Source: an uncultured bacterium
GTDB taxonomy: Bacteria; Patescibacteriota; Gracilibacteria; Absconditabacterales; Absconditicoccaceae
Length of the DNA: 64,000 nt
NCBI GenBank assembly: GCA_937862565.1
Contig: CALMFT010000020.1
Coordinates: forward strand, 1 to 64,000
Direction of reading: 5' to 3'
Below the pieces are notes generated by a model. That model saw nothing but the letters and a program-made list of their open reading frames with translations, was not told the DNA's origin and did no database searches. Within the stretch, counting starts at the first letter, position 1. Each line of letters starts with the position of its first letter. Of the stretch, positions 1 through 64,000 are shown one piece after another. The position numbers and the translations under genes were made by a program.

Positions 1-923
1 AATTTAAATACTCTCATCTTCGCGCTTCTACTTGGCTTATTTCCAGACACTTCTTTATATGTAGGACTCAACGCGTGTTTAGTAAGAATAGATCATTGAT
101 CCAAAGTAATCATTTTTTTCATGTACTCCTTAACGATTCTATCTTCTCAGCTATGATAACTAAGTATTATTAAAATTCCACCACTATTCATGCTCTTGTA
201 GCAATTTTCCATTAGGTTCTTTATGTTCTGAAACTCCTGGTTGATTTCGATTCTTAGTGCTTGAAAAACAATAGCTGCAACTCTGGCGCTATAATTAAGT
301 TTTTTGGTAAGATCATTGAGCTGGGCGCTGCTCTCAAAGGGAGTACGAGATCTAACACTAACAATTTCATGAGCAATTTTTTTACTTGTTCACATACTTA
401 TCTCAGAATTTACTACGAACATATCAATTAACTGAAGTTCATTATAGTTATTGAGGACGTCTGAAGCAGTTATTATCCTATCTTTCTTACTGATCGATTT
501 GGAATTCTGATTATATCTCATATCCAATATGCCGTCACCTTTGATGCTAAAACCTCTTTCATGCTGCATAAAATGTCGTAAATTAACTCCCAAATCTAAA
601 AATACAACATCGTATTTTTTTTCTAATTCTTGAGAAATTTTATCAAGATTGATATAACTAGTGTTATAAAGTTTGAGATGAGACAAATAATCTGAATCAA
701 GAGTAGTAGAAAGTCTTTCTTTAGCCGTAGCAAACATAGAACTATCAACGTCTGTAGCAACATAGGTATCTATATCCCTCCCCAAAGTTTCAAATAAATT
801 CAGCACATGCCCTCCATGACCCAAAGTTCAATCAAAAATGGTCAAGGGTCTAGATTGTGTTTCAAGAAGTTGCTGAACATAAAAACTCACTTCTTTTATC
901 ATTACTGGATGGTGAAATTTCAT
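1..923 (-). CDS. rsmH: 16S rRNA (cytosine1402-N4)-methyltransferase RsmH, 3' end cut by window edge
   Basis: SAM-dependent methyltransferase that modifies C1402 in the ribosomal decoding centre. The N-terminus begins MKFHHPVM, followed by DGTLGHGGH at about residues 31-39, the family SAM-binding loop, whose first Gly is a TGA codon. A DLGVN motif lies near residue 110 (canonical DLGVSS), then a QHERGFS segment. The C-terminus carries SRSAKMRVFK, matching the conserved RSAKLR tail, and reaches base 3 without a stop, so only the last few residues can be missing. Three or more further in-frame TGA codons (for example near 390 and 147) break the frame unless read as Gly. It is divergent from the surface protein at 1127, with its own promoter at 950-977. 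Family identification is firm. Confidence 0.93.
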
Positions 924-949
924 AGCATAATAATATAATATATGGGCTT

Positions 950-977
950 ATTATACTATTCTTTGTGCATTTTACAA
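950..977 (-). promoter_or_regulatory. Probable sigma-70 promoter for rsmH
   Basis: On the minus strand TTGTAA and TATAAT are separated by 16 bases, with the -10 box about 27 bases upstream of the rsmH start. No Shine-Dalgarno sequence lies between the promoter and the ATG. Confidence 0.5.
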
Positions 978-1050
978 TACTTGTGAGCCTATAAATTTAT
1001 GATTTTATCAGTTATTGTCAAATCTATTAACAAAGCAATAATGGATTATT

Positions 1051-1079
1051 TTGACAAACTACAAGTGCGTCCATATAAT
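1051..1079 (+). promoter_or_regulatory. Consensus sigma-70 promoter for the surface protein at 1127
   Basis: TTGACA and TATAAT match the consensus exactly and are separated by 17 bases. The -10 box ends 47 bases before the ATG at 1127. The leader has no purine-rich Shine-Dalgarno element. Confidence 0.75.
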
Positions 1080-1126
1080 CAGCTAATAGCCAACTTCTTA
1101 TTTATGGGTTTAATTCGTACAATATC

Positions 1127-2800
1127 ATGAAAAAATTACTAACTCTGTGTCTTCTTACAATTTTTGGGTTAAATACTCTTGTTTTTGCAAGCGCAGACCG
1201 TTTCATTGTGGAAATTTCTAGTAATCCATTGATGCTCAATGAAGCAGCAGATCTCACTATAAAAGCTGTAGATAAGAATGGTGATGTATCTAAATCCTTT
1301 GTAGGCGATGCTCTACTTGAAATAAAAGGACTTGATGAAGGCTCATATACTTTGCCAAATGGCGGAATTGTGAACTTTACCGCAAGCGACCAGGGTATAA
1401 AGAAATTTTTTAAAGGTATTATTTTCAAAAAAACAGCCAACGCCACTATTATGGCTGAAGATATTTTGGATGAAAACCTAGTAGGAAAACTTGATGTTGA
1501 AATAAAAGATCCAATGAATGCATGAACACTCAAAAAAATTATCATAACTTCGCCAGTAGAAGGTGGAACTGAATCCAATAGCAATGTAAATATTTTATGA
1601 TCTTCAAAAGAATTACCAAATAGTCCATTACAAATTCTTATTGATGGCAGCCTTAATGCTTCATCATCAACAAATGCTCAATGAGAATTCAGCTTATATG
1701 CTAATAATCTTTCCAAAGGCAATCACACATTAGTAATTCAAATAAATAATGCTGATTGATCTATTTTAGCTAAATCAGATGAACTGAACTTTACTGTGTC
1801 TGATCTTGCTGATGAGATGTATAAATCTATCCAGATAGATCCAGGTACAACTGCTGCTGAGGGTGAAAAAATTACTATTACAGTAAATACTTCACCTGCT
1901 GTAACAACAGCTGAGCTTACTCTCCTTGGAAATAGCTATTTTATGGAGAAGATAAAAAGCTGAGTATTTGAAAAGAAATTGAAATTTAATGCAGCCAACG
2001 AAGATATACAAATAGATGCGAAATTGACTGCTGATGGAAATACTAAATCATATCCAAATATTGAACATTTGAAAATAACGTCGGGAACAAGTACAAACAT
2101 AGAATCCGTAGATGCTGATACTTCTGGTATTAAAATAACTTCTATAAAATCAGTTTTTGATCCAACAACTAAAAAATATATGATAAGCCGAACAGTTGAA
2201 GGGGCTCCAGCTAGATATTTGGTACTTTTATCAAGTGATAAAGGAACTATTAAAGAAAATCCACAACTTATACAAACAACAACAGAAAAAAATATCTTAG
2301 TAACACCTCCATCAAATACAACCTACTATCTTCAAGTAATGGGAGCAGATGAAAATTCAAACCCAGTAGGAATAGCTTCAACTATAGTAACTCTTACAGC
2401 ACCAGGAGAGTATCCAGCGAACACAGACACTTGTAAAGTAAGCGCAATCTTCCTTACTAATGCAATGATTGCGGGTAAAAATTATCTTACTTGGACAAAA
2501 CAATCTGGAGTAGAAAGATATGTTGTTTACCAATCAAGTACACCATGATCTGACCTCAGTCAAATGACAAAGATAGGAGAGACTGTTGATAACAAATTTG
2601 AGTTCGCTTATGATAGTACTGCAACTGAACCAGTTTATAGATACTACAGCATACAAGGAGTTTGTAATGATGGTAAACTTACTGATGTCGCTAATTCTAC
2701 TAAAGTGCAAGTAGGACCATGGAATATTGCTTTATATATTTCAATGATAATCTGATTTAGTTATATGAGCTATTTATTAATTAAAAAACAAGAAGCATAA
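1127..2800 (+). CDS. Secreted, C-terminally membrane-anchored surface protein with Ig/fibronectin-like regions
   Basis: A protein of 557 aa read through several TGA(Gly) codons and ending at TAA. Residues 1-22 form a signal peptide (MKKLLTLCLL..., ending around VFASA). The body is beta-rich, Thr/Ser/Asn-rich and repetitive in character; the region around residues 410-530 (RYVVYQSSTP, YRYYSIQGVC) resembles a fibronectin type III fold. The last 25 residues are one hydrophobic helix followed by KKQEA, which would fix the protein in the membrane with a short cytoplasmic tail. No catalytic motif was seen. The specific function is unknown; an adhesive or structural role is inferred from the architecture only. 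A consensus promoter precedes it and a hairpin terminator follows. Confidence 0.85.
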
Positions 2801-2824
2801 AAAAAACATATAAATTGAATTTCG

Positions 2825-2856
2825 AAAAAAACGATAGTCAGACTATCGTTTTTTAA
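2825..2856. terminator. Bidirectional intrinsic terminator between surface protein and ndk
   Basis: The inverted repeat ACGATAGTC / GACTATCGT is flanked by an A run on the left and a T run on the right, so it can terminate both the gene ending at 2800 and the convergent ndk ending at 2879. Confidence 0.85.
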
Positions 2857-2878
2857 TATTAGTAAAAAAATAACAAAA

Positions 2879-3427
2879 TTAACATCCGTCTCCAAACCAT
2901 AAATCTACTTCAAAATCTGCTTCCTCTTTATTTCCTGAAGCGTGAATAAGATTTTTGATAGGTCTACGTTCCAAGTTTGCAAGTGCAACACTGTCACAAC
3001 TATAGTCCCCTCTTATTGTTCCTGCAGGAGCTTTAAGACTTACTGTTGGCCCTACCAGCTTTCTTACTACCTCGATAGCGTGCGGTCCTTCAAGCACCAT
3101 AGCGAATACTTCACCGATAAACATATAATCTACCAACCAATTTCTAACTTTTTCACCGATTACACCATGGTCCACACTTCAGAATTCTGAAAGTAAATCA
3201 ATTCCTAACTCTGCGTATCCTTCTTGAGTCCTTTCTCACAATACCTTAACCCAATCTATTCTTTCAGCTGGATAATGAGCATGTAATAATTCTTTTGATG
3301 GTTTAAATATTTTCCCCATTATTATTCTCAAACCTGCTCTTTCAAATCTTGCTGTAATTTCTCAAACAAGACCTCTAACCACTCCATCTGGCTTAATAAT
3401 AACTAAAGTTTTTTCAATAAAATTCAT
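2879..3427 (-). CDS. ndk: Nucleoside diphosphate kinase, long form
   Basis: Transfers the gamma phosphate from ATP to nucleoside diphosphates. The start MNFIEKTLVIIKPDGV carries the family's IKPDGV motif. The catalytic His lies in NLIHASG at about residue 162, and GTIRGDY matches the conserved GTIRGDF. Three Gly positions are TGA (GLVGEI, VLGERT, EFGSVD). At 182 aa it is some 35 residues longer than the common bacterial form (about 140-150 aa); the extra residues lie between the HY of helix 2 and the FIGEVFAMVLEG strand, roughly residues 50-90. It stops at TAA facing the surface protein gene, with the shared terminator between them. Confidence 0.94.
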
Positions 3428-3556
3428 AATACACAACGAATATAATAATAAATAGGGACTGACAAAGCAATTGCAATTAGCAAACGATAAAAAATACTAT
3501 AATTATTTATAGTCTCGTTTCCATAGGATTAATAGTTATTAAAAACTATTCTAATG

Positions 3557-4807
3557 TTATATTGAAAGAGGACATTCTTTTTGTTCTCCTGTAGTAAGAT
3601 CTTTTTGTAAATATATTCCTTTTTTCATTTCATCTTCTCCACATATAATAGCATATCTCATGTTCTTCTTATTAGCATACTCCAATTGTTTTGCAAACTT
3701 AGCTTCCGTAGGATAGAATTCAGAGCTTTTGTTGCTTTCAGTAAACTGTTTATAAAGTGGAATGAGTGACTCAAAAGATTCTGGGAAACGTAAGAAAAGA
3801 TAAGTCTCAGAAGCAGAGGAAAGTTGAGCCTTTTCCATAATAAGAGAAGTAAATCTTCCTAGGCTTGTTCCTACCCCACCAAATGATTGTTTAGTGTCAA
3901 TAAAGTCAGTGAGTTTATCATATCTTCCTCCTGCAGCCAATGAACCCAAGGCCATATCATCTTTGTCATACCATTCTACAACCATTCCAGAATAATAATT
4001 TTGTCCTCTTACGATACACATATCATACTCAAATGAGATATTCATAAGATTTAAGTAATGAATAATCTGAGTTAGTTCTTGGTAAAGAGGGAGGTGAGAA
4101 AACATTTCATAATTTTTGGTTTCTATTATTTGTATTATTTTTCATGAATCTTCTATTCAAACAAGCTCAATAAGTTTAGTTTTAAAAATATCTGCAGGCA
4201 TCTTGAAATAATTATCAAGAAGCTTTAAAGTCTGTCACTGAGCGGTTCCTGAAATTTTTAGTGAGTCTAAATAAGATTTCGTAAGATTTAAATGATTGAT
4301 CTTTGCAACAAAGTTTATTGTTATTCCAAAATAATCACAAACTGCATTCATAGCAGATTGCATAACATAAATTGATTGACTGTCATATCGTTGTCAGACA
4401 TTTGTCTCAGATCTTCGAATAGTATCAATGTCGCATTGCCAGAATTCTTTGTAGCGCCCTCTTTTATGACTTTCTCATCTCCATACTGGTTGGATTTGAT
4501 ATCTAGAGAATGGAAATACAATATCTTGCTGATGATCAAGTACATATCTTGCAAGTGGTATAGTAAGGTCAAAGTGTAAAGCATAATCCTTTGTGTCTTC
4601 CGTTCCTTGTGCAAGTCCATAAAGTCCATATACCTGTTGTTCTATAATATCTCATCCTTTTTTGAGTAATTCGATAGGTTCTACTGCAGGAGTCCAGATA
4701 TGTTGATAATTATGTTTCTTAAAAACATCAGTTATGATTTCTAACATCTTATCCCAAATTACTTGTTGCTTTGGATTAAATTCTGGAAATCCGCCTGGTC
4801 TGTACAT
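3557..4807 (-). CDS. hisS: Histidyl-tRNA synthetase
   Basis: Class II synthetase that charges tRNA-His. The 416 aa product starts [15 protein letters not shown]. Motif 2 reads [20 protein letters not shown] near residues 105-125, where the Gly of RGE is a TGA codon. The histidine-specific segment [17 protein letters not shown] is followed by [10 protein letters not shown] and GVGTSLGR (motif 3), and the C-terminal anticodon-binding region begins around residue 325. The length is normal for bacterial HisRS. At least eight TGA codons occur in frame. It is divergent from the glycosyltransferase gene at 4893 and 129 bases upstream of ndk, so it may be co-transcribed with ndk, although ndk also has a possible promoter of its own. 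Confidence 0.94.
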
Positions 4808-4892
4808 CGTAGATAATAGTAAAATATGAATATCAATTACGAGAACTATAAAAATCTTGCAATCAAATTCAAACTAAATACACTTCCAAACA

Positions 4893-5753
4893 ATGTTTCA
4901 GATTATTCATAAATTTTACAAAAAGACTTCCAAAGAATTAGTTCATGACATACTTAAGCAGTATGAACTAAAGCATTTTGCAATTATCAATTATATATAT
5001 GGAGCTATCTTAGTGAATAATGACTTACTAGGAAAGTGAGCTATGAAGAAATGAGTAAACATGAAAGATTTACTACTTGATAGTGATTTGTTATTGCCCG
5101 ATGGAGCTGCGATACGCACTATGTATAGAGTGGGAATAGCTTACAAAAAGCGAGATGGACCAAATCTTCATAACCTCAACGGGACTGATTTTCTACCTTT
5201 TTTCTTAGATTATTTACATAAATCTGAATACAAAGTAAATCTCATTACACTCACCGTATATGACGAAAAACATAATAATCCAGAAGGTTATCTCAAAGAT
5301 GGTGTAAATAAATACATTCAAGAGAGACGACCCCATTTTAGACAGCACAATGAAGAGATTGAATACAATGACACCAACTATAATGATTTTGATCGGGATG
5401 GAATTAAGAAATTCCTACAACAAGACCTCAACAGTCAAGAACCCACCATCAATATCTTTCTCAACTTCCGTGGTGGTGGTGGAAGGTGACTACCCCATCA
5501 AGAACTTTTCACTTATTTCAATAAGGACAAACTAAAAGAATTCAATTTGCTCTGTATGAATCAATGAGCAACAGTAGATTTTCGGTTATGAAAAGAAAAA
5601 AGAGCTCCACTATGGATTAGAAAAATACGACTGGAATCGGTATATAGATTATTCACTGATCCAAAAAAAAACCTTAAAAAATTCCTAGTTAGTTTCATGA
5701 TGCTGAATTTGATACTTCAAAAAGTTATCTTATGAAAAACTGTGTCTAAATAA
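4893..5753 (+). CDS. WecG/TagA/CpsF-family glycosyltransferase (GT26)
   Basis: The family transfers N-acetylmannosamine(uronic acid) or related sugars to lipid-linked intermediates at the inner membrane face during surface polysaccharide or teichoic acid synthesis. The 286 aa product shows LLLPDGAAI (residues 66-74; canonical LPDG), NLNGTDFLP (about 94-102), a central nucleotide-sugar region ending in NIFLNFRGGGGR, and the C-terminal family signature ATVDFRLGKEKRAPLWI with LESVYRLFTDP near residues 230-265. Two glycines of that signature region are TGA. The region at residues 125-180 is unusually charged and variable. Its 3' end overlaps the convergent gene at 5746 by 8 bases. The sugar substrate cannot be read from sequence. 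Confidence 0.88.
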
Positions 5754-7206
5754 TAATATATTTTTTTCTTAATTTACGATTCCTATATGATGCAGAAATA
5801 AATTTAGATTGGTATTTAATATATTCAAAAATTGAAAAAGAACGTAAAGAACAATTTGCAAGTAACTTCAAAACCTTAGTATCGACATAGTGCCTATAAA
5901 AAATATGTTGCTTATTATTTTCCCAGTATCCTTTTAGATAAAATTTTGATAATGGGTAATTCTTCATTTGAAATTCTATTATTCATAAAGTCCTCATAGC
6001 AATCATATTATCATGATCTTGGCTCAATACAGACTGATAACGAAGTTTTGCATCTATTAGATTTTCTTGTATCATACTAAAATAACCACTCAATAAATCC
6101 ATTGTCCAAGGAGATTTTATTGTTTCTTGATTTACAAGAACTGCATCTTCGTCCCAGTTATGCTTAGGGTTATTACCTACTGCGTACAAAAATTCTAATT
6201 CAAACTGTTTATCATAAATTGCATTACGTTTCATAAAAAGAAAATACGACTTTAATGAAGAAATAATTCCTTTAAAACTATCTTGTATACTTCACATTAT
6301 CCATTCTCATTGCATGATATCCTTTATACGATTTTTAGTTAATCGTTCTTGCATATCCAAAAGATTCCTCATTCCTACGAATCGCACAAGGTATTGTATC
6401 AAGAATGTAGGTCAAGAATTATTGGCATCTGTTATACTTTGTTTGATACGACCTAAAATAATCTGAATAAGATTTTGTGCAGATAGAAATTTCTTTTCAT
6501 ACATACTTTGAATCGAGTACAATAATAGAGATAATCGCATAACCTGACTAATAAACAAATCTATTACAGGACTTTTATTACGTAAATCAAATTCAACATC
6601 TCCACTCGTATTGATTGATTGTATAATCTCGGAAAATGCCCAAGATTCAATCTTTTTGGAGAAAGTCATTCTGTAATCTAAGTAATACTTCTTATCAACA
6701 TATTTGAGAGCTCACCATATCAATACATCTAAACCACTTGCGTCAACTACTTTTCTTTCATTCTCAAAATTTACCTGTATTCTACTTGGTAATTTTATAA
6801 GATTTATTTGATCAGTAGTGCTTCAGCTATATATTTCTGATTGAATCTGGCTATAAAGATATTGTGCCGCTTCACTTGCAATTTGAGATTTTTGGTCAAA
6901 TGTGAGTGGTACAGTATTTTCATTGACATGAATTACTAACAAATCAGCTATTCAGATATTGATTTTACCTTTTTTAACCTGTACTTCTCTTGTAATAAAC
7001 CAAATTATTATCGCAATAGCAATAATAGATCAAAATATTAAATTAACATTTTTTTCAGGTAAGCCATACACTAACAATCTTCACATCACCCAATCTCCGA
7101 CAGTTAAACCTAGAATTATATATAATAATAAAGAAAACCAACTTCAGTTCTCTTGCTGAATGAATTTCTTAAGTTGCTCCAATAGTTGTACAAGATTAAA
7201 ACTCAT
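5746..7206 (-). CDS. Two-TM membrane protein of unknown function
   Basis: A protein of 486 aa, not recognised. Two hydrophobic helices lie at about residues 21-48 (WFSLLLYIILGLTVGDWVMG) and 57-72 (LIFGSIIAIAIIIWFI), followed by TREVQVKKGK and a long soluble part that is probably cytoplasmic. The soluble part is helical, and near residues 380-420 it has a pattern (GYFSMIQENLIDAKLRYQSV) that could be a single TPR-like helix pair. The C-terminus is strongly basic. Several in-frame TGA codons are read as Gly; the stop is TAG. A promoter at 7213-7241 would start transcription at or next to the ATG. Confidence 0.8.
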
Positions 7207-7212
7207 ACTCTA

Positions 7213-7241
7213 AATATACTGATAATGCTAAAAAAAAGCAA
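7213..7241 (-). promoter_or_regulatory. Promoter of the 5746-7206 gene, possibly giving a leaderless mRNA
   Basis: TTGCTT and TATATT are separated by 17 bases on the minus strand. The -10 box ends only 6 bases before the ATG, so the predicted +1 falls on or beside the start codon. Confidence 0.45.
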
Positions 7242-7418
7242 GTTATTTGCCAAATTTAGAGATTATTTTCCTTGAAAGATGAGCATAAATTATTACTATA
7301 AAAGACAAATCTTCGGATTATTTTTAATAATTCTTAATTACTTGGTAATTCATTGTACTTTGGTACAAATATCCTGTAATTAGTATTAAATTTTATATTT
7401 TTAATTTTTTATGTTATT

Positions 7419-9527
7419 ATGGCTGTAACTCCCGTAAAGATGGTGAGGAATATCGGTATTATGGCACATATTGATGCTGGTAAAACTACTACCACAGAAA
7501 GAGTGTTGTTCTATACTGGTGTAAACCACAAGATTGGTGAAGTTCACGATGGTGCTGCTACCATGGATTGGATGGAACAAGAAAAAGAAAGAGGTATTAC
7601 TATTACATCTGCAACGACAGTTTGTTTCTGGAAAGACTTTCATATCAATATTATTGATACTCCAGGCCACGTTGATTTTACTGTAGAAGTAGAAAGATCA
7701 CTCAGAGTTCTTGATGGCGCTGTAGCGCTTATTGATAGTTCTCAAGGAGCAGAACCACAAACTGAAACTGTTTGGAGACAAGCAGACAAATATAAGGTAC
7801 CAAGATTGATATTCTGCAATAAGATGGATAAACTTGGAGCTAATTTCTTCGATTCAGTAGAAAGTATCAACCAAAAACTTTCACATAATACAGTAGTTAT
7901 GCAAATACCAAATGGTCAAGCTGGAGAATTTGCTGGTATTGTTGATCTTGTTAAAATGAAACACTTTACATTTACAGGACAAATGTGAACAATAGTTACT
8001 GAAGGTGAAATTCCTGAAGAACTTATGGCTAAAGCAAAAGAACTCAGAGAAAAAATGATTGATACTGTTTCTAGTTTTGATGATGATCTGGCCATGGCAT
8101 ATCTTGATGGAGAAGAAGTATCTGAAGCAATGATCAAAAAAGCAGTAAGAGCTGGAGTTGTTGCAAACAAACTATACCCAATATTTTGTGGTTCATCACT
8201 CGGTAATAAAGGTGTTCAATTATTATTGGATGCTGTTACTGACTATCTTCCATGTCCTACAGACAGAGGAGAAATAATCTGAACTGATCCAGATGATGAC
8301 ACTAAAGAGATAACGAGAACTGCTGATGATAATCAACCATCTACTGCAGTAGCATTCAAAATTCTTAATGATCCATTTGTAGGTACTCTTACCTATGTTA
8401 GAGTATACTCAGGTATCATCAAAACTGGAGATAAATTACTCAATACAGTTACTGGACAAGAAGAAAGAGTAGGTAGACTTTTACTCATGCATAGTAATAA
8501 AAGAGAAGAAGTATCTGAAATTCATGCTGGACATATTGGAGCCTTCCTAGGTTTCAAAGACACGAAGACTGGTAATACGCTTTGTGATCCAAAACATCCA
8601 ATCGTATTAGAAAAAATGGAATTCATGGAACCAGTAATCTCAGTGGCTATTGAACCTGCTTCAAAGGCTGATGCTGAAAAATTAGGACTTGGATTAAACA
8701 AACTTGGTGGGGAGGATCCTACTTTCAAATACCATACTGATGAGGAAACTGGTCAGACTATTATTGGTGGAATGGGAGAATTACATCTTGAAATTATGAT
8801 TGATAGACTCAAAAGAGAACATAAGGTAGTAGTAAATTCTGGTAAACCACAGGTTTCATACAGAGAGGCTATTACTACGAAAGCTGGAGCTGATGCTAAA
8901 TACCTCAAACAATCAGGAGGTAGAGGTATGTATGGTCACGTAGTACTTGATATCGAACCATTTATCGACCCAGAAGGAAAACAATTCTTCAAGTTTACTG
9001 ATGAAGTAGTTGGTGGAGTAATCCCCAAAGAATACATCCCAGCTATTCAAAAAGCATCTGAAGAAATGATGAAAACTGGTCCTTTAGCTGGATATCCAGT
9101 ATTGAGTTTACACGTTACTGTAAAACATGGTTCATACCATGAAGTAGATTCTTCTGAACTTGCCTTCAAATTAGCAACATACAAAGGTATTAAAGAAGCG
9201 TTTATGAAAGCTGGGCCTATGATTCTAGAACCAATTATGGATGTAGAAATTGTATGTCCTCAAGAATATATGGGTGATATTATTGGTGATATTTCTTCTA
9301 GAAGAGGTATGATCGAAGGACAAGATCAAAGAGGTAATGCAGTAGCAATTCTCTGCAAAGTACCACTTTCTGAAATGTTTGGTTATACTACTACATTGAG
9401 ATCTATTACTCAAGGTAGAGGTACGTCAACTATGAAATTTGCTCTCTATGAGAAAGTTCCAAATTCTCTTTCTGAAAAGATCATCGCAGAAAGAAAAGGA
9501 AAGAAAGGATTAGCAGATGATGAATAA
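7419..9527 (+). CDS. fusA: Translation elongation factor G
   Basis: Ribosomal translocase GTPase of 702 aa, normal length. G1 is AHIDAGKTT (residues 15-23), the switch I region contains [13 protein letters not shown]3 is DTPGH (about 80) and G4 is NKMD (about 134). Domains II-V follow, with [10 protein letters not shown] (domain III) and RGRGTSTM-like [10 protein letters not shown] near the C-terminus. Only two of its many glycines are TGA (after FTGQM at 7986 and after GEII at 8280), far fewer than in the surface proteins. An upstream ATG at 7411 is out of frame, so the start is [14 protein letters not shown] strong hairpin terminator follows at 9556. It stands as a single-gene unit here, not in the usual str operon. 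Confidence 0.97.
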
Positions 9528-9533
9528 TATTTT

Positions 9534-9546
9534 ATAATCTGATTAT
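9534..9546. repeat. Palindromic ATAATCTGATTAT element, copy 1
   Basis: A 13-bp near-perfect palindrome 7 bases after the fusA stop and before its terminator. It matches the elements at 17852 and 48116. Confidence 0.5.
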
Positions 9547-9555
9547 AATTTGAGT

Positions 9556-9588
9556 AAAAAAACCCGAGTCTTCCGATTCGGGTTTTTA
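9556..9588. terminator. Bidirectional intrinsic terminator after fusA
   Basis: The stem AACCCGAGTC / GATTCGGGTT (one G-T pair in RNA) has an A run before and a T run after, so it can end both fusA and the convergent gene ending at 9605. Confidence 0.88.
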
Positions 9589-9604
9589 TATTATATTGAT
9601 TTTT

Positions 9605-10207
9605 TTAGCTATTAATGGGAGATTTTTTTTGTTTCCACTCTCGGAATTCAGCTTCAATAAGGGGTTTTGAATATATAGTATAATTAGGTATATATTTAGA
9701 TAGAGCAGGTCTTTCATACATTATTGGACTTATCACAAATTTTGATCTTCCAAAATCATCCTTATCAGCACTAGGTTCAATAGTGATAGCTAAATAGAAT
9801 TGATTAGCATTTTGTCTTTCGAAGCTAATATTATCTTGGTTATAAGATTTTAAATCTTCGATGTTTTGAGGTGGTCAAATTACATTATCTCGACCTTTCT
9901 TAGGAATAGTATTTTCAAATTGCATTAATATAAGCGAACCATTTCATCCATCTTTCAAAACCTTAGTAATACCTGCTCAAATAGTAGGAAAATGTTCCTG
10001 AAGTTTATCGAAGTCGATCATAGTATCATCAATTGAAACTTCCTGATCATCAAGAGCAAACTCATGTCCATAGTTGGTTCTATTGTCGTTAGACTTTAAT
10101 GCTTCTGCTATTTCTCCATCCGTTTTAGTACCAAGTTGATTAATTCTATTACGAATATTATTGATGTATTCTTGTTGGTTTAATTTTGGTGCATTAGGGT
10201 TTTCCAT
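9605..10207 (-). CDS. Hypothetical cytoplasmic protein
   Basis: A protein of 200 aa starting MENPNAPKLNQQEYINN, not recognised. It is hydrophilic with no signal peptide or membrane segment. The N-terminal third is helical and charged; the middle contains short beta-rich stretches (GSLILMQFENTIP, QFYLAITIEP). Its general style (MEN/MER start, Asn/Gln-rich head, compact C-terminal part) recalls the 194 aa protein at 15615-16199, but no convincing residue-level alignment was seen. It lies 29 bases after the PKD protein gene on the same strand and is probably co-transcribed with it. Three glycines are TGA. Confidence 0.72.
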
Positions 10208-10236
10208 TCTAATAAGCTATAAAAATATAAATCAGA

Positions 10237-12702
10237 CTATTCTACCTTCAATTTAATACTTTGAGTCACGGGTGGATGATCTGAAAATTCTAGTGTTACG
10301 AATATTTCATACAGACCAGGGATGTCATACTTCATAGTCGTTTCAGTAAACTCTCTCGCTTGTCCATTGAGTTTCTTACCATTACCGAAGTCCCAACTCA
10401 CAGACGTCACTTTACCATCTACTTGCAGAGCAAAATCGATAGTATCTCCTGCTTGAGCAAGTTGTGCCGGATGCGATGGCATAAGTATTTCAAATGATTT
10501 TATCTGTCTTTTTACGATAATTTTTTCAGCGAATACAATAGTTTGAGTGAGTCCTTTCTTTGTTTTTACAGTTACTGAAGGTTGGAATTCACCACTTTCT
10601 TTTTTGATATCAAACTTATAAGTATGAGTAATTTTACCTACTGAAGTATTTTTCCTTACTTCACCATCTCCAAAATCTCGAGTAAAGTATACTACTTCAT
10701 CATTGGGATCGTTCAATTTTGTAATACTTGCATCAAATTCTACAATAAGTGGATCAAAACCTACTGTTTTAGTAGCTTTTAACTGTCCAACTAAATTCTT
10801 TCTTTCTAACTTCACAGTATATAGTTTTCATGCAGATTTTCAGTTATTATCAGACATTGCTACTCTAATTTCTTTTTCAGTTTCACTATCAATTTTGAAA
10901 ACATATTCATTTTCTTTAGTAGGATTTTTGAGTACATTATTCTCAAATACTGTGATCTGAGGATTGTTAACAGCTGGTACTATCTTATCAATACTCAATT
11001 TTAATGTCGTAGGTATGTCAGACAAAATAATAGTATCTCCTTCTACTCTTTGATCTCACGAAGCTCCCAATGCTTTGTAAGCTGAATCATTTGGTCCTAT
11101 TACTGAAATAGAATTTATAAAGCTGTAAGAATTGTATCCAATATCCAATAAACTCTTTGCTTCACATGATCCTCTTTTCCCTTCAGTGGTATTAAAATAC
11201 CCTCTTACTCTGTATGATTTTCCACTTGGGAAATCATATTGGAATCTAGCACTTGCTCCTTTTAAACTTCTCACAATTTCATCAGTCTGATTATCTATAA
11301 CATCAACACTATAATCAGAAATATCAGTTCCACCATCATCAACTCTCACTGCAATTTCGTATTTATTATTTCCAAGTGGATTTGTCTCCAGAGTACAAGG
11401 TGGCACGTCTCCTGCATTTACACGGAATCTTGTAAGATACCATATTTGGCTTGTAATACCTGGTATATTGAGAGGTATACTAAAATATGAATTATAAAGT
11501 TTAGCTTCATCAAAGTAATAGGTAAAGTTTACTCTATTTTGTTTATCAGTAGCTCCATCGCCATTGATATCTCGCGTAATCTGAATATTTGGAATATTCA
11601 AATCAGTGAATATTTTTTGAGCATCAATAAGAACTTTCACTGGAGCAGTTCCCAAAATTACTTCATTTTTATTATCATTGAGCGATCGTTCAGCATTGTC
11701 TACATTGAAATCAAAGTCTGTAGCAATATCGATTGTCGCAGCTTTATCAATTGATTGGCTGATTTCCACACCTTGTTGGGCATCAAAGTAAGTATAATTC
11801 ATCTTCACATTGTACTGCCCCTTTTTGAGATAAAGACATGAACCTTGGAAGAAGAATTGGGTACTAATTTGATTGGGATCATTACTGAAAGTCTGACCAT
11901 TTCCACAATCTATAGAAAGTTTGGTAAGTTGTAGATTTAAAAGACCAAGGCTTTGTGCGATCTGTCTATTGAGTTGCATATCCATATACGTTGGAGCAAT
12001 GAGTGGTAATCCTTGAGTCCCTATCCAGAGTCTAGAGTAAGGTAAGCTTGGATCTCCATCATCAAACTTCTTTACTTGTATATGAGGTATAATCATATCG
12101 TTTGTGTTGTAGGTTTGTTCTTCACTAATTGCATTGATGGTAGTATAACTCACAAGTCCTAGTCCTATAGAACCAAAAAGTAATACAAGCCCTCATACCA
12201 GTCCCACTATATATCTAACTCTAGATCCCGTTTTTGTAGTAAAGAATCTGTAACCATTGAGGGCTGCAAATCCAAATCATACAAAGAATAATAATCAGAA
12301 AAGGAGAAGAGTAAAAATAAGTAATACAGATTTTACCGTACTAATATCCAATCCAAGGTTTGACAATGAAGAGGGGTTATTGATCGCAATATACAATCAG
12401 ACAATTACTAAGATTATAAATAATCAGAAAAATATACCGCAACCAATAGCAAAAGTTTTGAATGAAATCTTAGTACCCTGTTTCGCTATGATTTGTGGCG
12501 CTGCTACTTTTGGTGTTGGTATTACTGTAGGGACAGAAGCTGTAGTAGTTGTTGATTTATCTTCTACAAGCTTATCGATTGAAATTGGAACACTTTGTTG
12601 TGGTTTACTTTCCGCAACAGGAGTCTCTTCTGGTATTGGAGTAGGAGTTTTTTTTGGCTTCGGGTTAAAGAAAGGATCCAATCATGCTGTAGTATCTGAC
12701 AT
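10237..12702 (-). CDS. Three-TM membrane protein with large extracytoplasmic PKD-domain region
   Basis: A protein of 821 aa. The N-terminal 90 residues are cytoplasmic-looking and Pro/Thr/Lys-rich (KPKKTPTPIPEETP). Hydrophobic helices follow at roughly residues 91-112, 128-155 and 170-192. The remaining 600 residues are beta-rich and presumably outside the membrane. Near the C-terminus, VVYFTRDFGDGEV and SVSWDFGNGKKL match the WDFGDG signature of PKD domains, so at least two are present. An acidic Asp-rich stretch (ITRDINGDGATDKQN) near residue 385 resembles a calcium-binding loop. A promoter with TTGACT and TATAAT lies just upstream. Surface or cell-envelope sensing or adhesion is inferred only from the architecture. 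TGA is used for several glycines and the stop is TAG. Confidence 0.84.
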
Positions 12703-12735
12703 AAGGATTTTTGAAGAAATTATAAATAATAGTCT

Positions 12736-12764
12736 ATTATAATCATAAAGCATGAATAAGTCAA
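12736..12764 (-). promoter_or_regulatory. Sigma-70 promoter of the PKD membrane protein gene
   Basis: TTGACT and TATAAT are separated by 17 bases on the minus strand; the -10 box ends 33 bases before the ATG at 12702. Confidence 0.7.
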
Positions 12765-12856
12765 AAAATCAAGGGAAAAATGTATGTTTTACGAAACTCT
12801 TGAAAGTCGATAGAGAAAATCTACTCTTTAGCTAGTATTTAACTTGTCTTTTACTC

Positions 12857-13153
12857 ATGAAAATCCCACTTGTAACGCCAGCTTGGTTCGTAAGAAAAAC
12901 ATACGGATGGGGCCGAACACCTGCAACTCGACAATGATGGTTGTTTACATGAGCAATTTTAGCAGGTATTATCTGGTTTGCTTCTACGATGTCCACACAG
13001 GATTTCAATATTCCTGCAGTAAGAAATCACTATATCTTAGGTATGTCACTATTGATATTATCCTTACTTTTAGTATCTTATCTTACTTGAGAAAAGCCTA
13101 GATGGCAGTGGGGCAAAAAAAATAAAAACATAAAAGATTCTCAAGATTCCTAA
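12857..13153 (+). CDS. Small two-TM membrane protein
   Basis: A protein of 98 aa, not recognised. It has a basic N-terminus with aromatic residues (MKIPLVTPAWFVRKTYGWG), two hydrophobic helices at about residues 28-43 and 56-79, and a basic cytoplasmic tail (RWQWGKKNKNIKD). Three glycines are TGA, so the frame is visible only under code 25. It is divergent from the PKD gene and 74 bases upstream of the HAD gene on the same strand, so it may be the first gene of a unit running to asnS. Confidence 0.72.
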
Positions 13154-13227
13154 TGTTAGCATAATATGTCTTTCCTTGCTTTGATTAAACAAATTCCTAT
13201 TATTCAATTTTACTTTAAACTAAGAAA

Positions 13228-13947
13228 ATGAAAAAATATTGAGTTATTTTTGATATGGATGGAGTAATATCAGATACACAAAAATATCACGGAGAAGTAG
13301 AGTTAGAAATTTTAAAATCATATGGAATATCCACTATATCTCCTGATAATATAACAACAATCACAATAGATTGGATAGGAGCTAATTTCGCTGGAGTTCA
13401 GCCCAAAGAGTGGATGAAAAAACTTTTTGATATACATAATAAAATAGATCAATTTGATATACATAAAATAGAAGCTGAAAAAAATAATTTACTTCTAGAT
13501 AAATATCAATGATGAGCTTCTATTAATTTTGTAGCATGAGCGTGAAATTTAATTAATATCTTAAGTTGATCTTGAAAATTTATACTTGCTGTCGTTACAG
13601 CTTCCACCAGAAATTGCATGCTAGAAGTTCTCAATACTTTGGATATTGTTAATAAATTTGATGAATTAATAAGCATATATGATAATGACCCTAAGACTAA
13701 TGAACCCTACATCTCCAAGTGAGATCCTGATGTATATAAAAATATCGTAGAAAAATATGACTTGGATAATTTTGTAATGATAGAAGACGGAGCAACTGGC
13801 ATGAATGGAGCCATAAAAGCTGGATGAAAAGCTATCGCAGTATTAGGAGAAAATAACAGTAGCAAGTTTCCTCAGACAGTCTCTCAGCACAAAGATTTAA
13901 GCACATTGTGAGTAGAAGAGATAGTAGAAATATTGAATAATAATTAA
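13228..13947 (+). CDS. HAD-superfamily hydrolase, beta-phosphoglucomutase / phosphatase type
   Basis: A protein of 239 aa with all HAD motifs: motif I FDMDGVISDT (residues 8-17; the two Asp are nucleophile and acid/base), motif II VVTAS (about 124), the motif III Lys before a GDPDVY segment (about 164; its Gly is TGA), and motif IV MIEDGATGMNGAIKAG (about 182-197). A cap domain lies between motifs I and II, placing it in subfamily I with beta-phosphoglucomutase and phosphoglycolate phosphatase-like enzymes. The substrate cannot be assigned. About ten glycines are TGA. It ends 39 bases before asnS. Confidence 0.87.
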
Positions 13948-13986
13948 ATAATAATTGCCCTCATTTTACAATTTTACACTCATTCC

Positions 13987-15279
13987 ATGTTAATTAAAGA
14001 TATCACAGAAACTCAAGTAGGACAACAAATAACTCTCAATGGATGGATACAGACCATCAGATCATCAGGTAAATTATGCTTTTTGGAATTGCGTGATGGA
14101 TCAGATTATATTCAATGTGTAGCTGAAATTAACTCTCTTGGGGAAGATAAATTTAAGGAATTGGAATCTTGCGGGATTGAAAGTTCTTTACAAATCTCAG
14201 GTACAGTTTCAAAACATCCTAAGAAAGAAGAATTTGAGTTACAAGTTTCAGATTATAGTATCTATACAAAAACAAACGATTATATTTTTGGTACGAAAGA
14301 CGATCATGGTCCAGAATTTTTGTTTGATAATAGACATCTGTATCTCAGAGCAAAATCTCAAATCGCTATTCAAAAAATAAGAAATACAATTATCTATGCT
14401 ACCTATGACTGGATGAGAGATAATGGATTTACTAAAATTGATGCTCCTATTTTCACACCAAATGCAGCAGAAGGAACTACGGAACTTTATGAAGTAGAAC
14501 ACGTAAATGGAGAAAAAATGTATCTGAGTCAGACAGGTCAATTATATATTGAAGCAGCTATGTTTGGTGTAGGTCGTGTGTTCGATTTTGGTCCTGTTTT
14601 CCGTGCTGAAAAAAGTAAAACAAGAAGACATCTCAATGAATTTTGGATGATGGATGCAGAGATTCCATTCATTCAACAAGAAGAGAACATGCAGATTCAA
14701 GAAGATTTACTCAAATATCTTATATCTAAAGTATTAGAAATAAACGGAAAAGAATTCGCTGTATTAGCAAGAGATACGAAAGCACTTGAAGATATCGTAA
14801 ATAAACCATGGTTGAGAATGACTCATCAAGAATTTATAACTGATCTTCAATCGAAAGGATTCGATGTAAAACAAGGTGACGATATCGGTTCAGACACAGA
14901 AATGCAATATATGGAAATGATAGATACACCAATTTTCTTAACTCACTTCCCTATGGGAATAAAAGCATTTTACACAAAGGAAGACCCAAATATGCCTGGA
15001 TACGCACTTTGTAGTGACTTACTCGCACCAGAAGGATGTGGAGAAATTGTAGGATCAAGTACCAGAGATGATGATTATAATATCTTACTTCAGAAGATAA
15101 AAGACCATGGGCTGGATCCCGCTACCTTTGAGTGGTACTTAGATTTGAGAAAATATGGAAGTGTTCCTCATGCAGGATTTGGATATGGACTAGAGAGATT
15201 GGTAAGATGGTTTTGTGGTCTACATCATATTCGTGAGACTATACCTTTCCCAAGATATGCAAATAGAATTACTCCTTAA
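13987..15279 (+). CDS. asnS: Asparaginyl-tRNA synthetase
   Basis: Class IIb synthetase of 430 aa. The N-terminal OB-fold anticodon-binding domain (residues 1-105) contains GWIQTIRSSGKLCFLELRDGS. The catalytic core has motif 2 GPVFRAEKSKTRRHLNEFWMMD and motif 3 GFGYGLERLV with the terminal IPFPR. The segments AEGTTELYEV, FPMGIKAFY and DLRKYGSVPHAGFG favour AsnRS over AspRS. Unusually for this window the whole frame contains no TGA codon, although the protein has some 30 glycines. The start is the ATG at 13987; the leader has no Shine-Dalgarno element. Confidence 0.95.
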   Translation: MLIKDITETQVGQQITLNGWIQTIRSSGKLCFLELRDGSDYIQCVAEINSLGEDKFKELESCGIESSLQISGTVSKHPKKEEFELQVSDYSIYTKTNDYIFGTKDDHGPEFLFDNRHLYLRAKSQIAIQKIRNTIIYATYDWMRDNGFTKIDAPIFTPNAAEGTTELYEVEHVNGEKMYLSQTGQLYIEAAMFGVGRVFDFGPVFRAEKSKTRRHLNEFWMMDAEIPFIQQEENMQIQEDLLKYLISKVLEINGKEFAVLARDTKALEDIVNKPWLRMTHQEFITDLQSKGFDVKQGDDIGSDTEMQYMEMIDTPIFLTHFPMGIKAFYTKEDPNMPGYALCSDLLAPEGCGEIVGSSTRDDDYNILLQKIKDHGLDPATFEWYLDLRKYGSVPHAGFGYGLERLVRWFCGLHHIRETIPFPRYANRITP

Positions 15280-15306
15280 TTTTTATGTTTAAACACTAAA
15301 TTTTAA

Positions 15307-15618
15307 ATGGCCGCACCCTCTAGATTATCTTTACGAGAAACTATAAAAAGTGATGCAGTTCTGCTATTTAAAGCATTAATTGATAAACACACTCCCCTTT
15401 TTCCTAGACTTTTGATTATCCTACTAATAGTGTATGTTATTTCTCCGGTAGATATACTTCCAGATTGGATATTATTTTTGGGAATAGTTGATGATCTGAT
15501 AGTAATAAGTTTATTGACCAAATGGATCAAAAAATTATTACCAAAAAAACTCAAAGATGAGTTTTCAGGAAAGGTTATTGAATGAGAAGTTATTAGAGAG
15601 CATACTTCAAAAAATTAA
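15307..15618 (+). CDS. DUF1232 (YkvA-like) small membrane protein
   Basis: A protein of 103 aa with a basic amphipathic N-terminus (residues 1-30), then the DUF1232 signature YVISPVDILPDWILFLGIVDD, and a Lys-rich C-terminus. The hydrophobic stretch at residues 32-65 is likely membrane-associated. The function of the family is unknown. It follows asnS by 27 bases and may be in its operon. A TGA at 15583 must be read through to add the last 11 residues. Its TAA stop overlaps the stop of the convergent gene in the shared TTAA at 15615-15618. Confidence 0.88.
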
Positions 15619-16199
15619 CGACTATTGAGAAAGTCCAATAAGAACTCCATATCTTCTTTTTGTGCTTTCTTGTCGTCTTTATGAGGCAACAAGTGCCCTA
15701 CTAGCGCTAAATCAAAGTATTTTTGTTTTGCTTCAGAACTATCTGCTCCACCTGGAACATTAAATCGAGAAACAATACTATCTCCATCCATTGTAAACTT
15801 TTTTCCATCGGTATAGTCCAAATTCACACCGTTTGGATTTTTTTGATTCTCATGAGTAGCACTATTTAACATGTTCATTACTCTAAATGCACTTGATATT
15901 TCACTTGCTGGCCATTTCATTAAACCACCAATTGAGACATTTTTTCCATCATAGCTAAATTTTGTCTGACAATCATAGCTTTTTAGATTAAATTCTGTTT
16001 TTCAAACCTGCTCCACTTGCAGATTTCATCTTTCAGATTTACGTGAAGAAAGAGAGAAGTTTCATTCAATATCTTTCTGAACGTCCTTAGCTATTGTATT
16101 TAATAAAACCAAAGTTGGGTTATTTTCTTTTTCAGCATTATTTAAGACAGCCAAAGGTTTTTGTTGTTCTGTTTGATCGTTTGATTCAATTCTTTCCAT
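15615..16199 (-). CDS. Hypothetical hydrophilic protein
   Basis: A protein of 194 aa starting MERIESNDQTEQQ, not recognised. The first 60 residues are polar and probably flexible; the rest is mixed alpha/beta (QTKFSYDGKNVSIGGLMKWP, NPNGVNLDYTDGKKFTMDG). No signal peptide, membrane segment or catalytic motif was seen. The frame needs several TGA = Gly readings in the first 70 residues. A promoter with TTGACA lies upstream at 16240-16268. It resembles the protein at 9605 in size and composition only. Confidence 0.72.
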
Positions 16200-16239
16200 A
16201 TTTAATCGCTAAAAATATAAAATATTTAATATCATTACA

Positions 16240-16268
16240 ATAGTACTTATAATCATATTATTTGTCAA
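16240..16268 (-). promoter_or_regulatory. Sigma-70-like promoter of the 15615-16199 gene
   Basis: TTGACA and TACTAT are separated by 17 bases on the minus strand; the -10 box ends 40 bases before the ATG. Confidence 0.55.
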
Positions 16269-16350
16269 ATTAATTCAGTAAATCAATGTTGTATTTCAAT
16301 ATCATTACCCTAGTGTTAAGGTGTTATATTTAATATTTTTTAAATTACGT

Positions 16351-17409
16351 ATGACCGCTATACATAAGCTTATTCCCATAGACATAAGTATACTCAAGGA
16401 ATTACCCAAAATTGCCAATAAATATAGACTTCCTAATACCAAAAAAGCAATCATCCAACTCTGTACTTCTGTATTGCCCTATATCGCATTATGGATTAGT
16501 ATGTACTTTATGGTACAAGAATGGGGATGGTGACGAGGAATTGCTGTAGCAGTACTCAATGCATTTTTCTTAGTCAGAATATTTATTATTCAACATGATT
16601 GCTGACATCAGTCTTTCCTCTCTTCTCACAAAGCAAACAATCTTATCGGTAAAATATGTAGTTTTCTTACTTTCATACCCTATACTTATCGATCTGCAGG
16701 GCATAGCTTTCACCATAATCATGCCAATAAGTTACGAGAATTTCGCGATATAGGTGATCTGTATACTATGACTACACAAGAGTTTATGGATGCAAGTATA
16801 TGGAAAAAGACGTGGTATATTATATTTCGTAGCCCTATTGTGATGTTTGGGATTATTCCCATTCGGTATATACTCTTCAATAATCGTTTACCTCTAGCTC
16901 GCCTACCAGAGAAAAAAAAACTTAATACGTCATTGATATCAAATAATCTGATTACTATAGTACTCTATGGAGGGATTGGATATTTCCTAGGTACCCATAC
17001 ACTTCTGTCTGTACAACTACCTATCTTGGTGATATTCGGTACTATCGCTATTTGGTTTTTCTATATCCAGCATCAGCATGAATTTGGCTATAAAGCACGA
17101 AAAGATAAACGAGAATACATTCGTTCTGCTGTGCAAGGAAGCACTTTTTATAATCTTCCTAAGCGAATGCATTGGCTAACAGGAAATATTGGATATCATC
17201 ATATTCATCATCTCAATGCTGCTATTCCGAGTTATGAACTCGCAAATTGCTATAATAAAGAACCCTTATTGCAAGAAGTAGCTCAAAAGGTTGGGTTTTG
17301 GGAAAGTTTACGTTTTACCTGGTGTCACTTATGGGACGAACAACAGCAAAAGATGATTTCTTTCTGGAAATATTATAAAATATATGGTAAAGAAAAGTCT
17401 AAAATTTAA
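16351..17409 (+). CDS. Membrane fatty acid desaturase / hydroxylase
   Basis: Di-iron integral membrane enzyme that introduces double bonds (or hydroxyls) into acyl chains. The 352 aa product has the three histidine boxes: HDCGH (residues 82-86, its Gly encoded by TGA), HSFHHNH (about 118) and HHIHH (about 283). Hydrophobic spans lie at about 40-58, 62-80, 140-160, 195-215 and 220-238. ATG 16351 was chosen over an upstream in-frame GTG at 16321. It faces an ArsR-type regulator with overlapping stop codons (TTAA at 17406-17409). Within the family it is closest in layout to acyl-lipid desaturases; the regiospecificity is unknown. Confidence 0.92.
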
Positions 17410-17786
17410 TCTATCTGAGCAAAATTATTACTTGCTCAAGCTAGAACTTTACTTATTTCATTCACATGATTTAATTTATCATGGTTCACAGAATAATATA
17501 CATTTTTTCAATCTTTAGTGGCTTCGACGAGTTTAGCTTTACGTAAAATACCAAGATGTAGAGAAACAACTGCCTGTTCTTGTCTGAGTTTTAAATATAA
17601 TTTAGTGACATTGGTGTTTGGTTCTTCTGTAAGTAATTCTATAATTTGATGACGTAAAGGATTATCAAGCGCTCTCAATGTTAATACAGCTTTATTTAGC
17701 TTATTAAGCGATTCTGTATTAAAGTAAGATTGTTTTTTTTGTTTGTTTTTCAAAATAGTATCATAAAAAATTAAATAGGGAGTCAT
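17406..17786 (-). CDS. ArsR-family HTH transcriptional regulator
   Basis: A protein of 126 aa. A helical head of 35 residues precedes the winged-helix domain: LRALDNPLRHQIIELLTEE (ArsR helix 1-2 signature), the recognition-helix region QEQAVVSLHLGILRKAKLV, then the wing EATKDGKNVYYSVN, where the Gly is TGA. The C-terminal helix ends ASNNFAQID. No clear metal-binding Cys pair was seen, so the ligand is unknown. ATG 17786 was preferred to a TTG 9 bases upstream. A palindromic element at 17852-17864 lies in its leader and could be an operator. It is convergent with the desaturase. Confidence 0.87.
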
Positions 17787-17851
17787 GATGCTCAAGGCTA
17801 TAAACCATCTAAAGTGAAATGAGAAACTCGATTACTTTTGTTATAAAAATA

Positions 17852-17864
17852 ATAATCTGATTAT
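17852..17864. repeat. Palindromic ATAATCTGATTAT element, copy 2
   Basis: Identical to the copy at 9534. It lies between a TATAAT-like box (about 17880) and the ArsR gene start, a position suited to an operator. Confidence 0.5.
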
Positions 17865-17911
17865 CCTGTCGTATATATAGATTATAGGCTGATATTCAAG
17901 TTTGATAATAT

Positions 17912-17947
17912 AAAAAACCACCAAAGAAAATCCTCGGTGGTAGTTTT
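17912..17947 (-). terminator. Intrinsic terminator of the T9SS-domain protein gene
   Basis: On the minus strand, ACCACC pairs with GGTGGT across a 13-base loop and is followed by a run of T. It lies 18 bases beyond the stop at 17965. Confidence 0.7.
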
Positions 17948-17964
17948 TGTACTTGTTAATTTAA

Positions 17965-19203
17965 TTATTTAATAATTTTTTGGGTCGATCCCCTATTTAC
18001 TTGTATAAAATATATTCCTTCTCCGAGACATGATAAGTCTATTTGTGAAGAAATATTATTTCTCTTGTAAAATACAGTAGCTCCGCATAAATTTCTAATC
18101 TTTACTTCTTTAGCTTCCGCTGAGAAATATAGTTTATCACCAAATGGATTCGGATAAATTGATAATTCTTTTTCATTCTTATTGTCACAGTATAAAACTG
18201 CCGAATTACTAAAATTATTATTAATATCCACGATCTTAAGCCTATAATAGGCATTAAAAAATTGCTTGTCAAGATATTCATACCTATCACCAGCATAACT
18301 CATTGTATTCAGAATTTGGAAATTTTTTCCATCCCAAGATTTTTCAATCTCAAAATGAGAAAAATTTTTCACATCAGTCACTTCCCAACTCAATAAATTA
18401 CCTTCTTTGCTAGAACTAGCAACGAAAGACAATAAATTAAGCGGTAAAGGAATGTATGAATTTCCACATACTACATCAAAGTTCATTATATAAGATCCTA
18501 CTGGACCTTCAAATTTTACAATATACTCTAGGTCTGCATTCCCATTGTTTTGGATACATAACGATCCAGTATAAAGTTCATTTGTAGTATAGCCTGTCGT
18601 AGCATTACCTGGAAATAATCCGCAGTTCAAACCTGCTGGTATATTACTACACCATCTAACGCCTGGAGATAAAATAAGATGAAATATCCTGTTGTCATCA
18701 ACTGAGTTGATAGTCCCACAATATTCAATGGTCGGACATAAGTCATAAAAATCACCAATATTTATTTCTCCACCATTCAATGTCATACTTCCCGTATTCA
18801 AGCAATAAGAGGAATACGTGAATGATGAAAAATTTCCAGTTCCAGTGCATAACAAAGTAAAAGTCTGATTAGTCGCAGTATTATTATCAATACAAACTGG
18901 CCCTGCATGAGGTCCAGAGTAAGAAACCTCAGTTCCTGTGAAGGCAGAACCGTCACCTTTGTATACATACCAGCTCATTCCACTAACTGGAGGCATAACA
19001 CAAATACTTTGTCCCGGAGCAATGCTCTGAAATACCCAATATCTATTATTTTGCCAGCTAGCAGTTTGTAATGTGTTGTATTCGCCACAAGTAGGAGTAT
19101 TACTTCCTAGTTGGATGCTGCTATTAGGCCAATTAAATGCTTTTGCACCGAATGAACCTAATAAAAAAATTAAAATAAAAAAAATAATGTTAAAATTTTT
19201 CAT
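17965..19203 (-). CDS. Secreted protein with Bacteroidota-type T9SS C-terminal sorting domain
   Basis: A protein of 412 aa. Residues 1-22 are a signal peptide (MKNFNIIFFILIFLLGSFG). The central region is Cys-rich and beta-rich with NNTATNQTFTLLC-type repeats. The segment PLPLNLLSFVASSSKEGNLL and the following ~90 residues are the fibronectin-like stretch that often precedes sorting domains in Bacteroidota. The C-terminus has LSIYPNPFGDKLYF followed by GEGIYFIQVNRG and KIIK, the hallmark type A (Por/T9SS) sorting domain. Strikingly, none of its roughly 36 glycines is TGA, unlike other envelope proteins here. It sits alone between intergenic regions with its own terminator. Recent acquisition from a standard-code Bacteroidota donor is the likely explanation; export by a T9SS in this host is not shown. 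Confidence 0.9.
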   Translation of the reverse strand: MKNFNIIFFILIFLLGSFGAKAFNWPNSSIQLGSNTPTCGEYNTLQTASWQNNRYWVFQSIAPGQSICVMPPVSGMSWYVYKGDGSAFTGTEVSYSGPHAGPVCIDNNTATNQTFTLLCTGTGNFSSFTYSSYCLNTGSMTLNGGEINIGDFYDLCPTIEYCGTINSVDDNRIFHLILSPGVRWCSNIPAGLNCGLFPGNATTGYTTNELYTGSLCIQNNGNADLEYIVKFEGPVGSYIMNFDVVCGNSYIPLPLNLLSFVASSSKEGNLLSWEVTDVKNFSHFEIEKSWDGKNFQILNTMSYAGDRYEYLDKQFFNAYYRLKIVDINNNFSNSAVLYCDNKNEKELSIYPNPFGDKLYFSAEAKEVKIRNLCGATVFYKRNNISSQIDLSCLGEGIYFIQVNRGSTQKIIK

Positions 19204-19401
19204 TTTACGAGAATTTTATGTGTTAACTTCTATCATATAGCCCTAGAAGTATAGGCTTTAAAGAAATATTAAAGAACAAGTACATTTATTTTATACATAA
19301 TTATCAAGCATTTACAAGTAGTTGAAAAATTCATAATAGAAATTGTTTATGTATTTTGTAAAGATAATCCGTTCACAATAACAACTATTAACATCAATTC
19401 T

Positions 19402-19430
19402 TTGAGTTATAGTCCGCGTATGTTTATAAT
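19402..19430 (+). promoter_or_regulatory. Sigma-70 promoter of the LytM-like gene
   Basis: TTGAGT and TATAAT are separated by 17 bases; the -10 box ends 33 bases before the ATG at 19464. The rest of the 19204-19463 gap shows no gene. Confidence 0.7.
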
Positions 19431-19463
19431 AAGATTAAGAATTTTAATTAATAAGTTAAATAT

Positions 19464-21440
19464 ATGAAAATTATCTGAAACCTAAACTTTAAATCTTTTA
19501 AATCGTTCCAAAAACTTTTTTCAGTTATTATATGTTTAGCATTTTTGCTTAATAGTGTAGGAGCAAACAACGTTACATCAAGTTATTCTCCTGAAGAAAT
19601 AAATACACTTTATAATCAGATAAAAAACGACAGTACGTTTCAAGAAAAATTAAAGTCTTTTCAAGAACAGGAACTCGCAAATTTAGCTTCTCAGACTTCT
19701 CTTACTGACTCAAATATTCAAGAAAGTCAGAAAGAAATAGGAGGAATGTACGAAGAACTTCAAAGTATACAACAACAGTTTGATACCATCAATACACAAA
19801 AGAAATTTATTGATAATAAAATAGATAATACAAAACAATCCATTCAGATCATCTTGGATCAAGCCAAAAAAACACAAAGCGAAACAAATGCTTTACTTAA
19901 ACAAGTCTCAGATTATACTCACAAAATCAAAGATACTAAAGCAAAGATAGATCAATCAAATGCCGACAGAGAAAAAGCAAGAGCGATGGCTAGTAAGTTT
20001 CTTGATGTTTTGTATAAGATCACAAATGAGTTTTACACTGCAAATAGCGATATTGATGACATCAAACTTTTCCTCAAATCGGAAAATATTTCAAGTGATC
20101 TGAGTAATGGAGATCTCACACAAATGGTATCTTTGAGATATGAACAATTAATCGGTATCATAGATAAACAACAGACTGATCTCAAGGTTTTATTACGTTC
20201 TCTTGAAGATTCTCAGCTTGAATATAAAACTAAACTTGGAGAATATAGTAAAAAATTAGATATTCTGAATCAGCAAAAGGAATCTCTTGTGGAGTACATC
20301 AATATTTATGCTACCAGTAAAGACGATCTCAATGGAAAAGAAGCAGATCTTCAAAAAAGTAAAGCTGAATTATTAGCAAGTCTTCAACGTAAGATTGCTG
20401 AAAGTAATACATTTATACAAAGTAATAGTTATCTCAAACAAAAACTTGAAGCTGGAGAAATACATGAAGACAATGAACAATTCCTCTCTCGACCAGTCTA
20501 TCCGGTTGAAAAAATTCAATCATCTTATAATACTATTGAATATGTAAAAAAATATGGAGAAACCAATAAAGGTATTGATATTATCGTACCGCAATCCACA
20601 ACAGTATACTCTCCTGCTGATGGATATGTGTATGATGTAAAAAATCCTGATGGCGTTTCGCTTAGTTATATCATTATCATTCATCAATATGGTTACAGCA
20701 CGCTCCTCACTAGCCTCAATGAAATCGGAGTAGTAAAAGGTCAATATGTGAGTCGTGGACAAATTCTTGGAACTAGCGGTGGTGAACCTGGTACTAAGGG
20801 AGCAGGTTTTGGAAGCGCATGACCAAGAATTCATCTTGAAATTTTTAAAGACGCGATTCCTGTTTCTGTCTTTGAACATACAGATCTCAGTTCAGTTAAA
20901 GACACGAATGCCTTACCAACACAATTTGGAATCAAAGTACTCAAAGATAAACTAAAAAGAAAAATTGATCTTTCTACAGTATCATTCATCCAATGAGATA
21001 CACTCGAGGAAAGAACAAAAAACTATATTCAGAAATATGGTAATGCTCCTTTCAACAGTATTACTGTGTGGCAACAGGCAGCAGCAGAGCACAAAGTACC
21101 ACTTGAAATGGGTGTATGTATCGCTGTCGCAGAAACATCTTTCGGGAGAGCTTTTGCAAGTCCATGGAATGTAGGAAATGTAGGAAATAATGATAGAGGC
21201 GACAGAGCATGATTTTCAGGACCAGTTGAGTGAGCGAGTACAATTTATTACGCGCTCGAAAATAAGTATTTAGGTAAATATCCAACTCTAGATAAACTCT
21301 CATGATATGGTAATAACTCAGGCCCAATATACGCTTCATCACCTATCAATCGACAAACTAATATTACAAAATGTCTTACTGAAATTCATGGATATTGGAT
21401 ACCCGATGATTGGCCCGTAAGACTCTATAAAGCTAACTAA
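19464..21440 (+). CDS. EnvC-like coiled-coil protein with degenerate LytM (M23) domain fused to a lysozyme-like domain
   Basis: A secreted cell-wall protein of 658 aa. A hydrophobic signal segment occupies about residues 15-30. A long coiled coil (residues 35-330) resembles EnvC/NlpD regulators. The LytM domain (about 340-460) has NKGIDIIVP where active M23 enzymes have HxGIDI, and PRIHLEIF where they have HLHFEI, so two zinc-ligand histidines are missing and it is probably an amidase activator rather than a peptidase. The C-terminal 140 residues contain AVAETSFGRAFASPWNVGN, with a possible catalytic Glu, and resemble glucosaminidase/lysozyme-like domains. It is driven by its own promoter and ends in a strong terminator. 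A role in daughter-cell separation or wall remodelling is inferred. Confidence 0.85.
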
Positions 21441-21458
21441 AAAGCCAACTACGAAGAT

Positions 21459-21490
21459 AAACATATTTGTCAATCAAATATGTTTTTTCT
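21459..21490 (+). terminator. Intrinsic terminator after the LytM-like gene
   Basis: A perfect 11-bp stem AAACATATTTG / CAAATATGTTT with a 5-base loop, followed by TTTTTCTT. Confidence 0.88.
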
Positions 21491-21590
21491 TATCATAAAA
21501 CCCTAGAAAAAAGATGCCAAAATGGTATATATAAGAATGTAAATAAGACTGCTTTTCTACCCACTTTGTCAGCCTTTGAAATTCCAATTT

Positions 21591-24500
21591 ATGAACAACA
21601 AATTATTCATATATTTTCGTAGTTTTTTTTCATTTTCTAGGTTTTTTTTATTCCTCAAGTACTGTATAGTATTTGTTTTTTCTTTGTTCCTTATTGGGGA
21701 TAGTTTAGTTAATAATCAGATTATTCAGATTATAGATGATCTCAATGCAAAAAATAAATTATCTGATTCATTTGTCGCTTTGACGGAAAAGGTTTTGGAG
21801 ACCCCTAAGGTGTATGCTGTTATCATACCGTGATGTATAGTAAATAATCCAAACAATGATGTTTGGGATCCTTCAAATGCCACCAGCATAACTCACGATA
21901 ACACAATCGTCTTTTATCAAGGAACTCCTTACAATACTCGAGCGCTCAAGACACTAAATGGAGGAACTGGAATAATGAGCATCACCTTTGATGTAAGTAG
22001 TTTATATAAATGGAATCAATTGAGATCATACCGATGAATAGGAGGAATTCGAAATTTACAAACTATTGCTACTACGGTTAATTCAAATACAGCATGTCCA
22101 GCTATGACATTAAACCAATTTGATAGTACTTTTGCAAACCCTCCTAGTAATTATGTAGCTCAGCAAAGATGATCTACTTCACCATATTATAGCATACTAT
22201 TAGACAATCTTGCTACAAATAGTAGATTATGTGCGTATTATAAGATACGAGGGTGAGATTCTATTAATCTAGAACGTCTGGAATATAACTGTACCACTAC
22301 TGATCTCCAACTTGATATTATTGGCCCTACTACGGCTGACATAAACTGGATTTCTGGAAAGCCTCGACTAAAAGAAAAATTCACTATTAGTAATCTTGCT
22401 TGAATTACGAATAATCAACCTTTAACTCTACAACTATCTGGAACTAATGCATGACGAGATAAGCCCACTAATTCCAATATTTATCCCGTTACTAGGGAGT
22501 CCAGTAATGCAACTGCTTGTCCAACAAATGGGAGTATGAATAATCTATGAACAATTTCGTTTGGAAGTAATTTTACAATAGACTCAGGGGAATCTTGTAC
22601 TTATAGCATTTTATTACCCTACACAGATCCTCCAAATACAAATCAGGGAGGCAATGTAAGAATTGTTTGGAGGACTTTAGTTACAGGTGATATCAATGAA
22701 CCTTTGGACATAAGAGATAATAATGTTGCAGAAGAAAAATCATTTATAGATGCAAATCCTATTACTACAATTAGTAAAAAAATATTTAGAGATACAGCTT
22801 GTACAGTAAGTGCTGATTCTCCTTATCTTTTTGAGTCAGGAAATTCATTATGTTATGAAATAGAATTTAAACATAAATCAGAGTCTCCATGGAAGTACCC
22901 TAAATCTTGAGAGAGTTTTATACTTTTTGACCAATTACCAGCTAATATGCCTCCTTTAGCATGTAAATATTCCACAGGTGCTAGTTGGTTTGATTGTGGA
23001 GTTTGAGCATGAGTAATTCGAATGCAAGGTGCCATCAATAGTACCATTTCCGTTGCAAATAGTATTATTCCAGGTCAAAAAATAAAAATTAGATTATTTA
23101 CTGGATCACTTACTCCAGATTTTATAAATAATTATAGCATGGACCCGAACTTTAATACTTTCACAAATCGGGTTAGTACTACTAATTCATTTCCTTGTAA
23201 CGGAGATAATTGTTCTTCTGTGGATGGACATGTAAGACTTTTTCCTGATCTTAAGATTGAGATAACGCCATTTACAGGGGCTTTTACTGGCTTACTAGGA
23301 GACGATGTATCATTTGAAGTTAAAGTTACAAACAAAGGACTTACAGGAGCCGTAGCACCAATGTTATCAGGGATAGTAATAAATAATATAACCAATCCTA
23401 CTATTATAAGACAAGGAACTACCTGCAATAATCCATGATCACGGAATGGAAACAACCTTATCTCTTTTGAAATAGCAAATATCTTAAGTCCATGATCAAG
23501 CTGTACATATATAGTCAAAGGTAAGGTAAATACTTACAGTCCTATAAAACTCCGAGGTCATACTTTTGAGAAAATAAGTTGACCATGATCTGATCCTAGA
23601 GAAAAAGATAACACTAAAGCTGATAATGTTACTGGAGCTCAATTAAGCTTCATAGAACCCATTTTGGACATAGGAATAACTAAGAAAGCAGGTACTTATA
23701 AATCTTCTAACGGTTCTTGGACTTGTGATACTACTACAGATCCGAATCCGAAGTATAAAAAAGGTGATACTGCGTGTTGGATGATTACTTTCACTAATAA
23801 TTCTTCTCAGTTTCCATACCCTACCAATCCAAATATTCATACTCTTACTGGTACAGATATATTACCTCTATGATTTTCTCCGAGCGGTTGTAAGGCGTGA
23901 ACACCAAATGACCTTACTTGTACAATAGTAAATGGATTGATTAATATCAAAGATATAAATGATACTACTTACCACATACCATTATGAATAGTAAGCCCAT
24001 ACAAATCAATCAGTATTTTCATTACAGGTAAAGTCACCGACCAATTACTTCTCTTTCATCTAGATAACAATCCCCCAAAGTTAATCAAAAATCGGGTTAA
24101 TACTTTTACCCACAATTTGATAGGTTCTGGTGCTACTATTTCGGCCAGTGGGACAGTCTCTTTTGTATATCCAGATATACAAACTAAAGTAAGTGATCAA
24201 GATATTCTATGAAAAGCAATCTGAGACACGGGCTCGCTCACAATAAAAATTGAGAACATTTGAAGTACAGGATATAGTGGTGATTTATATTTCACAGGAA
24301 ATTTATTCTGATTATTTGGAACTAATCCTATTGCAGTTACCAAAGAAGGTGGAGGAGATACAAATTGCATTGTTCCTCCTTTCATTCCAGCTGTAACAAA
24401 TACCTTTTCTAATCAAATTCTTAATACCAAAAAACTCAATGCGTGAGCTTCTTGTATATATAAAATAAGCTGAAAATTAGCAAAAACTGGCCCTCTCACT

Positions 24501-27500
24501 TGATACTTTTATGCATGATTTGCTGGTACTAATGCAGAACTCAATCCAGAACCACATTTTGAACCTTTCTATATTAATAACAATATTGCTATTTGGACAG
24601 GCACATATACTGGTCCTATTACTGATTTGGCTATTCAAAAAGAATGGAGTTGTGATCCTATATCAGTAGCAAAAATTACTATTACCAATACTTGAACTGT
24701 AAATATTACTGGATTTACAATTAGTGATAACCTTCCAGTGGGGGTGACCTTTCAAGATGGTAAGCTAAAAACAGGAACAGGAAGTAATAACCCTCAAGTC
24801 ATTTGCGAAAATACTATTCAAGGATTTTACTTTAATCAAGGTAATCTCCAAAATGGATTATGGGTAATAAGTGGAGTGAATATTCCTCCAGGAGAAAGTT
24901 GCATCTACACTGTATGACTTACTGGAGATACTAGTTCCAATAATCAGTCATTACTAAATCAAAGTAGCATCAGCAATATTTTCCCTAGCGAAACTGCAAA
25001 TATTAGTAGCACTAACAATTCATCAGGTTCAATATGATGATTGGCATGTTTATATAGAGGAGATGAATCAAGTATCGTAAAAACAATGTCCGGGAGTAAT
25101 TCGTGTAATCTATGAGAAGAAGTTATTATTAATTTTACAGTAAGAAATCAGACGGATGGAGATCCGCTTTTAAGTACTCTAGATGCTTTACATATAACAG
25201 ATGAATTACCACCATGATTAGAGTATGTAAACACTAATTTATTCCTAGTTTCTGGAGATCCAGATCAATGTCGAACAGATGAAATAAGTTTTGATACTCT
25301 TACCAATACTCGAGCACTTACAGGAATAGCTATCCAACCTTATACAGAGCATCCTGATTCCACTTGTGTATATGGAATTATAGCCAAATTTACGCAGAAT
25401 CTTTGAGAAAACTTTGTAAACACTGGTATATTAGCCTCATGGGGATATAGAGAACCTCCTACGTATGCTATTGCTGGACGATATCCATTTACAGAACCTG
25501 TGATAGCAAATAATACAAGCGCCTTTCCTTGGACCTGTATTGATGCAGAGTTGATTATTGATAAGCAACTCTGGATTTGTCCTACAAATAATGGTCTCAA
25601 TTGTACACCAGCAACTGAGCCTATTATTCTGCCTATAGGCACATTTATTCAATATCATATCAAAATCACCAATCCAGGTCCCGAGCCTATTTATTCTTAT
25701 GTTATTACGGATGACATTCCTGCTTGATTAAACTTTCAATGAGGAGTAAATAACGGCAATGTTCAAGTACCAGCATGATGTAGTATAAGTGGAGGACCAA
25801 ATTATACTATCACTTGTGCTGTTCCTATTTTACAAGGAGAAAGTAGAGACATTATTTTGGGGATCAGTCAGCCTATAGAATCTACTACGGTAGGCGAATA
25901 CTGTAATACTGCGACAGTACAAGGAGTTCTTGGTGGAGAATGGGAAGGGCTCAATATTTCTCCAAATGAAGATACGGTTTGTCATGAAGTAAAAGCACCA
26001 AAATGTGATGATCTTGATAATAATATTATATGACAGATACAATTAATAAATGATGATTACAATATAGCATATAATTGTACAGATGATTATAATCTAAATT
26101 ATTGAGAATTTATAGAAGCTAAATTATGGTTGTATGGAGGAAGTCTCGGAAATGAGATATTAATAGGTTCTTCACCAGATATCATATGAACCTTTAATTA
26201 TCCAGGTGATGATATAAACGATATATACATTCAGTGTATTTATGGAGGAGGAAATGAACCTTTAATCTGTAATGATAATATTAATGATCTACCAACATGC
26301 GAGCAAGTAACTGTAAATCCTATCAATGCTTCTGCTAGCAGTGGTGAAGCAATTACTTGTTCGTCACTGGGAGGAATTTCATGAGTTGCTAATCCTATCA
26401 TGACTTCAACTGTTCCTGGGCCTCAATCTGTAGAATGTAACTACAATTTTGATTCCATTATACCAGGGTATGCTTTATCATGCCCCGTGACTATTGCAAT
26501 TGCCCCACTATGAACACCGGTGTGTAATGCAACTATTACAGTTAATGAAAATGGCATCAGTTCTACCTGCCAAGCAACAAACCCACCTTGAGGGAATATC
26601 ACCTCTTGGATAATAGCTTACCCAGATGGAAGTACTATAGGTTACAACAACACTCTTCCCTTACCAGATGAAAACGCGGAAGGAACTTATACCGTAAATT
26701 GTATAGTGGACTTGAATGGCCAAACGAGTAATTGTAGCGCTACTGGTACTTTTACAGCACCAGGGTTTTGTGGAAATGGAATCCCAGAACCACCAGAAGA
26801 GGAGTGTGATGATGGAAATATGAATAATAATGATGCCTGTACCAATGAGTGTAAAATCCCTCCTCCTATTACTACAACGCCGACTACAACGCCAACGACT
26901 ACTCCTACTACAACACCAACGACTACTCCAGAAGAAATAGAATGCGGAAATAATATTGTAGAATGAAGCGAACAATGTGATGATGGGAATACTCAAGATG
27001 GTGATGGTTGTAGTAGCACTTGCCAGAATGAATCTTTCAATTGTGATGGAAAAGATCCTACTGTGAGTTTCAGTCCTTTGGCAGGACAATGAGGAAATGC
27101 TCCAGTACCCAATAACATATCTGTAAGCTGTGGCTCACCTTTGCCTCATACTACAGAGCTAATACAGGGATGAGTAACTATTTCTTGAGGACCAAATTGG
27201 TATCTCACTCAAATCGGGACATACACTGCCATTTGTAAATATGAGTGAATAGATTGTTCAGATGATTTCACACTAGGTCAAGATTGGCAATGTCCTACAG
27301 GAAGAACTTTCACATACGATAAACCTAATAATAAGCTGAATCGATATTGTCCTGACGCGACCAGTCCCGCTGCTATTTTCAAAAATGCTATACTCACTCC
27401 AGGATGAACTCAAACTCTTTCACAAGGATTTATAAATCCCACTAATGCAGGAAATCATACATTGGACTGTCAATATGACTTTAATGGAGTTATGCAATCT

Positions 27501-30500
27501 TGTGTTAGTAATACAAATGTAGATATAGAACCAGGTGGCTGTGAAGATCCGCTAATTACTATGAACCCAGATATCCCAGATAATTATCTTGATTCTCCAG
27601 TGGTTGTAAATGCCTCTTGTCAATGATTTGGATCGGATACGGCTGATATAGAAATTACTGGTCCTAGCTTCGGAAGTGAAGCAAATGGGAAAGAGAAGAT
27701 CTTAAACTATGGTCCTACTGCCGGTGGTATTTATACAGTTACCTGTACTCATACTGCTGAAAATATGATTGAGAATGAAAGAGTGTGCTCTAAAACATTT
27801 GAAATAAAAACAAGAGAATGGATATGTCCAGAAGATAAAAATCTTGTAGCTGAAATTAATGCTTCACCTCAAGTACCAGGAGATCCAGTATTGGTATTGG
27901 CAGGAACTCCAGGTAGTGTGATCTGTAAAAATATAGTAAAAAATGGTAATGAAACTAGAATAGGAGCCAATGGTAATATGGTTCTAACAAGAGATGACAT
28001 TACAGTTAATCCTATTGACCTCTTTATTAACAAAGGAGAATATAATATAGCGTGTGAATTTGATTATGGGGGTATGCATTATAGTTGTAACCGTAAAGTA
28101 AAAGCTCTCTTCCCAATGTGTGAAGTAGTTACTAAGGTTGAGCCAGAAAAAGCTCCTTCTTCATTGGATGTAAAAATAAATATAAAAGACGAAGATGGCA
28201 CAAAAATACCTCAAAGTTTAATGCCGAATATAGTAGCCTACCCTGTTTGCAACGCCACAAGCGAAAATTGATGATTCCTTATGTCTATAGATCCAGGATC
28301 TAGTAGTAATCCAATATGACAATGAACGTTTGGAAATATATGAAAATGATCTTATGACATAGTCTGTGGGATAATAAATATATCAGATCCAAAGAAAATT
28401 ACTTCTTGTAAAAGCCATTTCGAAGTATCAGATAAGGATTTGAATAGCTGTGATGGTAAATTTACAATTGATTCTCAGCCAGCTAATCAAAATACTGTCA
28501 TAAAAATAAATAATAATACAGCTAACCTCAGCTGTCAAGGTGGTACAGTTACTGTATTACCTTGAAGTGCAAGTGTTACCCCTCCACGAACTCTCGCTTG
28601 AAATACCTTCACTTATAATGGTCCTAAAATGGAGTTCTTTGCAACTTGTAAGATGGATAATATAAGTTGTTTTGGTAAGTTTGAAATGGCAGGATCAGGC
28701 ACAAATACGTGAGGAAATCTTTGTGGTAATGGAACTATCGATGGCTCAGAACAATGTGATTGACTTAACTTAGGGCAATGTACCGAATGAGATACTTGTA
28801 ATGCCTGTCAATGCGCTAACAACCCTCCTAATACTGGTAAATCCGATAATAATACATGAATAGTAATTCCTGTATTAACAGGTGTACAATGTACCGTAAC
28901 ACCGCATCCATCTGAAAGTATTGAAGCAGGAGCACCGTGGACTTTAGGATACGTATGTAATGGTGGTACTGAAGTAACGAGTTATAGCGTAGCTATTAGT
29001 AAACTAGAGGATAATTCACCAAAAGGAACTTTTACCCAATCAAGCTGATGACCATTTTCAAATCTCACAGCAGTGTGACCTTTAAGTAAACTTACTGATG
29101 CAGGAACATATAAAATAATCTGTAATGTATTTGGTGCAAACGGTGAAAGCAAAGATTGTGACACGCAAATAGAAATAAAGATAAAGGAACCAAAATGTGA
29201 AATAAAGGGCGAAATGATAAGTGCAAAAGAAAGAGGAACTATTAAATATACCATGCAGTTGGATACGGTTGGTCTTCTCGTTAGCGAAGTAGAATATATT
29301 TGTGGATTGGTAAATGAGAGTAATATCACAGAAAGTCTTGCAGGACAAGTATTGTCAGCTACTTTTGCAGGTATAAAAAATGGCACTTATAAGACGCTAT
29401 GCTTCGTAAGAAAGAAAGGTGTAACTAACCGAAATGATGCAATCAGATGTGAAGATGGTCCTTTCAGTATTACTCCAAATGGGCTTGATGATTGTAAAGA
29501 TGCATTTCAAGTAACTAATAGTGTAAAAACATCTGATACTCCTCCAATTACATATACAGTAAATAAAGCTCCTGCAACGGTAACTTGTGTATGAGGAACT
29601 TTACAGCAACCGAGTTCTCCTACACTTACTTTCCAATGACAAACAAGTTACAATGTGGTATGTAAAATGGCTGGAGGATTTACCTGTAGTGCAAAAGTAG
29701 TAGGCACCGGAGACGCAATAGACCCCAATACCAATCCTCCAGGAAGTGGGTCATCCAATCAAACTTGAGGAAATAATACAGGAGGAAACAACTCTGGTGA
29801 TTCAAATTCAGGACTTACTCAAGATACCACGTTTGATCTCGCCATCAGTAAACAAATTACGAGCGAAACTAATAAAATAGGATCTCCTGTAACCTTTGCT
29901 ATTACTATCAAAAATGAAGGTGGAGTGGGAGTTTCAGGTGTGAGTATCAGAGATCTGGTATTCTGATTAACAGGTATCAAAATGGGTAAAAATCTCGCTG
30001 CTCTCAATCCTTTTGTTGGTAATCCTTCGCTCGATATTGTGGTAGGTTTCCCTATCAATCTGTGAGCATGAGAATCTAAAATATATTATCTTCAAGGGAT
30101 TCTTACTCAATCATGATTTAGTAATAGTGCTCAAGTCTGCGAATATAATGGTAAAGATAAGAGTGTAGTTCCGCGTGATATAGATAGTATTAGCTGCAAT
30201 GGATATGATAAAAATGAAGATGATGATGATATAGTCGGAGGAAATATTTATAGCGGTAGTATTGGTGATTGGGTTTGGTTGGATACCAATGAAAATGGAA
30301 TACAAAATACTGGAGAAATTTGAATTTCAGATATCCCTCTTCAGCTTATTTCATGTACGGATAATATAGTAGTAAAATCTATGCTCAGTAAAACTGATGG
30401 TAAGTATCAATTTATGGGACTCAATCCTGGGTCTTATAGAATTCAAGTCTCGCTATCAGGATTTATCAATTACAAGTTTAGTAAATACAAACAAGGAAAT

Positions 30501-33500
30501 AATGATATCGTAGATAATAATCTGAGCGGAGCAAGAGTGGGGAACAGCGAATGTATCACAGTTGTGGGTGGACAAAATTATCTAAAACTTGATGTAGGAT
30601 TGATTCCATCTCCTACGGATATTGTGGTAACTAAAAAAACTACTCGTAAATTTGTTACTGAAAATGATATTCTCAAATGGATAATCACTGTTAGTAATAC
30701 TTGAGAATGAGTTATTACTCATTATACCCTCAGTGATAAGATACCAGCTGTTCTCAATTATAAAGTAATGTCATTGTCTTGAGGCGATAGCGAACTTGCA
30801 AAATGTGGTTACCCTATTGCTCGACAAATATCAAATAATTTGCTTACAGGAAAGGTGAATAATGCTTATATAAATCCATGACAAACTTGTACTTTTGAAC
30901 TTACTACTCAAGTTACTAAAGCACCTGCTAAGGGAACTTACACCAATACTATTTGTGCTACTTGAGTCAACCTAGAACCAAGTAATAAACTAGCGAACAA
31001 CTGTGGTAGCGATAGCATACAGGTTATCAATGCTTGCCCAAGTCTGACAGTTACACCAGATTTTGGAGATAATCCATTATCCAGTACTTTCAATTGTAAT
31101 CTCACATGATCAAATACAGGGTATATTCAGATACTTTCTAGTAATGATATTTTATTGAAAAATTATAGCACACTCAATGGTTCTCATCTGTTTGATAAAA
31201 TTGGTTACTATTATGTCGAATGTGTGAGTAAACAATTTGCCCCAGAAAGATGTATCAGACCAGTTGTAGTGAAAGAACTTTCAGAGTGTTTAGATCTACA
31301 AGTCAAAGATCCTACAAACACAATTATCAGTACTGGGAACAATGGCGGAAAGGTTCTTACTGCATGAGAATATGCGGTATATTGTACTGGTCAATGAGTA
31401 GAAAAAACAAAAATAGTTCTCAAAGAAGATAGTTCAACATGATTGATTATACAGACCATCAATACCAACTCTGGAACGATTACAATTCCTCAATGAGGCA
31501 AGTATATTATTCAATGTCTAGTAAATGATGTAGTGGATTATAAATTTGATTATATTAGTAAGCTACCAGAAGGAATAAATCTCAGCAATAACAGTTGCCC
31601 TTATAAGATTTCTAAAAATGGATCTTTGTGTGCTGTTACACCAAATGTAGCTCCGTACAAATTCAATTTCATTCCTATCATAGAGTTTAAAAATAGCATA
31701 GATCCCATAGAATACTGCTCTGCTGGTCAAGTAAATTCTCTGCCATGCAATACTACCAACTTTGACAATACGCTCGTGAAAAATCACAATAGTTGTATTA
31801 GAGAAATAATAATCAGCCAACCAGATATTATGGTAACTAAAAAAGCAAACAAAATATATTACACAGGTACTGATAATATAAATTACAATATTACTTTTAC
31901 GAATATTGGAGACTTGCCTATTACGTCGCTCAGTCTTTCCGACAATTTATCAGAATATTTAAAATTATCTGGAGAAGTGAATTACCATATAGAGACTGGA
32001 AAATTCTCATTCATAAAAACTCTTTCCAATTCTTCATTACTCTGGACGCTCTCAGGCACCATTTTGCCAAACCAATCAGGTTCAATCAACTTCAAAGTTA
32101 CAGTAGCTTCATGAAGCAATATCCCTATCAAAAATAAAATTATAGCTAATGCTGTTGGTGATAAATATCTCGCAAATAATATCTCAGAAGCAATAATCTA
32201 TCCATTAGGGTGGAGTGGAAATGCAAGTACAATAGGCGATAAAGTATGGTCAGACACAAACTTCAATGGAATACAAAATGTGGGAGAACCAGGAATAAGA
32301 AATATAATAGTAGAACTTATCAGCTGTACAGGTAATACTATAATCGATACGAGTTATTCTGATAATAATGGTTATTATAGCTTTACTGATGTACCAAAAG
32401 CAAATTATAAAATTAGGTCATGATTGCCAGCTGGATATATCTTTACTTACTGAAAAGTATGAATTGATGATTCTAAAGATAGCGATATTACACTTGGTAA
32501 CACTTCCAATTGTTTTGTATTTGCAGGAAGTGGTAAAAATCTCAATAAAGATATTGGGCTTTACGATATTCGTAATTATACAGGCACGAATTTCTGTAAT
32601 TACAACGGTGTAATGGAAAAGAATCTTTGAGAGCAGTGCGATGGTGATGACGGAGTATTCGGGAACACAGAAAAGTGTATTGCATGTAATATCAATAAAT
32701 TATATCCAAATTGTGGCGATGGAGTAATTCAACCATGAGAATCATGTGATTGTAATAGTGTACTTCCAGCTTGATCAAGCTGTGTAGAATGTCAGATAGT
32801 GGGTTGAGGTGTTTGTGGTAATGGAAAATTGGAAGGTCTTGAAGAATGTGAAACTACAAGCCAACCCATATCAGGATTACAATGTGTAAGTTGTAGACTA
32901 CTTACCAATAATCTGTGAGTCTGTGGCAATGGAACTGTGGAAGTATGAGAGATGTGTGATCTAGGTTCTGCTAACGGCAGTAATGCAACGATACCAAGCG
33001 GTACCTATAAGGATAAAAACTGTAGTATGAATTGTAATGTTTCAGATAATAAATGTAACATCATTAGTAATAAAACAATACCAGAATGCACACAGGTAAT
33101 TTCTCCAAATATCATGGAAGGAGAATACTTACCATTTCGATGGGATATAAGTAATAATCAGATTATAAATTCTAAGGTTTGTTCTCCAGGTAAAATACCC
33201 GCTGACACAGTGTTTTGTTCATTTGCACTCTATGCAGGCTGATCAGGTACAACTTCTGAGCCTCTTACTCTTATTACTCTTCCGTGTGTAAATCCAAGTT
33301 CTTATGATAAGCCATTACTTGCTTCGTTTAACGCAGAATCAGCAAACTATATCTGAAGGTCATATATTCAGATCGCGAACACTATTACAAAAGGGAAATA
33401 TGGAGAATATAAACTTCAATTACAAAAAATTGATTACTCAGTGTGTGTAGGTAATACAGGACAAACTATCAAAAAAATTGTTCAATCAAATGAAAGTGTA

Positions 33501-34283
33501 ATTTGCGAATATAACTTTACAGTTTCTAGACCCTACCTCATGCAAGTAGGAAATAATATTTCTTCAAATCAAACTGATGCTCTCAGTAATTTTTACGGCT
33601 TCTCATCCAATTCAAAACAAAACATACTCCAACAATATGGTATTAGACTTACCCCACTTACGCTCAATAAATTCAAACCCAATGCAAACGCAGAGTATTT
33701 GGTCTCTCAGTTTGTTAAGAAGCAAGAACAGCGTGCAGTAAAAAGTATTGAATTTGGTCCCAAAACCTCAAAGGTACCTTGATCAAATATATTTATTTAT
33801 GATGGCGACATTACATTGGATGAACAGACTCTTGCAAGTGATGAAATAAGCACGATTATTGTTAAGAATGGTAACTTAACATTCTCAGGTTCTCTCAAGA
33901 AAAATAATCTATATATCGTTCCTGATGGTGACATTATATTTGCAAACGCTTGTGAAGAAGATCAAGTAATATATGGAGCACTAATAACTAACAATAAATT
34001 CTTATCTGACATACCATATAATAATACTAATCTACTGAAACCTTGGTGTAATTGATGAGGACTTAGTATTTATGGTTCACTTATTGGTCAAGGATTGGAT
34101 GAACTGATATTACAAAGAAGATCTAAGCTTAATGGTTGGTTTGTGAAAACAAATACTCGAGATAAATATCAAACATTACTTAATGGCGGAGCGGTAACTA
34201 TAATAGCAAACCCTGCTATCTCTACTTCATCTCCCCCATGATATACAGAATTTACGAATAGTTTTAATTCAGTAAAAAATTAA
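21591..34283 (+). CDS. Giant surface protein (4230 aa) with DUF11-like, DUF4215 and SdrD-B-like repeats
   Basis: One uninterrupted frame under code 25, with TGA extremely frequent as Gly and a final TAA. An N-terminal hydrophobic segment (about residues 20-45) serves as signal or anchor. The body alternates DUF11-like beta domains (repeats of the type ITNTGTVNITGFTISDNLP followed by PPGESCIYTV). DUF4215-type Cys-rich repeats begin near 26766 (CGNGIPEPPEEECDDGN), 26942 (CGNNIVEGSEQCDDGN), 28718 and several times in 32590-33060. Two SdrD-B-like domains lie near 30255 (IGDWVWLDTNENGIQN) and 32235 (IGDKVWSDTNFNGIQN). A Thr-Pro linker separates the first DUF4215 copies. The C-terminal 170 residues (NIFIYDGDITLDEQ..., YGSLIGQGLDEL) form a separate beta domain. 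It is probably an adhesin or surface fibre. The gene at 34286 follows after 2 bases. Confidence 0.88.
26871..26930 (+). repeat. Thr-Pro coding microrepeat in the giant surface protein
   Basis: Tandem degenerate 12-base units of the form ACTACAACGCCG encode a (Thr-Thr-Thr-Pro)n linker between two DUF4215 Cys-rich modules. Such linkers are typically extended and prone to length change. Confidence 0.85.
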
Positions 34284-34285
34284 TT

Positions 34286-34561
34286 ATGATTCAAGAAGTC
34301 TTCAAAAAGTATCTAAGAAAAACTACAGTTCAAAAAGGAATTGTTAGTCAGACCATCAAGCAAACATTATTAAAGCTCATTAATCCAGATAGTGGATTAA
34401 AATGTAGTTACCAAAATGAATTAATTTTTATTACTAATTGTAGTCATGAAGATAAAATACAGATATACTTACAAAAGGCATTAATAATAAGTAAATGACA
34501 AAAGAAATTACTTGAAGATTTTGCAATAAATGCTATTATCAAGGATATAAGAATTACTTAA
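34286..34561 (+). CDS. Small hypothetical protein, possibly DUF721/DciA-like
   Basis: A protein of 91 aa starting MIQEVFKKYLRKTT. A helical N-terminus is followed by a beta strand pair (GLKCSYQNELIFITN) and a helix (DKIQIYLQKALIISK), then a final IIKDIRIT strand. The order helix, strands, helix, strand is reminiscent of DUF721/DciA-type proteins, but no diagnostic residues were recognised and the assignment is weak. It starts 2 bases after the stop of the giant surface protein, so the two are very probably co-transcribed. One TGA is read as Gly. Confidence 0.7.
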
Positions 34562-34617
34562 AAAAATAAAAAAACATAATTATTATATTATATTTACTTA
34601 ATCAAACACTCATCCCA

Positions 34618-35322
34618 ATGAATCTATTTAGTTTTGATAAATCTAAGTTTCAAAAAAGTTCTGTTCCTAAAATTGCTAATACTGAAAGTCTTATCAAGTT
34701 TTCTGAAATTAGGAATAATACTATAATCATGAAAGACGGATCATTGAGAGCGATTGTAAAAGCTACAGGACTCAATCTTGACCTCAAATCTCCTGATGAA
34801 CAGATGATGGCGATAAATAGTTACAAAAGATTTATCAATGGTCTAGATTTTCCTATTCAAATTATGATTCATAATACTTATCTCGATCTATCAGATTATA
34901 TTAATTATCTCAAAGATCAAATAAAAAATATTACCAATGAAACTCTAGGGGAATATGGTAAGCAATATACCAAATTTCTAGAAGGCATAAACCTTCAAGA
35001 AGGCTTAATCTATACAAAAGAATTTTATATAATAATCCCCTATGCTACATCAGAAAAAGATTTTTCACATATTCGTAAACCTTGGCGAAGAAAATTTTTA
35101 GATGTCTTGGATAGTAATGAATCAGCAGAAAAAATCATGGCAAGATATAGACAATTTACAGCAAATAATAAGTTCTTAGATACAAGAGTTGCCCTTATTA
35201 CTGAGGGTTTGAGATCAGTAGGAATTGGTTGTGAACAACTTATCTGAGAAGACGCAGTAAAATTATTATTTAGGATTTATAATCCGAACTTACATAAGTC
35301 TCAAGCAAATTTCACCAAATAA
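34618..35322 (+). CDS. TraC/VirB4 N-terminal-domain-like protein without ATPase domain
   Basis: A protein of 234 aa resembling the N-terminal part of TraC/VirB4-type conjugation ATPases: IIMKDGSLRAIVKATGLNLD (strand-loop-strand opening), DEQMMAINSYKRFINGLDFP, IQIMIHNTYLDLSDYI, a central helix and FYIIIPYATSEKDF. It ends with LLFRIYNPNLHKSQAN, a segment also typical of the end of that domain. There is no Walker A or B motif, and the protein stops before the ATPase. The matching ATPase module is a separate gene at 42908. In several candidate-phyla genomes these two parts are encoded separately. It presumably sits at the membrane base of a type IV secretion-like apparatus. Confidence 0.75.
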
Positions 35323-35327
35323 AAAAT

Positions 35328-36770
35328 ATGATCTTCAAAAAAATAACCAGCTTGTTTACTTTGGATATCCGTGCACTTTCTATAATGAGAATACTCTTGG
35401 GAGTAATCTGTTTGGTGGACTTAGTGTTTTTTTCGTATTCTTTAATCAATTCTATTATACCTCTCGAGGTCGTTATTAAAGATTTTTTTACTCAAAATTA
35501 TCGATCAATATATACCATCAGTGATAATATGATTGTATATGGAGTCTTAATTGCAGTGCATACAGCTCTTACTATTTCCTATACTCTTGGCTATAAAACA
35601 AAGTATACAGCTCCACTCTTTTGGTTTTTCACCTGTTCTATTCAATGAGCTAATCCTCTGTTTACCAACGCAGGAAGTGACGTAGCAAGGCTTCTTATTT
35701 GATGGTCGATTTTCCTTCCTATCAATAAAATATACAGCATAGATTCAGGATGGAAAAAAGCTAAAACTCAAGAATACAGAGTTTCCAATATTGCAACTCT
35801 TGGTATTGGAGTACAAATTCTCTCTATCTATTTCTTTGCTTTCTTCTTGAAAACAGGGGTTGAGTGGAGAAATGAATTTAGTGCCGTATATTACTCTTTA
35901 CATCGTAGTTATATCTCTAGTGAAGTAGGAACCTGGTTAAGTCAATATTTCACACTTACTCAAGGCTTAACCATCTTTACTCTCGCATTAGAATTACTTG
36001 GGCCCATACTCTATCTTATTTTTAAACCGCGTGGGAAAATAATCATTGCATTATTATTCATCCTATTACATGTAGGCTTCCTTATTACTATGCGCTTATG
36101 AAGTTTCCCTTTCTATTGTCTTGCTGGATGTATTATTTTACTTCCTACTCATTTCCGAAATTATATTCAAAAAAAATCCACTTCACTTCACAAAACCAAC
36201 TTATCAGAGAGATTTTGGTTTACTCAGACTTTTGTAAATATTGCCTTGGTGGCAATAATATTGTATAGTATGATGCGAAATATAAGAGGAATAGACTATG
36301 CGCAAAGAGAAAAATTCTTTCCTAATGAAATAAATAAGTATGGATATTTCCTGAGATTAGACCAAAATCGATGAATATTTGCTCCCGATATCTCTCATTA
36401 CAATGGTTGGCATCAAATCAATGGTTTGTATAAAAATAAAAATGAAATAGTAAACCTCTCCTCCTTAGATCAGAAGGTGTACGAATGAAAACCTACTCTC
36501 AGACAGATACATAGTATTCTTCCTACAGAGGCATGGGTTAAATTTGTTGAATATTATGTAACATTTAATGATCCAAAAGGAAAATATTCCAATTATTTTG
36601 TGCAATATCTCTGTCATCAGTGGAATAATAATCACGAAAGCCAAGAAGCTATTAAGGCAATACAGATGATGTATCATTATGAATCCATTACTTTACCCAA
36701 AGAAAATTTATCCAAAGAGCCTTCAACCATACAGGAAAAATATTTGGGTACGCGGAATTGTAAAAACTAA
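35328..36770 (+). CDS. HTTM-domain integral membrane protein (vitamin K-dependent gamma-carboxylase-like)
   Basis: A protein of 480 aa. The N-terminal 300 residues match the HTTM (horizontally transferred transmembrane) domain: LDIRALSIMRILLGVI opening, then LGYKTKYTAPLFWFFTCSIQ with GANPLFTNAGSDVARLL and FLPINKIYSIDSG. At least six hydrophobic spans are visible. The C-terminal 150 residues are soluble and likely exported (WFAPDISHYNGWHQI-like segment). In eukaryotes the related domain belongs to gamma-glutamyl carboxylase; bacterial members are mostly uncharacterised, so no reaction is claimed. It starts 5 bases after the TraC-like gene and is probably in the same transcript. Confidence 0.82.
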
Positions 36771-36813
36771 TATAAAAAATTACTATAAAAAGCTCATATA
36801 CACCATCAGATAT

Positions 36814-36842
36814 TTGCATTTTTAGTCACAAATGCTTATAAT
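36814..36842 (+). promoter_or_regulatory. Sigma-70 promoter of the 36878 operon
   Basis: TTGCAT and TATAAT are separated by 17 bases; the -10 box ends 35 bases before the ATG at 36878. A TTCTGATTAT element, half of the recurrent palindrome, sits at the predicted +1 (36848-36857). Confidence 0.68.
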
Positions 36843-36877
36843 AATACTAATTCTGATTATTTTTTTTATCTATCATA

Positions 36878-37909
36878 ATGTTCCAGAGCTATCAAAGTAT
36901 TTGTAAGAAATTATTCTCTTTATGAGCGCTTTTATTGATACTTGGATGCAATATTAATCTTGCTTTGGCAACAGGTAGTCCAGCATTAACTGGGAATATC
37001 AATATCAGTGGACTTGTAGATCAGCCTACTAATAATGACAATTTCAACGATTTACTTAAAGAATCGATTGATCCAATTGCTAATAAACTCGATAATACTA
37101 CCATTGGTATAAAATTTTGATGACCAGACGCAATTGTTATATTCGTAATAGATGTATTCAAAACATATGTTTTCCCGTTAGTAATTATGATAGCAATTCT
37201 TTCGGCAGCCTTCGGATTTATTGAGATTATGACCTCTGATACCGAGGAGAAAAGAGCTAAATGAACTAATTATTTTTTACGATGAGTCGTTGGAATAATC
37301 ATATTTGTAAGTGCTGAATTCATATTCAACGGAATGTTTGGGATTATCAATAGAATCGCTGAAAGCTCATGAGTAGACGCACCTTCTTGGAATGTATATG
37401 CGTGAGAAATATTTGATAATCTGGCATATCCTTTCCTAAAACTTGCAATGTATCTTATTATGGGAAGTTTATTTGTTATTTTACTTGTAAAAGCAATTGG
37501 TTTAATAACCAATCCTAGTGAAAAAGCTCCTGAAGAATGAATGAATATCATAATTTCAGCAGTGATAGGAATTTTAGTAATAATCTCAGCAAAAACTCTT
37601 GTGGAGGCTGTGTACAGCAAACAAGAACTTGTACTCGAATGAACAAATGGTAGCATAACAGTAGGAGCTGGTTTACTTAATCAACAATCTCAAGATTATC
37701 AATTAATATTTATTATTATCAACTATATACTAGGACTAATAGCATTTGCAGTATTATGTATTATCATTTATCAAGCATATCTAATGTTATTTGTGGCTAA
37801 CACGGATGATAGTATTAAAAAAATGCGTAAAAATATCTTGTATATATTCGCTTGATTGGTATTAATCTGATTATCGTATGTAATCGTAAATTTCGTAATC
37901 ATAAACTAA
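36878..37909 (+). CDS. Multi-spanning membrane lipoprotein, VirB6-like candidate
   Basis: A protein of 343 aa. The N-terminal signal ends in LLILGC, a plausible lipobox with Cys24. A polar stretch (residues 30-85) precedes about five hydrophobic helices: near 87-112 (AIVIFVIDVFKTYVFPLVIM), 130-150, 180-205, 220-240 and 270-300, plus a final helix at the C-terminus. The loops contain EIMTSDTEEKRAKGTNYF and VANTDDSIKKMRKN. The layout recalls VirB6/TrbL-type inner-membrane channel proteins or the TM arrays linked to type IV secretion in candidate phyla; this is inference from topology and neighbourhood. About ten glycines are TGA. The VWA protein gene follows after 5 bases. Confidence 0.75.
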
Positions 37910-37914
37910 ATTCC

Positions 37915-38745
37915 ATGTTATTTATTAATAATCCATGAGCAATTCTTTATTCGCTACTGATTTTGTTGGGATATTTTTTGGGTAAAAAATTAATATCCTG
38001 ATATATGCTACCTCAAACTACCGTACCGGATGGACTAATAAATAAAAAAAAGAGATGGCTCCGGAAAATTATAAATTATATTCTGATTACTTGTATTGCT
38101 TTGCTGCCACTACAAATTCAAGTTTTAGATCAAAAACCACAAGTAGATATTATTATTGACAACTCTGTAAGCATGCAATCTGAAGATCAGTCTCCAACAA
38201 GGTTGGTTATTGCGGAAGAAATGGTATCACAAATAAACAACTTTTCTAATATACTCACTTGTTTTAGTATGAGACAAGGAATAGCACCAAGCGTATGTAA
38301 AAACAATATAAGTTTGGAATCCTCATGAAGTTCATTGAGTGATGCCCTTCTCTTATCTCTAAACTCACAACAAGGGAAACTAAACACAAAAATTGTACTC
38401 ACAGACGGAGGCATTAATACATGAATAGAACTCAGTCAAGTAATAAACAATAGCAATGAAAATCAAATTATACGAATAGATATTTTAGCTTCCACAGGCA
38501 ATGTAATAATTAACTGAGTTACTGTGGGTCAACAAATACAACTTCAGAAGCTTCCCAAAATGACTCATTATATGCTAGTCTCAGATTATTCACAAATACC
38601 CAAAATTATTAAAGATGTAAAAAAAGCTGTAATAGCACAGCATTGATCAATTGATTTGAATAAGATATTTTTAACTTTCGCTCTTATACTTTTTTTGTAT
38701 ATCGTTAATCAAAGCTTAAAAATCAAGAATCAAAAAGATTACTAA
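37915..38745 (+). CDS. Membrane-anchored VWA-like protein
   Basis: A protein of 276 aa. Hydrophobic helices lie at about residues 10-24 and 52-67, followed by a von Willebrand factor A-like domain: VDIIIDNSVSMQSED carries the MIDAS DxSxS motif (about 78-92), and KIVLTDGGIN carries the later MIDAS Asp region (about 160). A last hydrophobic helix (IFLTFALILFLYIVNQSL) is near the C-terminus. The topology is like BatA/BatB proteins, with the VWA domain outside the cytoplasm. It is co-transcribed with the 36878 gene, which suggests a role in the same envelope structure; the ligand is unknown. Several glycines are TGA. Confidence 0.82.
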
Positions 38746-38747
38746 GG

Positions 38748-39086
38748 CTAGTGAGCTTTTAAAGTTTTCATAATCTTACTTCTCACCCAGCCTGACTGCA
38801 TTACTTCTACAAAGTCAGTACTTCCGCTCGGTAAAATAACCATTCTATATCCATCAGGATCCATTTTGAGTCTAGTTTCCCAGCACACCCTTCTTCCTTT
38901 AGTAAACCAATGGTATTCTCTACCTTTAGGGTTTACAACCACTGCTATCACTCCAATATCCTTAGCCTCTTGCAATCCTAAGTTTCTTTTTGGATACTCA
39001 AAACGCTTAAAGCCCTTAGATCTTTTTGCTTGCTTAGCTTGTTGTGCTTTTTTTGATGCTATACCTTGTTTATTGGTTCTAGTCAT
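38748..39086 (-). CDS. Small basic hypothetical protein
   Basis: A protein of 112 aa with no TGA codon. The first 35 residues are very basic (KKAQQAKQAKRSKGFKRF), suggesting nucleic acid or ribosome contact. The rest is a compact alpha/beta part (IGVIAVVVNPKGREYHWF, MDPDGYRMVILPSG). I do not recognise the family. It is tail to tail with the VWA gene (2 bases apart) and lies 37 bases after greA on the same strand, so it is probably in the greA transcript. The stop is TAG. Confidence 0.78.
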   Translation of the reverse strand: MTRTNKQGIASKKAQQAKQAKRSKGFKRFEYPKRNLGLQEAKDIGVIAVVVNPKGREYHWFTKGRRVCWETRLKMDPDGYRMVILPSGSTDFVEVMQSGWVRSKIMKTLKAH

Positions 39087-39123
39087 GATACATAAAATTA
39101 GTACTAATTTGATAGTGGAAAAA

Positions 39124-39777
39124 TTAGTTTATAGCTACGATTTTTACGTCAAATCTCCCTCTTTCAGATCTTACTTTACATACATCTCCAACCTTTTTAC
39201 CTTCTATCGCTAGTCCTACTGGAGAATCAAATGAAATATGTTTAAGTTCTTCTTCGTAACTAATTTCTGCAGATCCAATAACTGTTACAATTACTGTTTC
39301 CTTTCGGTCTGGGATATCTAGCGTGACAACACTTCCATACTGCACAGTATCTCATTTTTTGATGGTATCTACAATAAGGCTATTTACGATAATCTCTTTC
39401 AATTCTGCGATTCTCATATCCAACATTTGTTTTTCATTGAGAGCAGATTGGTATTCAGCATTTTCTGAAAGATCACCAAACTCTCTTGCTTCTTTGATTC
39501 TATCATTTACAGAAGGAATTTCATGTTCTTCCAATCTTTTGAGTTCATCAATAAGTTTATTGTAACCTGCCTGAGAGATTTCTTTCTTTTTTGCTTCTAC
39601 AACAACGTCTTCATCCTCATCAGAAGGAATAACGTCATTATTATCATCAAAATCAAAAATTTTAATTTGTTCGTCTTCATCCATATTTTTATTCATTGAT
39701 TTTATATCTTTTTTTGCTGCAACAGTCTTCTTGATTACTGTTTTTTTAGTTACAGGTGTTTTTTTAGTTGTTGCCAT
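39124..39777 (-). CDS. greA: Transcription elongation factor GreA with N-terminal extension
   Basis: Rescues backtracked RNA polymerase by stimulating transcript cleavage in the secondary channel. Residues 65-135 form the coiled coil starting ISQAGYNKLIDELKRLEEHE and containing the acidic tip FGDLSENAEY, with the two catalytic acidic residues. The C-terminal FKBP-like domain carries GSAEISYEEELKHISFDSPVGLAIEGKK-type sequence and ends GRFDVKIVAIN. At 217 aa it is about 60 residues longer than standard GreA. The extra N-terminus is Lys/Thr-rich (KKTPVTKKTVIKK), then acidic (DEDEDVVVEAKKK). One TGA(Gly) lies at about residue 142. It is followed by a small basic protein gene. Confidence 0.93.
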
Positions 39778-39850
39778 AATAAAGTCGAATTTAAATTGAT
39801 TAAAAGGTGATTAAGAATGGATATTAGAATGATCTGATTTAATTAAAATT

Positions 39851-40423
39851 CTATAGTTGATCCATAAGATTGCCTAGTTTATCACTTCTTTCTGCCTGTT
39901 CTTTTTCTTGTTCTTTTTTAGTATTGAGATGATCAAGCCTGAGATTCCATTGTCTTAATTTATAATCTCTTTGTGCGATTATTTCTTCTTTTTCTTGTTC
40001 ATTTTCATGAATATGGTTTTGGAGATTCATTTGTTCTTCGCAATATATCTTGAAGAGTCTGTCTATTTGATATCCAAATAATTCAGATACTTTTTTAGCA
40101 ATAACTTGACCTCCATTTTCTACACTGATAATATATTCAGCTTCAGTATTTTCTTCGTTCCAATCGAGCCCTACTTCACTACTGAAAGATGCTGCTGATA
40201 ATTGACATAATAAATTCCAATCAAAGTCTTCTTTGGCAGCAAAAGGAACTATGTAATCCACTGTAGGAAATTTGCTTACATGTTCTAAATACCATTTCTG
40301 ATCTTGTATTGTACCAGAAATTGGTCAAAAATTTGCTTCATATTTTTCTACAACTTCTTTTTTCTCGGCATTTTCATGATTTCTTAGTTCATCTAAGAAG
40401 AGATTAAAATCGAACAAAAACAT
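39851..40423 (-). CDS. Hypothetical coiled-coil protein
   Basis: A protein of 190 aa starting MFLFDFNLFLDELRNHENAEK, not recognised. The first 125 residues are mixed and acidic, with SELFGYQIDRLFKIY. The last 65 are a highly charged coiled coil (HENEQEKEEIIAQRDYKLRQ, KKEQEKEQAERS). No membrane segment or signal peptide was seen. One glycine is TGA and the stop is TAG. It lies 73 bases upstream of greA on the same strand. The 242 bases upstream (40424-40665) contain no gene that I can support. Confidence 0.72.
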
Positions 40424-40665
40424 GTTAAGAAATGATTACAAAAATTAAAATAGCAAAAATATACTAAAGTTAGATAATCGAAATGGATATTAAACAAAAT
40501 GATGTTTAAATTTAACTAGTTCACGGATTAGGAAAAGCAATGTCTGGAATTGGTAAAACCAGATATCAACTTAATAGATAATCATAATTCAATGCAATTC
40601 AATGGATTTTTTTGAAATTTGAGTGAAATACTAAAATAAAAATAAATTCATAAGCATCATAGTCT

Positions 40666-41752
40666 TTAAAACTCTTCAATTAATTTATTTAGTACTTCGT
40701 CAAATGGTTTACCAGCTTTTAGAAGCGGATAGATATAATCAATATATTTGCGAGCTTCTTTTAGATTTCTTTTAAAATTTATGATGTGATTACCGGCAAG
40801 TTTTTTACCCCCTTTAAAATTTTTGAGATAAGCTTCATCATTTGGTCATTTATTATAGGCATTGATCGCTAAAGTCCAAGAAAAAGGGAAATCTTTATCT
40901 TTTCTTGACTCCTGCCAGTCTACACCTTGGGTATGAGATTCATAAGTTTTGAGTATGTTTTTATGCACATATTGTAAATACCTAGCAGCAAATTTTATAC
41001 ATTCTGTCGGATTGAATCTTCTATCAATCTTCTGTAGCTGAGGCCAGGACATTACTATATCCACATTTTTGGTATCAATAGTTACTTTTTTATCTCATTT
41101 ATCTAAAAAATCCTCAAATAATTTTCCAAGTTTCTTATGTGATACAGTATCAGATCATAAATATTTTTTTATATTTTGTGCAAATTCATCACTTTTATTA
41201 TCTTCTATATAATCGTAAATTGTCTTGAATTGAGGCATTCCAAGTTTATTTCTCATCTCACGCACAGTAACACTTTGCATATGGATAATACCTGCCCCAC
41301 CGTCTGTTTCATTCACTGACGCTGGGTCTCCATACCCTTCAAGCATACCTAACGCAAGAAGATAGTTCTTAAGAATTGGGGTTATTCCATCATTCATTTC
41401 GTTACTTCTGATAGTTTTATAATATCTAAAAACTCTTAAGAAAGCTCATATAGTAGATTTTCTATTTACATCCAAAGATTGTAATTCTAAAGTTCTCAAG
41501 TAATTTGCAAATTCTATAAGTTCTGGTCTTACTCAGGAGACAATCTCATTTGATCATTTTTGTTCACTACTATCTTCACCATCCAATTCTACAAGTTCAT
41601 TTTCAGTCTTATTTCATTTTAAGTTATTCATTAATTCAACACCAAAAGCAGAGGTAACTACGCCACCTACTACAAGTTTACCTAAATTTTATAAGAAAAT
41701 TTCTTCTTTGAAGATTAGCCCCATCACTTGGTTTGTTGGGTATTATATTCAT
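40666..41752 (-). CDS. Lytic transglycosylase-like (SLT) protein with Tat-type signal, interrupted by a frameshift
   Basis: Reading from ATG 41752 gives MNIIPNKPSDGANLQRRNFL, with a twin-arginine RRNFL motif, then a stop caused by one extra base at 41683. Skipping that base continues as KFGKLVVGGVVTSAFG, a typical hydrophobic h-region, and the frame then stays open to the TAA at 40666, giving about 361 aa. The C-terminal half matches SLT enzymes: ALGMLEGYGDP (catalytic Glu in the ExGxxxP context), GGAGIIHMQ (canonical GAxGLMQ), RRFNPTECIKFAARYLQYV and TLAINAYNKGPN (canonical LAAYNAGP). It probably cleaves peptidoglycan outside the membrane, perhaps for a secretion apparatus. Whether the frameshift is real or a sequencing error cannot be told here. 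Confidence 0.75.
41683..41683 (-). other. Single-base insertion causing frameshift in the transglycosylase gene
   Basis: Upstream frame TTT (41686-41684) joins downstream frame GGT (41682-41680) exactly if base 41683 is removed, restoring the sequence IKFGKLVVGG within the signal peptide. Confidence 0.65.
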
Positions 41753-41798
41753 GATGTCTATAAGTTTTAATTTTTAAATAATCTTTAAAGCGAATAAT

Positions 41799-42713
41799 CT
41801 ATACTATTTTAAAAGCATTTTTAGCTAGAAGTTTGAGAATCTTATATTCAGCCTGAGATTTAGCAAGATGACCAGGAACTTTCCCATTTGGATCGAAGGT
41901 AAAGTATATTCTCAAAGTAATTTTTCTTTCATCAAAACCTTCGATCAAAACGTCTGTTAACTCTTTATGACTCAGGAAATCTAATGTGTTGATCTCATCT
42001 TTGATTGCTTGGATGGTTTTATCTATATCAGAATTGATATTCACATTTGTCGTAAAATCCATTCTGATTATATCTTCGCTTGTATATGTTTTTACCTTGC
42101 TCTGTATAAACTGAGTATTTGGAATTACTATTCTACGTAAATCAAACGTTTTAATGATAATATATCTAATTGTAATTTCATCAATTTTTCCAAAAATACC
42201 TCAGCCTGGAGTCTGTTTGTCTTGTATCTCAATAATATCACCAATTTTATAATCTTTTGTAGAGAAAATAAATACTCAAGCAATAAGATTACTAAGTATT
42301 TCTTTGGATGCGAATCAAATTCCAATAGAAAGCCCACCCAATATCAATGAAATATCAATTCAGACTATTTTAAATCATAGATATATACTAAAAGTAGACA
42401 TAGCATAAAATATGAGATCTCCAACCAACTGCCCTATTTTGTTTATACTGTCAGCATCTTTATCATGGAAATTATTTTTAATCTTAGTTGCAATAAAATT
42501 AGCAATCAATTTTGATAACCGAATTAAGAATCCAGCTACTACAATAGCAAGTAACACTGACAAAAGTTTAGTAACAAAAGGATTATTTACAAGAAATCCA
42601 GCAGTGTCTCCAGCAGCATTGACTGTATTAGAAACATTTTTGGAGGTAGAAACACCCAAAAACGAGTTTGATGTGGAACTTTTAGCCAGAAGCAGTGTAA
42701 GATTCTGAAGCAT
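41799..42713 (-). CDS. Small-conductance mechanosensitive channel, MscS family
   Basis: Membrane channel that opens on osmotic downshock. The 304 aa product has a signal-like N-terminus, then hydrophobic helices at about 47-70, 100-118 and a pore-type helix 120-145 (ISLILGGLSIGIGFASKEIL), where small residues alternate as in MscS TM3 and two Gly are TGA. The beta domain follows (YKIGDIIEIQDK, GIFGKIDEITIRY, RRIVIPNSQFIQ), which are all family signatures. The C-terminal alpha/beta part ends in a TAG stop. A perfect-consensus promoter lies upstream at 42764-42792, and its leader carries a partial copy of the palindromic element. Confidence 0.93.
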
Positions 42714-42763
42714 TAGTGAGCTTTATAATAATTAAAAGATAATCAGATATAAGATATCACTAT

Positions 42764-42792
42764 ATTATAGTCATTAAGTTGTGTTCTGTCAA
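42764..42792 (-). promoter_or_regulatory. Perfect-consensus sigma-70 promoter of mscS
   Basis: TTGACA and TATAAT, both exact, are separated by 17 bases on the minus strand. The -10 box ends 50 bases before the ATG at 42713. ATATCTGATTATC lies in the leader. Confidence 0.78.
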
Positions 42793-42822
42793 ATTCTGAT
42801 TATATTTTTATGGTCTCAATTC

Positions 42823-42852
42823 TTGCAAAATGGCATATAATAGTAATATAAT
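42823..42852 (+). promoter_or_regulatory. Probable promoter of the VirB4-like gene
   Basis: TTGCAA and TATAAT are separated by 18 bases on the plus strand; the -10 box ends 55 bases before the TTG start at 42908. Confidence 0.5.
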
Positions 42853-42907
42853 ACAAATACTTCAAATTCATTTTAAATATTTGATTATTTATAATTAGAA
42901 TTACAGA

Positions 42908-44977
42908 TTGAAAAATTTTAATAACATCATATTTGATACAGATTACACACCTTTTGTAGTAGGAGGTGGTTTTCCCAAAATAGAAGCAAGCGGCATACAA
43001 AATATAAAAAGTGATTCAATCATTGCTATTCCTAATCCTGAAGAAAAAAAATGATTTATGGATAAAATTTTAAGTTTTCTAGTGCCTGGTAAAAGTAACC
43101 CTGCAAGTTCTCCAATTACAACATGAACTAAAAACGAAAACTCTGTGATCAACGGAACTCTCAAAGAAAAAATACAAAAAATATTAGAATTACCTGATAG
43201 CCAATATTCTGATAAATTACTTGATAGTGAATTGAGAGGGTTTTTATATGATGTAGAAAAAGAATTTCTTTCTGCTACGGTGAACTACAAAACGCATATT
43301 TCACCTTCTTATTGGGAAGTAAAATCATCTTCTTTCAATATTTCTGGTGTATACGGTAAGAGCTATTATCTCAATAGTTTCCCATCATACATAGATTTCT
43401 TATGGACGAGGGATATTCTGAATTTTTATGGAAAACGAGACATGAGTTTCTTTATCTATCCTGCTGATGATAGTGCTATTCAAACTATGTTAAAAAGAAG
43501 AACGACTCAGCTCAAAGCAGAGATGTCAGAGCTTATTCAGAAAGGTATTACCATGGATTCCGATCTTCAAGTAGAATACAATGATGTGGAAAATATCAGA
43601 CAACAACTTGCTACCAAAGAAGAAAGATATTTTGAACTTTCTTCGTATATTACTATTTACAACAATGATTACGAAAAACTTATAGAAGATAGCAAAAGAT
43701 TGGAACAAAAAATGTGAGGATTTTGAATCTGAGTGAAACCTGCAACACAAAGAATGGACGAAGCTATGACTTCAAATCTGCCTATTATGCTCGATGATCT
43801 AGGAATATATAGATCGGCAGTTACAAGTTCATTGACTGGTAGTTTCCCATTTGTAAGTAGTGACTTGGTGGACAGTACTGGTATTTTATATGGAGCTAAC
43901 CTGCATACGGGAGGCCTGGTTATTTTTGATAGATTTGGTGGTTCTTTACCAAATCACAATGCTGTAGTACTTGCGACTTCAGGTGCTGGTAAATCATTTG
44001 CTGTAAAATTAGAAATACTCAGATACTTACTTGAGGGGGTAGATATTATCGTTATCGATCCTGAAAATGAATATAAACCACTTGTAGAAAATGTAGGAGG
44101 AACATACATCAATATTGCTATCAATAGTAAACAATTTATCAATCCATTTGATCTTCCACCAAAAGTTGAAGATGTTGAATATGGCAAAGGTGATTTATTG
44201 AGATCACAAATACTTGGTCTAATCGGGCTTATTAGTGTCCTTATAGGAGGTCTCAGCCCCGAGGAAGAAGCTTTGATAGATAAAGCATTACAATCTACCT
44301 ATGCTCTCAAAGGAATTACCTTTGATATTGATGATTATTCTGGAAAAACAGTACCTTTGATGGAAGATTTGCTCGCGGTTTTGGAAGGAATGAAATGATC
44401 TGATCTACTCGCTCTCAAGGTTTCAAAATATGTAACAGGAACATTTGCAAAACTTTTCAATAATCCTACCAATGTTGATCTTACTGCAGGACTTACTGTA
44501 TTTAGTATTAGAGATATAGAAGATAGTCTGAAAACACCTGCCATGTACAATGTACTCAATTATATTTGGACAAAGGTAAGGAGCAATAAAACAAAAAGAT
44601 TATTGATTATTGATGAAGCGTGGATTATGCTTCAAAAGGATATTTCAGCAAACTTCCTCTTTGGGCTCATCAAAAGAGCAAGAAAATATAAACTTGGAGT
44701 TACTACTATCTCACAGGATGTGGATGATTTCCTCAAGTCTGATTATGGTAAGCCTATCGTTACCAATTCATCATTACAAATCTTGCTCAGACAATCTACA
44801 GCATCTATTCAAGGACTTGAAAAAGTATTCTGATTATCAGAAGCAGAGAAACAAAAACTTGTATCTTCTGGAATTGGAGAAGGAATTATGATGGCCTGAA
44901 ACCAGCATGTGGCTGTGAAAATTCTCGCAAGTCAGTTTGAAAAAGATTTCTTGGATGGACTGGGAGGGAAAAATTAA
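42908..44977 (+). CDS. VirB4/TraC-like type IV secretion ATPase
   Basis: A protein of 689 aa. Residues 75-260 match the VirB4 N-domain (GVYGKSYYLNSFPSYIDFLW, a segment typical of these ATPases). The ATPase core has Walker A ATSGAGKSF (about 356-364), IVIDPENEYKPL, NPFDLPPK, Walker B RLLIIDEAWIML (about 563-574) and the sensor-like TISQDVDDFL, then LLRQSTASIQ. These energise substrate transfer or pilus assembly at the inner membrane. There is no ATG near the 5' end; the frame opens at 42899 and TTG 42908 is the best start, so the true start is somewhat uncertain. About eight glycines are TGA. The small TM protein gene at 45003 follows after 25 bases. Confidence 0.9.
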
Positions 44978-45002
44978 TTTTAAAAAATAATCTTTTTTTG
45001 AT

Positions 45003-45599
45003 ATGAATAAAAAATCTGTAGCATTAGTTGTAGCTATCATTGGTGGCATAAGTGCAATTATAGCTGCTTTTATCATAAATAATTCACAAACTGATCTTAA
45101 AGAAAGTATCGAAATAAATGTAGAAAATAATGGTGTAATAAGAGATATTATATGAACAGTAACAAAAATAATCCCCACTCAAACAGAAGAACAAAATAGT
45201 GTATATATTGGAGAACATGAAACTAAAATCATTTGATTTTTAAGATATCGAAATAATGAGAATTATTTTGAAGCAAGAAATATTTTATTTTCAACATTAT
45301 CTAGTAAGTTCAAGGAAGAAGAAATGAGAAAATTTCATAATAATTTAACCAGTATATTTATCATCACTGATATAGAGGCACTATGAAAAGTATGAGTAGG
45401 AAATGATTTTATTGTATCTAAACACCTAGTTACTTTGGGATATTCTTATAGTTCAATACAATACACAGATAAGGTATTATTTTCTGTAAGAGGAAAAATA
45501 TCTGATAAAAAAGAAACACATCTTGTATTAATTAAATGCTACGATGATTCCGTAATATCTCCATTATGTAGATTTTTAAGCAACAAAACTACTCCTTAG
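45003..45599 (+). CDS. Single-TM hypothetical protein downstream of VirB4
   Basis: A protein of 198 aa, not recognised. Residues 4-24 form one N-terminal membrane helix (KSVALVVAIIGGISAIIAAF), and the remainder is extracytoplasmic and mixed alpha/beta (GEHETKIIGFLRYRNNENYF, HLVTLGYSYSSIQYTDKVLF). Two Cys near the C-terminus (KCYDD...PLCRF) could form a disulfide. The bitopic layout next to a VirB4-like gene recalls VirB8-type proteins, but no specific residues support that. Several glycines are TGA and the stop is TAG. Probably co-transcribed with virB4. Confidence 0.72.
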
Positions 45600-45625
45600 G
45601 CTATTAATATGCTTTAGCATTCAAT

Positions 45626-47215
45626 TTAAATTCCTCTCATTATTTTTTTAGTAAGCTTAAATATAGATCCAAATAAAAGTATATTATATACTCAGATAAT
45701 AGTAAGATTGATAAATTGGTTGGTTCAGAAAACCTGATAATAATGTAAGCCATATGCCAATAGACATCATCCTGCTACCCACGCGATCGTTAATCAGATT
45801 ATTTTTTTATTAATAATAGGCATTACCTTGTTACGATAAGCAATCCATATCGCTCCTATTACATAGAGAGCTTCTACAAACAACTGCCCTGCTATACCAC
45901 CCACAAGACCAAAATGATAGACAGCTCGGGAAGCAAACCCTATTCAGAAAATTACTCATCGTGTATTTACACTGAAAAGTTTATTCTGATGATCTGTGGC
46001 AATAAACATATAATTGAATACTTGTTTCGTAAAGGTAAGCAGTAACACTATTCCCAAAAATCATAAAATAATATCTGATCATATTCATCATAATGTGCTT
46101 GATAAGTACTTTGTACCAGATACAAAAGTAATAATAATATCTGAGAATCGATAAAAATTGAGAGCAACTAATCCTCATACAATCCATATAAGACTCATAA
46201 GACTACCAATTGATGTTCTTTTTTCCACATCTGTTTTATGGCTAATTTTATGTAAGGCGCTATTACCAAGACTCGAAGGAACAATGAGTAAGATTTCTAC
46301 CAGTGTCATACTCAGTCACCATACTCATACAAAATAGTAACCAGCTGTCGTAGGATAAAACCATGACAATAAAAGCCCTACTGCAAGTGTGTGAAAACTA
46401 GACATAAAATAACCAATCCCATATTTCCAATTATCAGTAATATGTTTTTTGAAGAAGCCTCGATCGAGGTCAAGTTTGAGATGAAGATATCTTCTTCCCG
46501 TCCACCATTGTCGTGCTATTTGGAATAATCCACTTGCGATCACTGTTGCCAAAATAAGACAGAAAATAAGGATATTTTGAGGTGTAGAAGCAGTAATTTC
46601 AGTATGAGGAAATACATACAAGATGATAGCTAGCAAAGCAATTTGTCCTACTCTAGCAATAATAAGACTAATACTTGTATGTTGCATAGACCAGAAAAGT
46701 TGGTGAGGCAACTGGAAGAAATACCCCAATACAAAGGTAGCAGAAAATATCATACCAAGTGGTAATCCCCATACTATAAATGGATTGGAAGAATAACTAG
46801 GAATAAGATAAGCAACTCACAAAGCTAAGACATAGACTATGACAAGATTGATCAATCTAGATCCCATAAATTTGGAATAATAATTGGAGAGTTTTGCTGT
46901 ACTTTCAGGATCGAGCTCTATTGAATGTAATACTTCTTCTTTTTGTTCAATTCCCAATTTTTTCTGCTTATTTCCTGTAATATTTTCTATAAGCTGAGAT
47001 TTCATTTTTCCTAATTCTCTTAGTGCAATAGTATAAAGACCAAGATCTGCAAGAGCTGATCGGATAGCAAAGTACTTGAGCACTGTATTGTAATCACCAT
47101 ATCTCAATGGTCCCAAAAAAGGAGTAATCAATTTGATCGTTATGAAACCTCCGAGAGCTGAAATAACTCTTCATAGTATTTGCCGGAATGCATCTTTGAC
47201 GATTTGATTGGACAT
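45626..47215 (-). CDS. Polysaccharide flippase (Wzx/MOP superfamily)
   Basis: A protein of 529 aa with about 12-14 hydrophobic helices. The start MSNQIVKDAFRQILGRVISA with GGFITIKLITPFLGPLRYGDYN is the standard opening of Wzx-type lipid-linked oligosaccharide flippases (compare the GTPILARLLGPEEYG pattern). An inserted soluble loop at about residues 75-105 (KMKSQLIENITGNKQKKLGI) is longer than usual. The C-terminal basic tail ends KLTKKIMRGI. It would move undecaprenyl-linked glycans across the membrane, which fits with the WecG-like transferase at 4893, though the genes are far apart. Many TGA(Gly) codons occur, several in TM segments. Confidence 0.87.
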
Positions 47216-47318
47216 GAGGAAATATTCGGAACCCAAGAATTAAATGGTTATCATACTATCAACTCTATTCGACATAAAGCTCTTCATAGTAGTATTTATG
47301 AAAAATTAATCAAGGATA

Positions 47319-47570
47319 TTAGTCAAAATCTTTTTTCATCTCATAGGGACTAGGAATATTCAGAATCTCACTAATTTCAATCATCCTTTTTTTAATTTGA
47401 ATTTTTTTTTGATCTAAATCGATATCCAATAAAAGATTTAAAATTTCATTATAATAATCAACTTCACTTTTTTCTTGAGCTTCTTTGGTGGAAAATATAA
47501 AGTCATAAAATAATGATTTATCACTTATATACTTAGATCACATTGGGTCTTCTATGATTGGTTTAGTCAT
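47319..47570 (-). CDS. Small acidic hypothetical protein
   Basis: A protein of 83 aa starting MTKPIIEDPMGSKYISDKSL, not recognised. It is helical, charged and probably a coiled coil (EILNLLLDIDLDQKKIQIKK). It sits 26 bases after def on the same strand and 103 bases upstream of the flippase gene. One glycine is TGA, which is why the frame is hidden under the standard code. Confidence 0.65.
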
Positions 47571-47596
47571 ATTATTATTGTTAAAATATAATTTTT

Positions 47597-48094
47597 CTAT
47601 ATTTTTATTTTTTCTTTAGACTTCACAAGTTTATCAATAAACAATATTCCATCAAGATGGTCAATTTCATGTTGAATAATACGTGCATCAAAGTCTTTAT
47701 ATGTTTTAGTAAGTTTTTTACCTGTAGCATCTTGAAATTTTACCTTTATCCAATCATATCTTTTCACCAATCATTCGATACCTGGAAGACTCAAGCATCA
47801 CTCTACATCTTTATTCATGGTAGTACTTTTTGCCGTGATATGCGGATTAATCATAATCTGATCACTTAGAAATTTGAGACCTTTGGGAGTATTTTTCCAT
47901 TGTGAAGTGTATATTATTCTTACGGATAGACCAATTTGAGGTGCTGCTAGCCCTACCCCATCTTCTTCATGACATACCAATTTCATATCAAGAGCGAGTT
48001 GTTTTATGTCTTCAGTAAAATTCTCAATGGGATCTGCTACAGATCTCAAAATAGGATTGGTTGCTCCAGTAATAATTGAATAATGCACTTCCAC
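47597..48094 (-). CDS. def: Peptide deformylase
   Basis: Removes the formyl group from N-terminal Met of nascent proteins. The 165 aa product has motif I GVGLAAPQIG (46-55), motif II EGCLSLPG (98-105, metal-ligand Cys100) and motif III QHEIDH (141-146; His142 and His146 ligands, Glu143 catalytic). Gly99 in motif II is encoded by TGA, as is Gly108 in IEGLV. This is one of the cleanest proofs of UGA = Gly in the window, as EGCLS is near-invariant. No ATG is available; the start is GTG at 48094. The palindrome at 48116 is 22 bases upstream. Confidence 0.95.
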
Positions 48095-48115
48095 TAATTT
48101 TAATAAATTAAATTA

Positions 48116-48128
48116 ATAATCAGATTAT
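48116..48128. repeat. Palindromic ATAATCAGATTAT element, copy 3
   Basis: Reverse complement of the elements at 9534 and 17852, between the DUF192 gene and the def start. Confidence 0.5.
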
Positions 48129-48135
48129 TTATATT

Positions 48136-48699
48136 TTATATTCCCTCAACTTTATCTCCCACTTGAATATTATGTGTTTCCACAAAGTCATCATTTACTT
48201 CTATAACATACTGTACAGGTTCTTGACTTGGCAAGGACGTAAGATCTTCTGCGATTGCATTATTATGAATATGTTTTATAAATCAATCACTACTTACATA
48301 GAGTAAATCCAGACCGATAAAGGTATTTTTCATCCAAAAGCTTCTTTCTTTTTCTTCCTCAAATACAAAGAGCATACCATGATCTACAGCCAATAAAGTG
48401 CGAAACATAAGACCAATGGCTCTTTGATCAAAGGTTTTAGCTACTTCGACAGTGAGTTTTACTGGAGATTGTTTCCCTGTATTTACAATATTTAGCAGTT
48501 TAACTTCCAATCATGTTTGAGGAATTCATCATAGAGCATCATTCTCAGTAGAATTTTTTTCTAAATTAGTGCTTATTGGTTCTTGGACTTGCTTTGGTTG
48601 GGGTGGCATATTAAGAAGAGGACGTAGATAAAAAACATAAAATGAAATATTGATTCCTGCAAGAACAATTATCAGGAGTATGACAAATACTTTTTTCAT
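48136..48699 (-). CDS. DUF192 family secreted protein
   Basis: A protein of 187 aa. An N-terminal signal or anchor helix (MKKVFVILLIIVLAGINISF) precedes a Pro/Gln/Ser-rich linker, then the DUF192 domain: VEVAKTFDQRAIGLMFRTLL, HGMLFVFEEEKERSFWMKNT, GLDLLYV, and near the end EPVQYVIEVNDDFVETHNIQVGDKV. These match the family's R.xGLM, MLF.F....FWMkNT and Gd motifs. The role of the family is not established. It is located between def and the DUF167 gene on the same strand, apparently in one operon with dnaX and the ftsQ-like gene upstream. Four glycines are TGA. Confidence 0.9.
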
Positions 48700-48716
48700 A
48701 GCGGTACTAATAAATC

Positions 48717-48959
48717 TTAAAGATAATCCAACAATTCAATAGTTTTAACGGTGGATGTTTGTCCTCTTACTATCTTAATAAGATCTTTTCTAAGATCAAA
48801 ATAATCAGATATTAGTTTTATAAGCTCTTCGTTCGCCTTGCCATCAACAGGTAACGATTTTACTCGAGCTTTATAATGATTTTCTCCAGCAAAGAGGTCT
48901 TCAATTTTCTCTAACTTAGATATTTTAGATTTCAATTTCACTTTAACTATGATAATCAT
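48717..48959 (-). CDS. DUF167 / UPF0235 (YggU) family protein
   Basis: A protein of 80 aa covering the whole YggU fold: basic N-terminal strand (MIIIVKVKLKSKISKLE), YKARVKSLPVDGKANEELIK (family signature VDGKANEAL), then DLIKIVRGQTSTVKTIEL, corresponding to the conserved GxxSRxKxv segment. There is no TGA codon. The function of the family is unknown. It lies 17 bases upstream of the DUF192 gene and 24 bases after dnaX on the same strand. Confidence 0.9.
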   Translation of the reverse strand: MIIIVKVKLKSKISKLEKIEDLFAGENHYKARVKSLPVDGKANEELIKLISDYFDLRKDLIKIVRGQTSTVKTIELLDYL

Positions 48960-48983
48960 ATTTTTTAAAATAGCTAAATAATA

Positions 48984-50396
48984 CTAATACATACCTCATA
49001 AAGATTCTTTTAAAAAGCTTTCTTTATCAATGTGTTGGTATTCAAGTTTAATCTTTTTTTCAAGTATATCAGTGCATAATTGTTCTACTTCCTGTTTGTT
49101 TCTGGGCATATTGAGCAAAATAAGTTTCCCTTTTTCAAGAACTTGAACCACAATTGTAGTTTCATCAACGGATTTGATATGACAAGAAGACTCCCAAATT
49201 GATTTTATAGACGCACTTGAACTATGTGCAATAATACGTTTTTTGAGATCATCAAACTCTCCTACGGACGTATTCAGATCATTATCATTATTATCAACTT
49301 TAATGACAGGAGCTTCCATCGTTGTTACTTCCGTGCTTGAAAAATTATCTATAGTCTGTTCTTCCTCGAGTGTTTCATTACAAATAGTCTTTGATGCTTT
49401 TGACAATCCTGACACTTCAGCCTTCAATAAAACATAAGGATGAGGGAAGTATTTGAGTTTATCATAAACAATTTTTATAAATTGCGCCAAAGATAATAAA
49501 TTACGAATATTTTGTGGATTTAGCGTATGATCTATGTACGCAAGAATTTCTTTAAGAAAAACAAACACATCAACTCCTTCTTCTTGAAGCTGAGATATTA
49601 GATCTATCAAAGCTGTTGAATTTTTGGATTCAAATGCTGCGATAAAATCTTTGATAACATATTCACTTGTAACTCAAAGACACTGACTTACTGTTTTTTC
49701 ATCAATTAGTCATAAAATACTCACTTGATCAAGGTATTTTACTGCATCTCTCATTCCACCATCTGCAATTCTAGCAATGATCTCGAGCCCTCATATTTCA
49801 TATTTGAATCCTTCTTCTTTGCAGATATATTCAAGTCTTTGAACGATACCTTTGATGGTGATACGTTTGAAATTGAAGAGTTGACAACGTGATGTAATCG
49901 TATCAGGTACCTTGTTTAATTCCGTCGTAGCCAGTATAAACACGAGGTAAGAAGGTGGCTCCTCCATGATTTTGAGCAAAGCATTGAAAGCTCCTAAACT
50001 CAGCATATGCACCTCATCAATAATATAAACTTTTTTTTTGAGTTGCAGAGGAGGATACATAGCTTTTCCGATTATTTCTTCTCTAATGTTATCTATTCCA
50101 GTATGACTTGCCGCGTCTATTTCAACAATATCAATTGCCCTATTGTCTAATATAAGCTTACAGTTTTCACAAGCATTACAGGGATTTCCATCTTTTAAAT
50201 CTAAGCAATTGATCGCTCTAGCAAGGATTCTCGCTATACTAGTTTTTCCTATACCTCTCGAACCATAAAATAAATAATTTGAATAAGATTCTCCTTCTTT
50301 AGCTTGAAGAACTTGATGTTTAAGAATGCTTTTCGTGTAATCTTGTTCTACAATATCATCAAAAGTAATTGAGCGGTATTTGAGGTATAAAGACAT
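48984..50396 (-). CDS. dnaX: DNA polymerase III subunit gamma/tau
   Basis: Clamp-loader ATPase of the replicase. The 470 aa product starts MSLYLKYRSITFDDIVEQ (canonical MSYxxLYRKYRPxTFDDVVGQ). Walker A is YGSRGIGKTS (44-53), the zinc module is Cys64, Cys73, Cys76 and Cys79, the DExx box is KKVYIIDEVHML (about 114-125), the SRC-type arginine-finger region is TITSRCQLFNF, and a collar domain follows. Domains beyond about residue 345 are short and divergent (EEEQTIDNFSSTEVTT linker). ATG 50396 fits the family start; an upstream in-frame alternative is not needed. Six or so glycines are TGA and the stop is TAG. Confidence 0.94.
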
Positions 50397-50418
50397 CAGG
50401 TTTAAAATAGCCAATAAA

Positions 50419-51285
50419 TTAAATTTGTAATCAATGCGTTCTCATTTTAAGATATATTTCTTATTTACTCATAAAAATCATATCATCCATAGTACCCAAA
50501 TCAATGATCTTATTAGTGCCCATAATATTTCCAGATCAGCTTATCAACCTATACTTATTGATTTGTTCAATCATATTTTTTCTGGCATCAAAGTACAGCC
50601 AAATTCATTTTTTATCTTTCAATAAGATTTTATTTCCTCAAGGTATAAACTGCAATAATTCATAATCTGAAATATTTTCGTGTATTAATGTAATTTGTCT
50701 GACAAATGTATCGACACGTATACCAAAAAATAATGAATCCAAAGATCAAGTAGTAGATATCTTAGTACTAATTATTTCAACTATTGGTATATTTATGCCA
50801 GTAGTATTGAGTGTGGCTTTTACCGATAACAGCTTATTGTTTGCTAATGCAAAAATCCCATTATCAATAGAAAGATAAACATCAGGTCTTTTCCCAAATA
50901 CTTGAATATTAAGTACATTTTCTTTTTTAACATATTCTATTTTATCAATCCACGGGAATTTTTGTAAATAGTATTTACGGAACTTAAACTCATACCATTT
51001 GAGTTCTATTTCTTTCATATCTAGAAAATCTAAGGCGAGATATCTCTCCATCGAATTACGGTACTGCTTTGCTGGGTTATCCAACGTCACATTAACTTTA
51101 GATATACGAAAGTTTGAACTTTGGATAACAGCATAAGTTCAATACGCTACAAACACAACTGTTAGTATACTTATTAGTGAAATAAGTATTCATTTTGTAT
51201 GTTTACTGAAAAAATATGAAAAAGCTGAAATCCTTTTTTTGAATTTCCATGTAGCAAGTTTAGATGGTGACTGATACTTTGAAAT
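50419..51285 (-). CDS. FtsQ-like divisome protein (POTRA), start codon uncertain
   Basis: About 288 aa. A basic cytoplasmic head (KYQSPSKLATWKFKKR) is followed by one TM helix (GILISLISILTVVFVAYGTY) and a POTRA-like segment, FRISKVNVTLDNP. Next come YYLQKFPWIDKIEYVKKE and IQVFGKRPDVYLSIDNGIFA, matching FtsQ's pattern (PWV..a.V.r..P..L.i.V.Er.Pva). In cells FtsQ links early and late division proteins. The frame opens at 51321, but it has no ATG, GTG or TTG before the TM helix; an ATT at 51285 is given provisionally. Alternatively a small sequence error hides the start. dnaX begins 22 bases downstream, so the two are probably one operon. Confidence 0.7.
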
Positions 51286-51357
51286 AAGAGTTATATAAAC
51301 TGATAAATATATATAGTCTGATTATTTTTAATAATCATTTTTTAGAACTTAGGTGAC

Positions 51358-51732
51358 TTAGAATAGATTAACAACTAATCTAACCAACACGTAAGAGAAA
51401 ATAGCAATAAAAATTCCAATAATAGCTCAAGTAAGACTACTATTTGCTTTTTTAAGTTTTTCTTTATCTCATTGAGCCATTATAATGTTAAATCCTGAAT
51501 ATAATACTACTACCAAGCATACTACAGCAATACTAAACCATAAATATTGATTAATTTGCTGAATTAGTTTGATTAAACTCTCACTATCTCAAGTCACAGC
51601 ATCAGTAGGAATATTTCCATCTCTAACCACGATATCATCTCATGGTATATCTACTGTAATGGCATGCACTTGAACGATACTAAGAGCGGAAAAAAACAAA
51701 AATAAGAATGTTTTTTTAAAAAAGTTGGTCAT
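51358..51732 (-). CDS. VirB2/TrbC-like pilin-type small membrane protein
   Basis: A protein of 124 aa. The signal peptide is MTNFFKKTFLFLFFSALSIV with cleavage probably after HA. A short polar segment (DIPGDDIVVRDGNIPTDAVT) follows, then two hydrophobic helices at about residues 62-85 (FSIAVVCLVVVLYSGFNIIM) and 100-122 (AIIGIFIAIFSYVLVRLVV), separated by a basic loop AQGDKEKLKKANSSL. Signal peptide plus two helices joined by a short basic turn is the plan of VirB2/TrbC pilins and of the pilin-like proteins common in candidate phyla. Four glycines are TGA. It stands upstream of the ftsQ-dnaX operon. Confidence 0.82.
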
Positions 51733-51874
51733 ACGTTGAATGCATTAAAGCAATATAAATAGGCTAAAATTGAGATTTTAGTATATCATTATGAAATAAT
51801 AAATACACAAATAATCTGATAGTAGTCATGCGCAAGAATATCCTTTTTTGATAGCCTTTCAAGCCGAAAAATAC

Positions 51875-51890
51875 TTGTATTTATATACAA
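51875..51890. promoter_or_regulatory. Inverted repeat overlapping a putative -35 box
   Basis: TTGTAT-TTAT-ATACAA is a perfect 6-bp inverted repeat. Its left arm is also the -35 hexamer of a possible promoter with TATTAT at 51897-51902 (16-base spacer), upstream of the gene at 51961. It could be an operator. Confidence 0.4.
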
Positions 51891-51960
51891 TTTCAGTATT
51901 ATTACTGCACATTATCTAAGAATACAGTGTTTTAAATTATTTATATTTCTCAATCAAAAA

Positions 51961-52314
51961 ATGTCTTATCTCATTATCAACAAAAAGAATATGTTTGTTA
52001 AGTTCGAGTTTATAGCTGGACTCGTTGAAAAAGGTGAAATTACATTCAACTATGAAGAAAAAAAACCAAGAATCAAAAAAGCTGATGATCTAGAGGAATT
52101 CAACTTTGGGAGTAAAGCTAATCCCCTTGCTGAAAAAAAAGTATACAAAACTAAAGCGGGCTTCAAAGCTAAAACCTATGGTAAAAATGAAGGATTTGCT
52201 GAAACAAGAACACCAGCTTACAAAAGAGCTAAATTTACTGGCAAAATAAGCTGAGGCGCTACAAACAAAAAAGGAAATTCAGGAATGGGATACAAAACTG
52301 GTAAAAAAAAATAA
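51961..52314 (+). CDS. Small basic hypothetical protein
   Basis: A protein of 117 aa, not recognised. It is very rich in Lys, Ala and Gly from residue 40 on (KVYKTKAGFKAKTYGKNEGF, GYKTGKKK at the end) and looks unstructured, like a nucleic acid-binding tail. The first 40 residues contain a short strand-helix pattern (YLIINKKNMFVKFEFIAGL). No signal peptide was seen. One glycine is TGA near the C-terminus. It lies 46 bases upstream of glyS on the same strand and may share its transcript. Confidence 0.78.
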
Positions 52315-52360
52315 ACTCCTAGAATCATAACTTAATTTACTGAATCTATACTCTCTCATT

Positions 52361-53803
52361 ATGTCACAAACAAAAACTTTGGAAACTATAGTAGCACGAG
52401 CAAAAAGAAAATGATTTGTATATCCAAATAGTGAAATCTATGGAGGACTTGCAAATGCTTGGGATTATGGTCCTTATGGTTCTTTACTCAAAAAAAATAT
52501 CTCTGATCTTTGGATTAAATATTTTGTTACCAATAGAGATGATATGGTATTGATGGACACAGCAATCATAGCCAACCCTCAAACTTGGGTAGCCAGTGGA
52601 CACGCAGGAGCTTTTGGTGATGCCTTGATTGATGATAAAAGCACAAGACAAAGATTTAGAGCGGATAAATTGATTGAAGAGTGGATTATTAAAAAAAATA
52701 TTGATACTGATTACCTTTCTAAATATGGAGTTGATAATCTGATTCCAGAATCGCGAGGTAATGAAAAAATGACAGAAGTAATCAAAGCTGAAATTCCTAA
52801 CAATCCAGACACTAAAAAACCTGCTGAATGGACTGATGCTAGACAATTCAATCTTATGCTTCAGACTCAACTCGGAGTGATTGAGGATGCAAGCGCGAAA
52901 GCCTATCTTAGGCCTGAAACTTGTCAAAGTTTATTTACCAATTTCAAGAATTTGGTAGATACTACACGTGTAAGGTTACCAGTTGGTATGGCACAAGTTG
53001 GTAAAGCATTCCGTAATGAAATTACTCCAGGTCAATTCTTATACAGAACAAGAGAATTTGAACAAATGGAAATAGAATACTTTGTACCCAATGATCTTGA
53101 AGAATCTAAAAAATATTTTGAAATGTGGAAAGAACTGAGCATGAAATTTTGGCAAGATCAAATTCAACTTAATGCAGAAAATCTTAGATTTCGTGAACAT
53201 GAGAAAGATGAACTTTCCTTTTATTCTGCTGGTACTTTTGATGTAGAGTACAATTACCCACGATGATGGGGTGAACTTCAAGGTATCGCAAATAGAACAG
53301 ACTATGATCTCAAACAACATCAACAAACTTCAGGTAAAGATATGCAATATACAGATCCAAAAAGCTGAGCTAGATATATTCCTTATGTTATTGAGCCTTC
53401 ATTTGGTCTCAGTCGTACCGTAATGGCAGTAATGATGGATTGTTACTATGAAGATATCACTACCAAAGAAGATGGAACTACAGACACAAGAGTAGTTATT
53501 AAATTTCCTTTTGCTTTAGCTCCTATAAAGTATGCAGTACTCCCTTTGATTGAAAAAAATGAAGATATGGTAGATCTTGCTAAAAAGCTTACTCAAACCC
53601 TCAAGACAAGTGGATTTCCTACAGAATGCGATATGAGCTGAAATATCGGTAAAAGATATCGTAGACAGGACGAGATTGGTACACCTTTCTGTATCTGTAT
53701 CGACCATCAAAGTATCGAGGATGGAACTGTAACTATCAGAGATCGTGATACTATGGAACAAGTAAGAATACACTGGGAAGATGTTAAAAATTACAGTAAA
53801 TAA
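52361..53803 (+). CDS. glyS: Glycyl-tRNA synthetase (alpha2 type)
   Basis: Class II synthetase of 480 aa that attaches Gly to tRNA-Gly, and in this organism would also have to charge the UGA-reading tRNA-Gly. [20 protein letters not shown] is the single-chain GlyRS opening; motif 2 is [20 protein letters not shown] with MEIEYF, and motif 3 is [15 protein letters not shown]. The C-terminal anticodon-binding domain includes [11 protein letters not shown] and [19 protein letters not shown]. It is the dimeric, not the alpha2beta2, form. Four of its own glycines are TGA (KRKGF, YPRGWG, PKSGAR, DMSGNI), so its synthesis depends on the tRNA that it charges. Confidence 0.96.
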
Positions 53804-53908
53804 AATAAATAGTCAGATTATAAAAATATCCAAAACAATTATTTCACAGAATCGATAATCAATCGTATATATAATAGTAAATCAATTATTATATTATAAA
53901 ATTATCTT

Positions 53909-54757
53909 ATGAAAAAAATTTCTCAATTATTGTTTGTATGAGCAATCATTTTTTGCGTAGGTATAGCTAAAACACAGGCAAATGACAATCCTACCATGTG
54001 TACTCAACAATATGAGCCCGTGTGCGGTAAAGTGAATGTAGCTTGTTTCACGACCCCATGTGAGCCAGTATACGAAACATATGGAAACGCATGTATGGCA
54101 GGAGCAGCCGGAGCAACAGATATTACGCCCGGAGAATGTCAAAATCCTACTCCTACAATTCCAGAGAATCAAACTCCTACTCCTCCAGAAGATGACGTAG
54201 TGTTAATAGATTCTGTTATTGCAACTATGCAAGATAAAGTAACTTGGGCATACAATCGTGGAGTAACTTCATTCAATACTGTGGACGGGTTTAATCCTAA
54301 CAACTTAGTGACGAGAGAGCAAGCCAGTAAGATGGTTATTAATTTCGCAAAGAGCTTTATGAAAGAAGAAGTATTCTCTACAATTAGGAATTATAATTGT
54401 GATTTTACTGATGGAAATACTTTTGATTTTACTTTAGCTCCATACATAAAAACTGCTTGTGAACAAAATATGTTTAGAGGTGTGACTGAAATGGATGATT
54501 TAATGTTCTATCCACACAATAATATCACCAAGGCACAAACATTAGCTGTATTGATAAGAATAACGGAAGGAATACTACCAGAAAATGGCTCACCATGGTA
54601 TAATCACTATCTAGTTCACGCTAAACTTATGACTGACTCGTACATCAATGATAACGAAGGAGACTTTGAAACAAAAATAAGCAGAGGAAAATTATTGGAT
54701 TGGATGTATGCTCTCTATCAATATCAGATGTGGATACAAGATTCAAACTTTAACTAA
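53909..54757 (+). CDS. Secreted Kazal-like plus SLH-domain protein
   Basis: A protein of 282 aa. The signal peptide is residues 1-25 (MKKISQLLFVGAIIFCVGIA, with a TGA for Gly11). The mature N-terminus carries a Kazal-like module: MCTQQYEPVCGKVNVACF, then YETYGNACMAGAAG and GEC, matching the C..EYxPVCG...TYxNxCxA pattern with an inserted Cys pair. A Pro/Thr linker (PTPTIPENQTPTPPED) leads to SLH-like repeats: VTWAYNRGVTSFN, FNPNNLVTREQASKMVINFA, a second CEQNMFRGV...FYPHNNITKAQTLAVLIRI, and a weaker third. SLH domains bind cell-wall polymers, so the protein is probably displayed at the surface. Protease inhibition is suggested by the fold only. Confidence 0.86.
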
Positions 54758-54791
54758 TGATATAAATTATTTTATAATCAGAAATAGTTAG

Positions 54792-55268
54792 ATGATTGAA
54801 AACAAAGAAAAATTTCTAGCTCAAGATTGGCACACCTTTGATCAAGATGAAGAAAAATGATGGAGATCGCTTCTCAAAGATTATAGAACTCAGGAAGATC
54901 TAATTGAGGCATTGAATAAGAAAATACCTTCTGAAATAGCCGAACTCATACAAGAATATTGCATAGCAAATGAAAATCAAATAGAACAACATACTCATGC
55001 GCTAATGATATTTCATAGTGGGCAAATGTATGCTAATCAATGAGAATACGACAAGGCTATTAAGCAATTTGAATGGGTACTCAAGGTATATCCACAAAAA
55101 GTAGGAGAAGAATATCTTATCGCTACAATCCATTTTTTGAAAGGAGAACAATCTGAGCTTAATAAAATTGCTAACTCTATGAAAACTGAGACTATAAATT
55201 ATGAAACCGTCCAAAGATTACAGAAATGATTTTGAAAAACTTATTTGGAGGCATATTCAGGAATTTAA
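54792..55268 (+). CDS. TPR-like hypothetical protein
   Basis: A protein of 158 aa, mostly helical. One clear tetratricopeptide-type repeat is seen: MFHSGQMYANQGEYDKAI-type sequence continuing KQFEWVLKVYPQK (about residues 72-105), with weaker flanking helices. No signal peptide or TM helix. Four or so glycines are TGA. It lies 34 bases after the SLH protein gene, and its TAA abuts the TAA of the convergent cutA (55266-55271). The partner is unknown. Confidence 0.75.
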
Positions 55269-55598
55269 TTATTTCTTCTTACTCCTACTACTCTCCTCTA
55301 CCCAATCAGCATATTCATTATTCACCATTTTCTTTTCTAGAATTATTTCAGGGACTTCATAAGGATGTTGAGATTGTATAAGTGAAATAACTGCTTCAGT
55401 ATTACTCTCCAGTAACTTACAAGTTACAAGTTTTTCTTGTTTCTTTACAAGCTTTCCTTCTCGCATATAGTAGCTATGTATATAATTGGTAACTTGCACG
55501 CAAGCGACCTTTCATGACTGTACCAAACTTTGCACAATCTTCTTAAGTTTACGACCTTCATTTGGATAGGAAAAAATGATGATACTAATGTCTTTCAT
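55269..55598 (-). CDS. cutA: CutA1-like divalent cation tolerance protein
   Basis: A small trimeric protein family, 109 aa here. The pattern SIIIFSYPNEGRKLKKIVQS, KVACVQVTNYIHSYYMREGK, KLVTCKLLES and SQHPYEVPEIILEKK follows CutA1 point by point (ACVQI...S.Y.W.G...HPYEVPEI). The C-terminus ADWVEESSRSKKK ends the fold. The canonical Trp after SxYxW is Met here. One glycine is TGA. The cellular role of CutA is not well defined (copper tolerance in E. coli). It is 25 bases after folD on the same strand. Confidence 0.88.
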
Positions 55599-55623
55599 GA
55601 TTGGTAGATAATAAAATTGAATA

Positions 55624-56484
55624 TTAGGAATGAAGTTTTACAATATTTTCAAATAATTGATATACGCATAATGGCCCTATTCCTCCTGGAACTGGAGAAA
55701 GTGCGTGAACAGAATCTTTAATCTCATAGAAATTAGCATCACCAGCTGCTTTGCCTTTCTCATCAAACGCGTATCCAATATCTATGACTACTTGCTTACC
55801 ATTTGCGGATATACACTCTTGATCAATAAGATTTAAAACACCTGTAGAAGAGATAATATAATCTGATTCTTGACAGATTTTTTTCATAATTTCAGTATCT
55901 CAATCTATTCAGAAAGAATGAACTTGAGCTCATTGATTGATTGCATATAGTGCCATCGGTTTTCCTATAAGATTAGATTGACCAATAATACTCACCTGCT
56001 TACCTTTTTGTATTGTCAGTTTATAATAATATAATAATGAAATAGTAGCTGCCACTGCTGCAGGGTAAACAATGTCTTTTCTTCCTACACTAATTTTTCC
56101 CACCATCGCGCTGGTCATACAATCAATATCTTTTTCTATTGCGATAGTATCACACAATTCTTGTTGGTGGTCTTGTAAGTGCTTAGGAAGTGGTAATTGG
56201 ATAATGATACCGAGACAGTTTTTATCATCATTGAGTTGAGAAATTTTTTCCTTAATACTATTTACAAGGTCTTTTCCTTTTAGTGATTTAAAATCTTCAT
56301 CTTTTATAACCCTAACATTACATCATATTTCTCCACCATATTTTATTTTATTTTTAACATAGATCATTGATCCTTTATCATCACCAAAAAGTAAAATCGT
56401 GATATAAGCAGATTTTTGAGTTATAAAAAAATCTTTTAAATCATAAGTTTTTTCTTCAATTATAGGTCTACTATAAAGAATCAT
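55624..56484 (-). CDS. folD: Methylenetetrahydrofolate dehydrogenase / cyclohydrolase FolD
   Basis: A bifunctional one-carbon enzyme that makes 10-formyl-THF, the formyl donor for initiator Met-tRNA (substrate chain of the deformylase also present here). The 286 aa product has MIYVKNKIKYGG (canonical S.xYv..K.K), the NADP-binding part VSIIGQSNLIGKPMALYAIN (canonical GrSxivGkP), and the C-terminal SPVPGGIGPLCVYQLFEN (canonical TPVPGGVGPMT). CLGIIIQLPLPKHL and KDIDCMTSAMVGK match the PLP and KDvDG regions. In the latter, the usual Gly after Asp is Cys. Four or so TGA(Gly) occur. It is followed by cutA. Confidence 0.94.
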
Positions 56485-56568
56485 AACGAATTACTGACAT
56501 AAACAAATATAAAAATACTTTCAAAAATATAACAATTTATTAACTAAATACAAAAGAATACTTTAAAA

Positions 56569-59500
56569 TTAAGATTTTGGTGCATCTACTTCAAGTTTAA
56601 TTTCAGCAATTGTCGTCTCTCATTTTGTGATAGTATATATTACTTTTCAGTTATCAAAACGATACTGAGCATTATAAACTCTATGATAAGGCTTGGAAAT
56701 ATAAATATAACCCTGTTTAGATATCAATATTTCACATACTCCTTCTTTTTGTTTAATACATTGTCCATTTGCAAAATCATTGAGCTGATTTACATCATTT
56801 GGCAAAGGAATCACTGTGTATCAGGCATTTAAAATGCTTACTCATTGCGCAGGATTAAAACTTTTTGGTTTGAGATAAATGCGATAAAGTTCTAAATTAC
56901 CTTTCATAAGCAGAATTTTAGGGATATTATCTATAAAATCTACTTTTACAGTAATATCTTTAGTATTATTGATAATTTGACCTTCTGGAGTCATACTTAT
57001 ATTGAGATAAGCACCGTTTACATCATAAAACCCTATATCTTGTTTAAATCAGAATGCTCCTCAGGTAATTACAACTTGATTAGTTTTGGTCTCGAAAAGA
57101 GATTTCTTATTGAGTATTGACTGGAGTAAGGATTCTACTCCATTTCTAATTCTCATAAACTGAACTCATCCTGTATCAATATCATTGTCAAGAGAGCTCA
57201 CAACTTGAGATTGCGCCAATTGATTTGTGATAACATCATCTAATGATAACTTAGGCAAACCAATATCAATCACAACTTCTTTCTGCGTTATGTTTCAAGC
57301 AGAATCTTGACCTACAAGAGTGTAATAGAATTTTTTTGGTTTATCAGTATAAATATGTTGGATTAAAATAGCATCAGTATCACCCGAAAATATAATTTTC
57401 TTCTGCTCATCTAATATCCAACTTTTAACTACTTTACTATCATCAAACCAAGATCCTTCAAGTTTATAATATGTTTTAATGTTCCCATACATGTTATCTC
57501 ATTGAGTTCATCAATCATCTTTCAACTCACGAATCAAAGACACGTCTGCATAAGGAGCTGAGGTATCAGCAATGATTTGCATTCCTGCAGTTTCATTTGA
57601 AGATCGAGGAGACGATTTACTGATGATAGTGAGAGGAGTTTTGTCAATAAACGGTATCAATTGCAACAAAGGATTATTTTTTTCTTGACTTTGAAGTTTT
57701 GCAATTTGAGAGAAATACCATCTTCTAGGCAAATTCTTAAGCAATACATTTATAATATCTTGGTCATCTGTAATATATTGAATCATTGTAGAATCATTGA
57801 TTGCTATCGATACTCAATCTATATTAACAGAATTAATTTTCTTTCACTGTAGAGCATTATCCAAGAAAATAATGTACTGATAATCAGCATTTTTTTGATA
57901 TGATTTATTGATATTATCACTATATCTTACGATATATCATATCAATGAAGTGTCTGTGGACATTTCTGATTTTACTGTATAGGTCAAGGATTGATAAGAT
58001 TGACCTGCGACTTTCCATTCTTTAGGCATAAAATTCTCAGACCATATTTTTACTCAATCGATATATCAATATTTATCAACTTGATTAGAAATATCGTCAA
58101 TAGTATTGAATACATAACTCTTCACGATTGCATTGAATGTATTTTTATCATTGAGTATTTCTGTAGTTCTTTTAATATAAACTGTATGCTGATCCCAAAA
58201 TACAATTTCTTTTTTATTATCATTATCTAAGTCTTTTTCAAAACTTCTTTTTGATACTTCTTCTCACTTATCGATATTACTAACGATATTGTGATAATTC
58301 TCATCTTTACCTTCAACAAAATATCATCTAATATATTGAGTAGGATCACTTGCTGCCAATGAAGGTGTGGAACCATTAGCTACAGTGCTAGTATTTTGTG
58401 AAAGTAAAAGCCTATTAGTGGTGTTATTACTATTATCAATAGATTTTTGATCACAAAACGTACAAGTAGTTACTTTCTCATCTGGGTTAGAAGTACTTGA
58501 TATATCTGTTTGATTAAGAGCAATCTGAACTGTGTTTATGTTATTTTTTAGTTCACCAAGATATGCTTTGGATTGGTCATAATCAGATTTTTGCATTCAT
58601 AAAGTAACATAATCAGATTGATCTAAAGCAGAATAATAACCATTGATTACTTGTTGTTGAGTAGAAACATATTCTTTTGGTAAGTTATATCCTTCTATGT
58701 AATCCAATGTCTTTTTATCTAAATTCATCACATTGGTTTTCAGGCTATATGTATTTTCATCATTACTTACATATTGGGTATTAGCCAGATTATCAAGCCA
58801 ACCATTGTAATCTTGTTGAACCCAATTCTTGAGTTCATTATTTTTTTTGAGCTCAGTATTCATAATTACACTTGCTTGAGTTTTGATATCTTGGATACCT
58901 TTAGAATTTATAGTTGTGGTAGTAGGATAATCATATGAGCGTGTAATTTCTCCAGCAAGTAATTTTCTTTGCTCTGCTCATATTTCATTATCCATACCAA
59001 TAAAGTAAGGCAGATCACCTTTGATTTTATTATTCACACTAGAATAATCAGAATCTGCTGTTGCCATAGTATCAAGAGTAAAATCATACCCTGCTTGCGA
59101 AGCAAGTTTCTGATTATTGTCTATTTGACCAAATGGACTGACATTCAAATTAATATTAGTTGAATCTATCTTTTCCAAGCCATCATCAATAATATTATAG
59201 AGCTTTTCTCAAGATTGAATGAATTTTTGAACTACTGATATTTGATCACTATCAGTTATGACTGATCTTGTCGCATCGTTTACAACGTCAGCAATACCAT
59301 CAAACAAAGAATATATGCCATCAAAATACATTTTTACATCTGCAAATGCTTCAAGCTTTATATCAAAACTTCCTCATTCTACTTTATTAGGCTTGAAAAG
59401 ATTTACTGTTTGCAGTGGTGGTTTTGGTATAAGTACTTTGAAACTATCAAATGGTTCTACATTCCATGTTCTTTGAGTCATTTGCTCGATCTTAGACTTG

Positions 59501-62500
59501 AGTCAAGCTTCACCTACTAACCCAATTCATCCTTTCACAATACAGAATATTCTTCAAATAAAATCAGCAATATCAATTGCCAATCCTAACTCTGGCGCAA
59601 TCTTAGGAATTTTTGGCGCAGGAGGAAGAGTAGGACCTTTAAAGGTAATCTGAGGAATAAAACTTGGTAAGCTAATATTGGAAAGATCTGGTGGTTTGGG
59701 TATTACCGGTAACTTAGGTAAACTTATATTGAGTTGCCCATTAATCACACCACCCATCGAAGGCGGATACGGGATGTCAGGAATTCCAAATTGTAAAAGA
59801 TTTTCAAATATTCCTACCTTTTTTGGTTGAAATCTCAATCTAGGTAATATAATATCTGTTCTAAGATCAAGGTTACTGAGATCAAGAGTAATAGATGGTA
59901 TCTTAAATGGAGGTATATTAAATACAGGCAGACTTGGACAGAATCACTTAAAGGAACAACTATATGCACTATAATTATCTACCGTACATTTACTACATTT
60001 TTCTTTCCAGTTTACTGTAAAATCAATAAGTATCTGCCAAGATTTAATAATATTGGTAAGCGAAATAATAAAGCTTATCCATGCATCAAATCATCTCGCT
60101 ACTTTACTCAACCAAGAAGTAATTGCATCAATAGTTCCGTATGCAAAATTGAATACATCATAAATATATTTATCGTAACCATGAAGTAATTCATACACTT
60201 GTTTAGGTAACTGACCATACATTTCTATAGTCTGAATATTTTGATTTACACTACGTTCAAACTGTCCCAATTGATTATTAATTTGTAAAACATCATTTGC
60301 AGCTGTTTGACATTTTTGTTTTTCAATTGTATCAGTAATTTTATCACATTGTTTAATAATATCTTTTCAGAAATTAGCCCATTCATCAATAATAGTTTTA
60401 TTTCTAGCTAGCCACGCAGTTCGTACTCATTTTAACTTACCTATATCTTCAGTATATACTCGTGGTATCTCAACAGGAACATCCTTTGTGCTGATACGAA
60501 TAAGTTCACTTTGACTGAAAAGCACAGACAATTTATCAAATGGATTGTTGAGAGTAGTATCCAATTTCTTGGTAAGGTTTTGTTTACTCTGTACAAATGA
60601 AAGTAATTTTCAAGTGTTAGTACTGAGAATCTTTGCTTTATCTGCTTCGTATTCTTGATTGAGTTGGGCGGTAGTTTCATAATCAGGTGATGACTTGGAA
60701 AGTGAGTTACCAATCACAGAAACTTGATTAGCCAAACCATCAAGATCTGGTAAAATTATATTTAAATTTAGAGTAGTTAGATTATTAATAATGTATCTAA
60801 TCTGATTATCAGCAAATTGATTAAGAAGACAGCTTACTAAACCTTTATCACTCGAAGATTTTATATTAAGATCCAAAGAATTACCTCATTCAAGTTTAGT
60901 TTTAGTAAAGAAACTTGATGAGCTGATACTATCATAGTTGGTAAGATTCGCCTGTCCTCATAATTTAACAACAAGACCATCTTGTCCCTGAGCTGTATTT
61001 AATCGCGTATCAACTTTACCAACAACAGTTTCTACCATTCTTAACGGTGAATTTTTTGCGTTTGATCATCCATTACATACATTGGTATCATCCAATTGCT
61101 TTGTTTCACTATTGATAACATATTCACCCACAGTTTCTCAATCTTTAACTTTGCATTTACCAATTCCTGGATCAAGAGCAAAAGTAATACAATTGCCAAC
61201 GATATCCTTGAAAGGTTTTGGGATATTGATACCAAGTCCATATGATCAGAAACAAATACCAATTCCAAGCTTAGCAGTGAGCGTAGGCGAAAAATAAATC
61301 CTAACCATCGATGGATATGTTCATCATCCAGCTCGATAAAATCAATCTCAAGGACCCTTCTGACCGATCGGTCACAAGAAAGGCATAGGCCCAAAGGTAG
61401 TTTGTAATGTGGATGGAAACCAGAGCAATGGCAATCACTTATCCTTAAATATTTTGCATCCCATCACTTGCATGTCTCAAGGCGATAAGAAAGCCATATT
61501 CCAAGGAAGACTACTCAAGATCGGTACTCCACTACAGTTTTTTTGACCTACTTTAAATCATTCGCATAAACCTTTCGTAAGTGATACGATTTTACTATCA
61601 AGCATTTCATCTACATTGGCTCCAAATCCTCATACTTTGAGTGTTGTTGAAATATTAAGATTACCTATTTTTTCCATAGCTTCTCCCAAAAGTTGTATTT
61701 GTTTGAGTGCAGCATCTTCACTGAGTACTCATTTTTGATTCCAGGTTTCATTAATTAAATTTTTTACACTATCCTTTATTCATGAATCATCAGCAAGATT
61801 ATCAATAGTATCGTTAAGGCTGTTATTAAATTCATTTTCATCTTTTTTCTGCCTATCATCGATTTCTTTTTGAAGATCAACTTTCACCTCACGGAAAAGA
61901 TTTTTGATCGTAGATCCTACATTATCTCAGACTATTCTTCGGATATATTTTGCACATCCATCAAGTGGAGTAATATCAATCCATGATTTTATTTTGGTAG
62001 AATCTTGTGCATAAGCGGATGGAGTGAACAATTTACCAATAGAGCCGTTGATACCATTTTCATCTGTTGCGTCTTCACCATTCTTTATGCTTACCAATTG
62101 TTGTGATTTGAATACTACATGGTACCCAAAAGTATATGATTTACTTTTATCAAAGGTAATATTATCAATCATAAATAAATATGATGGACCAGGAGCAAGG
62201 ATATATTTATAATCTGCATTGAGGTCGCCAGCGAAGAAACCTATTTGTTTATCTCAATTTACAGGGACTTCTCGAGGTCAAGAGAGTTTTTCAATATATG
62301 TTGCTTTATTTGCTCATTTTGATTGAATAGTAATCTGAACTTTTACTACGTCGCCATCTTCAAGTCTACCACCATTGAGATCTGTAAATATTTTGTAAGT
62401 ATCTACTTTGTCTGTAGGAAGCAAGGATTGTGCTTCTTTATATACTACTTCTGGAAGTTTTGGCTCATAGACTGGTGAATAAGTAGAATCCAATGTGATT

Positions 62501-64000
62501 GTAGTATCCAAACTTGCCTGATAATTTTGTAATAATGTAGCAGGATCAAACGCATCAAATATTTGATTTTTAACACTATTGATTATTTCTTTTGGTTTTT
62601 TAGAATTGGGGATAGTAATATCTACATTTACTTTATCAGGTTCTTCAAGATCATCCGCGCTAGAGATATCAGGATCTAGGGCAGGCAACTGTAGATTAAC
62701 AAGATTATTTCGATGAACCAAAGCTTCATCACGGATTTGAGCATTATCAATTTGAGGAGCAAACGATTTGATGATACTTGTATTATCTTTTTGTCTTTTC
62801 CTTCGATCCGGATCGCATCAAAATTTATCACTAGAAATATAATTTCCTCCACCAAATCAAAGATTAAATAAGGCATTATTCCCACCTCCTAAGAACAATC
62901 TAATGGTATTATTTTTATCCAAAGTTACAATATCAGTTACTTTGTCTTTATTATAATCTGTAAGGAACCGTTGGTATACACCATCAAGATTTTTCTCTCA
63001 TCACGGGATATCCAGACAAATGGGGTAACCATCTACGTCCACTTTCTCTCCATTTTGATTTTTATAAAATCTTAATTGATTATCTAATGTATGCACAAAT
63101 ATATCTTGGTAACCATCTCCATCTCCATCTCCTATCAGAATATTTTTTATTCCATCTGCAATCACTGCGAGATCACCAAGTTTTTTGTATTCATCTTTTC
63201 CAATAGCAATGAGTAGTCTTAACCTACCATCACTGTAGACTATCAATAAGTCCTTTACTCCATTTTTATCTCGATCAATATCAATAACCTGAGATACAAC
63301 ATTATCTGGATCTGAATATAATGCATCTCATATTGAACCATCGTAATCTGTTTCGCCTACCAATTTATTTTTATCTCCCAAACGGTAAGTGGGGTCACCT
63401 AAGTTAATAACAAATTCACTCGCAAATGCAGTACTCGCCTGACCTACTGAATCACCTTGTGCCATATTAGAAATTGGCCTAAAATAATCACCAAATCCTA
63501 TATCAAAATTACTATCATTACTATTTTGAATACTAGGAACACCTTTATTAAAGTCAGAAAGTACTGATTGTATCTCTTGAATAACAATTCCTTCGAGAGT
63601 TCTTTGACCCATATTCATAGGTACCACTTGGTAAACGGAAAGATCGAGAGCGTTCTTTCGCTGTTGAGTAAGAACATCAGCATCGTAATTATATGATTGC
63701 ACCATTTGAGCAATTTCTTCTCAATCATAACTGATGCTCCACAAGTCATAACTCGCAAATTTTGATTTATATTCTATCTTTATTTTACTATCAATTATTC
63801 AATTTTGTAAATCAATAAGTGGATTACCTTTTGTAGTTAGAGTTTTACCTTGTATATTAAGTTCCAATTTACTTATTTGATCTGGGTCAAGAATGATATT
63901 CCAATTGTTTATTGAAGAATTAGTGTCGAAAGAATTAGTTTGTTTAATACCAATCTTATTAATATCAATATAAGGTAAGAATCCATATGGAGTGAGATAT
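56569..64000 (-). CDS. Second giant surface protein with FG-GAP/VCBS-like repeats, 5' end beyond window
   Basis: One open frame under code 25 covers at least 2477 codons and runs off the right edge, ending at TAA 56569. The visible N-terminal part (63000-63350) has Asp-rich repeats of FG-GAP/integrin-alpha type: VSQVIDIDRDKNGVKDLLIV, ILIGDGDGDGYQDIFV and FLTDYNKDKVTDIVT, probable calcium-binding propeller blades. Further on are long helical/beta stretches with many LDLNIxLP-type segments (SLPKLPVIPKPPDLSNISLP near 59700). No catalytic motif, sorting signal or C-terminal TM helix was recognised in the part seen. It is likely a very large extracellular or surface fibre. Relation to the giant at 21591 is one of size and style, not of recognisable sequence. 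Confidence 0.82.

Follow-up and report, generated by a model that had tools for sequence, protein, structure and literature searches.

The 64,000-nucleotide stretch analysed here (the window), contig C20 of a Gracilibacterial draft genome (G000; 1.27 Mb, 46 contigs), contains a gene that probably belongs to a class kept readable by the standard-code ribosome of Bacteroidota, a class that would be transcribed in the parasite and translated in a Bacteroidota host. The genes of this class lack TGA, a glycine codon in their own genomes, carry Bacteroidota-type leaders and signal peptides, in some cases end in TGA, and have been conserved over the long term in a lineage whose 49 sampled genomes lack SprA, Omp85 and RF2. 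Translation in the host would be the simplest account of all these features, and a literature search found no report of T9SS signals in Gracilibacteria or Absconditabacteria, or of a TGA-free gene class.

A preliminary description had placed the window gene (P0001) at 17965-19203; these forward-strand coordinates were right, but its coding strand is the minus strand. Its features, together with a TGA-using counterpart in the same genome that is considered below, are as follows:

17965..19203, minus strand: gene of the T9SS-type sorting-domain protein P0001 (412 aa, stop TAA)
19138..19203, minus strand: signal peptide, residues 1-22 (MKNFNIIFFILIFLLGSFGAKA), based on the sequence and a model helix at residues 2-19
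18160..18489, minus strand: Bacteroidota-type linker domain, residues 239-348, containing LLSFVAS...FEIEKSWDGKNF, based on sequence matches
17968..18159, minus strand: T9SS C-terminal sorting domain (CTD; Por_Secre_tail), residues 349-412, based on Pfam and NCBIfam
19290..19317, minus strand: sigma70-like promoter TTGTAA-N16-TATAAA, 86 nt before the ATG, based on the sequence
L009:about 1170-2718 (on G000:C4): TGA-using CTD-like gene (others are L102, L098, L064 and L050)

The sorting domain recognized in the preliminary description scored above both curated cut-offs (PF18962, 40.9 bits against 27; TIGR04183, 36.3 bits against 23). The signal peptide, with hydrophobic residues 5-17 and an AKA end, was read directly from the sequence without a dedicated predictor, and helix 2-19 stands in an otherwise low-confidence structural model (AlphaFold without an alignment, pLDDT 36). 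The residue at +1 is F, a departure from the Q-rule described below. The linker domain is common to other Gracilibacterial CTD genes and to Hymenobacter/Cytophagales proteins, at about 25-33% identity, and a search with the N-terminal 230 aa found no useful relatives. Matches of P0001 in the sampled Bacteroidota were partial only, mostly at 25-45% identity, with no close full-length relative among them; a search against phages gave no match, and matches to plasmids were confined to the C-terminal parts of Bacteroidota proteins. With its beta-rich regions, signal peptide, CTD and the Bacteroidota-type linker preceding it, P0001 has the features of type A cargo of the Bacteroidota T9SS (TIGR04183/PF18962); unlike such cargo, it occurs in a lineage without SprA or Omp85, is TGA-free in a genome where TGA encodes glycine, and has a local sigma70-type promoter. 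The adjoining desaturase gene (16321-17409) uses TGA, and two giant open reading frames of the window (21576-34283, 4235 aa; 56569-63867, 2432 aa) show ordinary TGA use, with 97 and 57 TGA codons.

As had been described, P0001 can be read in the standard code: none of its 36 glycine codons is TGA (translation table 25), whereas TGA makes up 23% of the glycine codons of the other window genes (P about 1e-4). The caution that low TGA use extends to asnS, and that codon evidence alone is no proof, was well placed. Taken alone, the zero of P0001 is weak evidence, because EF-Tu (0/38) and asnS (0/31) of the same genome also lack TGA; EF-G has it at 2 of 64 glycine codons.

It is only at the scale of the whole family that the absence of TGA becomes overwhelming. 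T9SS CTDs were found in 29 of 49 genomes of the order, all from one family, compared to 20 of 380 in a sample of the phylum (10 over the cut-off). We retrieved 72 CTD genes together with the flanking DNA and set aside two on standard-code contigs and six that use TGA; the remaining 64 genes, from 27 genomes, had no TGA at any of 3250 glycine codons, with about 1068 expected from neighbouring genes. Among genes in which at least five TGA codons were expected, none was present in 54 of the 64 CTD genes versus 21 of 392 others (P 3e-42). Of these 21, many code for secreted proteins and adjoin a CTD gene. P0001 is a likely member of the class by its CTD, its absence of TGA and its signal peptide. 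Contamination or chimeric bins were rejected as a source, as TGA-rich genes surround the class members on one and the same stretch, in a single-contig genome (G042) as well. The two excluded contigs (L104 on G011:C44 and L107 on G011:C55) are standard-code contigs in a Gracilibacterial bin with one CTD gene each; L104 has genes for a DNA polymerase and a GroEL-like protein in addition, and resembles a large phage.

The CTD-like genes that do use TGA (L009 of G000, 8/41; L102 of G035, 22/66; others also in G001 and G029) have T-rich leaders of the cell's own type, and a separate, self-translated class of CTD genes may exist. L009 is one of two further CTDs in the source genome. The other, at L008:9346-10572 (G000:C27), consists of a 241-aa reading frame with a signal peptide ending in AQ, followed in the same frame by a 167-aa CTD reading frame; both are TGA-free with a TAA between them, and this is perhaps a decayed gene. 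Two small TGA-free reading frames with A-rich leaders on the same contig (L008:325-1191) are candidate members of the class.

The 20 bases preceding the start of the CTD genes were 62% A, versus 35% A and 41% T in the other genes of the cell (starts in all leader and signal counts are first-ATG calls). Adenine was found at 84% at position -6, 81% at -14 and 65% at -3, compared to 36, 33 and 43% in the cell's own genes, and at 70-81% across -11 to -14, compared to 31-43% in own genes across the positions examined. Adenines at the same positions (-3, -6 and -11 to -14) were reported to promote initiation in Flavobacterium johnsoniae (PMC6847099). The leader of P0001 is moderate compared with the class (A at 10 of the last 20 nt), and a small, GC-rich Bacteroidota control (24 genes at 47% GC, their starts crudely called) did not show the same richness in A. 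Shine-Dalgarno sequences are rare in both gene sets, and differences in them were rejected as a distinguishing feature.

The proteins, too, carry a mark of Bacteroidota. By a crude signal-peptide test, a Gln following a small residue near the end of the signal peptide was present in 34 of 43 CTD genes versus 23 of 82 others (P 6e-8); exposure of Gln after the signal peptide is the Bacteroidetes Q-rule (PMC5837995). The promoters are of a different kind. CTD genes are preceded by a sigma70-type promoter, in many cases TTGACTTTT...TATAAT, and their leaders span roughly 40-90 bases; the pattern TTGAC-N16-19-TAnnnT was found in 16 of 43 (0.6 in shuffles) and in 47 of 408 own genes (8.4 in shuffles), and promoters were alike between related copies (G045/G046, G007/G008). 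The Bacteroidota promoter TAnnTTTG was not enriched upstream of the CTD genes (3 of 43), and Bacteroidota-type promoters were thus rejected for them.

In three CTD genes (L084, L056 and L085) the reading frame ends in TGA exactly at the end of the CTD, and a rho-independent terminator (a hairpin and a T run) lies only a few bases downstream. A Gracilibacterium would read through these stops into the terminator, while a standard-code cell would find a normal gene end. A profile search for RF2 across the 49 genomes gave none over the cut-off, with 10 of 14 controls positive. The search for SprA that had been suggested in the preliminary description found none in the 49 genomes of the order, hence no T9SS in the source genome; Omp85 was likewise found in 0 of 49, so there is no sign of an outer membrane. 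A Cytophagales genome served as a positive control for SprA, and the Omp85 control was positive as well.

EF-Tu is as a rule one of a bacterium's most highly expressed genes, and it uses TGA at 6.8% overall, compared to about 31% in genes overall. In G045-G047 it nevertheless keeps 18-24 TGA codons, and in G025 it keeps 13, whereas the count for the CTD genes across six genomes of this kind is 0 of 547; EF-Tu leaders, moreover, are T-rich. Expression level was therefore rejected as the cause of the missing TGA.

The preliminary description had read the gene as a transfer from a standard-code donor that had not yet drifted to the local code, an interpretation that is partly supported overall and is not supported at class level. 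Related TGA-free CTD genes share loci across species and genera, lying beside rpsL/rpsG, a trigger-factor-like gene or a pilin-like gene (neighbours named from reading the sequences). Where the same locus was compared, neighbouring genes were up to 94-97% identical and the CTD proteins 27-69%; transversion differences at conserved fourfold sites of the CTD genes reached 0.31-0.57, which is saturation, and TGA appeared at none of the conserved glycine sites, whereas many sites of the neighbouring genes have gained or lost it. The comparison of codon usage proposed earlier likewise gave no donor-like profile: apart from TGA, codon choice equals that of the neighbours (CGA 15% vs 15%), and GC3 tracks the genome in which each gene resides (r = 0.74). 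As judged from these comparisons, TGA is kept out of the class by selection and not by youth, since silent sites at conserved loci are saturated without TGA and codon usage is local; recent arrival of the class is not supported.

Full-length Bacteroidota relatives were not found in the sampled genomes either, which also speaks against a recent donor. For a 510-aa family, the best matches in 297 Bacteroidota genomes covered repeats of about 140 aa, with identities of about 30-45%, and no full-length relative was found there, while Gracilibacterial copies are up to 66% identical over their full length (the Bacteroidota sample, 297-396 genomes, is partial and may miss the true host). In this family a correlation between the divergence of gene and neighbour was suggestive (0.77, P 0.07). 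In a 700-aa family CTD identity and neighbour identity were uncorrelated (Spearman 0.16, not significant), so that import or swapping at hot spots keeps some probability, and CTD genes at one shared locus are not always homologous to each other.

The class extends beyond sorting-domain proteins. In stretches of G046 and G018 that were sampled regardless of CTDs (up to 400 kb each, TGA being 61-67% of glycine codons), TGA-free genes numbered 22 of 314 and 36 of 275, counting those with six or more glycines, with 0.02 and 0.05 expected. They make up 7-13% of the sampled glycine-containing genes, are interspersed among TGA-rich genes and have A-rich leaders, and TTGACwT is enriched upstream of them (P 2e-7 and 2e-4). 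Their products include Q-rule secreted proteins and lipoprotein-like proteins, an OmpA-family protein, PurC, PurB, Prs, a formyltransferase (PurN-like) and PurA; PurC, PurB and Prs have phage-family relatives (PHROGs). One run of six TGA-free genes (L203:356-6382; G018:C1, 61% TGA-Gly) includes an OmpA-family protein and an ABC ATPase.

In the mechanism that we propose, the Gracilibacterium, which reads UGA as glycine, would transcribe the class genes from its own sigma70-type promoters, producing messages with adenines at the recipient's preferred leader positions, no internal TGA and standard stops, some of them TGA. A message (DNA being less likely) would enter an attached or invaded Bacteroidota host by a putative route and be translated by host ribosomes; the products, most with a Gln-exposing signal peptide and many with a T9SS sorting domain, would be placed in the host envelope by the host's Sec, lipoprotein and T9SS pathways, and the cytoplasmic PurA, PurB, PurC, PurN-like and Prs proteins may push host purine synthesis for the parasite. 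We infer translation in the host, RNA as cargo and purine provisioning from these patterns, and Bacteroidota as the host phylum from the sequence signals. The full version of this scheme, with two gene sets of which the second is sent out as mRNA, sorted in the host by Sec, lipoprotein and T9SS routes and used to feed the parasite with purines, is plausible but tentative. At class level, standard-code readability is kept by selection and the initiation region is of the recipient's type (moderately so in the window gene). A recipient-type promoter, as expected had DNA been delivered, was not found; that promoters are of the donor's type and only translation and sorting signals of the recipient's favours RNA over DNA as the cargo, short of proof. 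Counting against this reading are, for the window gene, the missing Q at +1, the moderate leader and a P of about 1e-4 on its own, and, for the class, the TGA-using CTD-like genes, the incongruence of the 700-aa family, the leader control and the phage-family relatives of the purine enzymes.

Every signal but the promoter looks Bacteroidotal, and this would also be expected if genes were recurrently and recently transferred from Bacteroidota hosts or their phages into hot spots, as passengers or captured functions, with the TGA-free state, leaders and signals as donor relics. Non-homologous CTD genes at one locus, the uncorrelated family and the phage-like purine enzymes fit this account, but we consider it unlikely: same-locus copies are saturated at silent sites and still lack TGA, codon usage, GC3 and promoters are local, the 510-aa family has no full-length relatives in the 297 genomes, and TGA-free genes make up the 7-13% of sampled glycine-containing genes given above. 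A phage or plasmid cargo shuttling between Bacteroidota and Gracilibacteria and working in both codes is more doubtful still. TGA-avoiding phages that possibly infect both alternative- and standard-code bacteria have been reported (PMC10746230), and both excluded standard-code contigs carry a CTD gene, one of them beside a DNA polymerase; the class genes, however, are found one by one or a few in a row between TGA-rich genes, at chromosomal loci that are conserved, and for P0001 the phage search was negative and the plasmid matches were partial.

Selection against TGA in genes that the Gracilibacterium translates itself, by very high or stage-specific expression with scarce tRNA-Gly(UCA), the CTD serving the Gracilibacterial surface, would agree with the strong sigma70-type promoters and with the lowered TGA of EF-Tu. 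This is improbable, though a little less so than the shuttling cargo: EF-Tu keeps up to 24 TGA codons where CTD genes have none and has T-rich leaders, and TGA stops without RF2, Q-rule signal peptides and T9SS domains without SprA or Omp85 would be left unexplained. Least probable is a periplasm-dwelling predator whose own Sec system secretes proteins into the host periplasm, there to be taken up by host T9SS and glutaminyl cyclase; this would account for the presence of CTDs and Q-rule signals where T9SS is lacking, but not for TGA exclusion, TGA stops, Bacteroidota-type leaders or cytoplasmic enzymes.

Genes translated in the host would have partial parallels in known systems. The T-DNA genes of Agrobacterium are likewise kept in one organism and formatted for the expression machinery of another; here, the transfer would be from bacterium to bacterium, with translation and sorting signals fitting the recipient and promoters fitting the donor. 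Dual-code phages of Gracilibacteria also avoid TGA, so that their products can be made in standard- and alternative-code cells (PMC10746230), whereas the present genes occupy conserved chromosomal positions surrounded by TGA-rich genes and combine leaders and export signals of the Bacteroidota type. Nucleus-forming jumbo phages are reported to export mRNA from the compartment of transcription to host ribosomes in another (PMC12908238), and resemble the present case in this split and in phage-like auxiliary metabolic genes; here, the parasite is a cell that has ribosomes of its own and differs in genetic code. A plain horizontal transfer from Bacteroidota would share the domains and the code, but not the long residence, the saturation, or the local codon usage and promoters. 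If the host-translation reading is correct, this would be, to our knowledge, the first bacterium with genes meant for translation by another bacterium. The deviant code would reveal the class without experiments, missing TGA flagging candidate host-directed genes and yielding an effector-like gene list for uncultured parasites with the host phylum named from sequence, and the question of RNA delivery between bacteria would be opened.

Several TGA-free genes lie close to CTD genes. One, at L101:10770-16319 (G022:C6:67770-73319), adjoins a CTD gene and encodes an 1850-aa RHS/YD-repeat-like protein with a Q-rule signal peptide. On G020:C103, a gene whose product has an outer-membrane-barrel-like C-terminus (L109:7773-9224) stands beside a 1602-aa CTD gene, with a desaturase-like gene nearby (L109:17419-18504).
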